Assembly: GCF_963675165.1 (NCBI RefSeq)
Contig: NC_087385.1
Span: forward strand, 3,472,501-3,536,500
DNA from: Halichondria panicea
Lineage: Eukaryota > Porifera > Demospongiae > Suberitida > Halichondriidae
Length of the DNA: 64,000 bases
Reading direction: 5' to 3'
In this document: one piece after another, positions 1 through 64,000 of the stretch
Layout: each line of letters begins with the position of its first letter
Numbering within the stretch: the stretch's first letter is position 1
Position numbers and translations under genes: made by a program
Notes under the pieces: model-generated
The model's input: only the letters and a program-made list of their open reading frames with translations
What the model was told of the DNA's origin: nothing
Database searches by the model: none

Positions 1-125
1 TAGCGCACGCATTGAAATTAAATACTGCGAGTGTAAGTCTCAGATTGCACACGCGATCTAAAAGTTACATTTTTGTGGTCAATTTGTTACTGTGCGGGCA
101 CCTTTAATTATAGATACCGTCGTGT

Positions 126-133
126 TGACGTAA
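126..133. promoter_or_regulatory. CRE-like octamer upstream of DED gene
   Basis: TGACGTAA lies about 90 bp upstream of the first ATG of the DED gene and resembles a CREB/ATF half-palindrome. Only the match is seen; promoter use is inferred. The rest of 1-223 is AT-rich presumptive promoter and 5' UTR with no other site I can support. Confidence 0.2.
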
Positions 134-223
134 TTGTGTTTGGGAAAATTAATTATAAATCGATACTATACTACTATACTATACTATTATTATCTTTTAC
201 CCAAAACTTTTCCAACATTGAAA

Positions 224-3200
224 ATGGCAACGAGGAAGCAAGCTTTCAGGGTGTCTCTTCTGGACGTTGCATCAGGGCTAAATGAGCCTGATATTCAAAG
301 CGTGTGCTTTCTGTACAAAGACAAGATCAATAAGCAGTGCAGATGCCGTTTCCACAGTGCTAGTGGCCTGGAGCCTGATCTGAGTTGTCCCTTCCACCGT
401 GGTCCGACAGGGGTTGTAGTAATGGAGCAACTTTTGGAGAGAGGAGAGTTTAATGAGTGTAATACAGACCCGCTTGTGGATATGCTCAATCGAATTGGCA
501 GAGTGGATTTGGCGAACACATTTTTGAAGGAATATGTCAATGTACAAACACAGAATGGTGGTGAGTTCTGCTGTTTTAATAGCCTCCTTTACAAGGCCCA
601 TCTTCAGTGTGGCCTGGAATCGAGGCTACTGTTTTAATTGCAATGTATGTACTGTGTAGATATTGTTTTCTCTAGTTACCGTATAGCGGGTAAGTTTCGT
701 GGGGTAAAAAATTCGTTCAACTCGTTTCTGTTTTCGTGAGTAAAAATTTCGTTTAGTCTCGTGGCTGCACGGCATTCCTACGTTCAGATAAGCCACACCT
801 ACGATAAAATTTCGTGGAGGTCAGCCTGCCCACAAAAATAACTAATATTTTACCCCACGAAAAATTACCCACTATACGGTATAATTATACTATAAATACA
901 AATTGTTCTGAATAAACTTGTTGCATTTTGAGTGGGCAGATCAAAAGAAATACTGTGCAAATATCTGCCATATGGCACAGTTCAGATGGTGAACTGTGCC
1001 ACTATCTAGATACTGGCATATGGCTGAAGTTACCTAAAGCCCACCCTCCACACAGTAACCTGAAACGGTCCCTTTTATAGTTTAGTGGTAGGCAGAAAAC
1101 GTTTTCATGCGTCTGGTGCAAGTATTCCTTTACCAGTAATTAAAAGTTAGGTTGTTGCTTCTTGAACACTCCTTCGGTTTTTATAGATCTATTTATTCTT
1201 ATGTCAACAGCCGAGGATTAGCACTTCAGTGCTCTAGTTATTATTATCACTACATAGATACTATATAGATAGCAAAATCTGACTAAAGAAGAGTCTGTAA
1301 ACATTCACTGTCAGAGCTAGGCATGTGTTATAGTTTACAATATTATGGTTTTTCTGTCGTGCTAATTTGCGGACATTGTTTGTACGCGAATGGTTTTTTG
1401 GCCGTGCTGCTTCTCAGTATTAATGGAGATCCAATCCAGAATAGCTTCTTGGTCAGGCTAAAATTAATTGGCACTGAATGGCTAGCTATAGTGGCTTCAT
1501 ATCCTGTTACTATGCCTCGGTGCGAAGTGAGGTATACGATAGTGTGTTTGTGTGTCGTCTGTGTAGACTGCTACAGCTGCTCAAGGATCAATGAAGTGCA
1601 AGTAAGAATAGGCTTCTAAAGTATATTTGTGTTGAGTTCGACCTTCATAAAGTTGTCATAACTTCACTGAAATTCATACACCGTTAGATTCCTTGTTAAA
1701 AAACGCTTCAGAGCTGGTATGATGGGCACTCAAGTTTTCCTACAAACAGTTAAAACACAAAGGCTATAATTATAGCCCGTGCTTGTCTTCAAAAATGGAG
1801 CACATCACTGATCTAAGGTAAGCTCTATAACCAGTTAAAAGGTTAGCATTTTCCATGTATAGAAGCCCCAGGCATACTTGTCCACCACATAAAGCAAAAT
1901 GAAGCCATAATTGACCACATAACTTCCGGGGTCGAACTCAACGCAAAGAGACTTTAGTCATGTTTTCTTGGATATTAATTTGTGGATTTGCAAAATAATG
2001 CTTGGTTCTTGAGTTATGCTTAGTTTTGCTTACTTGGAATGCCATTGCAGCCTTTTCAGAAGAGTGTCCTACTCTACTTAGTATAGTTAGCTCTGCACTA
2101 GAACGTTAGTTATTGGTAGCTGCAAGAGTGAGACGAGAGCTGCAAGGCTCTACTCCACTAATGCAGTAGCTATATCTTTTTAGCAACAATCATTCATGCA
2201 TGCAGCAAAATTAATGCAAAAATGTTCATCATGATATCATGCATGTATTAGCAATAGCTAGTAGCTTTATGTTATGTAGGTTTGGCACATCCACCAAGGT
2301 ATCAGCACCCGCAGTGTTTTTGTTATACCTGGTAATCATGTCTTCTTTGATATTTGTCTCCAATTATGTTGGCCTGCAAAAAAATGCTGTATATTCATCT
2401 AGTCTCTACACCGTATATGCTTGATCAGAGGCCGCTCTTGTATAAAAGTCGCACTCAAATAGTAGCCTCCCTACAGCCCATCTTCAGTGCAATAAAATTA
2501 TATAGAAGCCGCTCTCAAATAGTATATAATTATTATAGCCTCAGTGAATTTTGAGACTATGTCTCTGCACGGCAGCCATATTGATACTAGTGTCTATGGT
2601 AGCAGCTTGTTAATGCTTTTGAAATACTTTCTCATAGCACAGTTCGAGTTTGTGTAGGTGAAAAGAACTTTTGATGAGACAAACTAAAGGTTGTTGAATT
2701 AGCTGGGACCAATAAACGCCTCTCTTGAACAGTGGCCTCTCTCGAATTGTAGCCTTCTCTGCCACCAAAATGAAACATTTAGTAGCCGCGGCCTCTCATC
2801 AATACGGATATAATGTGCACCTTTAGGGGCTCTCCAGTCCTTCATGACTATTTACTGTTTTTTGATAACATTGGGTGTCTAGTAACAATAAGTAAGTGCT
2901 TATAAAAAGCATTGGGCAACAGGTTTTCCCTAACTTGATTTTATTAAAGTTAGGGGGATTATGGTTAGTGAGCTGTGTGACTCGTGGCCATGTTATTGTA
3001 TTGGTTTGGTATTGCACGATATACTTGTTTTGCATGAGTCTAACCTGTTTTTGTACATGTATTCAACTGCCGAGGGTTTCCACTTTAGTTTTATCAATAA
3101 GTTATGGCTAGACTTCCTCTGTGCATCTCGAAAGCATACAGATAACATGTTTGTGTATTTTTTATATGGTCCAGCCTATTATTTACACTAAATGTACCGT

Positions 3201-5464
3201 ATATCGGGTGACACTGTACAAGCCCTACTGCGTTTCTAACTACAGTGGAACTCCTCTATAACGGACACCTTTGGGGAACAATGTTTTGGCCTTTGTTAAG
3301 AGGCTGTTTTATACACAAACTGTTCATTTGGGACCTGGGTGCCTGGCCGTTATATAGCAGCTGGCCTTTATTCAGAAGTGGTTGTTAACAGAGGTTCCAC
3401 TGTATTGAGAATTTCCTGCGCATGCTCACTCTTTGCATGTCTTTCGTTCGCGATTTATGCCAACACTCGCATCTTGTAATCGAGATAGCCTCGCATTCGA
3501 AACCCGATAATTATTATCTCTAGAGGCTTCATTACAAGGTTTCTGTTTTATCTGTACAGATGATAATCCTGAACTGAAGCCCTTTTCACACGACTCTTCT
3601 CCACAACACAGTGAACCTATGACTCAATTATGTGAAATCATGCCTCATAAAGTCAGGCCTGATGTCGAGGTTGACAATATCACACAGCAACTTTTGTCCC
3701 GTAAAGTCCAAGGAATCTCCCCTGAGCACGTGTCTCCTGGTTTCATTGCAATACACTCAGATAAACAATGCACTGATATGGAGCGAGATTTTTCCAACAC
3801 GGAGAAGGTCTGTCGATGTGTACCTCAGTGTACGGTACATAGGGACAGGATCCGGGCTCAGTCCCTCCGATGTGGCAGTGTGGATGGCTCAAATGAAATA
3901 TTTAGCTGCAGCACAACCACAAATCTGTCAGGTGTGGAATTGGAGTCTCCTTTGTCAACTGAGAGTGAGTTACATTGATTAAATAACTCTTTCGGAATGA
4001 GATGAACATGCATGTAGTCATATGGACTAATATTCTATGTCACATGCATAAGTTACGTACAGTAATAGGACTCTGCATGTTGGCAAGAGGGTGGTGGCAC
4101 AATATTATAATACTCAAGTGCATGGACGCCATTTCAAGTGCACCCTGTTACTGTAACTTGTCTAGTTTACACGATAACTACTTAACACTCAATGTTTTAT
4201 TGATACACACTTCATAGTCTCGGCCCCCATTGATTTTTGCTGTAGGTGCAAGCCCAGAACTAAAGTATGCTGTCTTTTTAAGTCAATCTGAGGTGCAAGA
4301 AATAACAAGGGTGATAAATGACTCTCCAGACACAGATCCAAAAATTAGAAGATTTTTGTCCAACAAGTTAATCGCTGCTAAGCCAGCCGACAAACACAGC
4401 AGATGTAGCTCATTTTCTGATGACTGTGAAATAATTGAGAAAGAGGAATATTTGTCACCGAGTTTTCTTAGAGACAAACTTACTCCACGAGCATTTTCTT
4501 TAGACAGTTTGAAAGCAAATCGTATGAAAAAAGTTGTTAGCTGTTCATCAGTTCCCAAAATAACTCAGTCTTGTGTGGTTTTGTCGAATATAAGTTGGGA
4601 CCATGCTCAGGGCTGCTGTGGCTGCCAGGGAGCTTGCCTTCACTCCCCTGAGTTGAACACTTTTCAAAGAGAAAAGGAGTCTATGAAGTCGAAAGATAGT
4701 GGAATGGGCTTCTCCCAAGAGTCAAATGACGCTGCTGAGGATTCGATGCAAGACCTGTATATTCCACCATCCAGACAAGGTGGGCAGTGTGTTTGGCTAT
4801 TTGTCACTCAGTCTTTTGCATGCAATTTTCATGATACATATATAAATAACGCTCACATGCACAGGTGGTGTGCTGGATGAATGGAAGGTCTCTCGTGACA
4901 AGATGCTCAACCACATCTTTCACCACAAAAATGCATCAATGCATAAAAAAGTGTGCATTTGCACTGGTAGTGGGAAAACAAGACGTAGTGTTAACATTTT
5001 GCTGCAGCTGCATCCTGACGGCTTAGGGGTTGATAGAAGAACAAATTCTACTCTTGTGGTCGACGTTAAGGGTAATTTTATGTCATTGGTTTTCTCTTAA
5101 TTGAGCATTTAATCCAATTGTTTTGCTGCATTGTATTAGGTAGTGCCAGTCAGCGTGAAATTATAATAATTTTGCTTCTCAACAGCACTAACTCAAAGAC
5201 ACACGCACACGCACACACCATGCAGGTATATCCCATCCCAAGTTGAACCTTTCTGTAGACTTCACGATCAGGGTCATAGATACTCAAGATCAGAATATCA
5301 TAGCACTTCGCAATTTCCAATTAGATTTGGCTCAGAAATCGCACACTATCTGTGAGTTCCTATCTCATGAAATAATCAAGCAGTCCTCAGCCAAAACCTT
5401 TAAGTTCATGCTCAAGTTCCAGCTTCAATTGCCCATGAATAGAGAGTGGGTAATAGTTAATTAG
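224..5464 (+). CDS. Death effector domain (DED) protein, five exons
   Basis: Exons 224-560, 3560-3964, 4246-4779, 4865-5071 and 5226-5464 join in frame, all junctions phase 1, giving 573 residues. Residues about 7-105 resemble a death effector domain: the helix-like blocks LLDVASGL, FLYKDKI, VVMEQLLERGEF and RVDLANTFLKEY follow the FADD/caspase-8 pattern. DEDs are homotypic adaptor domains in apoptosis and inflammatory signalling. The middle (exons 2-3) is Ser/Cys-rich and low in recognisable structure; the C-terminal 150 residues look globular but I do not recognise them. No caspase, kinase or NTPase motif is visible. The start was chosen as the ATG that opens directly into the DED; two ATGs further upstream give no recognisable sequence. 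The domain call is fairly secure; the overall function is unknown. Confidence 0.72.
677..881. repeat. MITE family A, full copy
   Basis: About 205 bp in DED intron 1, bounded by inverted ends (ACCGTATAGCGGGTAA at the left, its near-complement TTACCCACTATACGGT at the right) with inner inverted segments rich in TTCGTGG. Too short to encode a protein. The same ends recur at 5820, 6165, 18199, 24574, 30115, 53902 and 60825. Confidence 0.8.
1168..1240 (+). repeat. Short interspersed module with AGCACTTCAGTGCT palindrome
   Basis: About 70 bp ending in CAACAGCCGAGGATTAGCAC, then a palindromic AGTGCT block and CTAGTT. Related copies sit at about 21240-21301 and 24988-25063. It may be the end of a longer non-autonomous element. 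The rest of DED intron 1 (561-3559) is AT-rich and shows no exon I can support. Confidence 0.5.
1520..2140 (+). repeat. Diverged copy of interspersed repeat G
   Basis: A decayed copy starting near GCCTCGGTGCGAAGTGAGG and ending in the block reading GAGCTGCAAGGCTC. It shares order and wording with better copies at 40579-40965 and 42650-42985, with extra internal sequence. Confidence 0.45.
3241..3404. repeat. MITE family C (pogo/Tigger-like ends)
   Basis: About 164 bp bounded by TACAGTGGAACTCCTCTATA at the left and GAGGTTCCACTGTA at the right. The CAGTGGAACCTC-type terminus flanked by TA is characteristic of pogo/Tigger-derived MITEs. No coding capacity. Confidence 0.7.
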
Positions 5465-5673
5465 TGTTTGTGGGTCACTTTGATCTATGTACTGTTATCT
5501 AATTAATGTGATCAAGATGTGATGTATAACTGTGGTTTAGCTGCCATAGTCCTTTGTTTTTTGTTTACTGTATAGGTGCGCCTCTGGGCCCCTACTCTAT
5601 GTACATGCATTCATTTTTGTATTTTTAGTCTAATCATTGTTGATCAAAGCGTAGCCGCATGATTGAGTAAGAC

Positions 5674-5679
5674 AATAAA
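5674..5679 (+). terminator. Poly(A) signal AATAAA of DED gene
   Basis: AATAAA lies about 210 bp past the DED stop codon and just before the repeat-rich convergent gap. Position and hexamer fit; the cleavage site is not visible. Confidence 0.5.
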
Positions 5680-5728
5680 GCTGACTGTGTGTGTCTATTC
5701 CAACTGCAATTGCATGTTTAATAATTAT

Positions 5729-6187
5729 ACCCTCGAAATATACCCGCTATAAATTATGGTACCTCCAATAAATTAATTTGCATGGTAATTAGCTCTATAT
5801 TGAGGAAACTGATAATAACTACCGTATAGCGCAAAATTTTCGAGGGGCTTAATTTTCGCGGATTTCGTGGGTTAGAATTCTACACGAAAATTAAGTCTAC
5901 GAAAATTGTTCTTTAATTAGAATTACCTGCTATCGTGCAAATATTTAAAGGCGTGGCTTCCGGTAAGCAGTCATTCCGCGAACATTGTGCAACGAAATGG
6001 CTTTTAGAGGCCAATCCACGAAAATATAATTGCCTCGAAAATTTCGCGCTATACAGTATTAGGGGGTTTGTATGAAGATAACTTTATTTTTATACACCCT
6101 TGAAATAAATCCTCAATATAGAGCTAATTACCATGCAAATTAATTTATTGGAGGTACCATAATTTATAGCGGGTATATTTCGAGGGT
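5729..6187. repeat. Perfect 78-bp inverted repeat enclosing a family A MITE
   Basis: The arms 5729-5806 and 6110-6187 are exact reverse complements over 78 bases. The loop holds a full family A MITE (5820-6059). The right arm runs on into another family A copy (about 6165-6361). The block fills the gap between the convergent DED and cyclodeaminase genes; nothing else is seen in 5465-6476. Confidence 0.85.
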
Positions 6188-6476
6188 ATAAACTTTCGCG
6201 GAATGACTGTTAAAAAGGTTTTCGCAAATTTAATTTTCGTGGAATAGCAGCCTTTCTGCAGCATGCATGCATGTGATATTAAATTCGTGGGTATAAAATG
6301 TTTGCGGTAGATATGCTTGATCAGCGAAAACCACAAACCTAATATACCCGCTATACGGTATATATAATGCGATCTATCTACTAATAACACATTTGATTTT
6401 TTACACCAAATGTGGCTAATTATTGTCGGTTTGTAATTGCTACAAAATCCTTCATTGTTAAAACTAAAGTTATAAG

Positions 6477-9400
6477 TTAAACTGGAGGCAGAGGGACTGG
6501 TGCACTAAGATCGATCAGGTCCATCTCCACACCCAAGCCTTTTTTCTTCGCCTTCTCAACGATATAATTGGCACACATCATATCTTCTATTGCTAATCCA
6601 TGATTGAAATTAATGATCCTTTCTTCATTATTCTCACGGCCTGGCTTTTTACCAGAGACAATTTCACCAAGCTCGGCGTACGGAGCATCAAAATTGCTTG
6701 TATACCAAGGCATCCTGGTATTAATCTGGTTCCAGTCGTCAACCACACATTTGTCGAACTTGTGCATAACGTCTGGCTCCCATCCACCAGCCTGGACAGG
6801 TAGAACCAAAGCACCTGGCTTGACCCAGTCACAGTAAAACACCGTCTTCGTGAGTGTACCTGTGGAGCAGACAAGGACATCAGCACTTCGCACTGCATCC
6901 TCCAGGCTGCTTGCTTCCTCAAAGATCACATTTGGAAGTCTAGGCTGAATTTGCTCTTTGAAGGATTTGAGACTTGGAGCCCAATCATCATAGTACCGTA
7001 TTTTTTTTATACTTGGCAAAAAATTGGGGATGCAAAGGCAGTTGTATTTTCCCTGAACGCCCGTCCCGACAATCACAAGAACTTCAGCGTCCTTACGAGC
7101 CAGTTGCTGAACAGATACAGCCCCTACTGCTGCAGTGCGGATCCCAGTGATGTAGGTCCCATCTAGAACTGCCTTTGGAAACCCTGTAGGACGGAAAAGT
7201 TTACATTGCATTGTGAATTAACTCCCATCAATCCGGTACCATTGACAACCAACTGGACTGACAAGAACATAAAATACACACCCACTCACCAGTGTCAGGG
7301 TTGTTAAGAATAATCATTCCAACAATGGTTGGCAACTTTTGCTTCATATTCGCTGGGTAGCCAGACACCCACTTTATCCCACACACATCTGCCTCCTCCA
7401 GATAACCTAAAGCCAGAAGCTTATGAACATAAAACATTCAATATTACACCAGATAATAATTCTGATACAGTGGATTCTCGTTAATCTGGCCACCCTTGGG
7501 ACAGTGCAGTTTGACAGAAATAGCGAGGTGGCCACATTTCAGAAAATAGCCATAGCTAAAAAAACGACCCTACCTCAAATCAGGAGTGTATGAAGAGGAT
7601 CGAGTATCTAACTGTAGCAGTTGTAGTGGAAACCAGGTTACAGTATGAGTATGTCATACCACGTCACTATCAAACCACATCTTAAGTGGGGTAGTGGTTA
7701 ATTAGTTAAAAATGGTATCGGCATCATGCACATGGTCTGCTGTGGTTTGTACCTCCAGCCCACATTTAATGGCCAACAGTTTACACAACTACAAGTGTTA
7801 GTGACGTATTCAGTCCTAGATGTAGAATGGCCGGAATGTGCGTGGGAGTCGCATACTCCTCTTCATACACTCCTGTTCGAATCTATTAATGACTAATTTT
7901 ACGGTTCTGAAGTGTAATCCAATTTGATGTGCCAAACCACACATCATAATTATGGCCGTAATAAATATAAAAATACCTAGTTCGGGGCAGCCAGTACTGG
8001 CCAGTATACAGAATAGCGAGTGGCCGCATTTCAGGGCGAGTTTTGTGCAGCTTCTAGTAAGCAATCTGTGCCAAACCAAATGGCCGGTATATCGAGGTGG
8101 CCGTACTTCAGAAAGCCGGAATAGCGATAGTCTATGTACTGTATACACTATATATAAATTATCATGCATACAAAAGTAGTATGCATGTCGCCATTCACGT
8201 ACATGCACCTGCTTGTAGGCCTGTGACAGAGTAATATTATAATTATGGTCTCCCGGCATTATGTGGAATATTCTGTGTCCTAAATAGCCACAATGATGGC
8301 CATACAGTTCCACATTTCAAACAACTGAAATGTTACGGCCTAAGAGAAGGAGACTGTGAAAGTGAATATAAATCCTTAATGAATATGCACATAACTAATA
8401 ACGTGATGGCCATCACGGTTAGTCTCTGAACGAGAAGATTAAGGATCGAGCAGAAGCTCAAATCAAAATGTCCGAGACCCAGGCGGTTCTTCTAACAAGC
8501 ATCATTCTGTTGCCCATTGCAATACAGTGCCCATTGCAATACAGTAGCTTCAGAAGACTGGTTTTGTCATTGTTTGTTCTCATTTTAGTTGTTGCTAGTT
8601 TATTTTAATGTAATAATAGTTAACACTGCTGAATTTTATGGTATTTATGCTTTGGACCGAATTAGAGTCTATCTTCAGCCAGATTAACAAAACAATAATT
8701 TTATTTTTATAAAACAGATTATAAACAATGTGTGCACACAGGTCTAACTATCAAACATACTCGACCATACAGAACTTCTAACTTAGGAAAGAGCTTTGGC
8801 AACTTTGCTTCTCTAGGTAATACCAATTAAGCATTGCAGCAGGGACGAGCTACATGTAGTGGTTGATAGCACATGAATGTAAAGTATAATAAGTATAACA
8901 CTGCGGGCCTCCCCTGATGAGAAGGACTGCTTGCGCATGTGCAAAGTTATTGGATATTTTTTCGTAACATTTCCCATAATACAGAGAAAATAATCCCGAC
9001 AAAATTAATATTAAAAGTCATATAATTATACCATAGCTTACTGGATTATTAGTGCTTACTTGATTATAAGTGTATTTTTATTTTAAGCGCATGCTTAACT
9101 GCGTAAGTTTTTTGTACTCGAATTGAAGCGCTTTTCGGATATGAGAGTATTGTGAGACGGAACCAATACGAGACAGCTGATTAAAACAAGAGTCTTTTCA
9201 GCTGTTCTTCCTGCAATTAATTATAGTAATAGCACTACCTCTCTCTAGTATAAAAGAAATTTGAAGTTGTATGCTTGTGTTGATAGAGATACTACAAAAT
9301 GTAATTGGAGAAACATTTTAATTTATCATACTGGTATCTGTTACCACAAGAATAACTGTTTTAGCCTCGTCCCCAGGCTTTACTTTTTCTTGTTCTTGTC

Positions 9401-12400
9401 TGTTCTCTCAATATAAATAAGAGATGATGGGAGGCACTAAAGAAGGACATGATGGATGTGAAAGAAAAAGTAAAGCCTGTGGTATATGCGAAGTCGCGTG
9501 ATCCACATACTTATTTTTATGAACGTGGGCGATATGTAGCCCACAATCGTGACGTAGAATATTCGCCCACGCATTAATTAAGACCAGGAGCAAACTGAGA
9601 GACCAAGCTCAGTGCAGAACCGGCACGCCCAGCTTTGAGAGTACAGTAGACTCTCGTTAATCCGGCCACCCTTGGGACCATGCAGCTTGGCCGGAATACC
9701 GAGGTGGCCGTACTTCAGATAATTAGCCGCGGCTTAAAAACGACTTTACCTTGAATATAATCACTGATTTGCGGTTCTTGTCTCGAGGATAATGAAAGAT
9801 AATGAATCATTCTGCTCTCTATTTAACCAATTTTATTTACTAAACCACACCCAAAACATCATATCCGGCCATAATACACATATAAAATTACATTGAAAAC
9901 GTTATTTGGGACAGCCAGCACTGGCCGGTAAACGGAATAGCGAGTGGCCGTACTTCAGGGTGAGTTTTGTGCATTAAACATAGAGGTAGCATTCCGTGCC
10001 AAGCCAAATGGCCGGTATATCGAGGTGGCCGTACTTCAGAGAGCCGGAATAGCGAGAGTCTACTGTATATACCTGCAACTTACTTAGTATACCTAGTATT
10101 CCGTTGTCAAGTAATTGTATTGTAGTTAAGCCTCGAGGGCAAAGTTAGCGCATGCGCACTAGTATCTAGACACTATTTTGGAGGTGTCTATGGGATTTAG
10201 AAGCCCAAAGGCACTGATTTAGTATCCCGAGCGTAGTACATGGGCATGGACGGGGCCACGCCTATGATCAATTACACATGCAATAGATACCAGGCCGTAT
10301 TTTAATCGGCCTGGATTCAAGGCTAGACTAAGTATAACTATCCTATCAACAGGTTTCACGTGAAGAAAGTTCATGGTTTACGGCTATCGGCTATCAGATG
10401 GTTATCACACAATCATAGATAAAGGAGAGAGGGAATGGCAACACGCTCCTCAAATTTTCTTTCATGTTTCCCTGCAGTTTAATCAAGGCCGGAGGAGGTC
10501 GGACACGAGCATGTGCACTACTTTTTGCTGAGCTGAGATAAGTTATTAACTCTAGCTGGTTTTGCACCGTCACTGGAGACTGAAGATAAACTTTCTGTGA
10601 CTAATAATTATAAATAAATGGTAAATATTCTCAGAAATGCTGCTGATAAAACGAGTGTTGCAAGCGTGCGCTTGCTAATGCATCTCGCCATGTTTTTGCT
10701 TTCGCTCAAAAGTATTAGAGTGTTATAGAAGAGGCAAATAATTTGCAATGTGCTTTGATTGTTTCACAAGAAAGGGGTGTCCACAGTTAATAGTGCATAC
10801 TGATCGTCTTAAATGGCCTGTAGCCAAACAGTGGGAGAAAACCTTTGTCAAAGGCATTATAGTCAGTAGTCTGTGAGATAAGTATTAAAGACAGAATTCA
10901 ATCACAGAAAGTCGTATCTAACAAGCAGTCTAAAAAGAGTTTAATCACAGAATTCAACGAGTGTTGCAAGCGTGCGCTTGCTAATGCCTCTCGGCATGTT
11001 TCGCTTTCGCTCAAAAGTATTAGAGTGTTACAGAAAAGGGAAAAGTTTCTTTGCATAATTCAAAAAAGTTTATAATTTCACAAGAAAGGGGTGTCCACAG
11101 TTAGTGCATTGGGAGCAAACGTTTGTCAAAGGCATAGTCAAGTCAGTCAGTAGTTTAGTCTTTGAGATAAGTATTAAGACAGAATTCAATCACAGAAAGA
11201 AGGATCTATAACAAGCAGTCTAAAAGGCTATATCTTGTGTACACACATTCTGGTATCATTGTAGTGTTTTGTGGCTTACCAGGACCACAAAAAGAATTGA
11301 TTTCTGCCAGGATCTGGGGTTTAAAATGGATTCTCTCACACGTGGTAATGAGCGCATGCGCAGGAATAAAGTGTGTGTCGGCAAGTTACAAGAAATTAAG
11401 AATGGCTACTAAAATAGCTAGCTTCTTTAGCAGCTCTTTCTGACTCTTGTAGCAAACAAAAAGCTAGCACTTTAGTGCAAGGCTAACTCATAAGTTGAAT
11501 AGAAAGTTTGTGCGAACAGATGATGCTATGAAATATTCTAAAGATACTGCAACAGCCTTCAATGTGAGTCAAATTAGCCATAACCCGAGAAAGAAGCTTT
11601 AGTTTGCTAATCCACGAATCAAAATCCAAGAGAACGTGGCTAGAACCCTATAGAAGCTGTTATTTTTCGTCGCATTGCAACCGTTGAGCAGTTACAGACA
11701 CACAGACACACAGTCAGCTTTACCGTATCCCTCGTGCGGCTACGCCTCGAGGCATAATTATTATGCACACAAAGCTTGGGGAGTAATATATTTGGCGAAT
11801 GAACCATTTGAACCGAATTGTAATTTGGCGTCTTAGGCGTGGCTACTATGCCAATGAGTGATGCACAACTAATGCCTCTCACCACGTTTTGCTTCGCTCA
11901 AAAAGTATCAGGTATTAGAGTGTTATAATATAATTATAGAGGTATATATTGCTTTGTATAATTACAAGCGAATTAGAAAACTAGAGATTAGTCAGCTCTA
12001 GCACTAACAGTGGGTGCCAAACGCTAGTCATTTGCTCAAAGTCAGTTTCAATGTGTGCCTACTAAGACGGTTTCGTTCCAAGGCTGCTCTTGCGTTTGAT
12101 CTGTTGGATACCCATAATTTCTCTTCTGAACATTGATATTGTAGACTTAGTCAAAGCACATAGAGCCGCATGGCTGTCGCACATGAGCAAACACCGCACA
12201 TGAGCAAACACTGATATCATGTACAATCAAGACCCTTGTTACGATACCCCTCATTAGCGAAGATCTGTCCTACCTCTTCTGATGTTGCTTTACGTAGATC
12301 TAGAGAATATTGTCAAGTGTTAAGTGGACCTAATTTTCTTTTCTAAAACGCAGTATATAGTCGCTACTTTTAGAGGTAAGAAAATTGCCTAATATCGAGG

Positions 12401-12691
12401 GTGTCACATATTTATATTTGGAGGGTCGCCTTAAATCGAATAAGTACAATATTGTTTTCGCTGACAATTAATCGACAGCTACAGCTTAAGTTTAACTGTA
12501 GACTGACCAGGCATAGAGTGGATAAAGGAGTCTTTCCTTGTGTGCACTCCTGATTTGGGAGGATTCTCAACCTTCTTAAGACCATGTTGTCTCAAAACTT
12601 CTTTGCACAGGTCGACAGTTTCTGTAAGAGTGAGCCCTGCATTGAGAACATCAGGTTCGGAGAGGTAGGTGAATGTTAGTTTCTTAGACAT
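6477..12691 (-). CDS. Ornithine cyclodeaminase / mu-crystallin family enzyme
   Basis: Three minus-strand exons (12691-12508, 7406-7290, 7183-6477) join in frame to give 335 residues, the usual family length. Exon 1 carries YLSEPDV and ends inside MPG; exon 2 completes MPGYLEE and gives the lysine-containing GIKWVSGYP block (K73). Exon 3 holds TGIRTAA (R116), the Rossmann turn GTGVQG (140-145), CVVDDWNQ and the C-terminal GLAIEDMMCANYI. Members are NAD(P)-dependent: ornithine cyclodeaminase makes proline from ornithine, mu-crystallin reduces ketimines, and SbnB acts in siderophore precursor synthesis. The C-terminal wording looks closer to bacterial-type members than to CRYM, but the substrate cannot be read from sequence. 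The 5.1 kb intron between exons 1 and 2 is full of repeats. No targeting peptide or membrane segment is seen. Confidence 0.88.
7466..8142. repeat. MITE family B copy, interrupted
   Basis: Left end near TACAGTGGATTCTCGTTAAT, right end near CCGGAATAGCGATAGTC. About 250 bp longer than other family B copies, so something has probably inserted near 7590-7900. Lies in the cyclodeaminase intron. Confidence 0.65.
9642..10067. repeat. MITE family B, full copy
   Basis: About 426 bp with inverted ends TACAGTAGACTCTCGTTAAT and its complement ending CGAGAGTCTACTGTA; inner blocks read GGCCGTACTTCAG. The best intact family B copy here; it has no open frame of note. The sequence between this and 8142 shows no gene. 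Confidence 0.8.
10652..11230 (+). repeat. Direct duplication, about 306 bp offset
   Basis: The block starting ACGAGTGTTGCAAGCGTGCG at about 10652 recurs at about 10958 with the same following text (TTCGCTCAAAAGTATTAGAG, GAAAGGGGTGTCCACAG, ACAGAATTCAATCACAGAAA). A third, shorter piece appears near 11860-11930 and an inverted piece at 43160-43245. Confidence 0.7.
11428..11760 (-). repeat. Interspersed repeat G, minus orientation
   Basis: Complement of the element seen at 40579 and 42650. Its head reads GCCTCGAGGCGTAGCCGCAC on the minus strand and its tail is the AGAGCTGC block. Length and copy divergence suggest a SINE-like or other non-autonomous element. The remaining 11761-12507 shows only repeat fragments. 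Confidence 0.6.
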
Positions 12692-12951
12692 CTCACTTGA
12701 ACAACTAGCCTACAGGCAAAGTAGAAAGCCTTCGAATGCACTCTTGATAATATAATTGCTAGCTAGCTACCGGTAGCTAGCAGGAAATAGACAAAGTTCA
12801 GGTCAGTTCAGAGGAGCAAGGTCGAGTCAGGGCTGCCAATTGGCCAAGCATGCAGTGCAACAAGCATGCGCATAATGTTTTATGCATTTTCACGTGATCA
12901 GATTTAATTTATGTAGGGACAATAGCACTAACCAGAGATTAATAATTTTAC

Positions 12952-12998
12952 CGTATAGCCGGTAATTTTCGTTTTTTCGTGGGGCAAAAAATTCGTAC
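12952..12998. repeat. Half of a family A MITE
   Basis: Only one family A end (TACCGTATAGCCGGTAATTT) is found; the opposite end is missing. It lies in the 1.5 kb gap 12692-14234 upstream of the cyclodeaminase start and downstream of AP4M1, where I see no gene. Confidence 0.5.
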
Positions 12999-14234
12999 CT
13001 GCTGAAGTGTTAACCAGAGATCAGAAGAGGTCCGACACGAGTACCTCGATTAGACTAAAATTAAGTTAATTAATCATATGCAACAACGCTTCACTGTTGA
13101 ATTTTTTGCACATGACCAAGCCTATAGTCGTATCAGAAATGGTTATAACCAGTGCACTGCAGCATCCATCAGATGTCACAGAGAGCGTGCACATGAAGTT
13201 GGTAAAATTGACCCATGAAGTAAAGCGTACTTTTTTGCTCGTGTTTTGGCTCCCCCCTGGCACTTTAAGGCTGATACGTCATTTGGCAGGTAACTGAGGG
13301 TGTAAGCTATAGTTTGGTACCATGCAACCTCATCATGTCTTGACAATTATTATATAGGTGTCCTGCAGTTCCAAGAACTTGACTCAATGAGGAGGCCACT
13401 GAAAAATCAAGGGCCTCCCATTCCGGCCATTATTTGAAAAAGGGGAGATGGGTTTGACGGGGGTATTGGGTGTGCATGGTTCACTGCTGGGTTGCATGGG
13501 TTACCAATGGGAAAAAGTGGGCAAAATTGAGGTCAGTGCATGAGTATATAAGAGCTTGTTGCAGAAATCTGCACGTGAATCGAGTGAGGTACGTAGCAGA
13601 GATTGAAATTTTAGCAAGAATCATTCAGCAGTTATCCACTTATGCATGAGTGCATTGACTTATACACAAATGCACCGACTTATACATAAGTGCATTGACT
13701 TATACACATGCAGGTAAAATGAATGGTTAACTTGAAGCGATGATTTTCGTGAGTAACATTTCATTACGTGCACTACATTGTATGGTTCCGATAAAGTATA
13801 TATTATAACTACACCTACATGTAGTACTGTGTGCGATTGAACAGTTGCACTAGCTGTCTAAACACTAGCTACTCCTCGAGCTATTGAACTGCAGAACTGC
13901 AGAACTCTTGCTAGCTACATAAAGCTGCGTTACGTAGAAGGTATATCTTAAGGTATTGGTCCAGATATTTAACTACCAGAGTTTCCGCTGTATTAGAACA
14001 ACGAACATTTCAGAAAAGTGTCGGAGATAATTAGAAGATATATGGTACATGTAGGAGTAAACAGACTTGATTATCAATGTTCACTTGAATAAATGTTCTT
14101 TAAACAATCGCAATTATTATACTAATCGTACAAAATGTACCAGTGCAATGTACATAATTATTAATGCTAGAGTTCTACACAGTGATTGAATCAAAAAGCC
14201 CTTGGCTACAAAATAAAAAATCGGGCTATTAGAA

Positions 14235-17200
14235 TTATACTCTAAAAACATAAGAGTCGCTGCAATAGTTTCCATTGGGTGAGGTATTGTGTGTATGCGA
14301 GTGAATGTGTGCGTGCATGTGCATATGAATATTGGACAATAATACAAGTACATTATTATTATAGGTGTACATTAATCTATTTGAGTTGAATTTGGCCCTG
14401 AAAGTTCTATGGTAAATGTATATAGGTGGTTGGAGCTTACCATCTTTAAAGCATATAAAATACATTATTATTTTGTAGGAGCGCTTTTTTACAAGGAATC
14501 CAAATACAAAGTTATGACAATTAACACAAACATACTTTACATGCCAACACCATTAGGAAGTTGATTGACTGTGTCATGTACAGTATGTTGAATAAAAAAA
14601 GTACTGGTACTCACCTGTGCGTAATGTAGCGCACCCATCGATAAGGCATGTAGGAAGAGGACTTGCCCTTCTCCATCACTCTTAGAAACCTGATGGTGAG
14701 ACCGGAACAGATGTACATGGGGATCTCAAAGTCCAGACTGATGGCATTGATTTCTTTCTTTGTGGTGCGGCCAATTTCAGATAGAAACAGCTGTGTGTGT
14801 ATATGTACATGTATGTGCCAGTGTATGTTTGTAAACATGCATGCATGTATATACACGGTTTTTTCAAGGTACATGTATAGTGTGCTGAAAAAATGTATAT
14901 ATTATACAGCTGTGATTTCCAATACAATAACAGTAAGTTGCAAACACACAATGTAAAACAATAGGCACCTACGTAATAAACAATCAAGGATTGGTATCCT
15001 CAAAACAAGCTGACTCAAAGCAATGGGAGTTTGAATGTCAGCTTGGTTTAAAGCCAGTTAGGTGTAATACATGCACATGCACACAGCTTTATATGCAGTT
15101 GCATAGAAGTCTAATTTAGGAGCCAGAACAAACAACATTTATCATTTGGGGCATAAATAATAATTATGTGAGCATCAGCTAGTGCTTCATTAGAGCGGCA
15201 GATACTACATTCAATCACTTCACGAGTTCATTTAATTAGCATTCAATTTAGAAAAATTAGTTTGGCACTAAGATTAGTGTGGTGCCTTTGTTAGACTTCA
15301 GGATACATGGATGCACAAAAAGCCACGTACTAGTACAATCATAGTCAAGTGCCCCACTTTAGGGGATAACAACAGTGAAATATAGATTCATATGGAGATC
15401 GATCCACTCCTAGATCCTGGTGGCAGTATAATTATCATGTACTGTATACCTATACATGTACTGTACAATAGATTGTAATAGGATCGAGCTATACATGTAT
15501 GTACCTAACCCTCTTGATAGTTGATGTACGTTTGTACAACGGTGAACCCTCTCAAGAAACTTAATACCGTGTATCTTCTAATTTATCGGACACTTCTAAT
15601 TATCCCGGACACTTTTTCTGGGCAATTTTCGTTGTTCTAGCTAATACAGCTGTCACTCTGGTGCTTTTTTATTTTACTAAGCATTCGGACAATACCTTGA
15701 AAAATTTGAGTACATTCCAAGCAACGTAGATTTATAGTGCTGTAAATTAGTTTTGAGGTTTTAGATAGCTAGTGCAACTATTCAGTCGCACACTGTTCTA
15801 GCTAGCTCGCATGCAGCTGCATGCTTGTTCTAATTATTCCGGACAACCCTTATTCCGGCTCTCTGAAGTACGGCCACCTTGATATACCGGCCATTTGGTT
15901 TGGCACAAATTGCTAGCTAGGTGTTTACTGTGCACACAAAACTCACCCTGAAATGCAGCCACTTGCTATTCCGTATACTGGCCAGTACTGGCTGCCCCAA
16001 ACTAAGTTTTCAATGTAGTTTATTACGGCCTGATATGACGTTTTGGGTGTAGTTTGGCAGCATTACACTTAAATAGAGAGCATCATTATCCTTCGTTATC
16101 CTTGAGACAGAACCACAAAATTAGTCACTAGATTTGAGGTAAGGTCGTTTTTTAGCTACGGCTATTCTCCGGCCAGGCTGCACTAACTGTCTCAAGGGTG
16201 ACTGGATTAACGAGAGTCTACTGTATAACTAACACTAAAAAAATCGAGCCTGACAATCAATTATAGGCATACACTGCCAATAATTATTGCGGCAATGAAT
16301 GCATACATTGTACATCTATTTACAGTGTGTATGTATGACCACCACCACTGCCTACCTTCAAAATTAAAATATGCTCAATCCCACCCTCTAGTTTTTTGAG
16401 CTTCCAGACAAATGTCTTGTCAGTTAGTTTGAGGTCGGTGGTCTGGCCAGGACCCAGAGGCTCATGGGAGGAGCTTGTAGTCGCTTTAGGGACTGGTATA
16501 CGCACAGTCACATTAGTGGCTGAGCTGTAGAATGACACATGGACTGACATACATGTAGCAAAAAAAACGTTCTGTACAGATCTATAAGAACATGTGTGTA
16601 AGTTTCTCACCCCAAAGAGTCCAGTGGCTACAACATAAATACTGTACACGTATCGTAAGAACCCACATTTCAGCATCATATGAAACTCACGTTTTTTGAG
16701 TAACGTCAGACTTTAGTCTGACACAGAGTCTTAAGCTCTTGGCCAAGTCACCCTCCTCAATGGTGGTGTACACTCTGAATGGAATGCTGTTAAGAAACTC
16801 TCCTGTCACTCGGTAGTTCATCAGAGTGAACTGTGAGAGGAAGATCACATGTACTGTACATGTATGTATAATCGTCCATCAGCATCAAACAACCATTAGT
16901 CATATATATTATATAGCTAGCTATTGAGTTCACCGAATGGATATAATATACAATGATAACTCGCCTCCCCATCAGGTGCTATGATGCTCAGAGAGCGGTC
17001 CTTTTCAAAACTCTCCATCTCTGCACTCTCATGGAAATTACAGTCATCGAGGACCACTCCACCTAGTCCATGTCTTCGCTCCTCTCGTCCAATAGTGAGG
17101 TCCTCATTGAGTCCCAGTCTGATCTCAGCATCCCCAGTCAGAAAACTCTTCATCTGAATGCACCCATCAATGTGTGATCGAAGTACGTTGCCCTGGAAGA

Positions 17201-19226
17201 AGAAGACCAAGAGGATTCTACTTAACTATGTAGAATGGAGCAACCAAATTAAAAGAAGAACATAATTACATATTCGTCCCCTATACATGTACAACAATAC
17301 TTTTCAAAATGAAATCACCGCGGGTGCTGATGCCTCGGTGGAGGTGCCAAAGCTACATTAGCTTTTATACTCATTCATATTAATTCGAGAACGAAGCATT
17401 TTTTTGCAAATCCAGGGATTAAAATCCAAGAACCATGACTAGAAGCCTATAGAAACTCTTACTTAAATTTATTGATCCATGAGCAGCTGTAGCAGTCTAC
17501 ACAGACAGACAGACAGACACACGCACACTACTACCGTATACCTCGCTTGCGCATGCGTACCAAGGCATAAATATCCGCCCACCCTTTGTTTAGCCTATGA
17601 AGTTATAAAAACAGGTGGGCGATTCGACAGTTAACTACGGTATATCCATAATTAAGTGCACTGTGAACAACATTGACCATGCACTTACATTAGCTGCCAC
17701 AAGGATTGTAAGTCTCTCGAGTAGGTCGATAAAAATCTCATTCTTCTGGTTACGAAGTGTCTCCAGGGAAGTAGCAATTGGCTTGTTGGCCGCATGACTG
17801 GGTAGGGTGCTGGTACCCTGTGATCTTTGAACTCCACTCTTTGAGTCGTATGAAACAGGACATGGGCTATTACAAATGTATGATTTCAGAATCTCAGTTG
17901 ACGTTCCTTGAGGATACCCAAAGTCCTGAACAATTTAGAGGGGTACAGGATTAGTGGCACATACGGTGTATTTATGTAAGGACAAGTACATGTGCACATA
18001 ATTTTATATATAATTATACTCACCATAACTTCATCTAGTAGCTCATAGATAAGAACAAAGTTCAAGCGAATTGCCTCTTCATTAAGCACACCACAGTAGT
18101 CTTTGCACAGTCCAGCTACCCTACAGACGTTTAGCACATGTGTGGGGGGTCCAGGTGGGGCTAATAGAGTGTAATAGGTCATACAAAAAGGCTCCATATA
18201 CCGTATAGCGGGTAAGTTTCGTGGGGCAAAATATTCGTGGTTTTCGTGGTTGGAGGTCTGACCACGAATATTTTACCCACGAATGAAGCGACATTGCCTA
18301 CCTTTACCTACAATCCAAGCAGCAACCACGAAAATATTACCCACGAAATGTCTCAATATTGCTGAACCACGAATATTTTGTCCCCCGAAAATTACCCGCT
18401 ATACGGTAGTATGCGAGACCAGTTCAGCTGTGATTCAAATCATGACATGCACTGACCATGCATGCACTGTAATACATGTACAGGTACGACAATTAGCATC
18501 GATAGACTTAAAAACGGTATACAGAAAAACCGATCGATTATCCGGCAGGGCACATTTCTCTACGACAGGATCACTAATAATTAAGAAACAGGCATGTCCT
18601 TTAATGCACAGTATGGAGATAAGCATGCGCAGACGACCACATGTGTTTATCAATTAGTGAGTGGACCAAGGTTATTCATATGGCATATTCAGTGATTCGA
18701 CCTGGCTCTTGAACGAAGGTTCTACTCAGTCAGATACAAGTAGTTGGGCTAGCATTATTTTGTCCAATAGTGCCTAGTACATTTGTACATGTACCTTGAC
18801 AGAAATTCCAGCACATAGGATGGTGAGACATTGAATTTTGTGGCACAGACAAAGTAAAGACCATTCCTTTTCACGTAGAGAAAATGCACACCATCTTCAC
18901 TTTGCTGAATGAAAAGAATAACATTGGTTTGTTATTTTAATAGAAAATCTCACGATTGTGGGTGGTGGTTGTGTGCCTTTCGTTTCCTTCCATGACTTGA
19001 CCTGTTTGTAGAATATATCAGCAGAGCCCTTAGGGATATCAGCCCTGTCTAATCAAAGGAGTTGAAGTCAAACAAGTTTTGAATGGTATGCATTTTTGAA
19101 TGGCATTGATTAAACATTTTAAGTAGAAATTAGTCCTGTGGCCATCCAACCACATATTTTTAGCTAGGATCTGACGTAAACTTGTGAAGAACCAATAAAG
19201 CTATGTACGTAGTAATAATTATATTG

Positions 19227-19263
<37 letters not shown>

Positions 19264-19356
19264 GTGTGTGTGTGACATAGATTTGATTGAAAGGATACAG
19301 TCTCTGAAAACAATAGTATCTCCTCTGGGTGAGAGAATAAATACTTGGGAGAGCAT
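14235..19356 (-). CDS. AP4M1: AP-4 complex subunit mu
   Basis: Ten minus-strand exons: 19356-19299, 19048-18954, 18904-18795, 18120-18024, 17925-17689, 17192-16965, 16830-16691, 16524-16356, 14790-14615 and 14259-14235. All junctions keep frame, giving 444 residues against about 453 in human AP4M1. It starts MLSQVFILSPRGDTIVFRD (longin domain), then the block ending LIYELLDEVM and the AP-4-like FGYPQGTSTEILKSYI and QKNEIFIDLLERL. The mu-homology domain ends with CSGLTIRFLRV, WVRYITH and SDSYVFRV. AP-4 makes non-clathrin coats at the trans-Golgi network; mu recognises tyrosine-type sorting signals. The intron after exon 6 begins GC rather than GT (16964-16963). Introns carry several MITEs. Confidence 0.95.
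15565..16225. repeat. Composite of MITE family D and family B
   Basis: The left part (from 15565, ACCGTGTATCTTCTAATTTA) is family D lacking its right end. It runs into a family B copy at about 15850 whose right end is at 16225 (CGAGAGTCTACTGTA). Lies in the AP4M1 intron between 14791 and 16355. Confidence 0.6.
17385..17575 (-). repeat. Partial interspersed repeat G
   Basis: Partial minus-orientation copy with the GAACGAAGC and CTATAGAAACTC blocks and a (CAGA)n run, in the AP4M1 intron 17193-17688. Confidence 0.45.
18199..18408. repeat. MITE family A, full copy
   Basis: Near-perfect ends: TACCGTATAGCGGGTAAGTT at the left and AATTACCCGCTATACGGTA at the right. Lies in AP4M1 intron 18121-18794. 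Confidence 0.85.
19229..19274 (+). repeat. (GT)n microsatellite
   Basis: About 45 bp of nearly pure GT/TG immediately downstream, on the minus strand, of AP4M1 exon 1. Confidence 0.9.
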
Positions 19357-19543
19357 AGCTATATATATATATGTAGTAAGGTCTTTCTATCTTGATCGCA
19401 GTTTTTATACGTAATTATTTCACATTATTTTTATTCTAATTAAAGTTCACTCTGGGCGGTACCACAGGGGTATTTCCCCTTCAGTATTTTGCCAGAGCTT
19501 TGATTGGTAAATGTGGTACGCAGATCGGAGGCTCCAGCTCCAT
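19357..19543. promoter_or_regulatory. Shared head-to-head promoter, AP4M1 / ASPP
   Basis: The start codons of AP4M1 (minus, 19356) and the ASPP gene (plus, 19544) are separated by only 187 bp, so promoters and 5' UTRs must overlap. It holds a (TA)n run near 19360-19372 and an inverted CCAAT-type ATTGG near 19503. Spacing is seen; shared regulation is inferred. Confidence 0.55.
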
Positions 19544-22500
19544 ATGTCTCTATCAATAATAATAAGTTGTTCTACTGGATTTCATTCCAGCCTTGCTCTT
19601 GAACTGAAAAATGGGGATACTGTCTCAAATGTTATGCAAGAGTGTGGCTTCTCTGACCCAAGTCTCAAAACGGGGGCGTGGCAGTTACTTGAAAAATGGA
19701 GCAATTGCAGTAAGTTAGAGATCTACTAATGTTAGTGAACCAGCCACTTGTCTAGTATTTAGTGAATGTCATTATGTGGCTCTCGCCCCTACAACTAGCA
19801 TACAAATTCTGCATGTGTTATTGTGTAGATTTTAATACAATCATACTTAACTTGCAATTGTAGTGTCGCATTTCGTAGATTGTAAGGTATTAAGTTATGT
19901 ATTAAACCTATACACAGGGAGAGCACTTTCTCCTCACGAGGATATGTTTATGTTGAATGGAGAATGGGGAAATTTGTTTCGTGCAAGTTTTCAACTTCAG
20001 CAGAAAAAAATGAAAAAGAAGAGAAAAGGTAACCATTTATACCTGTACGTCTATACACTGCCCATGCATGTGGTAAGCCATAGAGTGTGCATGTTCAGCC
20101 TTGGGGTATATGTATTCAGAGAGCAATATTATTATAAGCATATGTACTCATCTCTGTTCACACTTTTATGTTCCTTAAAAACAGTTTGCTTATTAAACAA
20201 ATCCATGGCGTCTTGCTCATGTGGAACTTTACTGTACATGACTACTACTTTAATCTCAACACTGCAGTCTTTAAAGATTTAAATCGATGTTATAAGTCAA
20301 CTATTTTAATATGTGTTGCACAAAGATTAATGTTAAGCACGATATCTTTTCAATGTTGGCTCACAATCTTTAATAGTGAACAGAACCAAAAAGAAAGCTG
20401 CGTTACTTTCTCATCCTAAACTCTTCTTGAAAAAGTGCACACATAAGGTAAACTACATCTTCTGAGTGTCTAATTGAATTTTTCCTTTGCGCAGAGACTA
20501 TACTGTGCTAAATGGGTGATGGTACAGGCATTAAGGCAGAATAGGAAGAAGTACAGTAACCTCTTGCTCAACAGGATTGTAAAGCAAGATCCGTTGTGGG
20601 GTCCTTTAGAGCCAACACCACTGGACTCACTACAAGCTGAGCTGAACTCCAAAAAGACCAGAAATCTTGAGCTCTGTATGTTCTAAAGTATATTTACCCG
20701 AGGCGCGCGTGGGCGGCCACGGGTATAGTAGTCGTTTGGTTTGTCTGTTTGTAATTTCTGGGTCTGCTTACCTGGATACCATAGCACTGCGATTATAGCA
20801 GGATAGCCTTCACACAATAAGTTATTAGTTTTAACAATGGTATTTTGATGTTAGAGCTTTGTTGTCAAACAAAAGCGAGCAAAACTAAGAAGCATGAACT
20901 TTCACGTTCGCCAGCTAGCTGGCTACACGCGGCCTTTATTCGAGGTACCCTTCGTATTTACAGCTGAAGTGATCCCGTACCAAAAACAGTGGAAAAGGGT
21001 CACTACAATAGAAAGCTAGAATTGTGACTTGCTGTTAGCTGACTCCGGGATCCTACTCCAGGAGTCATACTTCTCCAAGACTCCGCTGTGATCCTAGACT
21101 AGGACCTAGTCCACTGTGCATGCCTCATGTACCACTAAAACTCTGTTCAGCATGCCTCCAGTCTGGTTTAGTTTTATTGCTCCTGAGTTGCTGTGCTAGA
21201 CAGCTCAGTCATACATCACTACATGCACTGCATTTTATCACTCTTCTGGTTTCTTTATAATCATGTCACCAGCCGAGGGTTTGCACTTTAGTGCTCTAGT
21301 TCATCCTCTTTTTGACATTATACCTCCTATTCATGCACTGCAGCCTCAGAAATTGCGGACCTCAATATATCTTCTACTAGGCTACGGAATGAGACCCATA
21401 TTCTACGACAGAAGGAGCAGGAGCTTACAAAAAGGTTGACTCAGCTCCAAGATGAGGTGTCTGTTAAGAAAGAGGAGAAGGATAGACGAGGACCTAAGGA
21501 CCTGACTCATGTCCAGACGGACATTATTAAACTGAGGAGGGAATTGGAGGTACATACTATCAAGGGCTTATATAAAGAGAATGCAACTCAGACTATTCTC
21601 AGACTTAGCAAAATGTTTGTGGTTACAATTTTTAGGCCTTCCGCCCACACAAAATGCAGACCATTAACTTTTTCCAGTACAGTAGAACCTCCCTAATCCG
21701 AATAGAGCCGGACCAGACTCCATCCGAATTCATGAAATTTCCGGATTAACGGATGTCATTAATTAATTATGAATATCATTAACGAAGACACTTGTGTATG
21801 TGTATTATGATATTACTGTGGCCAGACTGGGGAAGCTGCTAGCTAGAATAGTCTTTAGTCTCAACTTTCAGTGAGTCTTGTGAGCTTTCTTTGTTTTCTT
21901 TGCAGTGGCCATTGTATTGAGCGTAGTATTGAGCAGTTTATTACTGCTGATCGATTCAGCAAGCAAGTTAGAGTGCGCATGCGCAGTAGTCTATTCTACT
22001 GACAGCCCCTCCTCTTTTTCAGTTTGCCATTTTGTCCGGATTTGCGAGGTTTCTGACTAAAGGGTCCTGGTTCTACTGTAGTGGATTCTATTTAAAGTAT
22101 ATCCTGCCTCTGATATGAATTTTGCAGAGTACCTAAGATAGATAGTGAGTTGCATGCCCTCTTCTACGGTGGCCGAGAATTAAGGGTCACCCGCCTCCGC
22201 CACTAGAATGAAATGCGCGCGCTGAGGTTTTGTTAACTTCGCGCGCGGTTAAACAAAGAACCGTCAACACATTTTCAGGTCAGTCTGCATATATAACGTC
22301 AAAGGTCAATGAATCATATCTGCATTCTAATTAACGCACGTATTACTTTTGTTGGAATGGCTATATTTGATGCAGGTAAATTGGAGTTGGTCCCACTATT
22401 ATAATTATAGTATCAGGGTCTGTATACGATTATGCTAGTGATCTTCAAGAGTATATAGCTCTAGGATCAAATCCATCACTGCATGGATAGCCTGACCTTG

Positions 22501-25500
22501 TGCAGACTTACCTGAAAATTTTTTGGCAGTTTTTTGTTTAACCGCGCGTGGGCATTAGAAACAACCGCGAGCGCTTAGATTTAAGCGCGTGCAGTGGCGG
22601 TAGGCGGGGGCGGGTGACCCTTCTCGGCCACCGTACTCTATAAGACCCTGATACTATAATTATAGTGTCAGGAAAATATTAGTAATACTATAATTATGTT
22701 GCAGACTCGTAATAGACTCAATGCAAGTCACACTTCCAAACTGAAGACACAAAAAGAATTTCTTGCTGAGAAGAAAAAGTATCTGGAGGGGAGACAAAAC
22801 GAGCTCGATGCAGTTGAACAGTTACAACCTCTTCCGTTTACTCCCGTGATGATGAAAAAGAGCACTGTTGAGGATTTTCTTGAAAAAGTAGACGAACCGG
22901 ATGTTATCCCATCAGTGAGCTCAGATCAACTTTTACATACATGTATTTCTGAAAAACGGGATCCTAAAGTGTCGTTGACTTTCAAGAAGCGGCACACGAG
23001 CAGATTTGAAGCCAGAACAAAGCAGCTTGTAGAAGAAGAGGGAATTTCTTTTCGAAAAATGCAGTCACAGTTGAAATTTGAGCCAGCAGACATGCTTTCG
23101 CCTCACTCATCTGACGCTTCACAAACGAATGTTGACAAAGCTGATGAACTAGGAGTCTCTCCATCTTCTGACATAAGTGAATACAGCAAATCTACCATCT
23201 ACTTGCACACTGAAGGCCCAGACGTATTGATTATTCCGAAAGAAGAAGAGAGATGGTACATTCACTCTCAAGAACTTCCATCAGGGGATAAAGCATCACC
23301 AGCAAAAAATGCCATGAAAGGCTATAAGCTAGGTTCAAGTGCAAGCAATCAGAGTTTTCAAGGACCAACAACACTTGATGTACGTAAGAGCAGAAAGAAA
23401 GCCAGAAGAAGCAATAAAGTTTGTTTCGCTAAAGAAGCATTGATTCTGAATGCTGCACTTGAAGGTGAATTGGATGTACTGAAGGATTGTGTGAAAGAGG
23501 TGAGGAAGTATTGATGACTCAATTGATCTTGCCTTTATAATTATTGCTCATGTTTACTACGTACAGCTGGAGAGCTGTTCTCAGGTCAGTGACAAGGGTG
23601 CCACATGTCTTCATAATGCTGTATGCTCTGGTAGCATTGACGTCGTACAGTTCCTCATAGAGATGGGTTGTAACATCAATGCTCAAGATATTGATGGGTG
23701 GTGAGTTAATTGCGTAAGTGTATAATTAACAGTCATTTTACACTACTGTTAAAACACACTTACGTCACGATCTTAATTGCTTATTGGTCAACAGCTGTAG
23801 GATATAATATTAAAATACAGCCGCAAAGATTTCAAGGTGTTTCAATTTGTAAGAAAGTAAACAAACAGAAAGTAGCCATGCTTGACCGTACCATAGATTG
23901 AAGAGTTAGAGGGATAGGAAACGGAGTGGTGCACGTGATGATTTTACATTGAATCTGCAGTGGAGCCTCGAAAATTATCCGAGTTACGAGGCTATTAAGC
24001 ACATTTTTACCGGGTAACTCCCAAAGCTGTGTTTCCTCGAGACATCATCTCTTTCAGCAATTTATAACACGCCTAGTCCATGAGCCACGTGTAGTACTTG
24101 CTAATGACTGACCACACCCAGTAAAAAGAGACTTTCCAATAAAGTTATATGTTCCCAAGACTGTTTTAGAGCTATTGGAACATATAACGTGTAAGCGTGC
24201 TGGTTATGACTACTACAATAGGTATAGACCTTGAAATATAAGTGAGTTGCACGGACTATATAAGCACAGTTACTTGTAGTTTATTATGCACTGAGTGTAG
24301 AAATAGATATTGTTGTGATGGCCTCGATTAAACCGCGTAGCGCGGATGTTACTCGAGATACCAACCGTTTCCTATCCCTCTAACTCTTCAATCTATGACC
24401 GTACTAAGAATCCAAAACGACGGATGAGCGGGGTCATATACATTTTTGCCCAATTGCAACTGCAGCAAGGGACTTCAAATGCACAACGCTTGGACCTGCA
24501 TGTGAAGCTCCTGAGCATCTGTACGTAGGAACGACTTGTTGCTTAACTAGCTCTTTGACTCTCGTGTATTGAATACCGTATAGTGGGGAAATTTCGCAGG
24601 TGCAAATTTTTCGCTATTTGGCTTCAGAGTCCTCAGCAGAAATTTTCTAATATTCGCGGTTCAATGTCAGGAAACCATACCCACCAATAGCTTTGCATGT
24701 GAAATTACCAGTGCGTGGGAGTTTATCCTGGTTTTGGTTTTAACTTTCGTGTTACTTCTCTGCCCTCGAAAAATGCGAAAATTTACACCACCCGAACATT
24801 TCCCTCTATACAGTAGTCCTGAGCTGGCACACCCTTTTACATTGAAGTCATTGTAAAATCAATGCGTTTTTGCAGCCTCTGCATTATGCAATGCATACCA
24901 GGCCCGCTCTCAGAGAAAGTGTGGCCTGGATCGAGGCTATCCTGTTACATGCATGTACTTGCTGCTTAGCCAACATTCATTTGTAAAACACTCTTTTGGT
25001 TGCTATACACCTGTTATTTTTCATGTCAACAGCCGAGGATTAGCACTTTAGTGCTTTAGTTTGTAATACTAAGCTAAGTGCTCTGTACATGTGCGGCTGA
25101 TCTAACAATATTATAATGTTAGCAGCTTAGCGGTTTGACATAATATACATAGCAGGACGATAATTATAAAATCCGTATAGTAAGACGCTCTGAGCATCTC
25201 TTCATGTGCTCCTGGTCCTATGCATTATGCCGAATCAATATTAGAGGTCTGGGGTTGGGGTCATCAAAATGAAATTCTGTCTCAATACTACCACAGGACT
25301 CCACTTCATTGTGCTGCTGCATATTGTCACTTGGACATGATTCACTACCTGATCGACAATGGTGCTTCTCTGTTCCTGACCACGCAAGATGAGGAAACGC
25401 CTCTGAAGATTGCCGTTGAGGAGTACAAAGTACAGAGCCAGGGAGAAGGAAAGCAAGAAGGAAGCCAAATGGCAGTGGAGTGTTTGCACTATCTTATGGG

Positions 25501-25877
25501 TAAGGTGACTGGTTAGACCACCAATGACATTCATACATGTATACACTGAAGATCCTACCAATATATTAAATTTCAAAGTGACAGCTTTTGACACCAAGAT
25601 GGACAAACCTGTGTGACCACTTTTATAATATAATTTTACAGATTCCGAAAGGAATATTGGAGTTGCTAATAATGGTGAAGTGTATGCCCTCTTCTCACAT
25701 ACCTCTTCTGAGCCGGATGAGTTATGCTTTAATGAGGGGGAGCTCCTAATTATCAGTGATCATGGAGACTGCGGAGCGGGAGACCAGTGGTGGATGGCTG
25801 TTAATGCAACCGGACAGACAGGATTAGTACCGTGCACTTTCCTCGGACCACAATGTAGACACAATGTAGTATTGTAA
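19544..25877 (+). CDS. ASPP family protein (RA-like, coiled coil, ANK, SH3)
   Basis: Nine exons: 19544-19709, 19918-20028, 20377-20447, 20495-20675, 21344-21549, 22705-23499, 23567-23700, 25297-25499 and 25642-25877. All junctions are in phase, giving 700 residues. Residues 1-95 form a ubiquitin-like/RA-type domain with LLEKW, ALSPHED and GEWGNLF; about 170-300 is charged coiled coil. KVCF at 483-486 sits where ASPP2 has its RVKF protein-phosphatase-1 docking motif, followed by LEGELDVL. Ankyrin repeats follow (CLHNAVCSG, WTPLHCAAAY), then an SH3 domain (EVYALFSH, DQWWMAV). Vertebrate ASPPs bind p53 family members and PP1 and act at junctions with RASSF7-10. It is shorter than ASPP1/2 (about 1100). 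The first ATG in frame is 19511; 19544 fits the domain start better. AATAAA is at 25914. Confidence 0.9.
21678..22080. repeat. MITE family C, long copy
   Basis: About 403 bp with ends TACAGTAGAACCTCCCTAAT and GGTTCTACTGTA, pogo/Tigger-like, inside ASPP intron 5. Confidence 0.7.
22165..22635. repeat. GC-rich inverted-repeat element
   Basis: Arms about 40 bp long read TACGGTGGCCGAG..GGGTCACCCGCCTCCGCCAC at the left and the complement at the right (22594-22635). Local GC is far above the surroundings. Same ASPP intron as the preceding MITE. Confidence 0.75.
23892..24397. repeat. Inverted-repeat element, 33-bp perfect ends
   Basis: Arms 23892-23924 and 24365-24397 are complementary (CATAGATTGAAGAGTTAGAG continuing to AACGG). 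Inside is a second hairpin (GTTATATGTTCC / GGAACATATAAC, about 24143-24190). Lies in ASPP intron 7. Confidence 0.75.
24574..24815. repeat. MITE family A variant
   Basis: Ends TACCGTATAGTGGGGAAATT and TTTCCCTCTATACAGTA. The same sub-variant, with GGGAAATTTTCGC-type inner ends, is at 53902-54144. Confidence 0.75.
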
Positions 25878-25913
25878 CCATGCAATCCATGAAACGTTTT
25901 TTGGTGTTAGCAA

Positions 25914-25919
25914 AATAAA
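25914..25919 (+). terminator. Poly(A) signal of ASPP gene
   Basis: AATAAA 37 bp after the ASPP stop codon and about 100 bp before the acylphosphatase start. Confidence 0.65.
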
Positions 25920-26019
25920 AATTGTTTGTGTATTTTATTATTTTATAAGTGCTGAGTTTGATAGGCATCTCAAACAATAGGGGCGTGGCTCATGCTGCGC
26001 ATTATATAGAGTCAAAAAC

Positions 26020-26671
26020 ATGTCAAAATCTCTTGCGTTTGAAGTCTTTGGTAAAGTTCAAGGTAAATGGAAGACGTATATATAGCTCTGTAATTCATGT
26101 GGTATAGGTAGAAGCATTGTTAGTGATGCCATTTACCCTTTGCAGGTGTCTTCTTTAGAAAGGTATTGCCATGGCAACTATGGGATGTGTGGAGGTACTA
26201 GGTAGCTACAGAGAAAATAGCACTGCAGTCTGCATTGAATGCTCCTTTCAGTTCATAGATATAGCTGCAAAATTCCTGCGTATATACTTCCTTTCACTAC
26301 AGCATACGCAAAACATGGCCAAAAAACAAGGCATAGTTGGTTGGGTTCAGAATACACCACGTGGCACAGTTGTTGGTGTTGTCCAAGGACCAACAGCAAA
26401 TATTGAAACCATGTACGTATAAAGGAATTATAATGTCTCATGCTATCTGATTGCATGAGCATTTAATACACTTGCTATGATTTAAGGGAGTTAGTTTTGA
26501 GTGCATGGAGTTGAACGGCTATTTGTGATCTTGTCATAATTATGTGCTGTACATAGGAAACACTGGTTAAGAAATGAGGGGAGTCCAAAGTCAAGAATTG
26601 ATCATTGTGAGTTTAGTAATGAAAAAACTATCATGCGAACAGAGTATTCATTATTCTCTATCCGAAAATAA
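26020..26671 (+). CDS. Acylphosphatase
   Basis: Exons 26020-26062, 26146-26162, 26303-26412 and 26557-26671 join in frame to 94 residues; human ACYP1/2 have 98-99. Order: [14 protein letters not shown], then [20 protein letters not shown], then [15 protein letters not shown] and a terminal YSLFSIRK. The catalytic arginine of the GVFFRK loop and the catalytic asparagine of WVQN are both present. The enzyme hydrolyses carboxyl-phosphate bonds such as acetyl phosphate and 1,3-bisphosphoglycerate in the cytosol. The second exon is only 17 bp, yet it encodes the invariant phosphate-binding loop. It starts 142 bp after the ASPP stop. Whether it is the common or muscle type cannot be told. Confidence 0.95.
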
Positions 26672-26717
26672 CTGTCAGTTATGCCAGTAATACTTTTTAT
26701 GGTCATTACATGTATAT

Positions 26718-26723
26718 AATAAA
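26718..26723 (+). terminator. Poly(A) signal of acylphosphatase
   Basis: AATAAA 47 bp past the stop. The following stretch to 28213 is AT-rich with no gene I can support. Confidence 0.55.
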
Positions 26724-27422
26724 TTATTATAGTTAAGTGCATACAATGTACATCTCTCCAATGTCATCATCAACAGTTTTATACATTGTAGCACAGAAAA
26801 TTAATATCACTCTTGCAGCATCATATTTTTGTTAAGTTTAGCTTGAATTACTATGTCAACTTTTCTCCTTCCCTGCTGTGAAGCCGAAACAGCAAAGGAC
26901 ATTGCTTGACTTGGTTATTATGTATCAAAGTGCTATAATTGTGGATAAACTGTACTGTTCATAAACGTTTGCAGTAGAGCCCTTCAAACTGCTTTAGTAT
27001 ACTTTTAGACACACCACGGGCCTTAATTGACCTCCCACAACTTCACAGTATGAAAGGGCCACAGCTATTCCTTCTTGTACATGTTTGGCCGAGTTACGTA
27101 CTCGACCTTCTAGAGCTAGATTCTCTGAATAATCAACATTATAAAAATGATCAATTTCACCATTTCTATGTATAGCACCAGCATGCATGAATAGAAATAT
27201 TCATGCACTCTTAGATATATCCTGACAGCACATTGTACGTCAAGACAGGTAATGAGCGTGCTGACTATAAATACCTTTGTAGTTTTAGCCACACCATAAA
27301 ATGAGTGTTTCGCAAACATTTTCGAATGTTTTGGTGGTGAAAAAACTTTTGCGATCTATTGCCTTCTGGCATAGATAGTAGTGTAGATCTATTTACATGA
27401 CTGTGTCAGACTCTACTGTGAC

Positions 27423-27457
27423 CATAGATAGAAGAAGGAATACTTCTTCTATCTATG
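27423..27457. repeat. Short perfect hairpin
   Basis: 15-bp perfect arms (CATAGATAGAAGAAG and complement) around a 5-base loop. Pieces of the same motif recur near 38128 and 54643, so it is likely a trace of a repeat family. Confidence 0.55.
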
Positions 27458-28213
27458 CGTAACTGTACTATTGTTGACCATCGCAAAGTTTGCTGATGCA
27501 TTCAATATTGTAAATACGTATTCTTAGTTTCGCGAGTGCAAATAATTTTGTGCTTGCAATTTTTCATGCCGCCCTAGAACTTTGCCCCCTTGCGGTCATG
27601 AGAGTTCAATTTTTGTTTGGTTCCCACTATTATTAGTACTAGCACTGCACTGCACTGTAACTGTGGCACCCTAGTAGCACTAGCACTATCGGCTGAAGGA
27701 ACTGGACAGCTCAGGCAAGGCTGCATGACACCTGGATACAGTTTTCACAACGTAATTTGGAGATTGGTAAGTGGATTGCAGTTAAAGTTTTTGCCTGATA
27801 TATATATGATCTAGCCCGTATTTAATAGATATATAGGTATAGCTACCAATTATTATACATATGTTACATTAAATACACACGTTTAGTGAGAGGCATAGTG
27901 AACCTCCTTTTTGTACACTTGATTATTTTTAATATCCCATGCCGTTGTTGACGCACAAGCTAAGGCGCAGCTCGATTATCAACGGACTTAAAACTAATAA
28001 TTATTGGTTGTACAGTGTAAATATACAATACATATATTTTGTACTTGCTATTTTTAATAGCTGCAGCTTATGTTTAGTTCTAGGGTGGGTATCCAACTGC
28101 TCGAAATAATTATGCCCAAAGAACAATCTGTTAATATTCGTTAATATTCGCTACATGTACATATACGTTATATACCACTACATTTTGGTGACTGACCTAC
28201 CATTTCCTCAGTA

Positions 28214-31200
28214 ATGAACTCACCGTTGGACAAGGATAGCCAGAAAAGGCGTCTGTTGTTCAATCCCCGGGCCCTGGCCGCGCAGAAGACATTCCGTGCT
28301 CGTCAGACTGGCTTTGTGAGGCGACTGTCTCTCTGGTGTATAACTATTCTCTCCTTTGTACTAGCTTGGGCCATTGGACACCTCCAGGTACAGTGTAGGA
28401 ACATTAATAATGTCAAAATCGGTAGGTTGCTTTGCTTGTACACTCTGCTTTGGTAAGGAAGCCTCTCGAAATAATTATGTTTACAATAGCTATAGTACCT
28501 CACTATTGAATTATTCGCCTACTTTGTGAATTTGAACTCGCTGCTACGTGTTGAGCTCACCAGATGAGATGAAGCAGAGAAGAGTGAAGCTTTTTGTTGT
28601 ATCATACTGTACATAATTATAAAGAATGCATGTGCTCTCAATACCCATTTTCTTGTAACAATCAGGGGCATAGGCAGGGGGGTGCTAGGGGTGCTCGAGC
28701 ACCCCCATCCAGCCTGAGTCAAGTACAAAACACAAAGAAATGTATCTGATTATCCAGCTAAGCACCCCTTCTCTTCCAGATGTTGCTGCAGTTAGCTAGC
28801 TACATGTAGTAGGCTAGCTAGTAGGCAAGCAAAACGATTCAGTCTCTAAACTGTGAGCTATTCTGGCTTAAATCTCTGAACTAGTTCTCTTTCGTAGCTA
28901 GCTAAATAGGCTTCTCAGTCTACATGTATGCAAATAGAAGATTGGGCCAGATAAGTTAATTATGACGTCACTGTGGCTTCCGATCAACACAATTTCAGCG
29001 CTGCGCGGCTAAAAATCAGGCACTTTGCACCCTCTTTCATTTATAATAGCACCCCCTTCCTCAAAATCCTGGCTACGCCCCTAGACAATGCTTACATATA
29101 TCAAAATGTCCAACCTAAATCATGTATTTTTATTAATAGAATAGTTTATGATACCCAACTGCACACACACCTTCATGTATAATGCACCTCATGAACACCT
29201 ACAGTATATATTCTGTATATACACAAACACACAGGGTCGTATTGTTAACGTGTACATCACACTTCCAGGTCTCTCCAGTTTTACTAGTGCTTCTCTTGCT
29301 GGCCATGGTGGTGATCTGGAGGGACCAAGCTGGTAAGATCCTCCAATCAGCTCATCAGGAAACTGAGATCAAGCTCAGACGACATAAGACCATCCATCAG
29401 TCAGAGACGGCTGAGTGGGTTAATGTGGCTCTCAATAAGTGGTAAGAACTTCATAGCATAATTATGATGCCTGTAGTACATTCGTCATAAATTCACTAGT
29501 AAGTGTACAATGCAGTACGTACATGTACAAGCTACATTACCCAGTCTGTGCATGCATGTACACATATAGGTGGACCACATGCAGCGACTCTGTGTTGGTC
29601 TATCTTAAAGACTACATAGAACCTCTTCTGGAGGAGATAGCACCCGTGGGAGTAGGTAAGTGGCTCCACTTCAGGCGACAAATTCTACTCACATGTACTT
29701 GTTTAGATGTCTATATTAGTTTACCAAGTGCATGGTGTTCTACAACATAGCTGTAGACCAGAGGAGGATCGTCAGGGTCAAAAGGTCTTAATCATAAAGC
29801 TGCTTCCAGAGGACTTTATTGAACTCCACTCATCTACTCTTCCTTTAGTATCTCCAATTCACGTGGAGCTAGTTGAGTATAATTTTAAAAGTCCTCCGGA
29901 ATCAACTTTATGATTAGGACCTTTTGACTACTGACGATCCTCCTCTGGCCGTAGACCTTGTATTACTTGTCTAATTTAAGAACTTAATTGTAACCGGTAG
30001 TTGCTGTTTTTTCCTTGCAGACAGTGTAGAGTTAGTGGAGTGTGACTTGTCTGACCAGACCCCAGTAATCTCAAATGTTCAAGTCCTGGACCCTCCCCAC
30101 AGTACTAAGGTACATACCGTATAGCGCGAAAGTTTCGAGGCACTTATATTTCGTGGAATGACCTCTAAAAGCATTTCGTTGCACAATGTTCGCAGAATGA
30201 CTGCTTACCAGAACCCACGCCTTTAAATTTTTGCACGTTATAGCAGATAATTCTAATTAAAGAACAATTTTTGTGGACTTAATTTTCATGTAGGATAGCA
30301 AATCCGCAAAAATCAAGCCCCTCAAAAATGTTGTGCTATACGGTAATCACTATCAGGGTAGCGTTAAGGGGGGGTGGGAGGGTGATTCCCCTCTTTCTTG
30401 GGCCTAGTTTCACCCCTCCAAGGATATGGCAGATTCATTGATAGAACTACTATAATTATGACAATTTGAGAGCTGAAATTGCGCCGGAATCAATCGAAAG
30501 GCCCTCAAATATCCAAATATCCAAATTTTCCCGGGGAGCGACTCCCCTAATTTGGCATACACCTTCGGTGCATGCTTTTGCAGTGGGGGGCTTGCCCCCC
30601 CCCCTACATTTAATTTTCACTCCCTGACCCAAAACCCTGATGTGTGGCCCTGATAGTGCATGTTTTATATCTCGGTGTGCAAATGCGCACAGCGAGGTAT
30701 ACGGTAGTGTGTTTGTGTGTGTATATAGAGTGCTATAGCTGTCAATGATAATGAAGTGCAAGGAAGAGCTTCGATCTATACTGTTTTCTATACTGTTTTT
30801 GGATTTCGATTTGTGCATTTGCAAAATAAAGGAGTTTTGGCTAGTTATGCTTACTTCGCAGAATCGTGTGTAGCAAATAATAGCTAGGTTAGGGTATTGT
30901 GTTTCACCCACGCAAAACGCTAGAACGTTACTATTGGTGCAATGTAGCTGCAAGAAAAGAGCTGCAAAGTTGCACTGTTTCCTGAGCATATAGCAGCAAT
31001 TAATTATGGACTTTGAACTTTTGGCAACCTTCTTAGCAACAATCGTAGTAGCCTCAATTCCAGTCCGCAAAGAGAAAGGCGGCCTGGTATACAGTACCTT
31101 GTATGCGCATGTGCGAAATAATTGACAGAATTTCATCATACAAATTGTAAAAAAATGGACAAAGTTACAAAAAGGAAGAATACATATGACAACGTGACCA

Positions 31201-34200
31201 CAATGGCAGCTTTCAGAGACACTAAATCGAAGTAGAATAATTATGCTGCAGCAGTGTTGCTTCTTCTAGCTCTGTTTATCAAAGAGGCAGTTCAAGAAGG
31301 CCTCCCAGACAGTTAGAGCTGCCAGCTAGGAAGATTGGTGGACTCTTTAATGCATCAGTAGATCTTGAGTGAATAACTTCCTGAGTGTCGAGTTAAAGCT
31401 TATTAAAAGCTTTCAGGAGTGATCATTAGCTTCTTTATCTTCAGCAATGACTTCTTGTCGAACATAAAGGCAAGATTTGGTAGCAGAAGACTTGCCTGGT
31501 CCATATTACCACAGCCTCATCAGGGGACCCACAGGAACACATCATGCCTTTCCTATAAAATCTGTAGCCTTACAGTGTAGGATGTCGTTAGTAGAGACTT
31601 GGCTTGATACAGTAAAGGGCGTAAGAACTCAGTCATATTTGCACAATACTTTTATATGTAACGGACTGCAACTTCAGAATACAAATAGTATACAGTTTAT
31701 TTTACTGACAGTATCCACAAATACACGGATTACCCCCTTTTTGGGGTAATGTACGCACATGTGCATACAAGGTATTCCAGGCCGCCTTTCTCTTCGCTGC
31801 CTGGAATCAAAGCTACAATCGTAGTTGATCATTTCCCACTCTCTTGCACTGCTAATAAAGTATTAGCTTCATGTGCGTGCAGCTAGCTTTCCACCAAGGA
31901 ATAGAACCCGCGATGCTTTTATTACAACCAATAGATTGTAATTAGGATTGGCAGCTCTAGCCTAGTGTACATGTACGATTGTAATTATATGGACGTGCTA
32001 CAAATGTATGGAAATAAAATTAGTATTGTCATTTGATTTTTTTTCTTCTTTCAGAAATCTGACAGTGTCGATATTGGAGAGTGTCGTAGAACGATGCTTG
32101 TAAACTTCGACCTTTCCCTTCCATCTCCCGATTCCAAGGTTGTACTGCGAGCTCGCTTAGGAGGAAAGAAGTAAATGCATTAGACTTGTATCCTTTCACC
32201 GTCACTTTTAGTGTCGTAGAACGATGCTTGTAAACTTCTACTTTCCCATGGTTTAAGGGCACCATGATTATCGGACACTTTGTACTGCGTACAAAATTCA
32301 TTGACTTGTACTTCTAGAGCCTTTGTATACCCTAGTATCTACATATACACTGCCGGTTCAAAACAATTAACTTGTACTCCTAATGTGCATGCTAGTCTAG
32401 CAGATACATAACAATTGAAACCATATTTTTGTTCACTTTTCTTATTTTATTCAGGTTGGGTTGCAGTACACTGGTGTATGTGGAAGGCCTTCATGTCAGT
32501 GGGTCCATTCATGCTGCTGTAGTAATTGACAAAGATGCCCCCTTTCCACACATTGCCTCAATCACTGCCACTTTCGTACGCAGGTAAGGAAAAGAATAGG
32601 CATGCCAGATGTACATCTTGCACTATATTACGTAGATATCAGTATTGTAAACCCACGAGTACGTAATAGATATACATGTAGCATGAGACAAAGTGCTTTA
32701 TATATAATTATACAGACACAAGCACGACGAGTTACCTTACATAAAACACGAGGATTCTGTTTAACTCGTGACAACCCCTTACCAAATCATCCCTCAAGGC
32801 TACGCGATTGCACAGAAAGGACTGTATGACTTTTACTACACCCTTGTTACTTTAACAATGTCTTATAAGAATATAGTACAGCTAGAACACTCTTGTAATA
32901 AACCTACTGGTTTTACTAATAGTTCTATTTTCTCTGGATAGACCCAACATATGGTTCAATGTGCGTGTGCTAAAGGGACTGAGAGTGACTGAGATACCAA
33001 TACTAAAGAGCTGGATTCATAATTTCATTATGGATGTTTTCACTACATGTGAGTTACATACTAAATGCACTCTATACATGGTTGTGTCCGTGTTAGTCAG
33101 TGCATGCCAATACGTGTACTACATGTACACAGCTAGTACCATAATTACAGCAGGTAATTTTCGTGGGGTAAACTATTTGTTATTTTCGTGGGCAAGCTGA
33201 CCTCCACGAAATTTTCCCCCACTAAAACGTAGGCGTGGCTTACCGGAACGCATGCAATGCAATGCAGGCAATGAAATAAATAAACTACGCCTTGATCCAC
33301 CCACTTATTAATAATAACTGATAAACAGCAGTGCCACATAGTTGTTTGCGCATGCGCAGGAGATAAGCAGGCCTGTCTCCATGGTAACAACTGCAATGCG
33401 CATCCCCATTTAAGCAACACGCCCATATTGCCAAACCAGATAATGAGGGCCGAGGTTAAGGAACACGCCCATTTTCTGAAAGAAAATTGCCAAGCTAGAT
33501 AATGAGGGCCGAGGTTTTACTGTAGTTGCCAAGATTTCCGTGTTTATGTACATGTAATACACAACTATCACGTAGTTATTATTTTCACACAATTTGTACG
33601 ACAAATCTGGTTATGAGATAAAACTGCCTAGGGTTTAGCACTTCCATGCTCATTGTAATAAACGTAATGATGATTAAAATTGTCTTACTCACTTACATTC
33701 AGTGCTGGTCAACCCTGGAAAGCTCAGTCTTGACTTCATGTCTACTGCTCCAGTTGGCCACAGCCTACCTGAGTCCAGTAAACGTGCCCTGGGAGTGCTC
33801 ACTGTCACTGTGCAGGGATCAACTCCTCCCAAGAACGGACCACACACAGGTGAGTGGAAGTGAGCAAGTGCTCATGTACAACATGCATGTACATATTCAT
33901 CTGGTATGCCTGATTATGTGTAGCTATATATATGTGTACACATATGTTAACCTGCTTATGTACATCAGACTTCAATTGCATACGTTGTATGTTCTATTAA
34001 GAAATTGTCAAGAGTATAATCAACAGATCATTACAACGCACGTGAGATGTCCGGAATAATTTGAACTGGCATGCAGATGCCAACATGATTGTAATAGTAC
34101 AGTGTGCGACTGAACAGTTGCACTAGCTAGCTATAAAGCTACGTTGTTTGGACTGTATCTTAACTTTTCAAGGATTGTCCCGATATTTAGAACATTAAAG

Positions 34201-37200
34201 CACCAGAGAGTCCATTATATAAATATAGCGTGCTTTAGTGTTCTAAATATCTAAAGTGTCTAGGATAATTAGAAGTGTCCAAAGATGTGCATTCCCTTAC
34301 AGAAATGCAATGAGTGTGACACGTGTGTGGCACATATCAGTTGCACGCATATACTCTCATAGCACACACTTCTGACATGTATGCCACACGTGTGCTACAC
34401 TTCAGAATTTCGCACTCAAGCGTGGTACAAGTGCAAGAGGAGAGTAACATAAAAGCTGTACTAAGAGTGCCCCATGAATGTACTGTGAATGCAGTCTGCA
34501 CATGTGCTGCTCTTATTGTATGCACGCGTACTGCACCTATGTATTGCTTGTGTGTGGCATACGTGTATGGTATGCATGCCACACACATGTCACACGTGTG
34601 CATAACGTGTGTGATGCTTTTGTCTCACACCTATGCTTCTAGATTCAGCACACGTGCTACATACATGTAGCACGTGTGCTGCTTGCTTTATGCACGTATG
34701 ATGCCCTTGCCATTGTTACCATGGAAACTCAAGATATCGTCTATCCAATATAAAACTGCAGCATACAGTAGATCACATTATATACAGGACTTGTGCTATA
34801 TATATTTGTTCTTTTCCTAGTTCTCCAACCTCTGTTGCATAAGAAGTATATAGGCGTTTTCTTTTAGCTTTGCTTGCAGCTTGAAAATGTTCTTTTTACC
34901 TACATTAGAAAATAATGTGAAAACTACACTTCCTTGTACCAGGGACTCCTGCTTGTACATATACTAATGTACCAGTTTTAACCACTACAGAAATAGAACC
35001 AACAGACTACTTAGTATGTAAACAACTCACCAATCTCTAAAACAGTTTTCTCTGGGATTTTCTCCTTTGAACTTGTTGCCTGTAGCATTGCTTGTCACTG
35101 GTTGGTAAGACACATTAGCATTCTCTTCAGTCTTCAGCCAACTTTAAAAAAGAGCTATAAGTCCTTATTAACTAGACCAGAATTTGACAAAGATTTGAAG
35201 TAAACTTTTGACAGCTGCTAGTAATACAGTGTGTGAAACGAGTGCAGTTGGCATGCGTGCAAGTACACGTGTGTGGCTTGTATGCAATTCGCTCGCATAC
35301 CAACTGGATGTGTGTGAAACGAGTGCAGTTGGCATGTGTGCAAGTACATGTGTGTGGCTTGTATGCGGTTTGCTCGCATACCAACTGGATGTGTGTGGAA
35401 CGAGTGCAGTTGGCATGCGTGCAAGGACACGTGTGTGGCTTGTATGCAGTTTGCTCATATACCAACTAGATGCGTGTGGAAGGCGTGCAACAGACACATG
35501 TGCAGGCTACATGCGTGTGGCATATATGTACGATAGCCGTAAAGCTCGGTTCTCATGACACGCTTGTCCTGCACATAAATATCCATTGCACACGTGCAGC
35601 ACTCATTGTTGCATGTGTGCAGCATACGTGCTGCACTTATACATTTCTGTAAGGGTTGTACTATAATTGTTTACGATTGGTTTCACTGCTATGGTAATTA
35701 ATGTATTAAGTTGTTCTCAAGCTGCAGATAATTTTCTCACTTGCCTCAAAACAAAAATTTTGGGAGTTTTCAACCTTGTAATTAAGTTTTAGCTAGAGAC
35801 AGTCTTGCTGCAACACGTAGTTCTGCACTCTGTGCTGTAGTGTTGCTTGTGTGCAGTATGTCTGTTCAAGTAAATCAAGAAGACAGTCACCAAGACACCT
35901 CACCTCCCTCCATCATTCATCACAAACTTCACTTCTCTCCCCGTGCTATGTGTCTCACCTCCAAGTCTTCCATCGTTCTTCTGTTGTGGATGTTTGTCGT
36001 GGCATGTGTACTGTCTGGTTCTCAGTATGCAGTCATAGTAGGTATCTTTGCTTCAGGTAACATTCCTAAATTTTCCCTCATTTGCTTTTGTGCATTTATG
36101 GCCATTGTCACTGCTTGCTACCCAATCGGTGGGTTTATAGCTGATATCTACTGCGGTAGAAGTAGGATTGTCACCATTAGTTTAACAATCATATGGACTG
36201 CTTTATTGGTCCTGGTTATTGCAGAATTGTTGACAATATTTATTATTCCAGCACCGAAGCCGGTTACAGTATTTAGTTATGTCTTGTACGCTGTTGCCTT
36301 TCTCATTGAAATTTGTGGAGTGTCAGGTTTCTACTCTAATATTGTTCAGTTTAGTTTAGACCAGCTTGAAGATGCTCCCAGCCATGTTTTAGGGATATTT
36401 TTGCATTGGTGTGTGTGGGTGGACCTGTTTGGAGAAACAGTGATTCATGTATTGTTTGCATTAATTAGTTGTAAAAGTTTGTCGAATCTTCCCAAAGTTG
36501 TTGGCGTTTGCTTGTCTGGAGCACTGTTTGCCATCATGTCAATTCTCTTGGTTTTCCATATCATCAAGAAACAGTGGTTTATTGCAACTAATGCTCACTA
36601 TAATCCGTACAAAATGGTTGTCAATGTGCTACAATATGTACGGACTCACAAGTACCCCATTCGTCACAGTGCGCTGCACTGGACTAATGGGGAAAGGCCA
36701 TCACGGTGTGATTTTGCTAAAAACTGCTACGGTGGTCCATTCACGTCCTGTCAAGTTGAAGACGTCAAGACTCTTGGTCGACTGGTGCTTCTACTGCTTG
36801 CTATTGGACCAGTGTTCACAGTTTCTATCTCAACATCTTTCTTTGTTTACCCTCTTTTCTCACTTCACGTTACAGGTCAAACAAAAGAATGCACTTGGCA
36901 ATGGTTTCTGGTAGAAAGTGGAACTTTAAGCTATGCCGTTGGTATTGTTTGTTTTCCAGTAGTTATGTGGGTAGTGTACTGTGTTTTGCGAAACAGGGTG
37001 CCTAAGATTATCAGGCGACTGGAGATAGGAATTTTCCTGTCAATTCTTGGAATGTTTAGCATGCTTGTGATTGATCTGATTGGGCATAGTCTCAGGGAGA
37101 ATACCAATTCTAATTGTATGTTTCTTAAAACGTATTCAAACTCCTTTCCCGCGCTTCAACTCCCTTGGTATGTCTTGCTTTTCCCTAGCTGTTTCAACAT

Positions 37201-39550
37201 GATGTCATACAGTATTGTACTGGTGACTTCACTTGAGTTTATTTCTGCTCAGAGTCCACAGGCTATGAAAGGTCTGGTATTCGGCATTTTCTTTGCCATC
37301 AAAGGTTGCTACATCTTTGTTGCTGCCGTTTTACTTGTTCCTTTTTCTTTGCCTTTCTGGAAAAAGTTTGCTCATCCTTATGTTTCTTGTGGGTTCGGAT
37401 ATATGTTTACCACATTGCTGATATCTTTAGTTGGTCTCTTCTTGTTCGCATGTGTCAGTAGACAGTACAAATATCGAGTCAGAGATGAGGAGCCATTTCC
37501 TCAAGCTGTTGTTGAGGAGATTTACGAACGAAGAATTCAGCATAATACGCTAGACAGTCCTGTCATTGTTCCTGGAAGTGGACATGTTGATAACAGCTTC
37601 ATCTCTGATGCTGGTGTAACTCAAGAGTTAGTTAATCACATGACTCATACAAGTAATTATATGCAATGATAGCAGTAGTAAGAGAAGGTACGTACAATAG
37701 TTTTTTTCCTTAGCTCAACATTTCAACATGACTAACTTCTACAGTTCTTTTTCATTTATTGTCTGTTTCATGCTGACTGCTGTATGTTTGTATGGTGTCT
37801 ATTGTGTTTGTCTGCATTGTGAGTAAGTTTGTTGATGTAACTGCATTATGGAAAGGTATTTATGCAACCTTTGCCCCAAGCATATTCCCTGGCACTTGCC
37901 CGGGAAAAAGAACCCAGGCATTTTCCTGGAAGTGGGCATATGTGGTCACGCCCACCAATTAGCACGTCCTAAATGTGGGTGCGGTTGAATACACACCTAT
38001 GAATAATTAAGCCAGCTAGGCTCAGGCAACCTCAGCACAAAAGAACGGGAAAGTGGATACCTCACGTAATCATGGATGGACGAAAAAAACCACATGGTTA
38101 CCAAACTCGTTTGGAACTTTGTTTCCTCTTCTATCTATGATATGAGCGTAAAAATGAGGAGAAGATTGACCTAATCAGCAAGTGCTCTGCTTGCTCTATA
38201 GTAGCCATTTTGTCCTGTGCTTTCTAGCCTCCTTGAACAAATCCATATAAGATAAGGTAGTGGCTAATGCCAAATCACGTATTTCCATACCAGCCCAAAA
38301 GTTGATTGCCCGGGCATGTGTCCAAGCAAAAGTCCAGGCATAATGTTGTTGGTTGGTATAGGTGTGTATTCAACCACACCCACATATATGGCGTGCTGAT
38401 TTGTGGGGCATGGCTGTGTACGACCAATTCCATGACATTGGCTGGGTACAACTTGCATACTTTTGAGCCCTTAATTCCATACTGTATTGAATGGATTCTC
38501 TATTAGGCCACGAGTTGTCGACAATTTTAGTTCCTATAATAGTTTGCCACAAAGATTTCTTCATCAGCAGTATGAAACCAAGGCCAACTATGCTGGGAAA
38601 CTAACATGCCAGCACTGCATAGAAAGATAAAACATAACGCTTCCACACTACAATGTAGTGTACTCTTTGCTGAACCAACTTGTTTATTCAAAACACGATG
38701 TTAATACTTTTACATGTAAGAGAAACTCCCTCTCTGCAGGGGACCCTCGATTGCGGTGTGCGTTGAGGATGGGAGATCAGAAACATCAGGGGCCAGTTCC
38801 CCCTGGAAAGAAGTCTTGGACCAATACTCACTCATTCTTTATCTACAGTCTGCAAGAAGATGTGGTGAGTACGGGTATTGTTTACATCAGCGATTGAAAG
38901 CAAGATAGTTAATTATGTAACATCGTCCTCCATTTTAGCTTGTTGTGAAAATGAAACTTCGTCGCATGGTGACTAGTCAGACATTGTCCTTGCACCCAGT
39001 GGGACTAGACTCTATGAACTTCACAAATCAGTATGGGGAAGTCACTCAGAGACACAGGTACTAGCTGTTACTGTAACAGTAATAATTATTATATTTTCGT
39101 GGGTATTAATTTCTGCGAATGAGAGTAAATTCTCAAAACATTTATACTGAGTCTCGCAGATAATTGGTCATTAAAACCACTTATTTAGAAATGCTGTGAA
39201 TAACATTAATTTCACAACTACCACTAAATAGTGAAATCGCAGGCAAATCTACCTGTCACCTTGCCATTGTGTCACTTTTGCACATCTTAACCTTCACTTC
39301 AGATACTGTACCTGCATGTGTACTATAAGAGGGTAAATATTTATTTCGCAACCCTCTCCCACTACTGTAGATCAGTAACCTTGTCCAACCCTGAAGCAAT
39401 TCTTGCATTGAAGTTGACGTACACTCCTCTACCTCCTGTGTCACTATCAACTTTAAATGGCTTCAATGCATCTAACCAAGGTGCTCAGTGTGATAATGTG
39501 CATCAAGACACTCATGCACGCACACGCACACACACGCACGCACGCACATG

Positions 39551-39583
<33 letters not shown>

Positions 39584-42500
39584 GCACGCACACACACACA
39601 CACACACACACACGCACAGTAGCTGGAGTGGTGTATGTTTACATCCATTCTGCTGCTGGTTTGCTATCTGCTGATGCGGATGGGCTCAGTGACCCTTACT
39701 GTGTTGTATTAGCCAATAAGAGGAAGGTGAGTTGTCAGACACTAAATATTAGATAGTACTTACATGTAACCTTAATTATACTCAAAGACACGAGGTCACT
39801 TCACTATACTGTTGTATCACATTATCATTATCAATATGGTATAGAAACAGGGCCATAACTCCCGAGTGATAGGAGTGTATACTTAAAGGAAGCTTATCCA
39901 TAACATACTGCTCTGTTACTACGAGCATAAATCAAGAAATTTGCAGTGTACATCGGTATGTTTTGTATATGTTTCGTGGAATGGCTTCTAAAAGCATTTT
40001 GTAGAATAAATTTCGTGCCGTGGGTTGACTGCTTATCGGTAGCCACACCTTTAATCTTTGCACGTTATACCATAATTCTAGCACATAATTCTAATTAAGG
40101 ATGCTAACCCACGAAAATAAACCCCTCGAACATTTCGCACTATACAGTACGTATTATACTTTTTAAGTTTTGTAATTTTGAAATGTCTTCAGGCTGTATC
40201 AAACTTTTCAGGTTCTAACCACCCACTATGTGCTGGACAACTTGAACCCCCAGTGGGAGAGGGGAGTAGAGTTTTTCATATCGGACCTCTCTCAGACTTC
40301 TCTCACGTTCTTAGTCTACGACTGGGACGGCCCCCTAGTCGGAGATGACCTCCTTGGAGCAACCAAACTTACCCTAACGCAGGTATATTCACACATGTAT
40401 GAAAAAGTACTTCAGACAGGCATCTATTTTCGACAGTGTTAATTATTAGCACAGTTGCAGTGCTCCCGATAAGAAATATATTTTGCTTTGACACAATGTC
40501 CTTACATATCTAAATTTGACCAAAATTGAAAGGACAGAGGCATGACCCCCCCCCCCCCCCCCCTAAAGTCAAGGGATTATTATGCCTTGAGGCGTAGTCG
40601 CACGAGGGATACGGTAAAGCTGACTGTGTCTGTCTGTCTGTCTGTCTGTCTCTCTGTCTGTGTGTGTGTGTGTATTCCAGCTGTAACTGCTCAACAGTTG
40701 CAATGCGACGAAACCTAACAGCTTCTATAGGTTTCTAGCCACGTTCTCTTGGATTTTGATTCGGATTTTGATTCGTGGATTAGCAAAGTAAAACTTCAAT
40801 TTTTCTCGAGTTATGGCTAATTTGACTCACATTGTAGGCTGTTGCAGTCTCTTCAGAATCTTTCATAGCATCATTTGTTCACACACAGTTTCTATTGAAC
40901 TTATGAGTTAGCCTTGCACTAAAGCACCAGCTTTTTATTAGTCAGAAAAGAGCTGCTAAAGCAGCTTGCTATTTAGAGCAATTACATGTACTGATAAAAC
41001 CACAATACAACAATTTGGTAAACTAGTCTGAGTCTGGGTCATTGAAGTGTCTTTTACTTGTCTCCTCTGTTCCACCACAACTCAATCGCTAGACAGGGTG
41101 GTGCATCCACTGCACTTCAATCAAGGTCGTCAAGCCGATCCCTGATCATTCTTGTAGCCAGACCCAAGGTTGACACTGTGCCTTTTTTCCAGCTCACAAA
41201 TTGGTGCCATCTTTTCGAAAGGTAATTACAGATCAGGTAAGCTATTTCTTTTTTCAGTATCTGCTTAACACCAGCATCAAGGGTAGTAAGCGCCTTTGCA
41301 ATTGGTGAGTATTCAGTAACTTGACTTCCCTGGCTCGAATCATTGCTCATTCAGTCTTAGCATGATCCCTGAAGCTTGATGTAGTACATAGGTTAGTAGA
41401 GCCTACAATGAAGGCGTCGTTGTAGTTTCTTGAGTCTCTTATCTTTTCGTCGAAAGTAGTGCAGATAGAACAATTTATTGATGCTACGTGGTCACGATCG
41501 TACTTCTTGTATTTAAGCCACAGAGCTGTGCCAAGCTCTCTATCACAGCTAGTAATCCACTTAAGAACAGTCCTGATAGCTACACAACATTTATTTTGTG
41601 GAGGCTCACTGCATGCTAGAACTAATTTCTCCTGACATTATAGCCGACCATGTGCAATTTTGGGCGGACACGTGATTAAGGAAGTTGTCCGATGTCCGGA
41701 AGTAAACACGAGCTTAAGTATAGGATATACTACACATACCCCTCGGCTACGCCTCGGAGTAACCACGGTAGCTGTTGACCAATGAGATCAATTAGTGGTG
41801 ACGTAAGTGTGGTATAATTCAACAATGGTAATGCATAAGTAAATTAGCTAAGTAAAGAGAAGTGTAAGAGTCCACATAAGAGTAGTTGTTTCTTGTCATA
41901 CATCTTTTAAATGGTACAATTGTATGGAGAAACAGATATCTAAGAGCTAACCAGCTCTTAACATGCTTGACAATGAACTGATTCACTATCGATATCACCG
42001 TAAACCGAAAGCTATGCAGGAAATTTCACTCAAAAGCGGGGGGTGGGCGTAGTTTCATAGAGTACGGTACTGTCTGTATGTCGTATATACGTATATTAGT
42101 TCAGTATCGTTAATTGTATAAAGCAATTTTTCGCTTGGATTTCCTTTCTACATGTACGTTGTAGTAGACAGTCTTGAATAAACTGTAGGAAAACACGGTT
42201 GGCAATTCGAGCAGCTTACGTTTCTAATTCCTCTTTTCTATGGTTAACAGCTCTTATAATTATAAGAAAATTCTGATAATGTACATGTAGTATGCTTGTT
42301 GTGTATTAATCACAACTGTTTGTCATAATCGTCACTAAACATGGACTTATAGTCGAACTGGTATGCCTCCTCATAGGATCGCCCTGAGGTACTGCAAGAG
42401 TGTCTTGACCTGAATATGGATGGCGTGACAAGCAAGGATGGGATCTCACTAGGCCAGCTCACTGTCTCTGTTGTTTTTAGGCCAGTTGACTCTGTAGCTA

Positions 42501-45500
42501 ATTGCGGTAAGTGAATGTGATTGTGGTCTGTACAGATCATTATTCATGATACTGTGCATGTATAGTAATTGTTTGGTACGTAAATATATGTGTTATTTAT
42601 GCCCCATTCAGCCCAGATAGTTGCTCATCAATTGGTTACATTACCTTACATATGCCTCGAGCCGTAGCCGCACAAGGGATATACGGTAAAGCTGACTGTG
42701 TGTGGGTGTCTGTTACAGCTGTAACTGCTCAACGGTTGCAACGCGATGAAAACTAGCAGCTTCTATAGGCTTCAAGCCACGTTCTCTTGGATTTTGATTC
42801 GTGGATTTGCAACTAAAGCTTTGTTCTCCAGTTATGGCTAATTTTACTTACAGTGAAGGGCAGTGTCTTTCGTAGCATCATCTGTTCGCACAAAGTTTCT
42901 ATTCAACTTATGAGTTAGTCTTGCACTAAAGCGCTAGCTGTTTGTTTGCTACAAGAGTCAGGAAAGAGCTGCAAAAGCTGCATGCATGTACACTGCTAGC
43001 CTTTAACCTATCATTATTTTAGAGACAAATCGGCCTGGGAACAGCCCTTGATCCCACCCCTTTTTTTATTATTCATTACAATATAGATACATGCTTCTAT
43101 CCTCTGGCTTCTATCCTTGAAGATCCATTTATCAGGCCATTAAAATTATACAATCTTCTATATACACTTTGAGCGAAAGCAAAACATGGTGAGAGGCATT
43201 AGCACGGCTCAGTTTGCAACACTCGTTGCTATTAGTAAATATTTATATCACATGCCTAGGCCCGAGTATTATTTTGGTGGACATATTTTCGAGTAAACCT
43301 CACCGTTATGAAATACTGAATCCCGTCTCATGCTTAAAGGTCTTGTAGGAAAGGGTGTGGGCATATTTTTGCGAGGGTAGTTGGGAAAGAGATACTTCTC
43401 TTCCTTAGACCTCACTGTGTACAGTACATGTAGCTATAAAGACCCACATAACTCACTGCAGATGTGGACACATCCAGCTACGAAGCTAGGAGAGTGTCGG
43501 AATTGGAGAAGGCCATTCTAGCATCATACAGCCCATCACCAGAAGGGAGAAAATCTATACTAGAGTCAAACAGAAAGGTAGCTTTACTGTATAGAGGGGC
43601 ATTTGTGGCTATATATTTACCTGTCTATGTCGTACATGTATAACCAACCATCCAAAGTACATGTGTTGTAGCACATTTCCATAATTATGCAGGAGGTAAA
43701 GAAAGTGGCGAAGCTATTGTTGGGTCGTAGGAAGAACAAGTTTTCATCCAGTGAAGGGGTACTTGAGCTCTCGGTCTTGAGAGGAAGGAACCTTGTACCC
43801 AAAGACTCAAATGGTCAGTCTTTGGAAAATTATACATGTATGTGTGCCTATAGACATTCAAGTAACAGAAGTACGGGAGAACCTGGTTAGGTGTTATCAT
43901 CATACTTATATCGTAGTGCTAGCAATTTATGCGAGCAACTACCAGTAGACTCTCACTATTCCGGCTCTCTGAAGTGCGGCCATTTTGTTTGGCACCGATT
44001 ACTAGCTATAGATGTTTACTGCACAAAACTTGACCTGAAATCCAGCCACTGCCAGTATTGGCTGCCCTTCTATGTAATTTTATACATTTGTTTATGGCCA
44101 GATATGATGTTTTGGGTGTAGTTTGGAAGATAAAATTGGATTACACTTAAATAGAGAGTAGAATGATTCGCTATCCTTCATTATCCTCGAGACAAAACCG
44201 CAAAATTAATCATTAGATTTGAGGTAAGGTCGGTTTTTTTGCTGCGGCTATTTTCTGAAATACAGCCACCTCGCTATTCCGGCCAAGCTCAAGGGTCACC
44301 GGATTAACGAGAGTCTATACTGTATTCATATCGTACTATTAATTCAAGGCCTGTACACGTTTTCAGAGCCTTAAAATGGGTCAAAACACAATTTTTTGCT
44401 GGCATATTTTTCAGTCGCTACAATAACTGCAAATGTACTAATCTTGCTTTTATTGTTAAGTGTATGTGCAGAAGAATTGGTCAGCCTTTACATACAGTGC
44501 ATGATTGTAATGCTCTAACAGTAACCGTTTCATCACTCAAAAACTGTGTGCATACCCCAGGCCTGAGTGACCCCTACATCGTCGTGAAGTACGGTGGAGC
44601 AACTATGTTCAGGAGCCGTGTTGTGAAGAAGAGTCTTAACCCAGACTGGGACGAAAGTGCCACACTATCACCACCCTCAACAGATGAGATCATCAAAGTG
44701 GTGTGTTGCCCAAGTCATGTCCCTTTTTGTGTGACTCTACAGCAATAATTATATGACATCATGCTTATAAAGAAGTCACACATTACACAATTTGACAAAA
44801 ACAGAGCGCAGAATCTATTATAGTTTTGCACACCACATGATTGATAGAGCATGTTTTTAACATACTAAAAATGTTACTGTGAAATGGTGCATAGCATACT
44901 GTTCTAACGCACAGGAATGCTGGGACAAGGATCGTTTCTCCGATGACTTTATGGGCTCTATCCGCTTCACTGAGCAAGACTTGGCGCAGTTCCAGGTAAC
45001 GAGTGGCTGATAACTATTTGACAGCACTGACAGCACACAAGTATTGTATCTTTAATTGGGGGTAGGGGGCACTTGATGTTAGGCATCGACACTTCATTAA
45101 TTTTCCAGTGGCACACAAATACATGTAGAACAAGAAAAAACTATAATTCCCGTTTGGCGCTTATAATTATTAGAGTGGTGCTTAGCAATAGAACGTTAGC
45201 TGTTTCCATAAGGCTATAAGTTGTACATGGAACCTCGACACAGGCCTCGTTATAATTTCTTTTCTAATTACCTAAGCGCCAGCAAAAAATAATTCCAGAA
45301 TTTACTTGGCGCTCAATTAGAGTAATATTATTTTGTGAACTTGGCGCTTCTATTGGCGCTGTAATTAGAAAAAAGACGGTAAAGGAAGAGTCAAGTTTGG
45401 ACTGGTCATGTCCCCAACCCTATAGACGTATGTGAGCTTCACATTATCTTATCACTGTACCTGTATTGACGACATGATACATAAAAAAAATTATTGTTAG

Positions 45501-48486
45501 AGCCCAATCTGCACGTACTGTGCGATGGTAAATAAATATTTCTTCGCATGCACAGTTCCATGCAATTACCTAATGTGTACATACACTGGTAACATCTTGC
45601 TCTTCTCCATATAATTATACTACATGTATCTCCTTTCGTCCTAGGATGATCCTCAGTGGTGCAAGCTACAGCACGTGCCAACCGGAGAGGTGCTCATTGG
45701 AATGAAGAAGGTGTTGCCAATGGATCAAGATAATGAGTGGATGCAGCTGGATGAGGCATCAAGACCTTTTGTTGAGGGTAAGTGGGCTCACCATTGATTT
45801 TGCACAAGTTTTAAAGCATGAGGTTAAAGTCCACAACTTACGTTTAGTCATTGTGTGCATGCATGCTCGTTAGTTTCTGGCCCTATCTCTTCTGCAGTGC
45901 CACTGCTGGATGAGCAAGGTGTGGGTGGTAAAGTGCTGATTAAGACAGAAAGCAGTTGCACTGACTCCAGTGGAGACGAGCAGAGCAGTGAGCCACTAAA
46001 CACTCTGCCTTCAACAGAATCAGGTGTGTTGTCTGCTAATGATCGAGTGTCTCGAATGTCCTGTTCCAGGTATTACCTTAAGATTTAACTACATATGAAT
46101 CTTTTGACCTTATACAGAAAGCACCCAGTCTTTCCCCCTCCCTGCCAACGATATATGTAAGCTATATAATTATGTAGGGTATACATAATTATGTAGACTT
46201 GTGTATCTACGTACATGTGCTCTAAATTTATATTTATGTATGCACGTAATAAATATTTTACAGGTAGCACTCACTCTATTCCAGTGTCTACCGATGATAA
46301 GAAATCTATCAGTAAGTATATTAATAGTATAGATCCAGCATCGATTGATTTGAATGCATCTAGGACGGCGCCACACACTGACCCATAGTCAGCGCATGGA
46401 GCTCTCAAGACGAGCATCGTGGGCTGCTGTGCCCTCCCACGGGTCAGATGATCTCACTCATAAGCACCCACAGCACCTCCCTCGTTATCCTCAGACCAAG
46501 GCTGATATTGAGAGGGCTCTGAAAGGAGGTAAAAGGATTGTTAGATCTGAGGTAGAGTCTCAGAGCCGACTTAGAGTACTCTTATACACTAAGCATGAAG
46601 GTTGGAGGCACACAGTCTTGTAATAGCCTATATAGGTGGCACTTTAGCTGCATCTACGCCGTATTTCATGCCTACATATAGACACTGGATCAATTGGCTC
46701 CAAGCGTGGACTCCAAGATCGAGGGACAGCCAGGGTCAAACAACCCATGGTTTATCATAATGTTGCTGGTCAGGTCATTGAGGCTGACGGACTGAAGGGA
46801 GAACTAAGTGAGTTTCTGAGGCATACATGTACACTAGTGTGAATCTTTTTTTGCTACATAGAAATCTGTTATTATAATATTAAGTATAGACCACCTTGAG
46901 CTCTACATCAAAGTGCGGCTGAATAGCCGTCCCAGTTATCAGCGTCAGCAACGGTTTGGTCGTGGTCCAGTAGTGCATAAGACCCGAGTGCTAAGAGGAT
47001 CAAGAAATCCTCAATGGAAAGAGGACTTTATGGTGCGTATATCAATGTGTCATGTGTGTGTATATAACATAAGTATGTAGACTCTGTATAATGGTAGCGT
47101 TCAGCTCGGCTCAATAGTTTTTATGCTATTCCATGATAGGTGAAGGAGAGTCCTGTTCCCTCTGATAGTCTGCTCACTTTGGACCTCAAGAGTGGAAGCA
47201 AGATCAATATTGGTACTCAAGCAATCACTCTAGACAAGTTTTTTGAGGGAAATCTCAAGGCAACCAGGTCAATGGATCTTGGGAATGGTAAGTTGCTGTA
47301 CCATCCTTATTATGCCTCGGTACGCATGCACAAGTGATTTATACTGTAGTATTAGTGGCGTGTAAGTAATAGCTTCTATAGGCTTTTAGCCACTGCTATT
47401 GGTAGCTGCATCAATGTGGCAAGACCTCTATGACACAGGATCTAGGGGGAGGGCAACCATTATTAATTTGTGGACTTCGAATTTTTAGTAGAAGACGATC
47501 TCTCGGGCTGCATGAAAATTAAGTCATAAAAGCGGCTTCCAACTTAGTCTTACATGTAATTCGGAGAGGTTCGCCCTTTCGGAATCAATTCCAACTCCAC
47601 CAAGGCATGTTACCTATGGTGCTTTCATTATAAAAAACATGTAGTAAGAGTAGATTTAATCTTCTTCTCATTGTAGTAACACGGTTTGTTTACCTCTGTA
47701 GTTCTACCTCTGTACCTCTAGCTACCCCAAAGAACCTGAACACTTGATTAGCCCAAGAACCTGAAACACGGAGTACTTTCACCATTTGAGCTAGATCTAC
47801 AAGTAGCTGAACTATATGCAGGGCCACACAAAGAAATCTTTTTGAAAAAGGCTGCTGAAAGCTCACAGGAGGCTGTTTTCCTTGGCCATATTCATGAGCA
47901 AACGGTTTATTGAAATAGTGCTGTACCTCAGCTATAAAACAAACCCCAACGTATCTTGTTTGCGTCCCCCCTTTTTGGAGCCCACAAAGTGTATCCGTTG
48001 TTCCATAGATTCTGAGGAATATCTACCGTTGATCACATGAGAACAAGTTGTGACTGAGATGTTGTTATGGCAGGAAGGGTAGATACCGCCAACATAACAT
48101 AGCTTTGTATAAGCATCATACTCGGTAGAAATGCAATGGCGAACTGACCTCTATAATTATGTTAATTGTTTTGCAACGTTAATATTAATAATTATGGTCA
48201 AGTTTGCCAACAGACAATCCAGAAGGGGGATTTTTGTTCAATCCAACCCAACTATACTATATATTAATCACTGCTACGCTAAAATTAGTGTGATTGTTAT
48301 AATAATAAGTATATACTGTACCATAAAATGTATACCTACCACCACCAGACCTACACACACACGCACACACACACACCGATAGATATGAAGCTTCGTGTCA
48401 GACTCACTCGCCAGCCCACCCCTCAGTCATCGCCTATGACTGCATCAAAGTCCGTCAAACACAAACGATCAAGACAAGTTTCCTAG
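28214..48486 (+). CDS. SMP and multi-C2 membrane-tethering protein (E-Syt/tricalbin-like)
   Basis: Twenty-six exons, starts to ends: 28214-28387, 29269-29441, 29570-29655, 30021-30109, 32055-32170, 32455-32583, 32942-33048, 33703-33849, 38740-38864, 38939-39057, 39371-39480, 39620-39726, 40212-40382, 42377-42506, 43462-43577, 43693-43813, 44561-44700, 44915-44995, 45645-45777, 45898-46023, 46264-46311, 46364-46528, 46682-46807, 46890-47032, 47140-47287, 48383-48486. Every junction is in frame; 1077 residues. An N-terminal hydrophobic hairpin (38-80) precedes an SMP-like lipid-transfer domain (about 105-310). C2 domains lie near 318-440, 462-560, 650-770 and 910-1040. The second and third have the acidic calcium loops (GLSDPYCVV, YDWDG; GLSDPYIVV, CWDKD); the first and fourth lack them. 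Known relatives bridge ER and plasma membrane and move lipids. The exact orthologue is unresolved. Confidence 0.85.
28663..29084. mobile_element. Non-autonomous transposon, AGGGGCGTAGCCAGG-type ends
   Basis: Left end CAGGGGCATAGGCAGGGGGG; right end AAATCCTGGCTACGCCCCTAG. A direct repeat ACAAT flanks both sides (28658-28662 and 29085-29089). No transposase. Lies in intron 1 of the SMP-C2 gene. Confidence 0.7.
29753..29956. repeat. MITE with about 40-bp inverted ends
   Basis: Arms around 29758-29798 and 29904-29946 read AGAGGAGGATCGTCAG and its complement, continuing into AAAAGGTC. Lies in intron 3 of the SMP-C2 gene. Confidence 0.8.
30115..30345. repeat. MITE family A copy
   Basis: Ends TACCGTATAGCGCGAAAGTT and its complement ending CTATACGGTA, beginning only 5 bp after the exon 4 donor of the SMP-C2 gene. 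Confidence 0.8.
30347..30658. repeat. Short element with TCACTATCAGGG ends
   Basis: Inverted ends TCACTATCAGGG and CCCTGATAGTG border a C/G-homopolymer-rich block. It abuts the family A copy. A diverged repeat G follows at about 30665-30990. Confidence 0.55.
31049..31815. mobile_element. 767-bp transposon with 9-bp target-site duplication
   Basis: Left end TAGCCTCAATTCCAG, right end CTGGAATCAAAGCTA, with complementarity going about 65 bp inward. The exact 9-mer CAATCGTAG flanks both sides (31040-31048 and 31816-31824). A duplication of that size points to a Mutator-like or hAT-like mechanism. No transposase frame is recognisable. Lies in intron 4 of the SMP-C2 gene. Confidence 0.85.
33850..34293. 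repeat. Intron start with family D fragment
   Basis: The first part of the 4.9 kb intron of the SMP-C2 gene. A family D fragment (about 34085-34285, with TTAGAAGTGTCC) is the only structure seen. Confidence 0.4.
34294..35655. mobile_element. Element with CCCTTACAGAAATG ends and TG/CAC-rich interior
   Basis: CCCTTACAGAAATG at 34294 is matched by CATTTCTGTAAGGG at 35642-35655. The inside is a mosaic of short CACGTGTG-type words plus an 81-bp tandem array. No transposase is seen. Lies directly upstream of the nested transporter gene. Confidence 0.6.
35229..35520 (+). repeat. 81-bp tandem repeat, three units plus a partial
   Basis: Unit markers (GTGAAAC/GTGGAAC) fall at 35233, 35314, 35395 and 35476, exactly 81 apart. 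Because 81 is divisible by three, several frames on both strands stay open as 27-residue repeats, so open frames here are not evidence of a protein. Confidence 0.9.
35858..37669 (+). CDS. Intronless MFS transporter, divergent POT/PTR-like
   Basis: A single 603-residue frame with about a dozen hydrophobic segments. GGFIADIYCGRSRIV (residues about 85-100) matches the conserved loop of proton-coupled oligopeptide transporters apart from its last positions, and SGFYSNIVQFSLDQLE follows where POT proteins have their Asp-Gln-rich loop. The ExxER proton-coupling motif of helix 1 is absent (GSQYAVI), so peptide or proton coupling cannot be assumed. A large loop lies between the halves, and the tail is polar. 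The start is the ATG at 35858; a consensus acceptor (TGTGTGCAG) sits just before it, so a non-coding 5' exon is possible. The gene sits wholly within an intron of the SMP-C2 gene on the same strand and lacks introns of its own, as a retroposed copy would. Confidence 0.75.
   Translation: MSVQVNQEDSHQDTSPPSIIHHKLHFSPRAMCLTSKSSIVLLLWMFVVACVLSGSQYAVIVGIFASGNIPKFSLICFCAFMAIVTACYPIGGFIADIYCGRSRIVTISLTIIWTALLVLVIAELLTIFIIPAPKPVTVFSYVLYAVAFLIEICGVSGFYSNIVQFSLDQLEDAPSHVLGIFLHWCVWVDLFGETVIHVLFALISCKSLSNLPKVVGVCLSGALFAIMSILLVFHIIKKQWFIATNAHYNPYKMVVNVLQYVRTHKYPIRHSALHWTNGERPSRCDFAKNCYGGPFTSCQVEDVKTLGRLVLLLLAIGPVFTVSISTSFFVYPLFSLHVTGQTKECTWQWFLVESGTLSYAVGIVCFPVVMWVVYCVLRNRVPKIIRRLEIGIFLSILGMFSMLVIDLIGHSLRENTNSNCMFLKTYSNSFPALQLPWYVLLFPSCFNMMSYSIVLVTSLEFISAQSPQAMKGLVFGIFFAIKGCYIFVAAVLLVPFSLPFWKKFAHPYVSCGFGYMFTTLLISLVGLFLFACVSRQYKYRVRDEEPFPQAVVEEIYERRIQHNTLDSPVIVPGSGHVDNSFISDAGVTQELVNHMTHTSNYMQ
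37951..38407. repeat. Inverted-repeat element, about 50-bp arms
   Basis: Arms about 37951-38000 and 38358-38407 (GGTTGAATACACACCTAT and its complement). Further out, weaker symmetry includes AGGCAT and CCCGGG words. Lies downstream of the transporter, before exon 9 of the SMP-C2 gene. Confidence 0.7.
39515..39618 (+). repeat. (CA)n microsatellite forming an intron end
   Basis: Nearly pure CA/CG dinucleotide runs fill most of the 139-bp intron 39481-39619 and run straight into its AG acceptor. Confidence 0.9.
39956..40149. repeat. MITE family A, diverged copy
   Basis: The right end GCACTATACAGTA is clear; the left end is worn. Lies in the intron before exon 13 of the SMP-C2 gene. Confidence 0.5.
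40546..40563 (+). repeat. C homopolymer
   Basis: About 18 consecutive C bases; length is likely unstable between individuals or assemblies. Confidence 0.85.
40579..40965 (+). repeat. Interspersed repeat G, good copy
   Basis: Head TATGCCTTGAGGCGTAGTCG, then a (GTCT)n run, CAACAGTTGCAATGCGACGA, GGATTTTGATTCGTGG, and the AGAGCTGC tail. The same order occurs at 42650-42985 and, inverted, at 11428-11760. No coding frame and no clear poly(A) tail. Confidence 0.65.
41134..41620 (-). pseudogene. Decayed hAT-like transposase fragment (TTF-zinc-finger type)
   Basis: On the minus strand, upstream first: ALWLKYKKYDRDHVASINCS and NYNDAFIVGSTN resemble the TTF-type zinc-finger region of ZNF862/C17orf113-like hAT-derived proteins. 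A shifted frame then gives EYSPIAKALTTLD and KEIAYLIC. A third frame gives LPFEKMAPICELEKRHSVN and GSGYKNDQ before a stop. At least two frameshifts and stops show it is dead. Lies antisense in the intron 40383-42376 of the SMP-C2 gene. Confidence 0.65.
42650..42985 (+). repeat. Interspersed repeat G, second good copy
   Basis: Same order of blocks as the copy 2 kb upstream: CCGTAGCCGCACAAGGGATA head, CTCAACGGTTGCAACGCGAT, TTCTCTTGGATTTTGATTCG, tail AGAGCTGCAAAAGCTGC. Confidence 0.65.
43943..44324. repeat. MITE family B copy
   Basis: Ends CAGTAGACTCTCACTATTCC and ATTAACGAGAGTC; fills most of the intron before exon 17 of the SMP-C2 gene. Confidence 0.75.
45145..45377. repeat. Small element with TTGGCGCT/AGCGCC repeats
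   Basis: Repeated TTGGCGCTTATAATTA and complementary TAATTACCTAAGCGCC words. A related piece at 57465-57590 has CAGCGCCAGCAAAA and ACTGGCGCTTGTAATTA. Confidence 0.5.
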
Positions 48487-49317
48487 TTGAGCCAGTTCTA
48501 TATTATAAATTATCTCTTGCAACTATAGTTTTTATGACAATATAATTTTTATGGCACAGTGCTCAGTATAGCTACGATTATAACTATTGTGATTTAGGTA
48601 CGTGTTTGCAGTTGTTGTGTTCGTATCGTTCTGATAAAATAATAATGTTCTTCTTTCCAATGGCATTTACCATAATTGCACAGCATGCTGAGACAGTGCA
48701 GTACGTCTAATACAAAATTATAAAAGTTGTTTGAGGTGACGTGGCAGGTGGGTATTAAAGTAGTTCATGAGAATGTACTTTGTTTATGATCGTATAACTG
48801 ACATATCAAATTTAAATACATGCGCATGCACAAAGAAATTTTTAACAATACTAAAGTGCGTATAACATTTTTCACTGGTGGGTTGAAACTGTGTTTGTTC
48901 TCTTTATTAGCTACTCGGCTTTCATCTTAGTTGCAGTATATCGCCGACAATACTGTATTATTATAAAGAACATGCACGTTTATACATAATTATATGACAA
49001 TACTATAATACTATACACATGCATGTATTAAATGTCATAATTATAATTACAGTAGACTCTCGGCCCCACTTGGGACAGTGCAGCTTGGCCAGAATAGCTG
49101 CGACTAAAAAACGACCTTACCTCGATCGAATCTAGTTTGGGCAGCCAGTACTGGCCAGTATACAGAATAGTAAACGGCCGCATTTCAGGACGAGTTTGTG
49201 AAGTATAAACATCTAGCTAGCAATCCGTGCTAAACCAAATGGCTGGTATAATATCGATCGAGGTGGCCGTATAGAGAGCTGAAAGAGTCTATATAATTAT
49301 GATCTGAGGGATCCAGT
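48487..49317. other. Intergenic region after SMP-C2 gene, with a decayed family B MITE
   Basis: A decayed family B copy lies at about 49049-49295. The rest is AT-rich; I found no convincing final exon for LRRC57 here, though one may exist. Confidence 0.5.
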
Positions 49318-52300
49318 TTACTTAGCAATTACCACAGGAGTTACATAATTATTATACATGCATGCATGTACCTCATCGTATTGAGGAAGTTCTTCTAAGT
49401 CCTTCTTTGTGAATAAGTTTCCGTCTACACACAGCAGTGATATATTAGACTCTGAGAGTATAGTTACTGGAAAGCCCATGAGTTGTAAATTGTTCTCCTC
49501 CAATCTCAACACTTTAAGTCTCTTGCATCTAGCCAGACACTCAGGGACTATTTGAATACTGTTCCTATTCAGGTTTAGTTCAACGACATTCAAATTTTCC
49601 AATCCCTCATTCGGCAATGCTTCAATAGAGTTATCTGATAGGTTGACGAAATCCAACTTCATCATATGACAGAGAAAGTAGGGGAAGTGTTTGATTTGGT
49701 TATGTGAGAAATTGACGGATTTTAGAGTTTTTATGTTGACACACGAGTCAGGGAAAGACATCATTTGATTGTGCTCTAGACTGAGAGTTTCCAGCCTCTT
49801 TAGATTTCCAATTGTATCAGGCAGTTCAGCTGTGCAAAATCAGAGTACAGGTGAAGTATATATACCTCCCGCCGATTATTTTCTTTTACAGCCTATAGTT
49901 ATGACTACTACATGTAGTCATATATTATAGGGGGGAGAAAGCCAGGTATGCACAATGGATCTGTAAAGCATTAACTCACTCAGTTTGTTGTGTGTGAGCA
50001 CCAATGACTTGAGGTTAGTGAACTCTCCAATCACAGGAGGAAGGGATAGTATCCTATTCATAGACATGTCCAGACTTCTTAATGTGCCCTTCACCACAGG
50101 AAGCTGCTCAGGAAGCTGCAAGTCAGAGGATTCTAATAACACCCAACACATGTACTTGGGTGAAATGCATAATTTTCGGGTACCCAGATCATAGATATAG
50201 ATACTACATGGATATGAAACGCCCCTGGATTACGGATAGTATCCTGAGTTTTGCTGGGAGCATGATTGCCTCGCAGCTACCAGAAAATGAATTAAGAGCT
50301 ATTGGCAAGCTAAGAATCTGTTGTCACAAAAATCTACGATTGGACACTGAAGTGCTACCACTGTGATTGGTTTAACTAAGTCTGTAAAGTAAGGATTATT
50401 CCAGTCAGAGCGTTGTAGCTGATTTGTGGAGCTGAAAATGGCTGTATTCACTCTTTTAATAACTTTGTGTCAGTTGATCTGTTGTTTGAAATGAATTGCT
50501 GTGTTTATTTTATGTGTAGTAGATAGCCAGTATGTATAGTTACTGGGTCCACATACTTCTGACTTTGTGCATGCTTTAACTATTACGAAGGTGTTTTCAG
50601 GTGTCCTTCTTTGTGTCCGTTGATTTCTATAACAACATTTCTTGAATGTCAATACTAAGTTTTATTGCGTAGAGTAAGGGCATGTTCACCGGGTACACTA
50701 AGTTCTATTGATGCACATGTCTTAGTTGCTAAAAATCAAGTTCATATACTAAAAATTCACGCTTTTAATGAAATTTGTTGTTGTATCTGAGACGCTCTCA
50801 GAGCTGGAACAACTAGTGACACACTTTCAGTAGCATCCGGAATAATTGTATACTAGACCGTTATATCCGAGGCAGCAATCATCATCCCAACTCAAACGTC
50901 CGTTCACGGAGGCGTTTCATATCCATGTAATTCATAGTATCTATGCCCAGACCCTCTAATTACATGTATGCATTTGTGTGTACAGACTCTGCACATAGTG
51001 TCGTTTTATAACATTATTTGTCTAGTTGAGCTTTCTACTGTCAAATGTCATCATACTGAATATCTGTAAGCTTTTGCTGGCTGATCCACTAGTGCCAAAC
51101 AGTGTCACTATAAGTATGCCTTAGCTAACAACATAACAACTAGACTAGAAACCACTCTCTTTTTCTCCTGAGGGAAGGGACTGGTAAGCTGCCGTGTTGA
51201 GAGTTGTCCCAGTGCGTGAGATTCTGCGCTCCAGTCACAAATACTCATGTTCTACCGCCCACGCACTTACCGTATATCTTCTAATTAATGTGACAGGCTC
51301 TGGGAAAACCAGACATTTGGAGCAGAATTTGGTATTGAGCTATAGCTAAATTTGTGCCTACAGTGTAAAATCTCAAATAAAATTTTATTGGTGTATAAGT
51401 ATCTATAGTCCTTCTACTACCTCTCTGTAAAATCTGATGCTCTAAATCCAACTCTTTCCATCGAAGCGCCTCATCCAAACTTTCGCTATTACCTTATTTT
51501 TCCTAATTGAACAATCTTTGAGAGGCGTTTTCTCGATACTACATTTTACGGCTTCAAGTTTCTAACGAGCATAACTCAGGTATGAAACTAGGTATGTGAA
51601 CACTAAGCATATCATTAAGTAGGCAATGCTCTGCTCTATCACTTGGTACATTAATCAACGAAATTTTAGTCTGCTCCAAATGTCTGGTTTTCCCAGAGCC
51701 TGTCACATTTATCGGACACTGCTAATTATCCCGGACACTCTTCTAGGCAATTTTCGTTGTTCTAATACAAAGGACACTCTGGTGCTTTAATAATACATTT
51801 GTTCAAAATATCCGGACAATACCTTGAAAAGTTGAGTTACATTCATAGCCGGCCAGTAATACTTAGAGTGCTGCAGTAAGATAGCTTTGAGTAGCTAGTC
51901 TTAGATAGCTAGTGCAACTATTCAGTCGCACACTGTTCTATTAAACTTAGCTAGCTCGCATGCAGCTGCATGCTTGTTTTAATTATTCCGGTTCGCATGC
52001 TCTAGATATAAAAATCTGTTCCGGACAATTAATTATTTTTTTGCTGCCGATAAATTAGAACATATACGGTACTTATTACTGCACAAAATAGTACCAGCCT
52101 TGGGTAGAAATACATCTCTGCCGGCCTGTAATGGAGGCTAAAAGTATATCACCCACACATTACGTGATTTACATCAGTTTTTCAGGGGTTTAATTTTGGG
52201 CACTCCTGATTTGTTGCACACGCTGGAATTCCAGCGGCTCAATCAGATTGACTTATTCTATTCAGGTGATATTATAGGAGGCAATAAATAACTGCACGTT

Positions 52301-52912
52301 GCTCAACGCATTTGGATAATCATTAACGCATGCATTACGCATGGTAAACGCTTCATACGTAGACACTGCTACGAAGCATAAGCAAGCCAAGCAGGGGTCC
52401 TTGGGCACAGAGTTAGCACCACAGGCAAAACACATAATAGATTGAAGCACGCTCTTCAGAGAGAGACATGCCTGCGCTTGACGCTTTGCACAATTAACAA
52501 ATACGCGGGGCGTAAGGTCAGGAATTGTCCATTGGTCTGGCACATTCCATTGTGAAATGACCTCAAGACAAGAGTCCTTCTTAGGAGGGGGCTGATCCAT
52601 GAGACTAACCAGACGGTAGTACAGTAACATGATGAAGATCTGGCTACTGCCCTATATTTTGAGCAAATCAATGAACTTGACTACTTTGTTCCTGAAAAAC
52701 TAGCTCCACTAAATAGCCTAGTCCCAAGGCCGGAGACTAGCTTCACTGCACTACAGATAAACACACTTTAATTAATTAAAACTGGTTCTAATTCTGTTAT
52801 CAACCGTATTTACTGGTCTCACCTGCTCGAGTTTCATGTCTCTCAAAGAACACACACCAGTCCTGCTGGCTTGATCTATTCTCTGAGCCACTGCACTGCT
52901 TGAAGCACCCAT
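49318..52912 (-). CDS. LRRC57: Leucine-rich repeat-containing protein 57
   Basis: Minus-strand exons 52912-52823, 50115-49980 and 49829 to at least 49372 join in frame (228 residues). Exon 1 begins MGASSS, a likely N-myristoylation signal as in vertebrate LRRC57 (MGNSAL). Repeats include [69 protein letters not shown] and [12 protein letters not shown], then the family ending [19 protein letters not shown]. After YDE there is a consensus donor (GTACAT, 49371). Reading through gives 17 more residues and a stop at 49318; a small final exon further down is equally possible but I could not find it. Human LRRC57 has 239 residues. Its molecular role is not established. Confidence 0.88.
50191..50944. 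mobile_element. Inverted-repeat element, about 750 bp
   Basis: Left arm has GATACTACATGGATATGAAA then CGCC; right arm has GGCG then TTTCATATCCATG and ATAGTATCTAT. No transposase is seen. Lies in LRRC57 intron 1. Confidence 0.65.
51268..52071. repeat. MITE family D carrying a nested MITE
   Basis: The outer element runs from TACCGTATATCTTCTAATTA to GAACATATACGGTA. Nested at 51290-51706 is a second element with about 40-bp inverted ends (GTGACAGGCTCTGGGAAAAC and its complement). Removing the nested part leaves about 387 bp, close to the intact family D copy at 56303-56708. Confidence 0.85.
52262..52630 (-). other. Intronic open frame, unrecognised
   Basis: 122 codons inside LRRC57 intron 1, same strand, including [13 protein letters not shown] and a cysteine-containing [23 protein letters not shown] followed by a short tail occurs in some SWIM-finger transposon proteins, so a transposon relic is possible. 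Not part of LRRC57, whose exons 1 and 2 join directly. Confidence 0.25.
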
Positions 52913-53036
52913 TATTTATAATGCACAACAGCTCAGTAAACCACACCAGTAAACGTAAAAACAGTGGCAACCTGCTCTTCTAATATAAGGATATCTCTAC
53001 CAAAAGAAAATTTGAAGCAATTATTATTGCACAAGA
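52913..53036. promoter_or_regulatory. Shared head-to-head promoter, LRRC57 / TTC36
   Basis: Only 124 bp separate the LRRC57 ATG (minus, 52912) from the TTC36 ATG (plus, 53037). This must contain both 5' UTRs and core promoters. No TATA or CpG island is obvious. Spacing is seen; co-regulation is inferred. Confidence 0.55.
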
Positions 53037-56000
53037 ATGGCTTCATCTGCCTCTTCAAAGGACGATCGTATATTGAATGTAATATTTAATCCAGATGAAC
53101 CAATTCTAGGACTGGAGGTAAGTCTTGTATAAAAAAGAAGACCCAGAAAATTATTTGGTTGGTCTAGTTGACACTGTCGTACTCACTCTACTCTCGAACT
53201 CAAACTCACTCACATGTAGACGCCTGATTAGGTACCATATACATATACGTATTGAGAGTCTACAGTTTTATTAAAATTTTATGCCACAGTATCATCCCTT
53301 GATATATATAAACCCTTGGTATCATTTAATACTTAATTTGGATACGCATTTTTTTCACAGCTAGAAAGTGATGCTGGTGTTGGTGATTGTGTGTGTACGG
53401 GTGGGTTGAGCAGTGAGGAGGTGAAGCATGCCCAACTCCTAGAGCTGCAGGCAGTGAAGGTGGCAGAGGGTGGCAATCTAGTTAATGCACTTGAACTACT
53501 CAACAACGCTGTCACAGAGGTGCCTGGCTATGCCTCCGTCTACAACAACAGGGCTCAGGTATACAAGTGGTCTGGTACATCTTCGTGCGTATTATAAAGG
53601 TTCGAGTAGAATTTAGTTGCGAACAACTTTACCACGCCTAGCGCCTTCAATCTTTGCACATTATTAATTTTTGCATTTTCTAATTAAAGAACAAAATGTT
53701 CATGGAATAGTTTTCATGTAGAATTGCTAACCCACGTAAACAGTGAACATTAAGCCCCTCAAAAATTGTGCGCTATATTTGCTCGTGGTCTTGACTTGAA
53801 AGGACCCCGAGACTTAAATCCTTGTCCAGCATTTCATACTCCCTCTTCATGTCCTCAGACCTGTTTGAACTGCTTACTACTGAGCACTGTACTGAGCACT
53901 GTACTGTATACGTATAGCAGAAAATTTTCGTGAGGTGCAAAATTTCGCGTTCGAGGGAAACAGAAAATGCAAAAATTAAAAATGGGATAAACTCCCACGC
54001 ACCGATATTTCACATGCAAAGCTATTAGTGGGTGTGGTTTCCTTGCATTGAACCGCGACTATTAGAACCCACAGAAATTTCTGCTAAGGGCTCTGGAGCC
54101 AAATAGCGAAAATTTGCACCTGCAAAAATTCCCACTATACGGTAACTAATCTGAAGTACAGGGTATAACATAAATGCCACAATTGTATACAAATGTACTA
54201 TTGAACCTTTATAAAGATATCTAAATACCATTCTACTGTTAATAACGCATGCTGCTGTAAAAGTACAGTGCTATTGCTCATTGCTGGATAAAGTAAGAGG
54301 AACGGAAACATGCTATACATTCGCGTTAGATTTTGTTTGGTTTGTTACAATAATTGTGCTAATTAAAGTATCTATAGGGAAAATCTACAAAATCTATACA
54401 CCAATGACCATAGGCTTTCTCCTCATACTAAATATAACAATCAGTGTGATGATATAGGAACAAAACTCTGTTTTCAGAACTCAAAGAGAAAACTCCTTGT
54501 TAGTAGCTAGAAGTCTGTAGGTAGTCTGCGATGGTTCAGCATAGTGTTAATTTACTAAGCTCAACTAGCCTCTAAAATCATGATATGACGCTACACGTAC
54601 AATTGATATAGCATCACGTGGTGCATTTCCAATCTCTTTCTTTCTTCTATCTATGGTTCTATCTATGGTGTGTACATAATTACGATAAATTTACATTCAG
54701 GTATATCGTCTGCTGAACCAGGTGGACCTAGCTCTGACAGACTTAGATGAGGCCATTCGTCTCTCCAATGGTCAAGGGAAGGTAGCAGAGCAAGCATTCA
54801 CCCAGAGAGGCCTCATTAGGAGATTGAGGGGGGAAGATGAGGGGGCTTTAGCTGACTTTAAGTGTGCTGCCAATCTTGGCAGTCGATTTGCCAGGAAACA
54901 GGTAGGTCTATATAATTACCAAGCGGAAAGCGAGGCGAATAATCGTTCTACCTGATTCTGTAAATATATGTCTGTAACGGATGTGAGTTGGGCTCCCCTG
55001 TGGGAGCTTTGAGGCAATAAAGAAGCAAACGATTCACTTGCCTAGATGGGCGTGGCCATCTCGTACTGCAACTCTGCAAGCCACTGTGCAATTTTCTCTG
55101 CTCTTAGGCTTTTAACTGTCTCTAGCTCTCAGAGTAATAGTTAGGAGACAGCAAGCAGATCAGCAGAGGTCAGCTCGTATTATATTGTAGGTATCACAAT
55201 CTTATTGTAAGTAGATCTATACTGAAATAGTGTCAACTCTAGTATGTATTCCTGACACTTTAGTGTAGTTCCTACAGATGATATAAAAGAGAAAGTGATA
55301 ATTATATAAGCTCACAACAACGTTGCCAATCCCTCTCTTCAATCTATGCTAATGCTATACACACAATACGTCCAGATCCTATTAATCGGCCAGTTATTTT
55401 CTCTTCATTTTTGTACCCCTTTCATTTAGCTATTAATTATTATTTAGCAACATAAACAAATCAGAACTTCCCGCGAGGCGCCTGCGTATAATTATATACA
55501 TACATGTACATGTATAGTATCGCGAGCATAACTTTTCCGGGCCGTCTGGTCACTATTGCATGTTGGCAGTGCCAATTAGATTTGACTACGTGTTTAGTGG
55601 GCGGTAACATTCTGTAATTTTCCCAATTATAGCATGAAATGAACGTGAAACGAAGGATAATATTTAATCTACAGTGTTGCACCATATCTGGCTGCGAAGG
55701 AACTCGGTTACAAAGAGCTCAGACCCAAGCTAGCTGCAAATGAAGTTTACATGTGGCTTTAGTTAATTAACGAATATCTTGCACGTGACTACATTCCTTA
55801 GTGGCCACGGAATCATTGCAATAGTGACCAGACACCCCTCCCCCCCCCCCCCAACGTCTGCTCGCGAGACTAGATATTATATACATGTACGTGTACATTA
55901 AGAAGTTGCTGAAAACCTAACGAAGCTACTGCATGCATCAAGAGTCATTAGGAAGAGTACGTAACTCCAATTGACTGTACACAAAAAGTATTCCTCCAGA

Positions 56001-57083
56001 CCTACGTCACTGATACTAGCTGTTGTAACCGCAACTAGCAGGAAAGGCAATGAATAAAATTAGTACCGTCAGGAGCCCATAAAGAGAAGGAGCGTCGGGG
56101 ATCACATCTCGTAATTGCCGGTGAAACCGCACTTCCTTGTTTGGAAGTGACTAAGTGCTTACAAACCGCAGCCCTGCATTGCGTATAACACGTGTAGGGA
56201 TTCAACCACTTAAGTGACTCTGCATATATGGAAATGCGGTCATAACCACTTACGAGATGTGATCCCCGTAGTCAGCCGCTCCTTTTCTTTATGGGCTCCT
56301 GGTACCGTATATCTTATCGGACACTTCTAATTACCCCGGACACTCTTTTGGGAAATTTTCGTTGTTCTAAGTAATACAACGGACACTCCAGTAATTTAAT
56401 ATTACATTTGTTCTAAATATCCGGACAAAATAATACCTTGAAAAGTTGAGTTACCATTCATAGACGGCAAGTAAGACTTAGAGTGCTGCAGTTAGATAGC
56501 TGCAGTTAGATAGCTTTGAGTAGCAAGTTTTAGATAGCTAGTGCAACTATTCAGTCGTACCCTGTTCTATTAAACTTAGCTAGCTCGCATGCAGCTGCTT
56601 GCTTGTTCTAATTATTCCGGACACTTCGCTTGCTCTATTCCAATTATACCCAGACAATTTCCAAAATAATTATTTTTTGCTGTCCGATAAATTAGAAGAT
56701 ATACGGTAACAGACGGTAACTCATTGCCTTTCCTACTGGCAGTTGTAAATCAGTGATAATTATCACTATGTTATTCATTGCAAATTCAGTTTATACAACA
56801 GCATGTGGTTGTGACGTAGGTTGGAAGAAACGCCCACTACGGTTTTAAGTGGAGTTGCGTACTCTTCCTAATGAACTCTTGTATGCATGCATGTATATCA
56901 TTTTTATCCCATGTCAATAAAATATGAATTTGTGTGGTCAGTGCCATAATTGAAAATTTATATGTTTCGATATTAATCACTGTCATTATGCTTGTGCAGG
57001 TTGTGACGATGAATCCGTATGCTGCACTCTGCTCGAAAATGCTCTCACAAGCTATAAATAAACTGAAAACTGGTGATAATTAA
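53037..57083 (+). CDS. TTC36: Tetratricopeptide repeat protein 36
   Basis: Exons 53037-53117, 53361-53558, 54701-54901 and 57000-57083, all phase 0, encode 187 residues; human TTC36 has 189. Signature stretches: LNVIFNPDEPILGLE, AQLLELQAVKVAEGGNLVNA, YASVYNNRAQ, ALTDLDEAIRLS, FTQRGLIRRLRGEDEGAL, LGSRFARKQ and NPYAALCSKML. Three TPR motifs cover about residues 50-160. The vertebrate protein (HBP21) is reported to bind Hsp70 and to affect tyrosine catabolism. Intron 3 (54902-56999) is long because of nested transposons. Confidence 0.95.
53902..54144. repeat. MITE family A variant
   Basis: Right end CCCACTATACGGTA, left end TACTGTATACGTATAGCAG; related to the copy at 24574. A worn family A piece also lies at 53600-53780. 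The rest of 54145-54700 shows nothing else. Confidence 0.65.
55514..55877. repeat. Inverted-repeat element
   Basis: Complementary pairs: GTATCGCGAGCA with TGCTCGCGAGAC, and GTCTGGTCACTATTGCA with TGCAATAGTGACCAGAC. A C homopolymer (about 13) lies near the right end. Confidence 0.65.
55931..56890. mobile_element. Composite element containing two MITEs
   Basis: Outer arms: GCATGCATCAAGAGTCATTA.. at 55931 and the complement ending at 56890. Inside are a 230-bp MITE (56071-56300, ends AGGAGCCCATAAAGAGAAGG and complement) and an intact family D MITE (56303-56708). TACCGT occurs on both sides of the 230-bp MITE (56064-56069 and 56303-56308), as a target duplication would. Confidence 0.75.
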
Positions 57084-57114
57084 TTATGATCGTCATTAAT
57101 ATTATGGGTGTCAG

Positions 57115-57690
57115 GAAATTGATCAAGCAGAAGAAATGCTGATTCAGCACAGTAATGGTCTCGGGCCACGCCCTCCGCAACAATTAGCTAAGACTAGATT
57201 CCAGCCCTATCCGGTCCTAGATCCTAGATCCTCTACTGTACCCAAGGCCCAGAGCAAAAAACCTGTTGACCAGGCCGGAGACAGATAATCTGCTGGACCA
57301 CTTCACCATGTACCAGGAGCCAATCGTACATGCACTGGACAGTGCTAGCACTAGCCAAGGCGCTCTTACGCCACCCACTGCCAGTGGCACTGGTCCTGGT
57401 CCTAAGCATCTTCTGTGTTCTCCCGATGCTCTAGTAAGTACTAGACTAGTACATACCGTAGTTGATGTAATTACAGCGCCAGCAAAAGATAATTATTTTT
57501 GCGAGACTATACATGAATTTATATGGATATGGTGGTATATGACCAACAATTTCGAATTTCGTTTAATTAGACTGGCGCTTGTAATTAATCGGACAGCAAA
57601 AATAATTATTTTGGAAATTGTCCGGGTACAGATTTTTATAGAGCACGAAGTGTCCGGAATAATTAGAACAAGCAAGCAGCTGCCGAGCTA
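57115..57690 (+). other. Open stretches after TTC36, uncertain
   Basis: Downstream of the TTC36 stop, a TGTCAG acceptor-like site (57111-57114) is followed by 57 open codons (EIDQAEEMLIQHSNGLGPRP..) to a stop at 57286-57288. An overlapping frame reads NLLDHFTMYQEPIVHALDSA then a P/T/G-rich run. They could be an alternative 3' exon or a lost gene; I do not recognise either. The tail beyond 57460 is transposon sequence. Confidence 0.25.
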
Positions 57691-57942
57691 GCTAAGTTTA
57701 ATAGAACAGGGTACGACTGAATAGTTGCACTAGCTATCTAAAACTAGCTACTCAAAGCTATCTAACTGCAGCACTCTAAGTCTAAGTTACTTGTCGTCTA
57801 TGAATGGTAACTCAACTTTTCAAGGTATTTAGAACAAAATTAATGTAGTACTGGAGTGTCCGTTGTATTAGAACAACGAAAATTGCCCAAAAGAGTGTCT
57901 GGGGTGATTAGAAGTGTCCGATAAATTAGAAGATATACGGTA
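57588..57942. repeat. MITE family D, truncated copy
   Basis: Right end AATTAGAAGATATACGGTA intact; left end merges into the GGCGCT-type element (57465-57590). Confidence 0.65.
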
Positions 57943-57950
57943 CTAGACTA

Positions 57951-58270
57951 CCGTACTTCTTCTAAATAAGGCGCCTCTTTTTAATAATTACGATATGAGC
58001 AAGGGCCATAATTAGAGACAGAAAAATTAGATTTGGTCCAGGGAGGCACGTATTTAGAAGGGCGCCTTATAAATAGAGGTTATTTGAACAATCTTGGTAT
58101 CCTCGATTCCAGGCCGTGTCTCATCATCCTCAAGCTTTCTGAAAAAAGATGTGATGTTGGCCTCCATTTACAACGCGCCACCAAAAATAATCTCTCTAGC
58201 CACGTGGAGCTCTATATGGAGACTTTAAAATTACTTTTCAGTCTGGGTGGCGCCTTATTTAGAAGTACGA
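57951..58270. repeat. MITE with TTCTAAATAAGGCGCC ends
   Basis: Left CCGTACTTCTTCTAAATAAG then GCGCC; right GGCGCCTTATTTAGAAGTACG. A GGCGCCTTATAAATA word recurs inside. The following 58271-58590 shows no gene. Confidence 0.75.
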
Positions 58271-58590
58271 TAGTACATGTACGTTTAAGCCACTATTAAA
58301 GTGTTGTGCCAGCATTGAATGTGCAATGATGTGGTACGTACATTGTAGGTCTATCCTGGCCTAACCAGTATAGCCTAATGACCAGTATAGGCTGACAAAA
58401 TAGTGGACAAAGCCGCCCCCCCTAGCTCCCCTCAATATTATCAGAAGCATATGAGAGATGGAGCGCCTTACTACATGGATTCTGTATCGTCCTGCTATGT
58501 ACAAGTTCTGATCAGCCGCATATGTACACTAGCACATTACAAACAAGGAAATCTAGTTAGACGATAGTGAGTATGCATAGTACATGTAAG

Positions 58591-61500
58591 ATGCTCCATT
58601 TCCTCATGCATGTGCTCCTGATATTATCTAGCAATGCATTGCAAGTAGATGTCAGGTAGGCACTTTGAATCTCTGCATACATTCAATTTCTTCATACAGG
58701 GGTGTGCTGGTGCAGAAGACTACCTATCTGATGACGAGGATAGCAACGACCATCCCAATAATACTGCAGCTGCCTATGTCACTACTACCAAGATGTGGCG
58801 TCGTAAAACTGCCCTGAGGGTGTACTTCATGGACGAGCAGATCCTCAATAGTTGGAGTGTAGATCGGGCAACAATGAATGTTGACAACATCCTTGGCTGG
58901 GCAGCGGAGTGGAATACACAGCTTGCGCCTAACATACCAAAGTTCATCAAGGAAGATGTGATCGAGATGTCTGACATCAGGGTCTCTTTTGGAAGTAAGC
59001 ACACTACCATCATGCAGGGACTCAATTAGAGTTCATGGAACCTGCCTAGATTCCTTTTTTGTGTACCTAGCCTTGACCCCCCTTCTGCCTAAGCAATGCT
59101 CTAATTGTATATCTTCGCCTCATTCAAGGTGTCACCTGACTACATCTATAATTATGTCAAGAAGAGTTGTACTGCCTTTTTGTCTTAATGTCTTAATTGT
59201 CTTACTCAGGAGGTGCAGGTTGCTGGTCGAAGGTGGGGACTGATGCCAAGAATGTGCCTGGAACAGCTCCTACAATGAACCTCACTCTGAAGAACTTCCC
59301 ACCCGATTTTCAACGCTACCTAGTCATCCATGAGTTTGGGCATGTTCTTGGCTTGCAGCACGAGCATCAACGCTCAGACTTCTGGATAGCAGGCTCTAAG
59401 TATCTTGATGTCAAGAAAATGGAGAGAGACCATCGAATGAAGTTTACTGATTTTGTGGTTGATATCTTACAGCTTTCGTACAAAGGTGACATGTCCACAT
59501 ATGATCCTGACAGCATCATGCATTACTGGTAGGTTTTACCTTGGTGTTACTAAGGTACATACATCATACCCATGTACTGCATCATCTAGTTTTATGAACA
59601 TAATGGTATATACACTGTACTTAATGTGTACCTAGGTTTGATGTACGTTGGCTCAAGGACAAGTATGAAAAGTATCAGAATCGATCTCATGTTCAGCAGT
59701 GCAAAAAGTTGACTGAAAAGCAACGGAAATTCCTTCTAGGGATTCACAGTAATAATGGCTCCAGCTTTTCCCAGCGTCCTTCCCAGACTGATCTCTTATT
59801 TTTGCAGAAGTGCTACAGTGAGTCAAGTGCTAACTGCAGCTTCTAATAATCATTATAGAACCGCGTACTGCATGGTGATTGAATGTACTAATTAAAGCAC
59901 ATGCTCCTATGTAGGTAGCCGGGACTTTCCAGATAATGACTCAGGTTCATTTCGGCCATCTTTGCAGGGGCCTACCAGTTCTCAAACACCGAAAGGTTAG
60001 TTGTAAATTCTCGTAGCAACGTACTTCAAATAGTCAGAGGTCAAGTGATATGTGTGCGGGCAGAGGAGGTAGGACACGCCACACGTCATTAGTTATCGTA
60101 TAGAATGCAATTAAATTATGACCTTTAACCTTTATTGGGGGCGTAGACGCGTGGCACTCATGCACTGTCAAGTTGCTTCAAATAATTATTGTGGCAGACT
60201 GCAATTGTTCTGAGTCAAGCTCTATATACAGTAGACTCTCACTAATCTAGCTGGCTCTCTGTAGTCAGTCGTTTCGTTTGGCATAAATCGCTATCTTTAG
60301 CTTGATCAGTACGTACTGCACAAAACTCGCCTTGAAATGTAGCCAACTCGCTATTATTTCTGGCTGTCCCAAAAACTATGTTTTTAATGTACTTTATTAC
60401 GGCTAGATATGACATTTTGGGTGTGGTTTGGCAGATAAAATTGGGTTACACTTAAATAGAGAGTAAAATTTCATTATCCTCGAGACAAAACTGCAAAATT
60501 AGTCATTAGATTCGAGGTAGGATCGCTTTTTAGCCGCGCCAATTTTCTGAAATGCAGCTACCTTGCTACGGCCAAGCTGCACTGTCTCAAGGGTGACCGG
60601 ATTAACGAGAGCCTACTGTAATTGGCAATCAATTACATAACACTTGCATGCTGTGATTATGAGTCAGCAATTTTCAATATGATAAGGTCAAAGTTGAACT
60701 AATAATCAGAAAATGGGCGTGTCTCTTGTGTGCGCGTGCGCATTACAGTTGTTACCATATAGAGAAGGGTATTCTTATCTTATGCATATATATGTGTAGA
60801 CGTCCACGTAGTTTATCCATGGCATACCATATAGCGTGTATATTTCGAGGGTATAACATTTTCACGGTTTTCGCTGATTAAGCATTGTATCGCGAATATT
60901 TATACACACGAATTTAATATCGCATGCATGCATGCTGTAGAAAGGCTGCTATTCTGCGAAAACCTTTAGTCCTTCCACGAAAGTTTATACCCTCAAAATA
61001 TACCCCGCTATACAGTATTCAGTTTTCTGGCCTGCCTTTGGGACCAAGGTGTGTGGATAGTTAGTGATCTTGCAATTGCTTCCTAGCTTTTTTATGCCGA
61101 GTTCTCTGTAACTGTACTTATTCACTTGCTCAGCAATAATCACAGTACCCAAGTGTTATAGTAACCAATTAAGTGCAATTGCTCCAAAGCTGCTCCGCGC
61201 CTGTTGTACCTCCCCTAGGGATTTTTTTTTTCTTGTACACGCATGCCCTTTTGGGATTTAGCCAATCTGTAACACTGATCATCTTTTCCTACAGATTGCA
61301 CTGAATGCTCTCCCGATCAGATTCAGCATATCCAGCTGGTGAGGAAGCAGCTGAAGTACGTACATAAGATTCGAAACATTGACAAGGACTCTGTTAATAC
61401 AGTCTCACAAGGAGCCCTCTTAGACTACATCGAAAATTACACCAAAGGTTGTAGCCCAGACTTCAATCACTTGAAATCACACCTTGAGAGCCTTCAGCTA

Positions 61501-63903
61501 CACGAAGGTCTTGTCTCTGATTCCTGTGTACTGGAGTTGGCATTGAAGCACGTAGATGACAAAAAAGACGAAAAAAATGGCAAAGAACCCCTGTTTTGCA
61601 AAGACGTGGTATATCATGCCAGTCTTTGTTGTTTGGCTGTCAACACCTGTGACAGTATGTCTTCTCTTCAGATGTTTTTGAGTGACAAAAAACGTATAAG
61701 TGGCCACTGCTTTCAGGAGGTTTCCCTATCTTACAGCGAACAAGAGCGTTACCTTATAGCACGGCAAGGAGAGTCAACTTACTATGTTGCACTTCAGGGC
61801 GTCTCGGACGTTCGAGAATGGTTGATATATCGTTCTTTCAAAGAAGGTACTTGTTTTGTATACCTCGTGTATGTTGAGTATATAATTACACTTACGACTG
61901 TGCTTTGAATAGGAATTGCCGCTCAAATCAACAGCTTTCCTGTCCAATTCATTGTGGATCTGCTTGCTGGCAAAATGAACCGAGTCGTTTTGACTGGTAA
62001 TACTATGTCACTATGCCTGATACAGTCTGTAGTTTAGTCATGCTTTAGCATGCCGACTTTACAACAGAGCTTCACATTTTTAACATGTAGCAATTAACAT
62101 GCTTCTTATGAATACCGATAACACTTAGGACTAATAATTAGCTCAGTCAAATTAGCTCAGTCATGGTGATCACTGATTTCTTATTTCCACAGTATGTACT
62201 AGGAGATGAATTTCGATTAATCTTTGCAGGGTTCTCTTTTGGTGGTCTGTTGGCTTCGTCCATCACAGCAAAAGTGTGGCAGTCTCCCTCTTTAGGATGG
62301 AAGCACATGCAGGAGTCTCTAGTTTGTATTTCATTTGCTCAACCTCACCTACCTGTTCCTGAGTTAGACATCATTGCACAGGAATCCCCATTGATAGCAC
62401 GTTCCATGCATCTGATATACTACGAGCAGGACAAGATTCCTCTTGTCATCTCATTGTTTGATCAAAAATGCAGTGCTTTCCTGGTGGAAACACGCACAAG
62501 TGAGCCAGGCCTTAAGTTGTTACTGCACAAAGAGCCAGGCACAGTGAGTTGTAAAAGTACACCACATGATTTAAAGATGTCAATGTTATTTACTAAGGCT
62601 TTTGAAGACCCACTGACCCAGAAGCTTATAAGGCAGCTTGGAACTCTAATGAACACTGTGAGTTTAATATTATCGCTTACATGCATGTAAATTGTACGGA
62701 GTGAAGTCCTGTTTATGTTATTGATTAATTTACATTGGTGCATGCTACCAGTTTTAATGATAGTGCAACATTCTTTTCATTTCTTCTTTACAATGTGTGA
62801 AGCGCCAGGAAATCAAGAGATCGCTATCTGAAGAACTGGAGAAGTCTCTGACTGTAATCTCTCCCATGGCTACTCAGATGCGTAATGCCGATTCAAACCA
62901 CTTCACCCACTACTCATTGTGCACGGATCGCACCGAGAGGGGTCTTACTTTTAATAAGATTTCTAAGCAGGAGGTTCGCACTTGTTTCACTGTCGAAGAT
63001 GTTGATGCCCTCCTCCGTAATCATAGCAAGGTACAAGTACGGTATATGTATTAAACTTGCCAACTGAACGTATCTTAAGTGACAAACAGTTACATTTACT
63101 GGTCAAGTAAAGCAATGTTATTGTACAAGTGCATGGTTGACTCAAAAATATTCCACGTGCACAGCACTCCATGATGGTGTACGCTGACAAGCTGGCCAGA
63201 GGTTATTTGAACAAGTCATCTGATTACACTATTCCAGACAACCATATCATACCCAAGTCTGTCCGTAAACTGCAGCCTGTTCTCACTGAAGTGCAAGTAG
63301 CCGAGTGCTCTTCAAATTTGTGTCTCACCTTATTTGGAGACAACCTCTGGTTCTGCAAAATGTTTGAGATTGAGGGAATTGAGTTCCCAGTTTTAGTGTC
63401 TGCTAACTCTCAATCTAGCATTCAATCCAGTCTCTCCGATATGGACAGTAGTGTGTTGGGTGATATCTCTAATGGAGATCCTTTAAGCGTCACTCTCCAT
63501 TCTCATTTTGGGGAGCCTCTGGTTGTTCAATCAATTCTACACAAAAAGGTGCTTTAAAATTGTCAACAGAGCGTTTGCGTCGTGTTTAAGCATAATTGTT
63601 TATTAGAAAGTACAGTATCCACAAGCTTTCTCAGAAGGCTTTCTAAAACAGAACATTTAGTGGTCATAATAATTATTATGTCAATCCAGTTCCATTCATT
63701 TAATTTGCAGGAATATGCTAAAACAGCCAGACAGCGTCATGTTGAAGCACTCAAGCCATCAGAGCTAATTGAGTTGACATATCTCAGTGCGTTACTAGAA
63801 CGGCAACCACACGGACATTTTGCTGATACAACTTCTTTTAAGGCCACGACTATTCGGAAATTTATTGACAATGCACAAAAGTCTGTCCCTTTAGAGAGCA
63901 TAG
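58591..63903 (+). CDS. Astacin-type metallopeptidase fused to class-3 lipase-like domain (partial)
   Basis: Eleven exons: 58591-58650, 58700-58994, 59210-59528, 59636-59817, 59915-59995, 61295-61846, 61913-61996, 62230-62657, 62803-63030, 63165-63548 and 63711-63903; the gene runs off the window after at least 935 residues. Exon 1 supplies a hydrophobic signal-like MLHFLMHVLLILSS. It needs a weak donor (GTCAGG), because the better site one codon later breaks frame; a start at 58649 is the alternative. Zinc-site HEFGHVLGLQHEHQR lies at about 159-173 and met-turn DSIMHYW near 220. A Cys-containing linker leads to YYVALQGVSDVREW and the nucleophile elbow TGFSFGGLLAS (Ser about 527), then FAQPHLP, YYEQDKIP (candidate Asp about 592) and HFTHYSL (candidate His about 703). 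All linking junctions are in phase. Substrates unknown; secretion is inferred. Confidence 0.82.
60227..60620. repeat. MITE family B copy
   Basis: Ends TACAGTAGACTCTCACTAAT and ATTAACGAGAGCCTACTGTA, inside the 1.3 kb intron 59996-61294 that separates the protease exons from the lipase exons. Confidence 0.75.
60825..61017. repeat. MITE family A copy
   Basis: Ends TACCATATAGCGTGTATATT and TATACCCCGCTATACAGTA; same intron as the preceding element. Confidence 0.75.
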
Positions 63904-64000
63904 GTATGTGTTGTACATCCGAAAACAATGTGGTATCTGAAACATGTGCTAAAGTAATTTTAACGCACGCTGACAACCTACCATTCTCGTTGCCTCTCTG

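Follow-up and report, generated by a model that had tools for sequence, protein, structure and literature searches.

The locus and its gene model

The window, a stretch of 64,000 nucleotides from the genome of the sponge Halichondria panicea (contig C9, positions 3472501-3536500; the genome searched amounts to 131 Mb in 39 contigs), carries close to its right-hand end an astacin-type protease (58700-59817) and a lipase-type hydrolase (61295-63548), and the reading frame continues past the window into a GTPase. These parts can be joined in a model of 14 exons on the plus strand, running from about 57.3 kb to 66978 and encoding 1447 amino acids (Table 1). The model uses GT-AG junctions and is free of internal stops whether exon 5 is included or skipped; the junctions were picked from a list of frame-keeping GT-AG pairs in the light of the matches to relatives, and several of them are not the top-scoring ones. 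If, as we infer, a single transcript spans the locus, the predicted protein would consist of an astacin-type zinc protease, a helical region, a class-3-lipase-type α/β hydrolase, another helical region and a GTPase, in this order.

Table 1. Features of the one-gene model in window coordinates; positions above 64000 lie beyond the window
Feature	Position	Strand	Evidence and remarks
Candidate first coding exon, 42 aa, Pro/Ser-rich	57308..57433	+	phase-0 donor GTAAGT fits exon 2; weakly coding, 0.09 bits per codon; uncertain
Exon 1 of the earlier note, signal-peptide-like, rejected	58591..58655	+	phase-2 end cannot be joined in frame to exon 2; -0.15 bits per codon
Exon 2, N-terminal half of astacin-type metallopeptidase	58700..58994	+	frame-keeping GT-AG junctions, match to relatives
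Exon 3, zinc site HEFGHVLGLQHEHQR and Met-turn SIMHY	59210..59528	+	Pfam, solved-structure match, motif search
Exon 4, end of metallopeptidase module	59636..59817	+	donor in phase 1; L007-L010 likewise have candidates for a phase-1 donor
Exon 5, 27-aa linker, phase 1-1, skippable in frame	59915..59995	+	weakly coding, 0.07 bits per codon; TAG right past donor
Intron separating protease and lipase halves	59996..61294	+	repeat insertions at ~60229-60623 and ~60830-61018
Exon 6, helical region and start of lipase-type domain	61295..61846	+	phase-1 acceptor as in five relatives
Exon 7, lipase-type domain	61913..61996	+	alignment with relatives, frame
Exon 8, GFSFGG nucleophile motif and candidate Asp (YYEQDKIP)	62230..62657	+	alignment with relatives, lipase profile
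Exon 9	62803..63030	+	acceptor at 62803 or 62809, placed by hand; donor at 63030 or 63036
Exon 10, candidate His (HSMMVY), then conserved region	63165..63548	+	alignment with relatives
Exon 11, crosses window end	63711..64000	+	runs on to 64778 in L001; GTPase P-loop GLINSGKTK there
Last three exons, beyond window, in L001	64844-65028, 66344-66515, 66739-66978	+	GT-AG frame-keeping; stop at 66978

An earlier note on this DNA, made from the sequence alone, had described a two-domain protease-lipase gene between 58591 and 63903, with an unbroken frame over every junction. Between exon 2 (58700) and exon 11 (63711) the frame is continuous and every junction is GT-AG, but this does not extend to the proposed exon 1 at 58591, which was rejected because its phase-2 end does not fit the phase 0 required by exon 2 and because its coding score is negative. 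The proposed end at 63903 is probably wrong as well: a fair donor is present there, yet the frame stays open to 64778 and is followed by GTPase sequence to 66978. In the relative at L002 the region that matches exon 11 is one open frame of 499 codons holding both ends of the match. Instead of a two-domain enzyme, the modelled chain also ends in a GTPase, the part past the window scoring 36.7 bits against the Pfam model MMR_HSR1 (cut-off 21.9), with no match of its P-loop domain to the Pfam NACHT or NB-ARC models. The exons encoding TPR repeats that lie downstream of the GTPase stop, presumably TTC38-like, are taken as a separate gene.

The protease half and its relatives

Profile searches confirm that the protease half is an astacin-type peptidase, as its HExxHxxGxxH site and Met-turn had indicated. 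It matches the Pfam Astacin family (PF01400) with 38.3 bits, above the cut-off of 22.5, and its best match among solved structures is myroilysin (E 3e-10). The zinc site, HEFGHVLGLQHEHQR, and the Met-turn, SIMHY, are intact and fit the HExxHxxGxxH and SxMHY patterns shared with the astacins (M12A, myroilysin type, structure 5zjk). Among nine protease copies, collected by a pattern search of the window and seven loci, the glutamate of the zinc-site HE is kept in eight, the copy at L007 having HQ (Gln). Unlike the M12A astacins, the window protein has no in-frame signal peptide that could be found, the sole signal-like exon being out of frame and non-coding by score, and in the model it is joined to modules of an intracellular type.

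As judged from the domains around its other copies, this protease family is linked to death-domain proteins. At L009 the protease is preceded by two domains, one helical and unmatched in Pfam, the other weakly matching Death (17.7 bits), and both recur at L010 (60% and 64% identity). At L008 the protease is followed by a Death domain above the cut-off (25.6 bits), whose exon begins in phase 1; a relative of this domain, with 62% identity, occurs at L011. At L012 the last protease exon and a Death domain (40 bits, above the cut-off) share one open frame of 222 codons, a proximity that we take to speak against two genes. The shared frame at L012 and the phase-1 Death exon at L008 together indicate that this protease normally has a partner downstream. 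The donor of protease exon 4 is in phase 1 in five of the six copies examined, although two of the five (L007 and L008) are weak GTGTG sites; the sixth, at L011, was missed by the pattern. The protease can also be C-terminal, since inspection by eye recognised nothing coding downstream of it at L010.

The lipase-type half

The assignment of the second half to a GxSxG hydrolase with the class-3 lipase layout likewise stands up to analysis. The nucleophile motif GFSFGG is present in the window and in all three relatives aligned with it, candidate Asp and His residues follow, and each of the four aligned members matches Lipase_3 (PF01764) at an E-value up to 1, the best at 9.6e-9. The window copy itself reaches 17.7 bits, below the cut-off of 22, and the hydrolase is for this reason named lipase-type by way of its relatives and not as a Lipase_3 member. 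S215, D280 and H432 are invariant in the four alignment rows and occur in the lipase order Ser-Asp-His; from the lipase layout they are the predicted catalytic residues. A fifth copy, on contig C8 and outside the alignment of four, carries GFTFGG, with Thr replacing Ser.

Searched against solved structures at an E-value up to 10, the four-member lipase profile matched only the plant immune proteins PAD4 (E 0.0062) and EDS1 (0.073 and 0.18); a single lipase sequence gave no match in the PDB. The features shared with PAD4 and EDS1 (structures 8zf0 and 8b28) are the GxSxG motif and the Asp and His in lipase order, within a weak similarity over about 90-105 positions. PAD4 and EDS1 possess an EP domain, in place of which the window protein has the GTPase and helical or protease modules; no EP domain was seen in it by Pfam, nor any solved-structure match beyond the lipase core. 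We regard the resemblance of the lipase profile to PAD4 and EDS1 as a weak lead.

A family of death-fold-like, lipase-type and GTPase modules

The genome contains 12 loci with the lipase half, the window included, and each of them has a GTPase match 2.4-10.0 kb downstream; a further GTPase match, on contig C15 at 4363356, is without a lipase match of its own. At ten of the 11 loci outside the window, the lipase match is preceded, at a distance of 207-446 bp, by an exon for a death-fold-like helical domain (distances calculated over eight CARD-like and four Death-like places), and the remaining one has just a weak death-fold-like match, 6.1 kb off. The helical domain upstream of the C15 lipase loci has no Pfam match over the cut-off and is termed CARD-like here, a label of our own and not a Pfam assignment, since a search for Pfam CARD across the genome listed no match near the lipase loci. 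In a search of the fetched loci, this C15 domain resembles one upstream of the L010 protease (31% identity, E 1e-5). At the C4 and C8 lipase loci the upstream domain is Death-like, scoring 16.5 bits against Pfam Death, for which the cut-off is 22.6. Exon 6 has a phase-1 acceptor in the window and, read by eye, in five of five relatives. The ten further loci with all three modules in order outline a module family whose members are likewise gene models, and this family is independent of whether the two halves in the window are fused.

At the window locus no death-fold-like match was obtained with the domains of six relatives as queries or in the CARD-like and Death-like searches, and no Death, CARD or DED domain was found in the window protein. 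The genome-wide search with Pfam Death gave none at the window among the 150 of 503 candidates scored. When the window was searched for a hidden death-fold exon, the best local match, with E 0.12 near 55.45 kb, fell inside a presumed TTC36 intron and was attributed to chance.

One gene or two

The proposal of one spliced gene agrees with the presence of both domains and with a frame-keeping GT-AG model, but no other locus in the genome combines the halves: out of 48 protease matches, that of the window is the sole one with a lipase match no more than 30 kb away, and the next closest is at 33.5 kb. This comparison covered 48 of 77 protease matches (those regarded as the zinc-site exon), 12 of 44 lipase, 13 of 57 GTPase and 18 of 148 Death matches, so that distances to Death domains are incomplete. 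Each domain belongs to a conserved family; their joining rests on phase and context, and agreement in phase would by itself arise with a chance of one in three. We nevertheless favour a single spliced gene as the better-supported model, at somewhat better than even probability, and because the pairing occurs once in the genome, the main rival is a pair of adjacent genes, to which we give a real but clearly smaller chance. The protease gene would then end at the TAG at 59998-60000 or just after exon 4, and the lipase-GTPase gene would start from an unrecognised short first exon in 59996-61294. Such an arrangement would fit the relatives of each half, which are found at separate loci, and the possibly C-terminal protease at L010, and exon 5 could end a protease-only gene, being weakly coding, directly followed by the TAG and without a relative in the genome-wide list of protease matches. 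On the other side, the lipase half is without the upstream exon present in most of its relatives. Exon 6 offers no in-frame ATG ahead of the conserved start of the lipase region and has, like the five relatives read, a phase-1 acceptor, and the gap between the halves yielded neither a death-fold-like match nor a coding-like segment. All 22 of its stop-free segments of at least 20 codons score negative, with a measure that separates poorly (the median is 0.13 for a 26-codon exon and -0.13 for background, the 95% point of background being 0.06). The gap also owes part of its length to two repeat insertions, which fits a single gene. Four candidates in the gap do run from an ATG to a phase-1 donor, yet they encode just 6-45 residues and the longest is mostly inside a repeat. 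The two ATTAAA hexamers in the gap would speak against a single gene, but the intron at 65029-66343 contains three.

The two repeat insertions that lengthen the gap, and the uniqueness of the pairing, would also be compatible with a chimeric or degenerate locus, in which repeats removed the first exon of the lipase gene and the protease is joined by occasional read-through splicing, giving no stable fusion protein. We consider this unlikely, as all exons of the model are open and the zinc site, the Ser-Asp-His set and the P-loop are intact. Under the single-gene model that we prefer, the locus would have arisen by a phase-1 module swap, the protease having replaced the death-fold-like exon ahead of the lipase.

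Location and possible function

A secretion signal and a pro-region are typical of astacins, and typical astacins are secreted. This background, an ATG followed by a hydrophobic stretch at 58591 and the candidate status of the 5' end of the model would speak for a secreted protease-lipase active outside the cell, and the protein had been described as probably secreted. The description finds no support: the signal-like exon does not share the frame of exon 2 and has a negative coding score, the relatives of both halves have Death or death-fold-like domains, and the C-terminal part is a GTPase. Secretion thus appears very improbable. Since both halves have relatives tied to Death or death-fold-like domains, the window protein is likely cytosolic and of the immune or cell-death type, and this context makes a cytosolic, immune-type protein more likely than a secreted one. 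Its real and unusual domain set is best regarded as a variant of the immune-type proteins that combine a death fold with an NTPase.

In the most likely mechanism, the GTPase would be the switch of such a protein, responding to infection or damage and driving, with GTP, an assembly that would bring the N-terminal modules together and free them to act. In the relatives, the death-fold-like N-terminal module would recruit death-fold partners; in the window protein, the protease would cut proteins directly, and the hydrolase might act on lipids or small esters, or might be a binding module. More tentatively, and with a fair measure of doubt, the window protein may correspond in animals to what EDS1 stands for in plants, as a lipase-type immune protein of the cytosol that has its own GTPase switch and a metalloprotease in place of the death-fold recruiter. 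Because the switch and two enzymatic outputs would share one chain, no death-fold adaptor or caspase would be required. If the fusion is real, effectors of the protease and lipase types are in an animal lineage under the direct control of a GTPase switch.

No report of the death-fold-like, lipase and GTPase family was found in titles and abstract openings or in the available portions of PMC8195603 and PMC7159879, and the order protease-lipase-GTPase is not named in any of the titles and abstract openings listed from open-licence papers, which does not in itself prove novelty. The available text of PMC8195603 describes immune proteins of the Death-like/TRADD-N kind that have undergone lineage-specific expansions in marine animals, sponges among them, as well as enzymatic modules in the Death-like proteins of Amphimedon, and TRADD-N domains fused to AIG and GBP GTPases. 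Lineage-specific expansion, Death-like N-termini, enzymatic modules and GTPase fusions are thus shared, on that portion of the paper, with the proteins considered here; in its main text there is no word starting with "lipase", and the single mention of metallopeptidases concerns bacterial toxins.

Searches for a bacterial counterpart gave no match of the PADLOC models to any of three parts of the window protein, and of 87 pattern matches to the lipase half in bacteria none was confirmed. At the level of organization there is a parallel in the bacterial VMAP and GTPase-centred conflict systems: as described in the available part of PMC7159879, the VMAP caspase-type peptidase always has a neighbouring α/β-hydrolase gene, and GTPase-centred systems include peptidases and an α/β-hydrolase among their effectors. 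The pairing of peptidase and α/β-hydrolase and the central GTPase are thus common to both, whereas the bacterial components, in that description, are mostly encoded by separate genes and those of the window are modelled as a single chain. A pairing of a GTPase switch with protease and lipase-type effectors is otherwise noted between genes of bacterial conflict systems and, as regards the lipase part, in plant immunity.

Protease and lipase relatives

Among the loci of the same genome that hold relatives of the protease, L009 contains a dynamin-type GTPase frame (3591-4805; PF00350, 54.6 bits in Pfam) about 1.1 kb downstream of its protease, and may represent a further protease-GTPase pairing. 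In the zinc site of the L007 protease, HQ replaces HE, and in the C8 copy of the lipase (L004 with L005), GFTFGG replaces GFSFGG; judged from these sequences, both are possible inactive copies. In L008, L011 and L012, the protease is preceded by a small N-terminal domain, alike in look and beta-grasp-like by eye; the L008 copy, the one searched, had no Pfam match.

Genomic neighbourhood

The genes around the locus, including those in L001, its continuation past the window end, carry names that we presume from likeness. A coding-like open stretch, assigned to no gene, lies between the TTC36-like gene and the protease. All three repeats have further copies within the window; the longer intronic one is also found in L001 and L007, and the shorter, which by eye looks like a terminal-inverted-repeat element, also in L010.

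Features around the protease-lipase locus
Feature	Position	Strand	Details
TTC36-like gene	53037-57083	+	upstream of protease; exons run MASSASSKDDRILNVIFNPDEP... to ...VVTMNPYAALCSKMLSQAINKLKTGDN, then stop
Coding-like open stretch	57115-57285	+	reads EIDQAEEMLIQHSNG...; 0.13 bits per codon
Multi-copy repeat	57578-57946		sequence comparison of fetched loci
Multi-copy repeat, intronic, longer	60229-60623		same comparison
Multi-copy repeat, intronic, shorter	60830-61018		same comparison
TTC38-like TPR exons	L001 3700-5700	+	open frames; flank locus
Proteasome-type AAA ATPase exons	L001 6900-9830	-	open frames; flank locus
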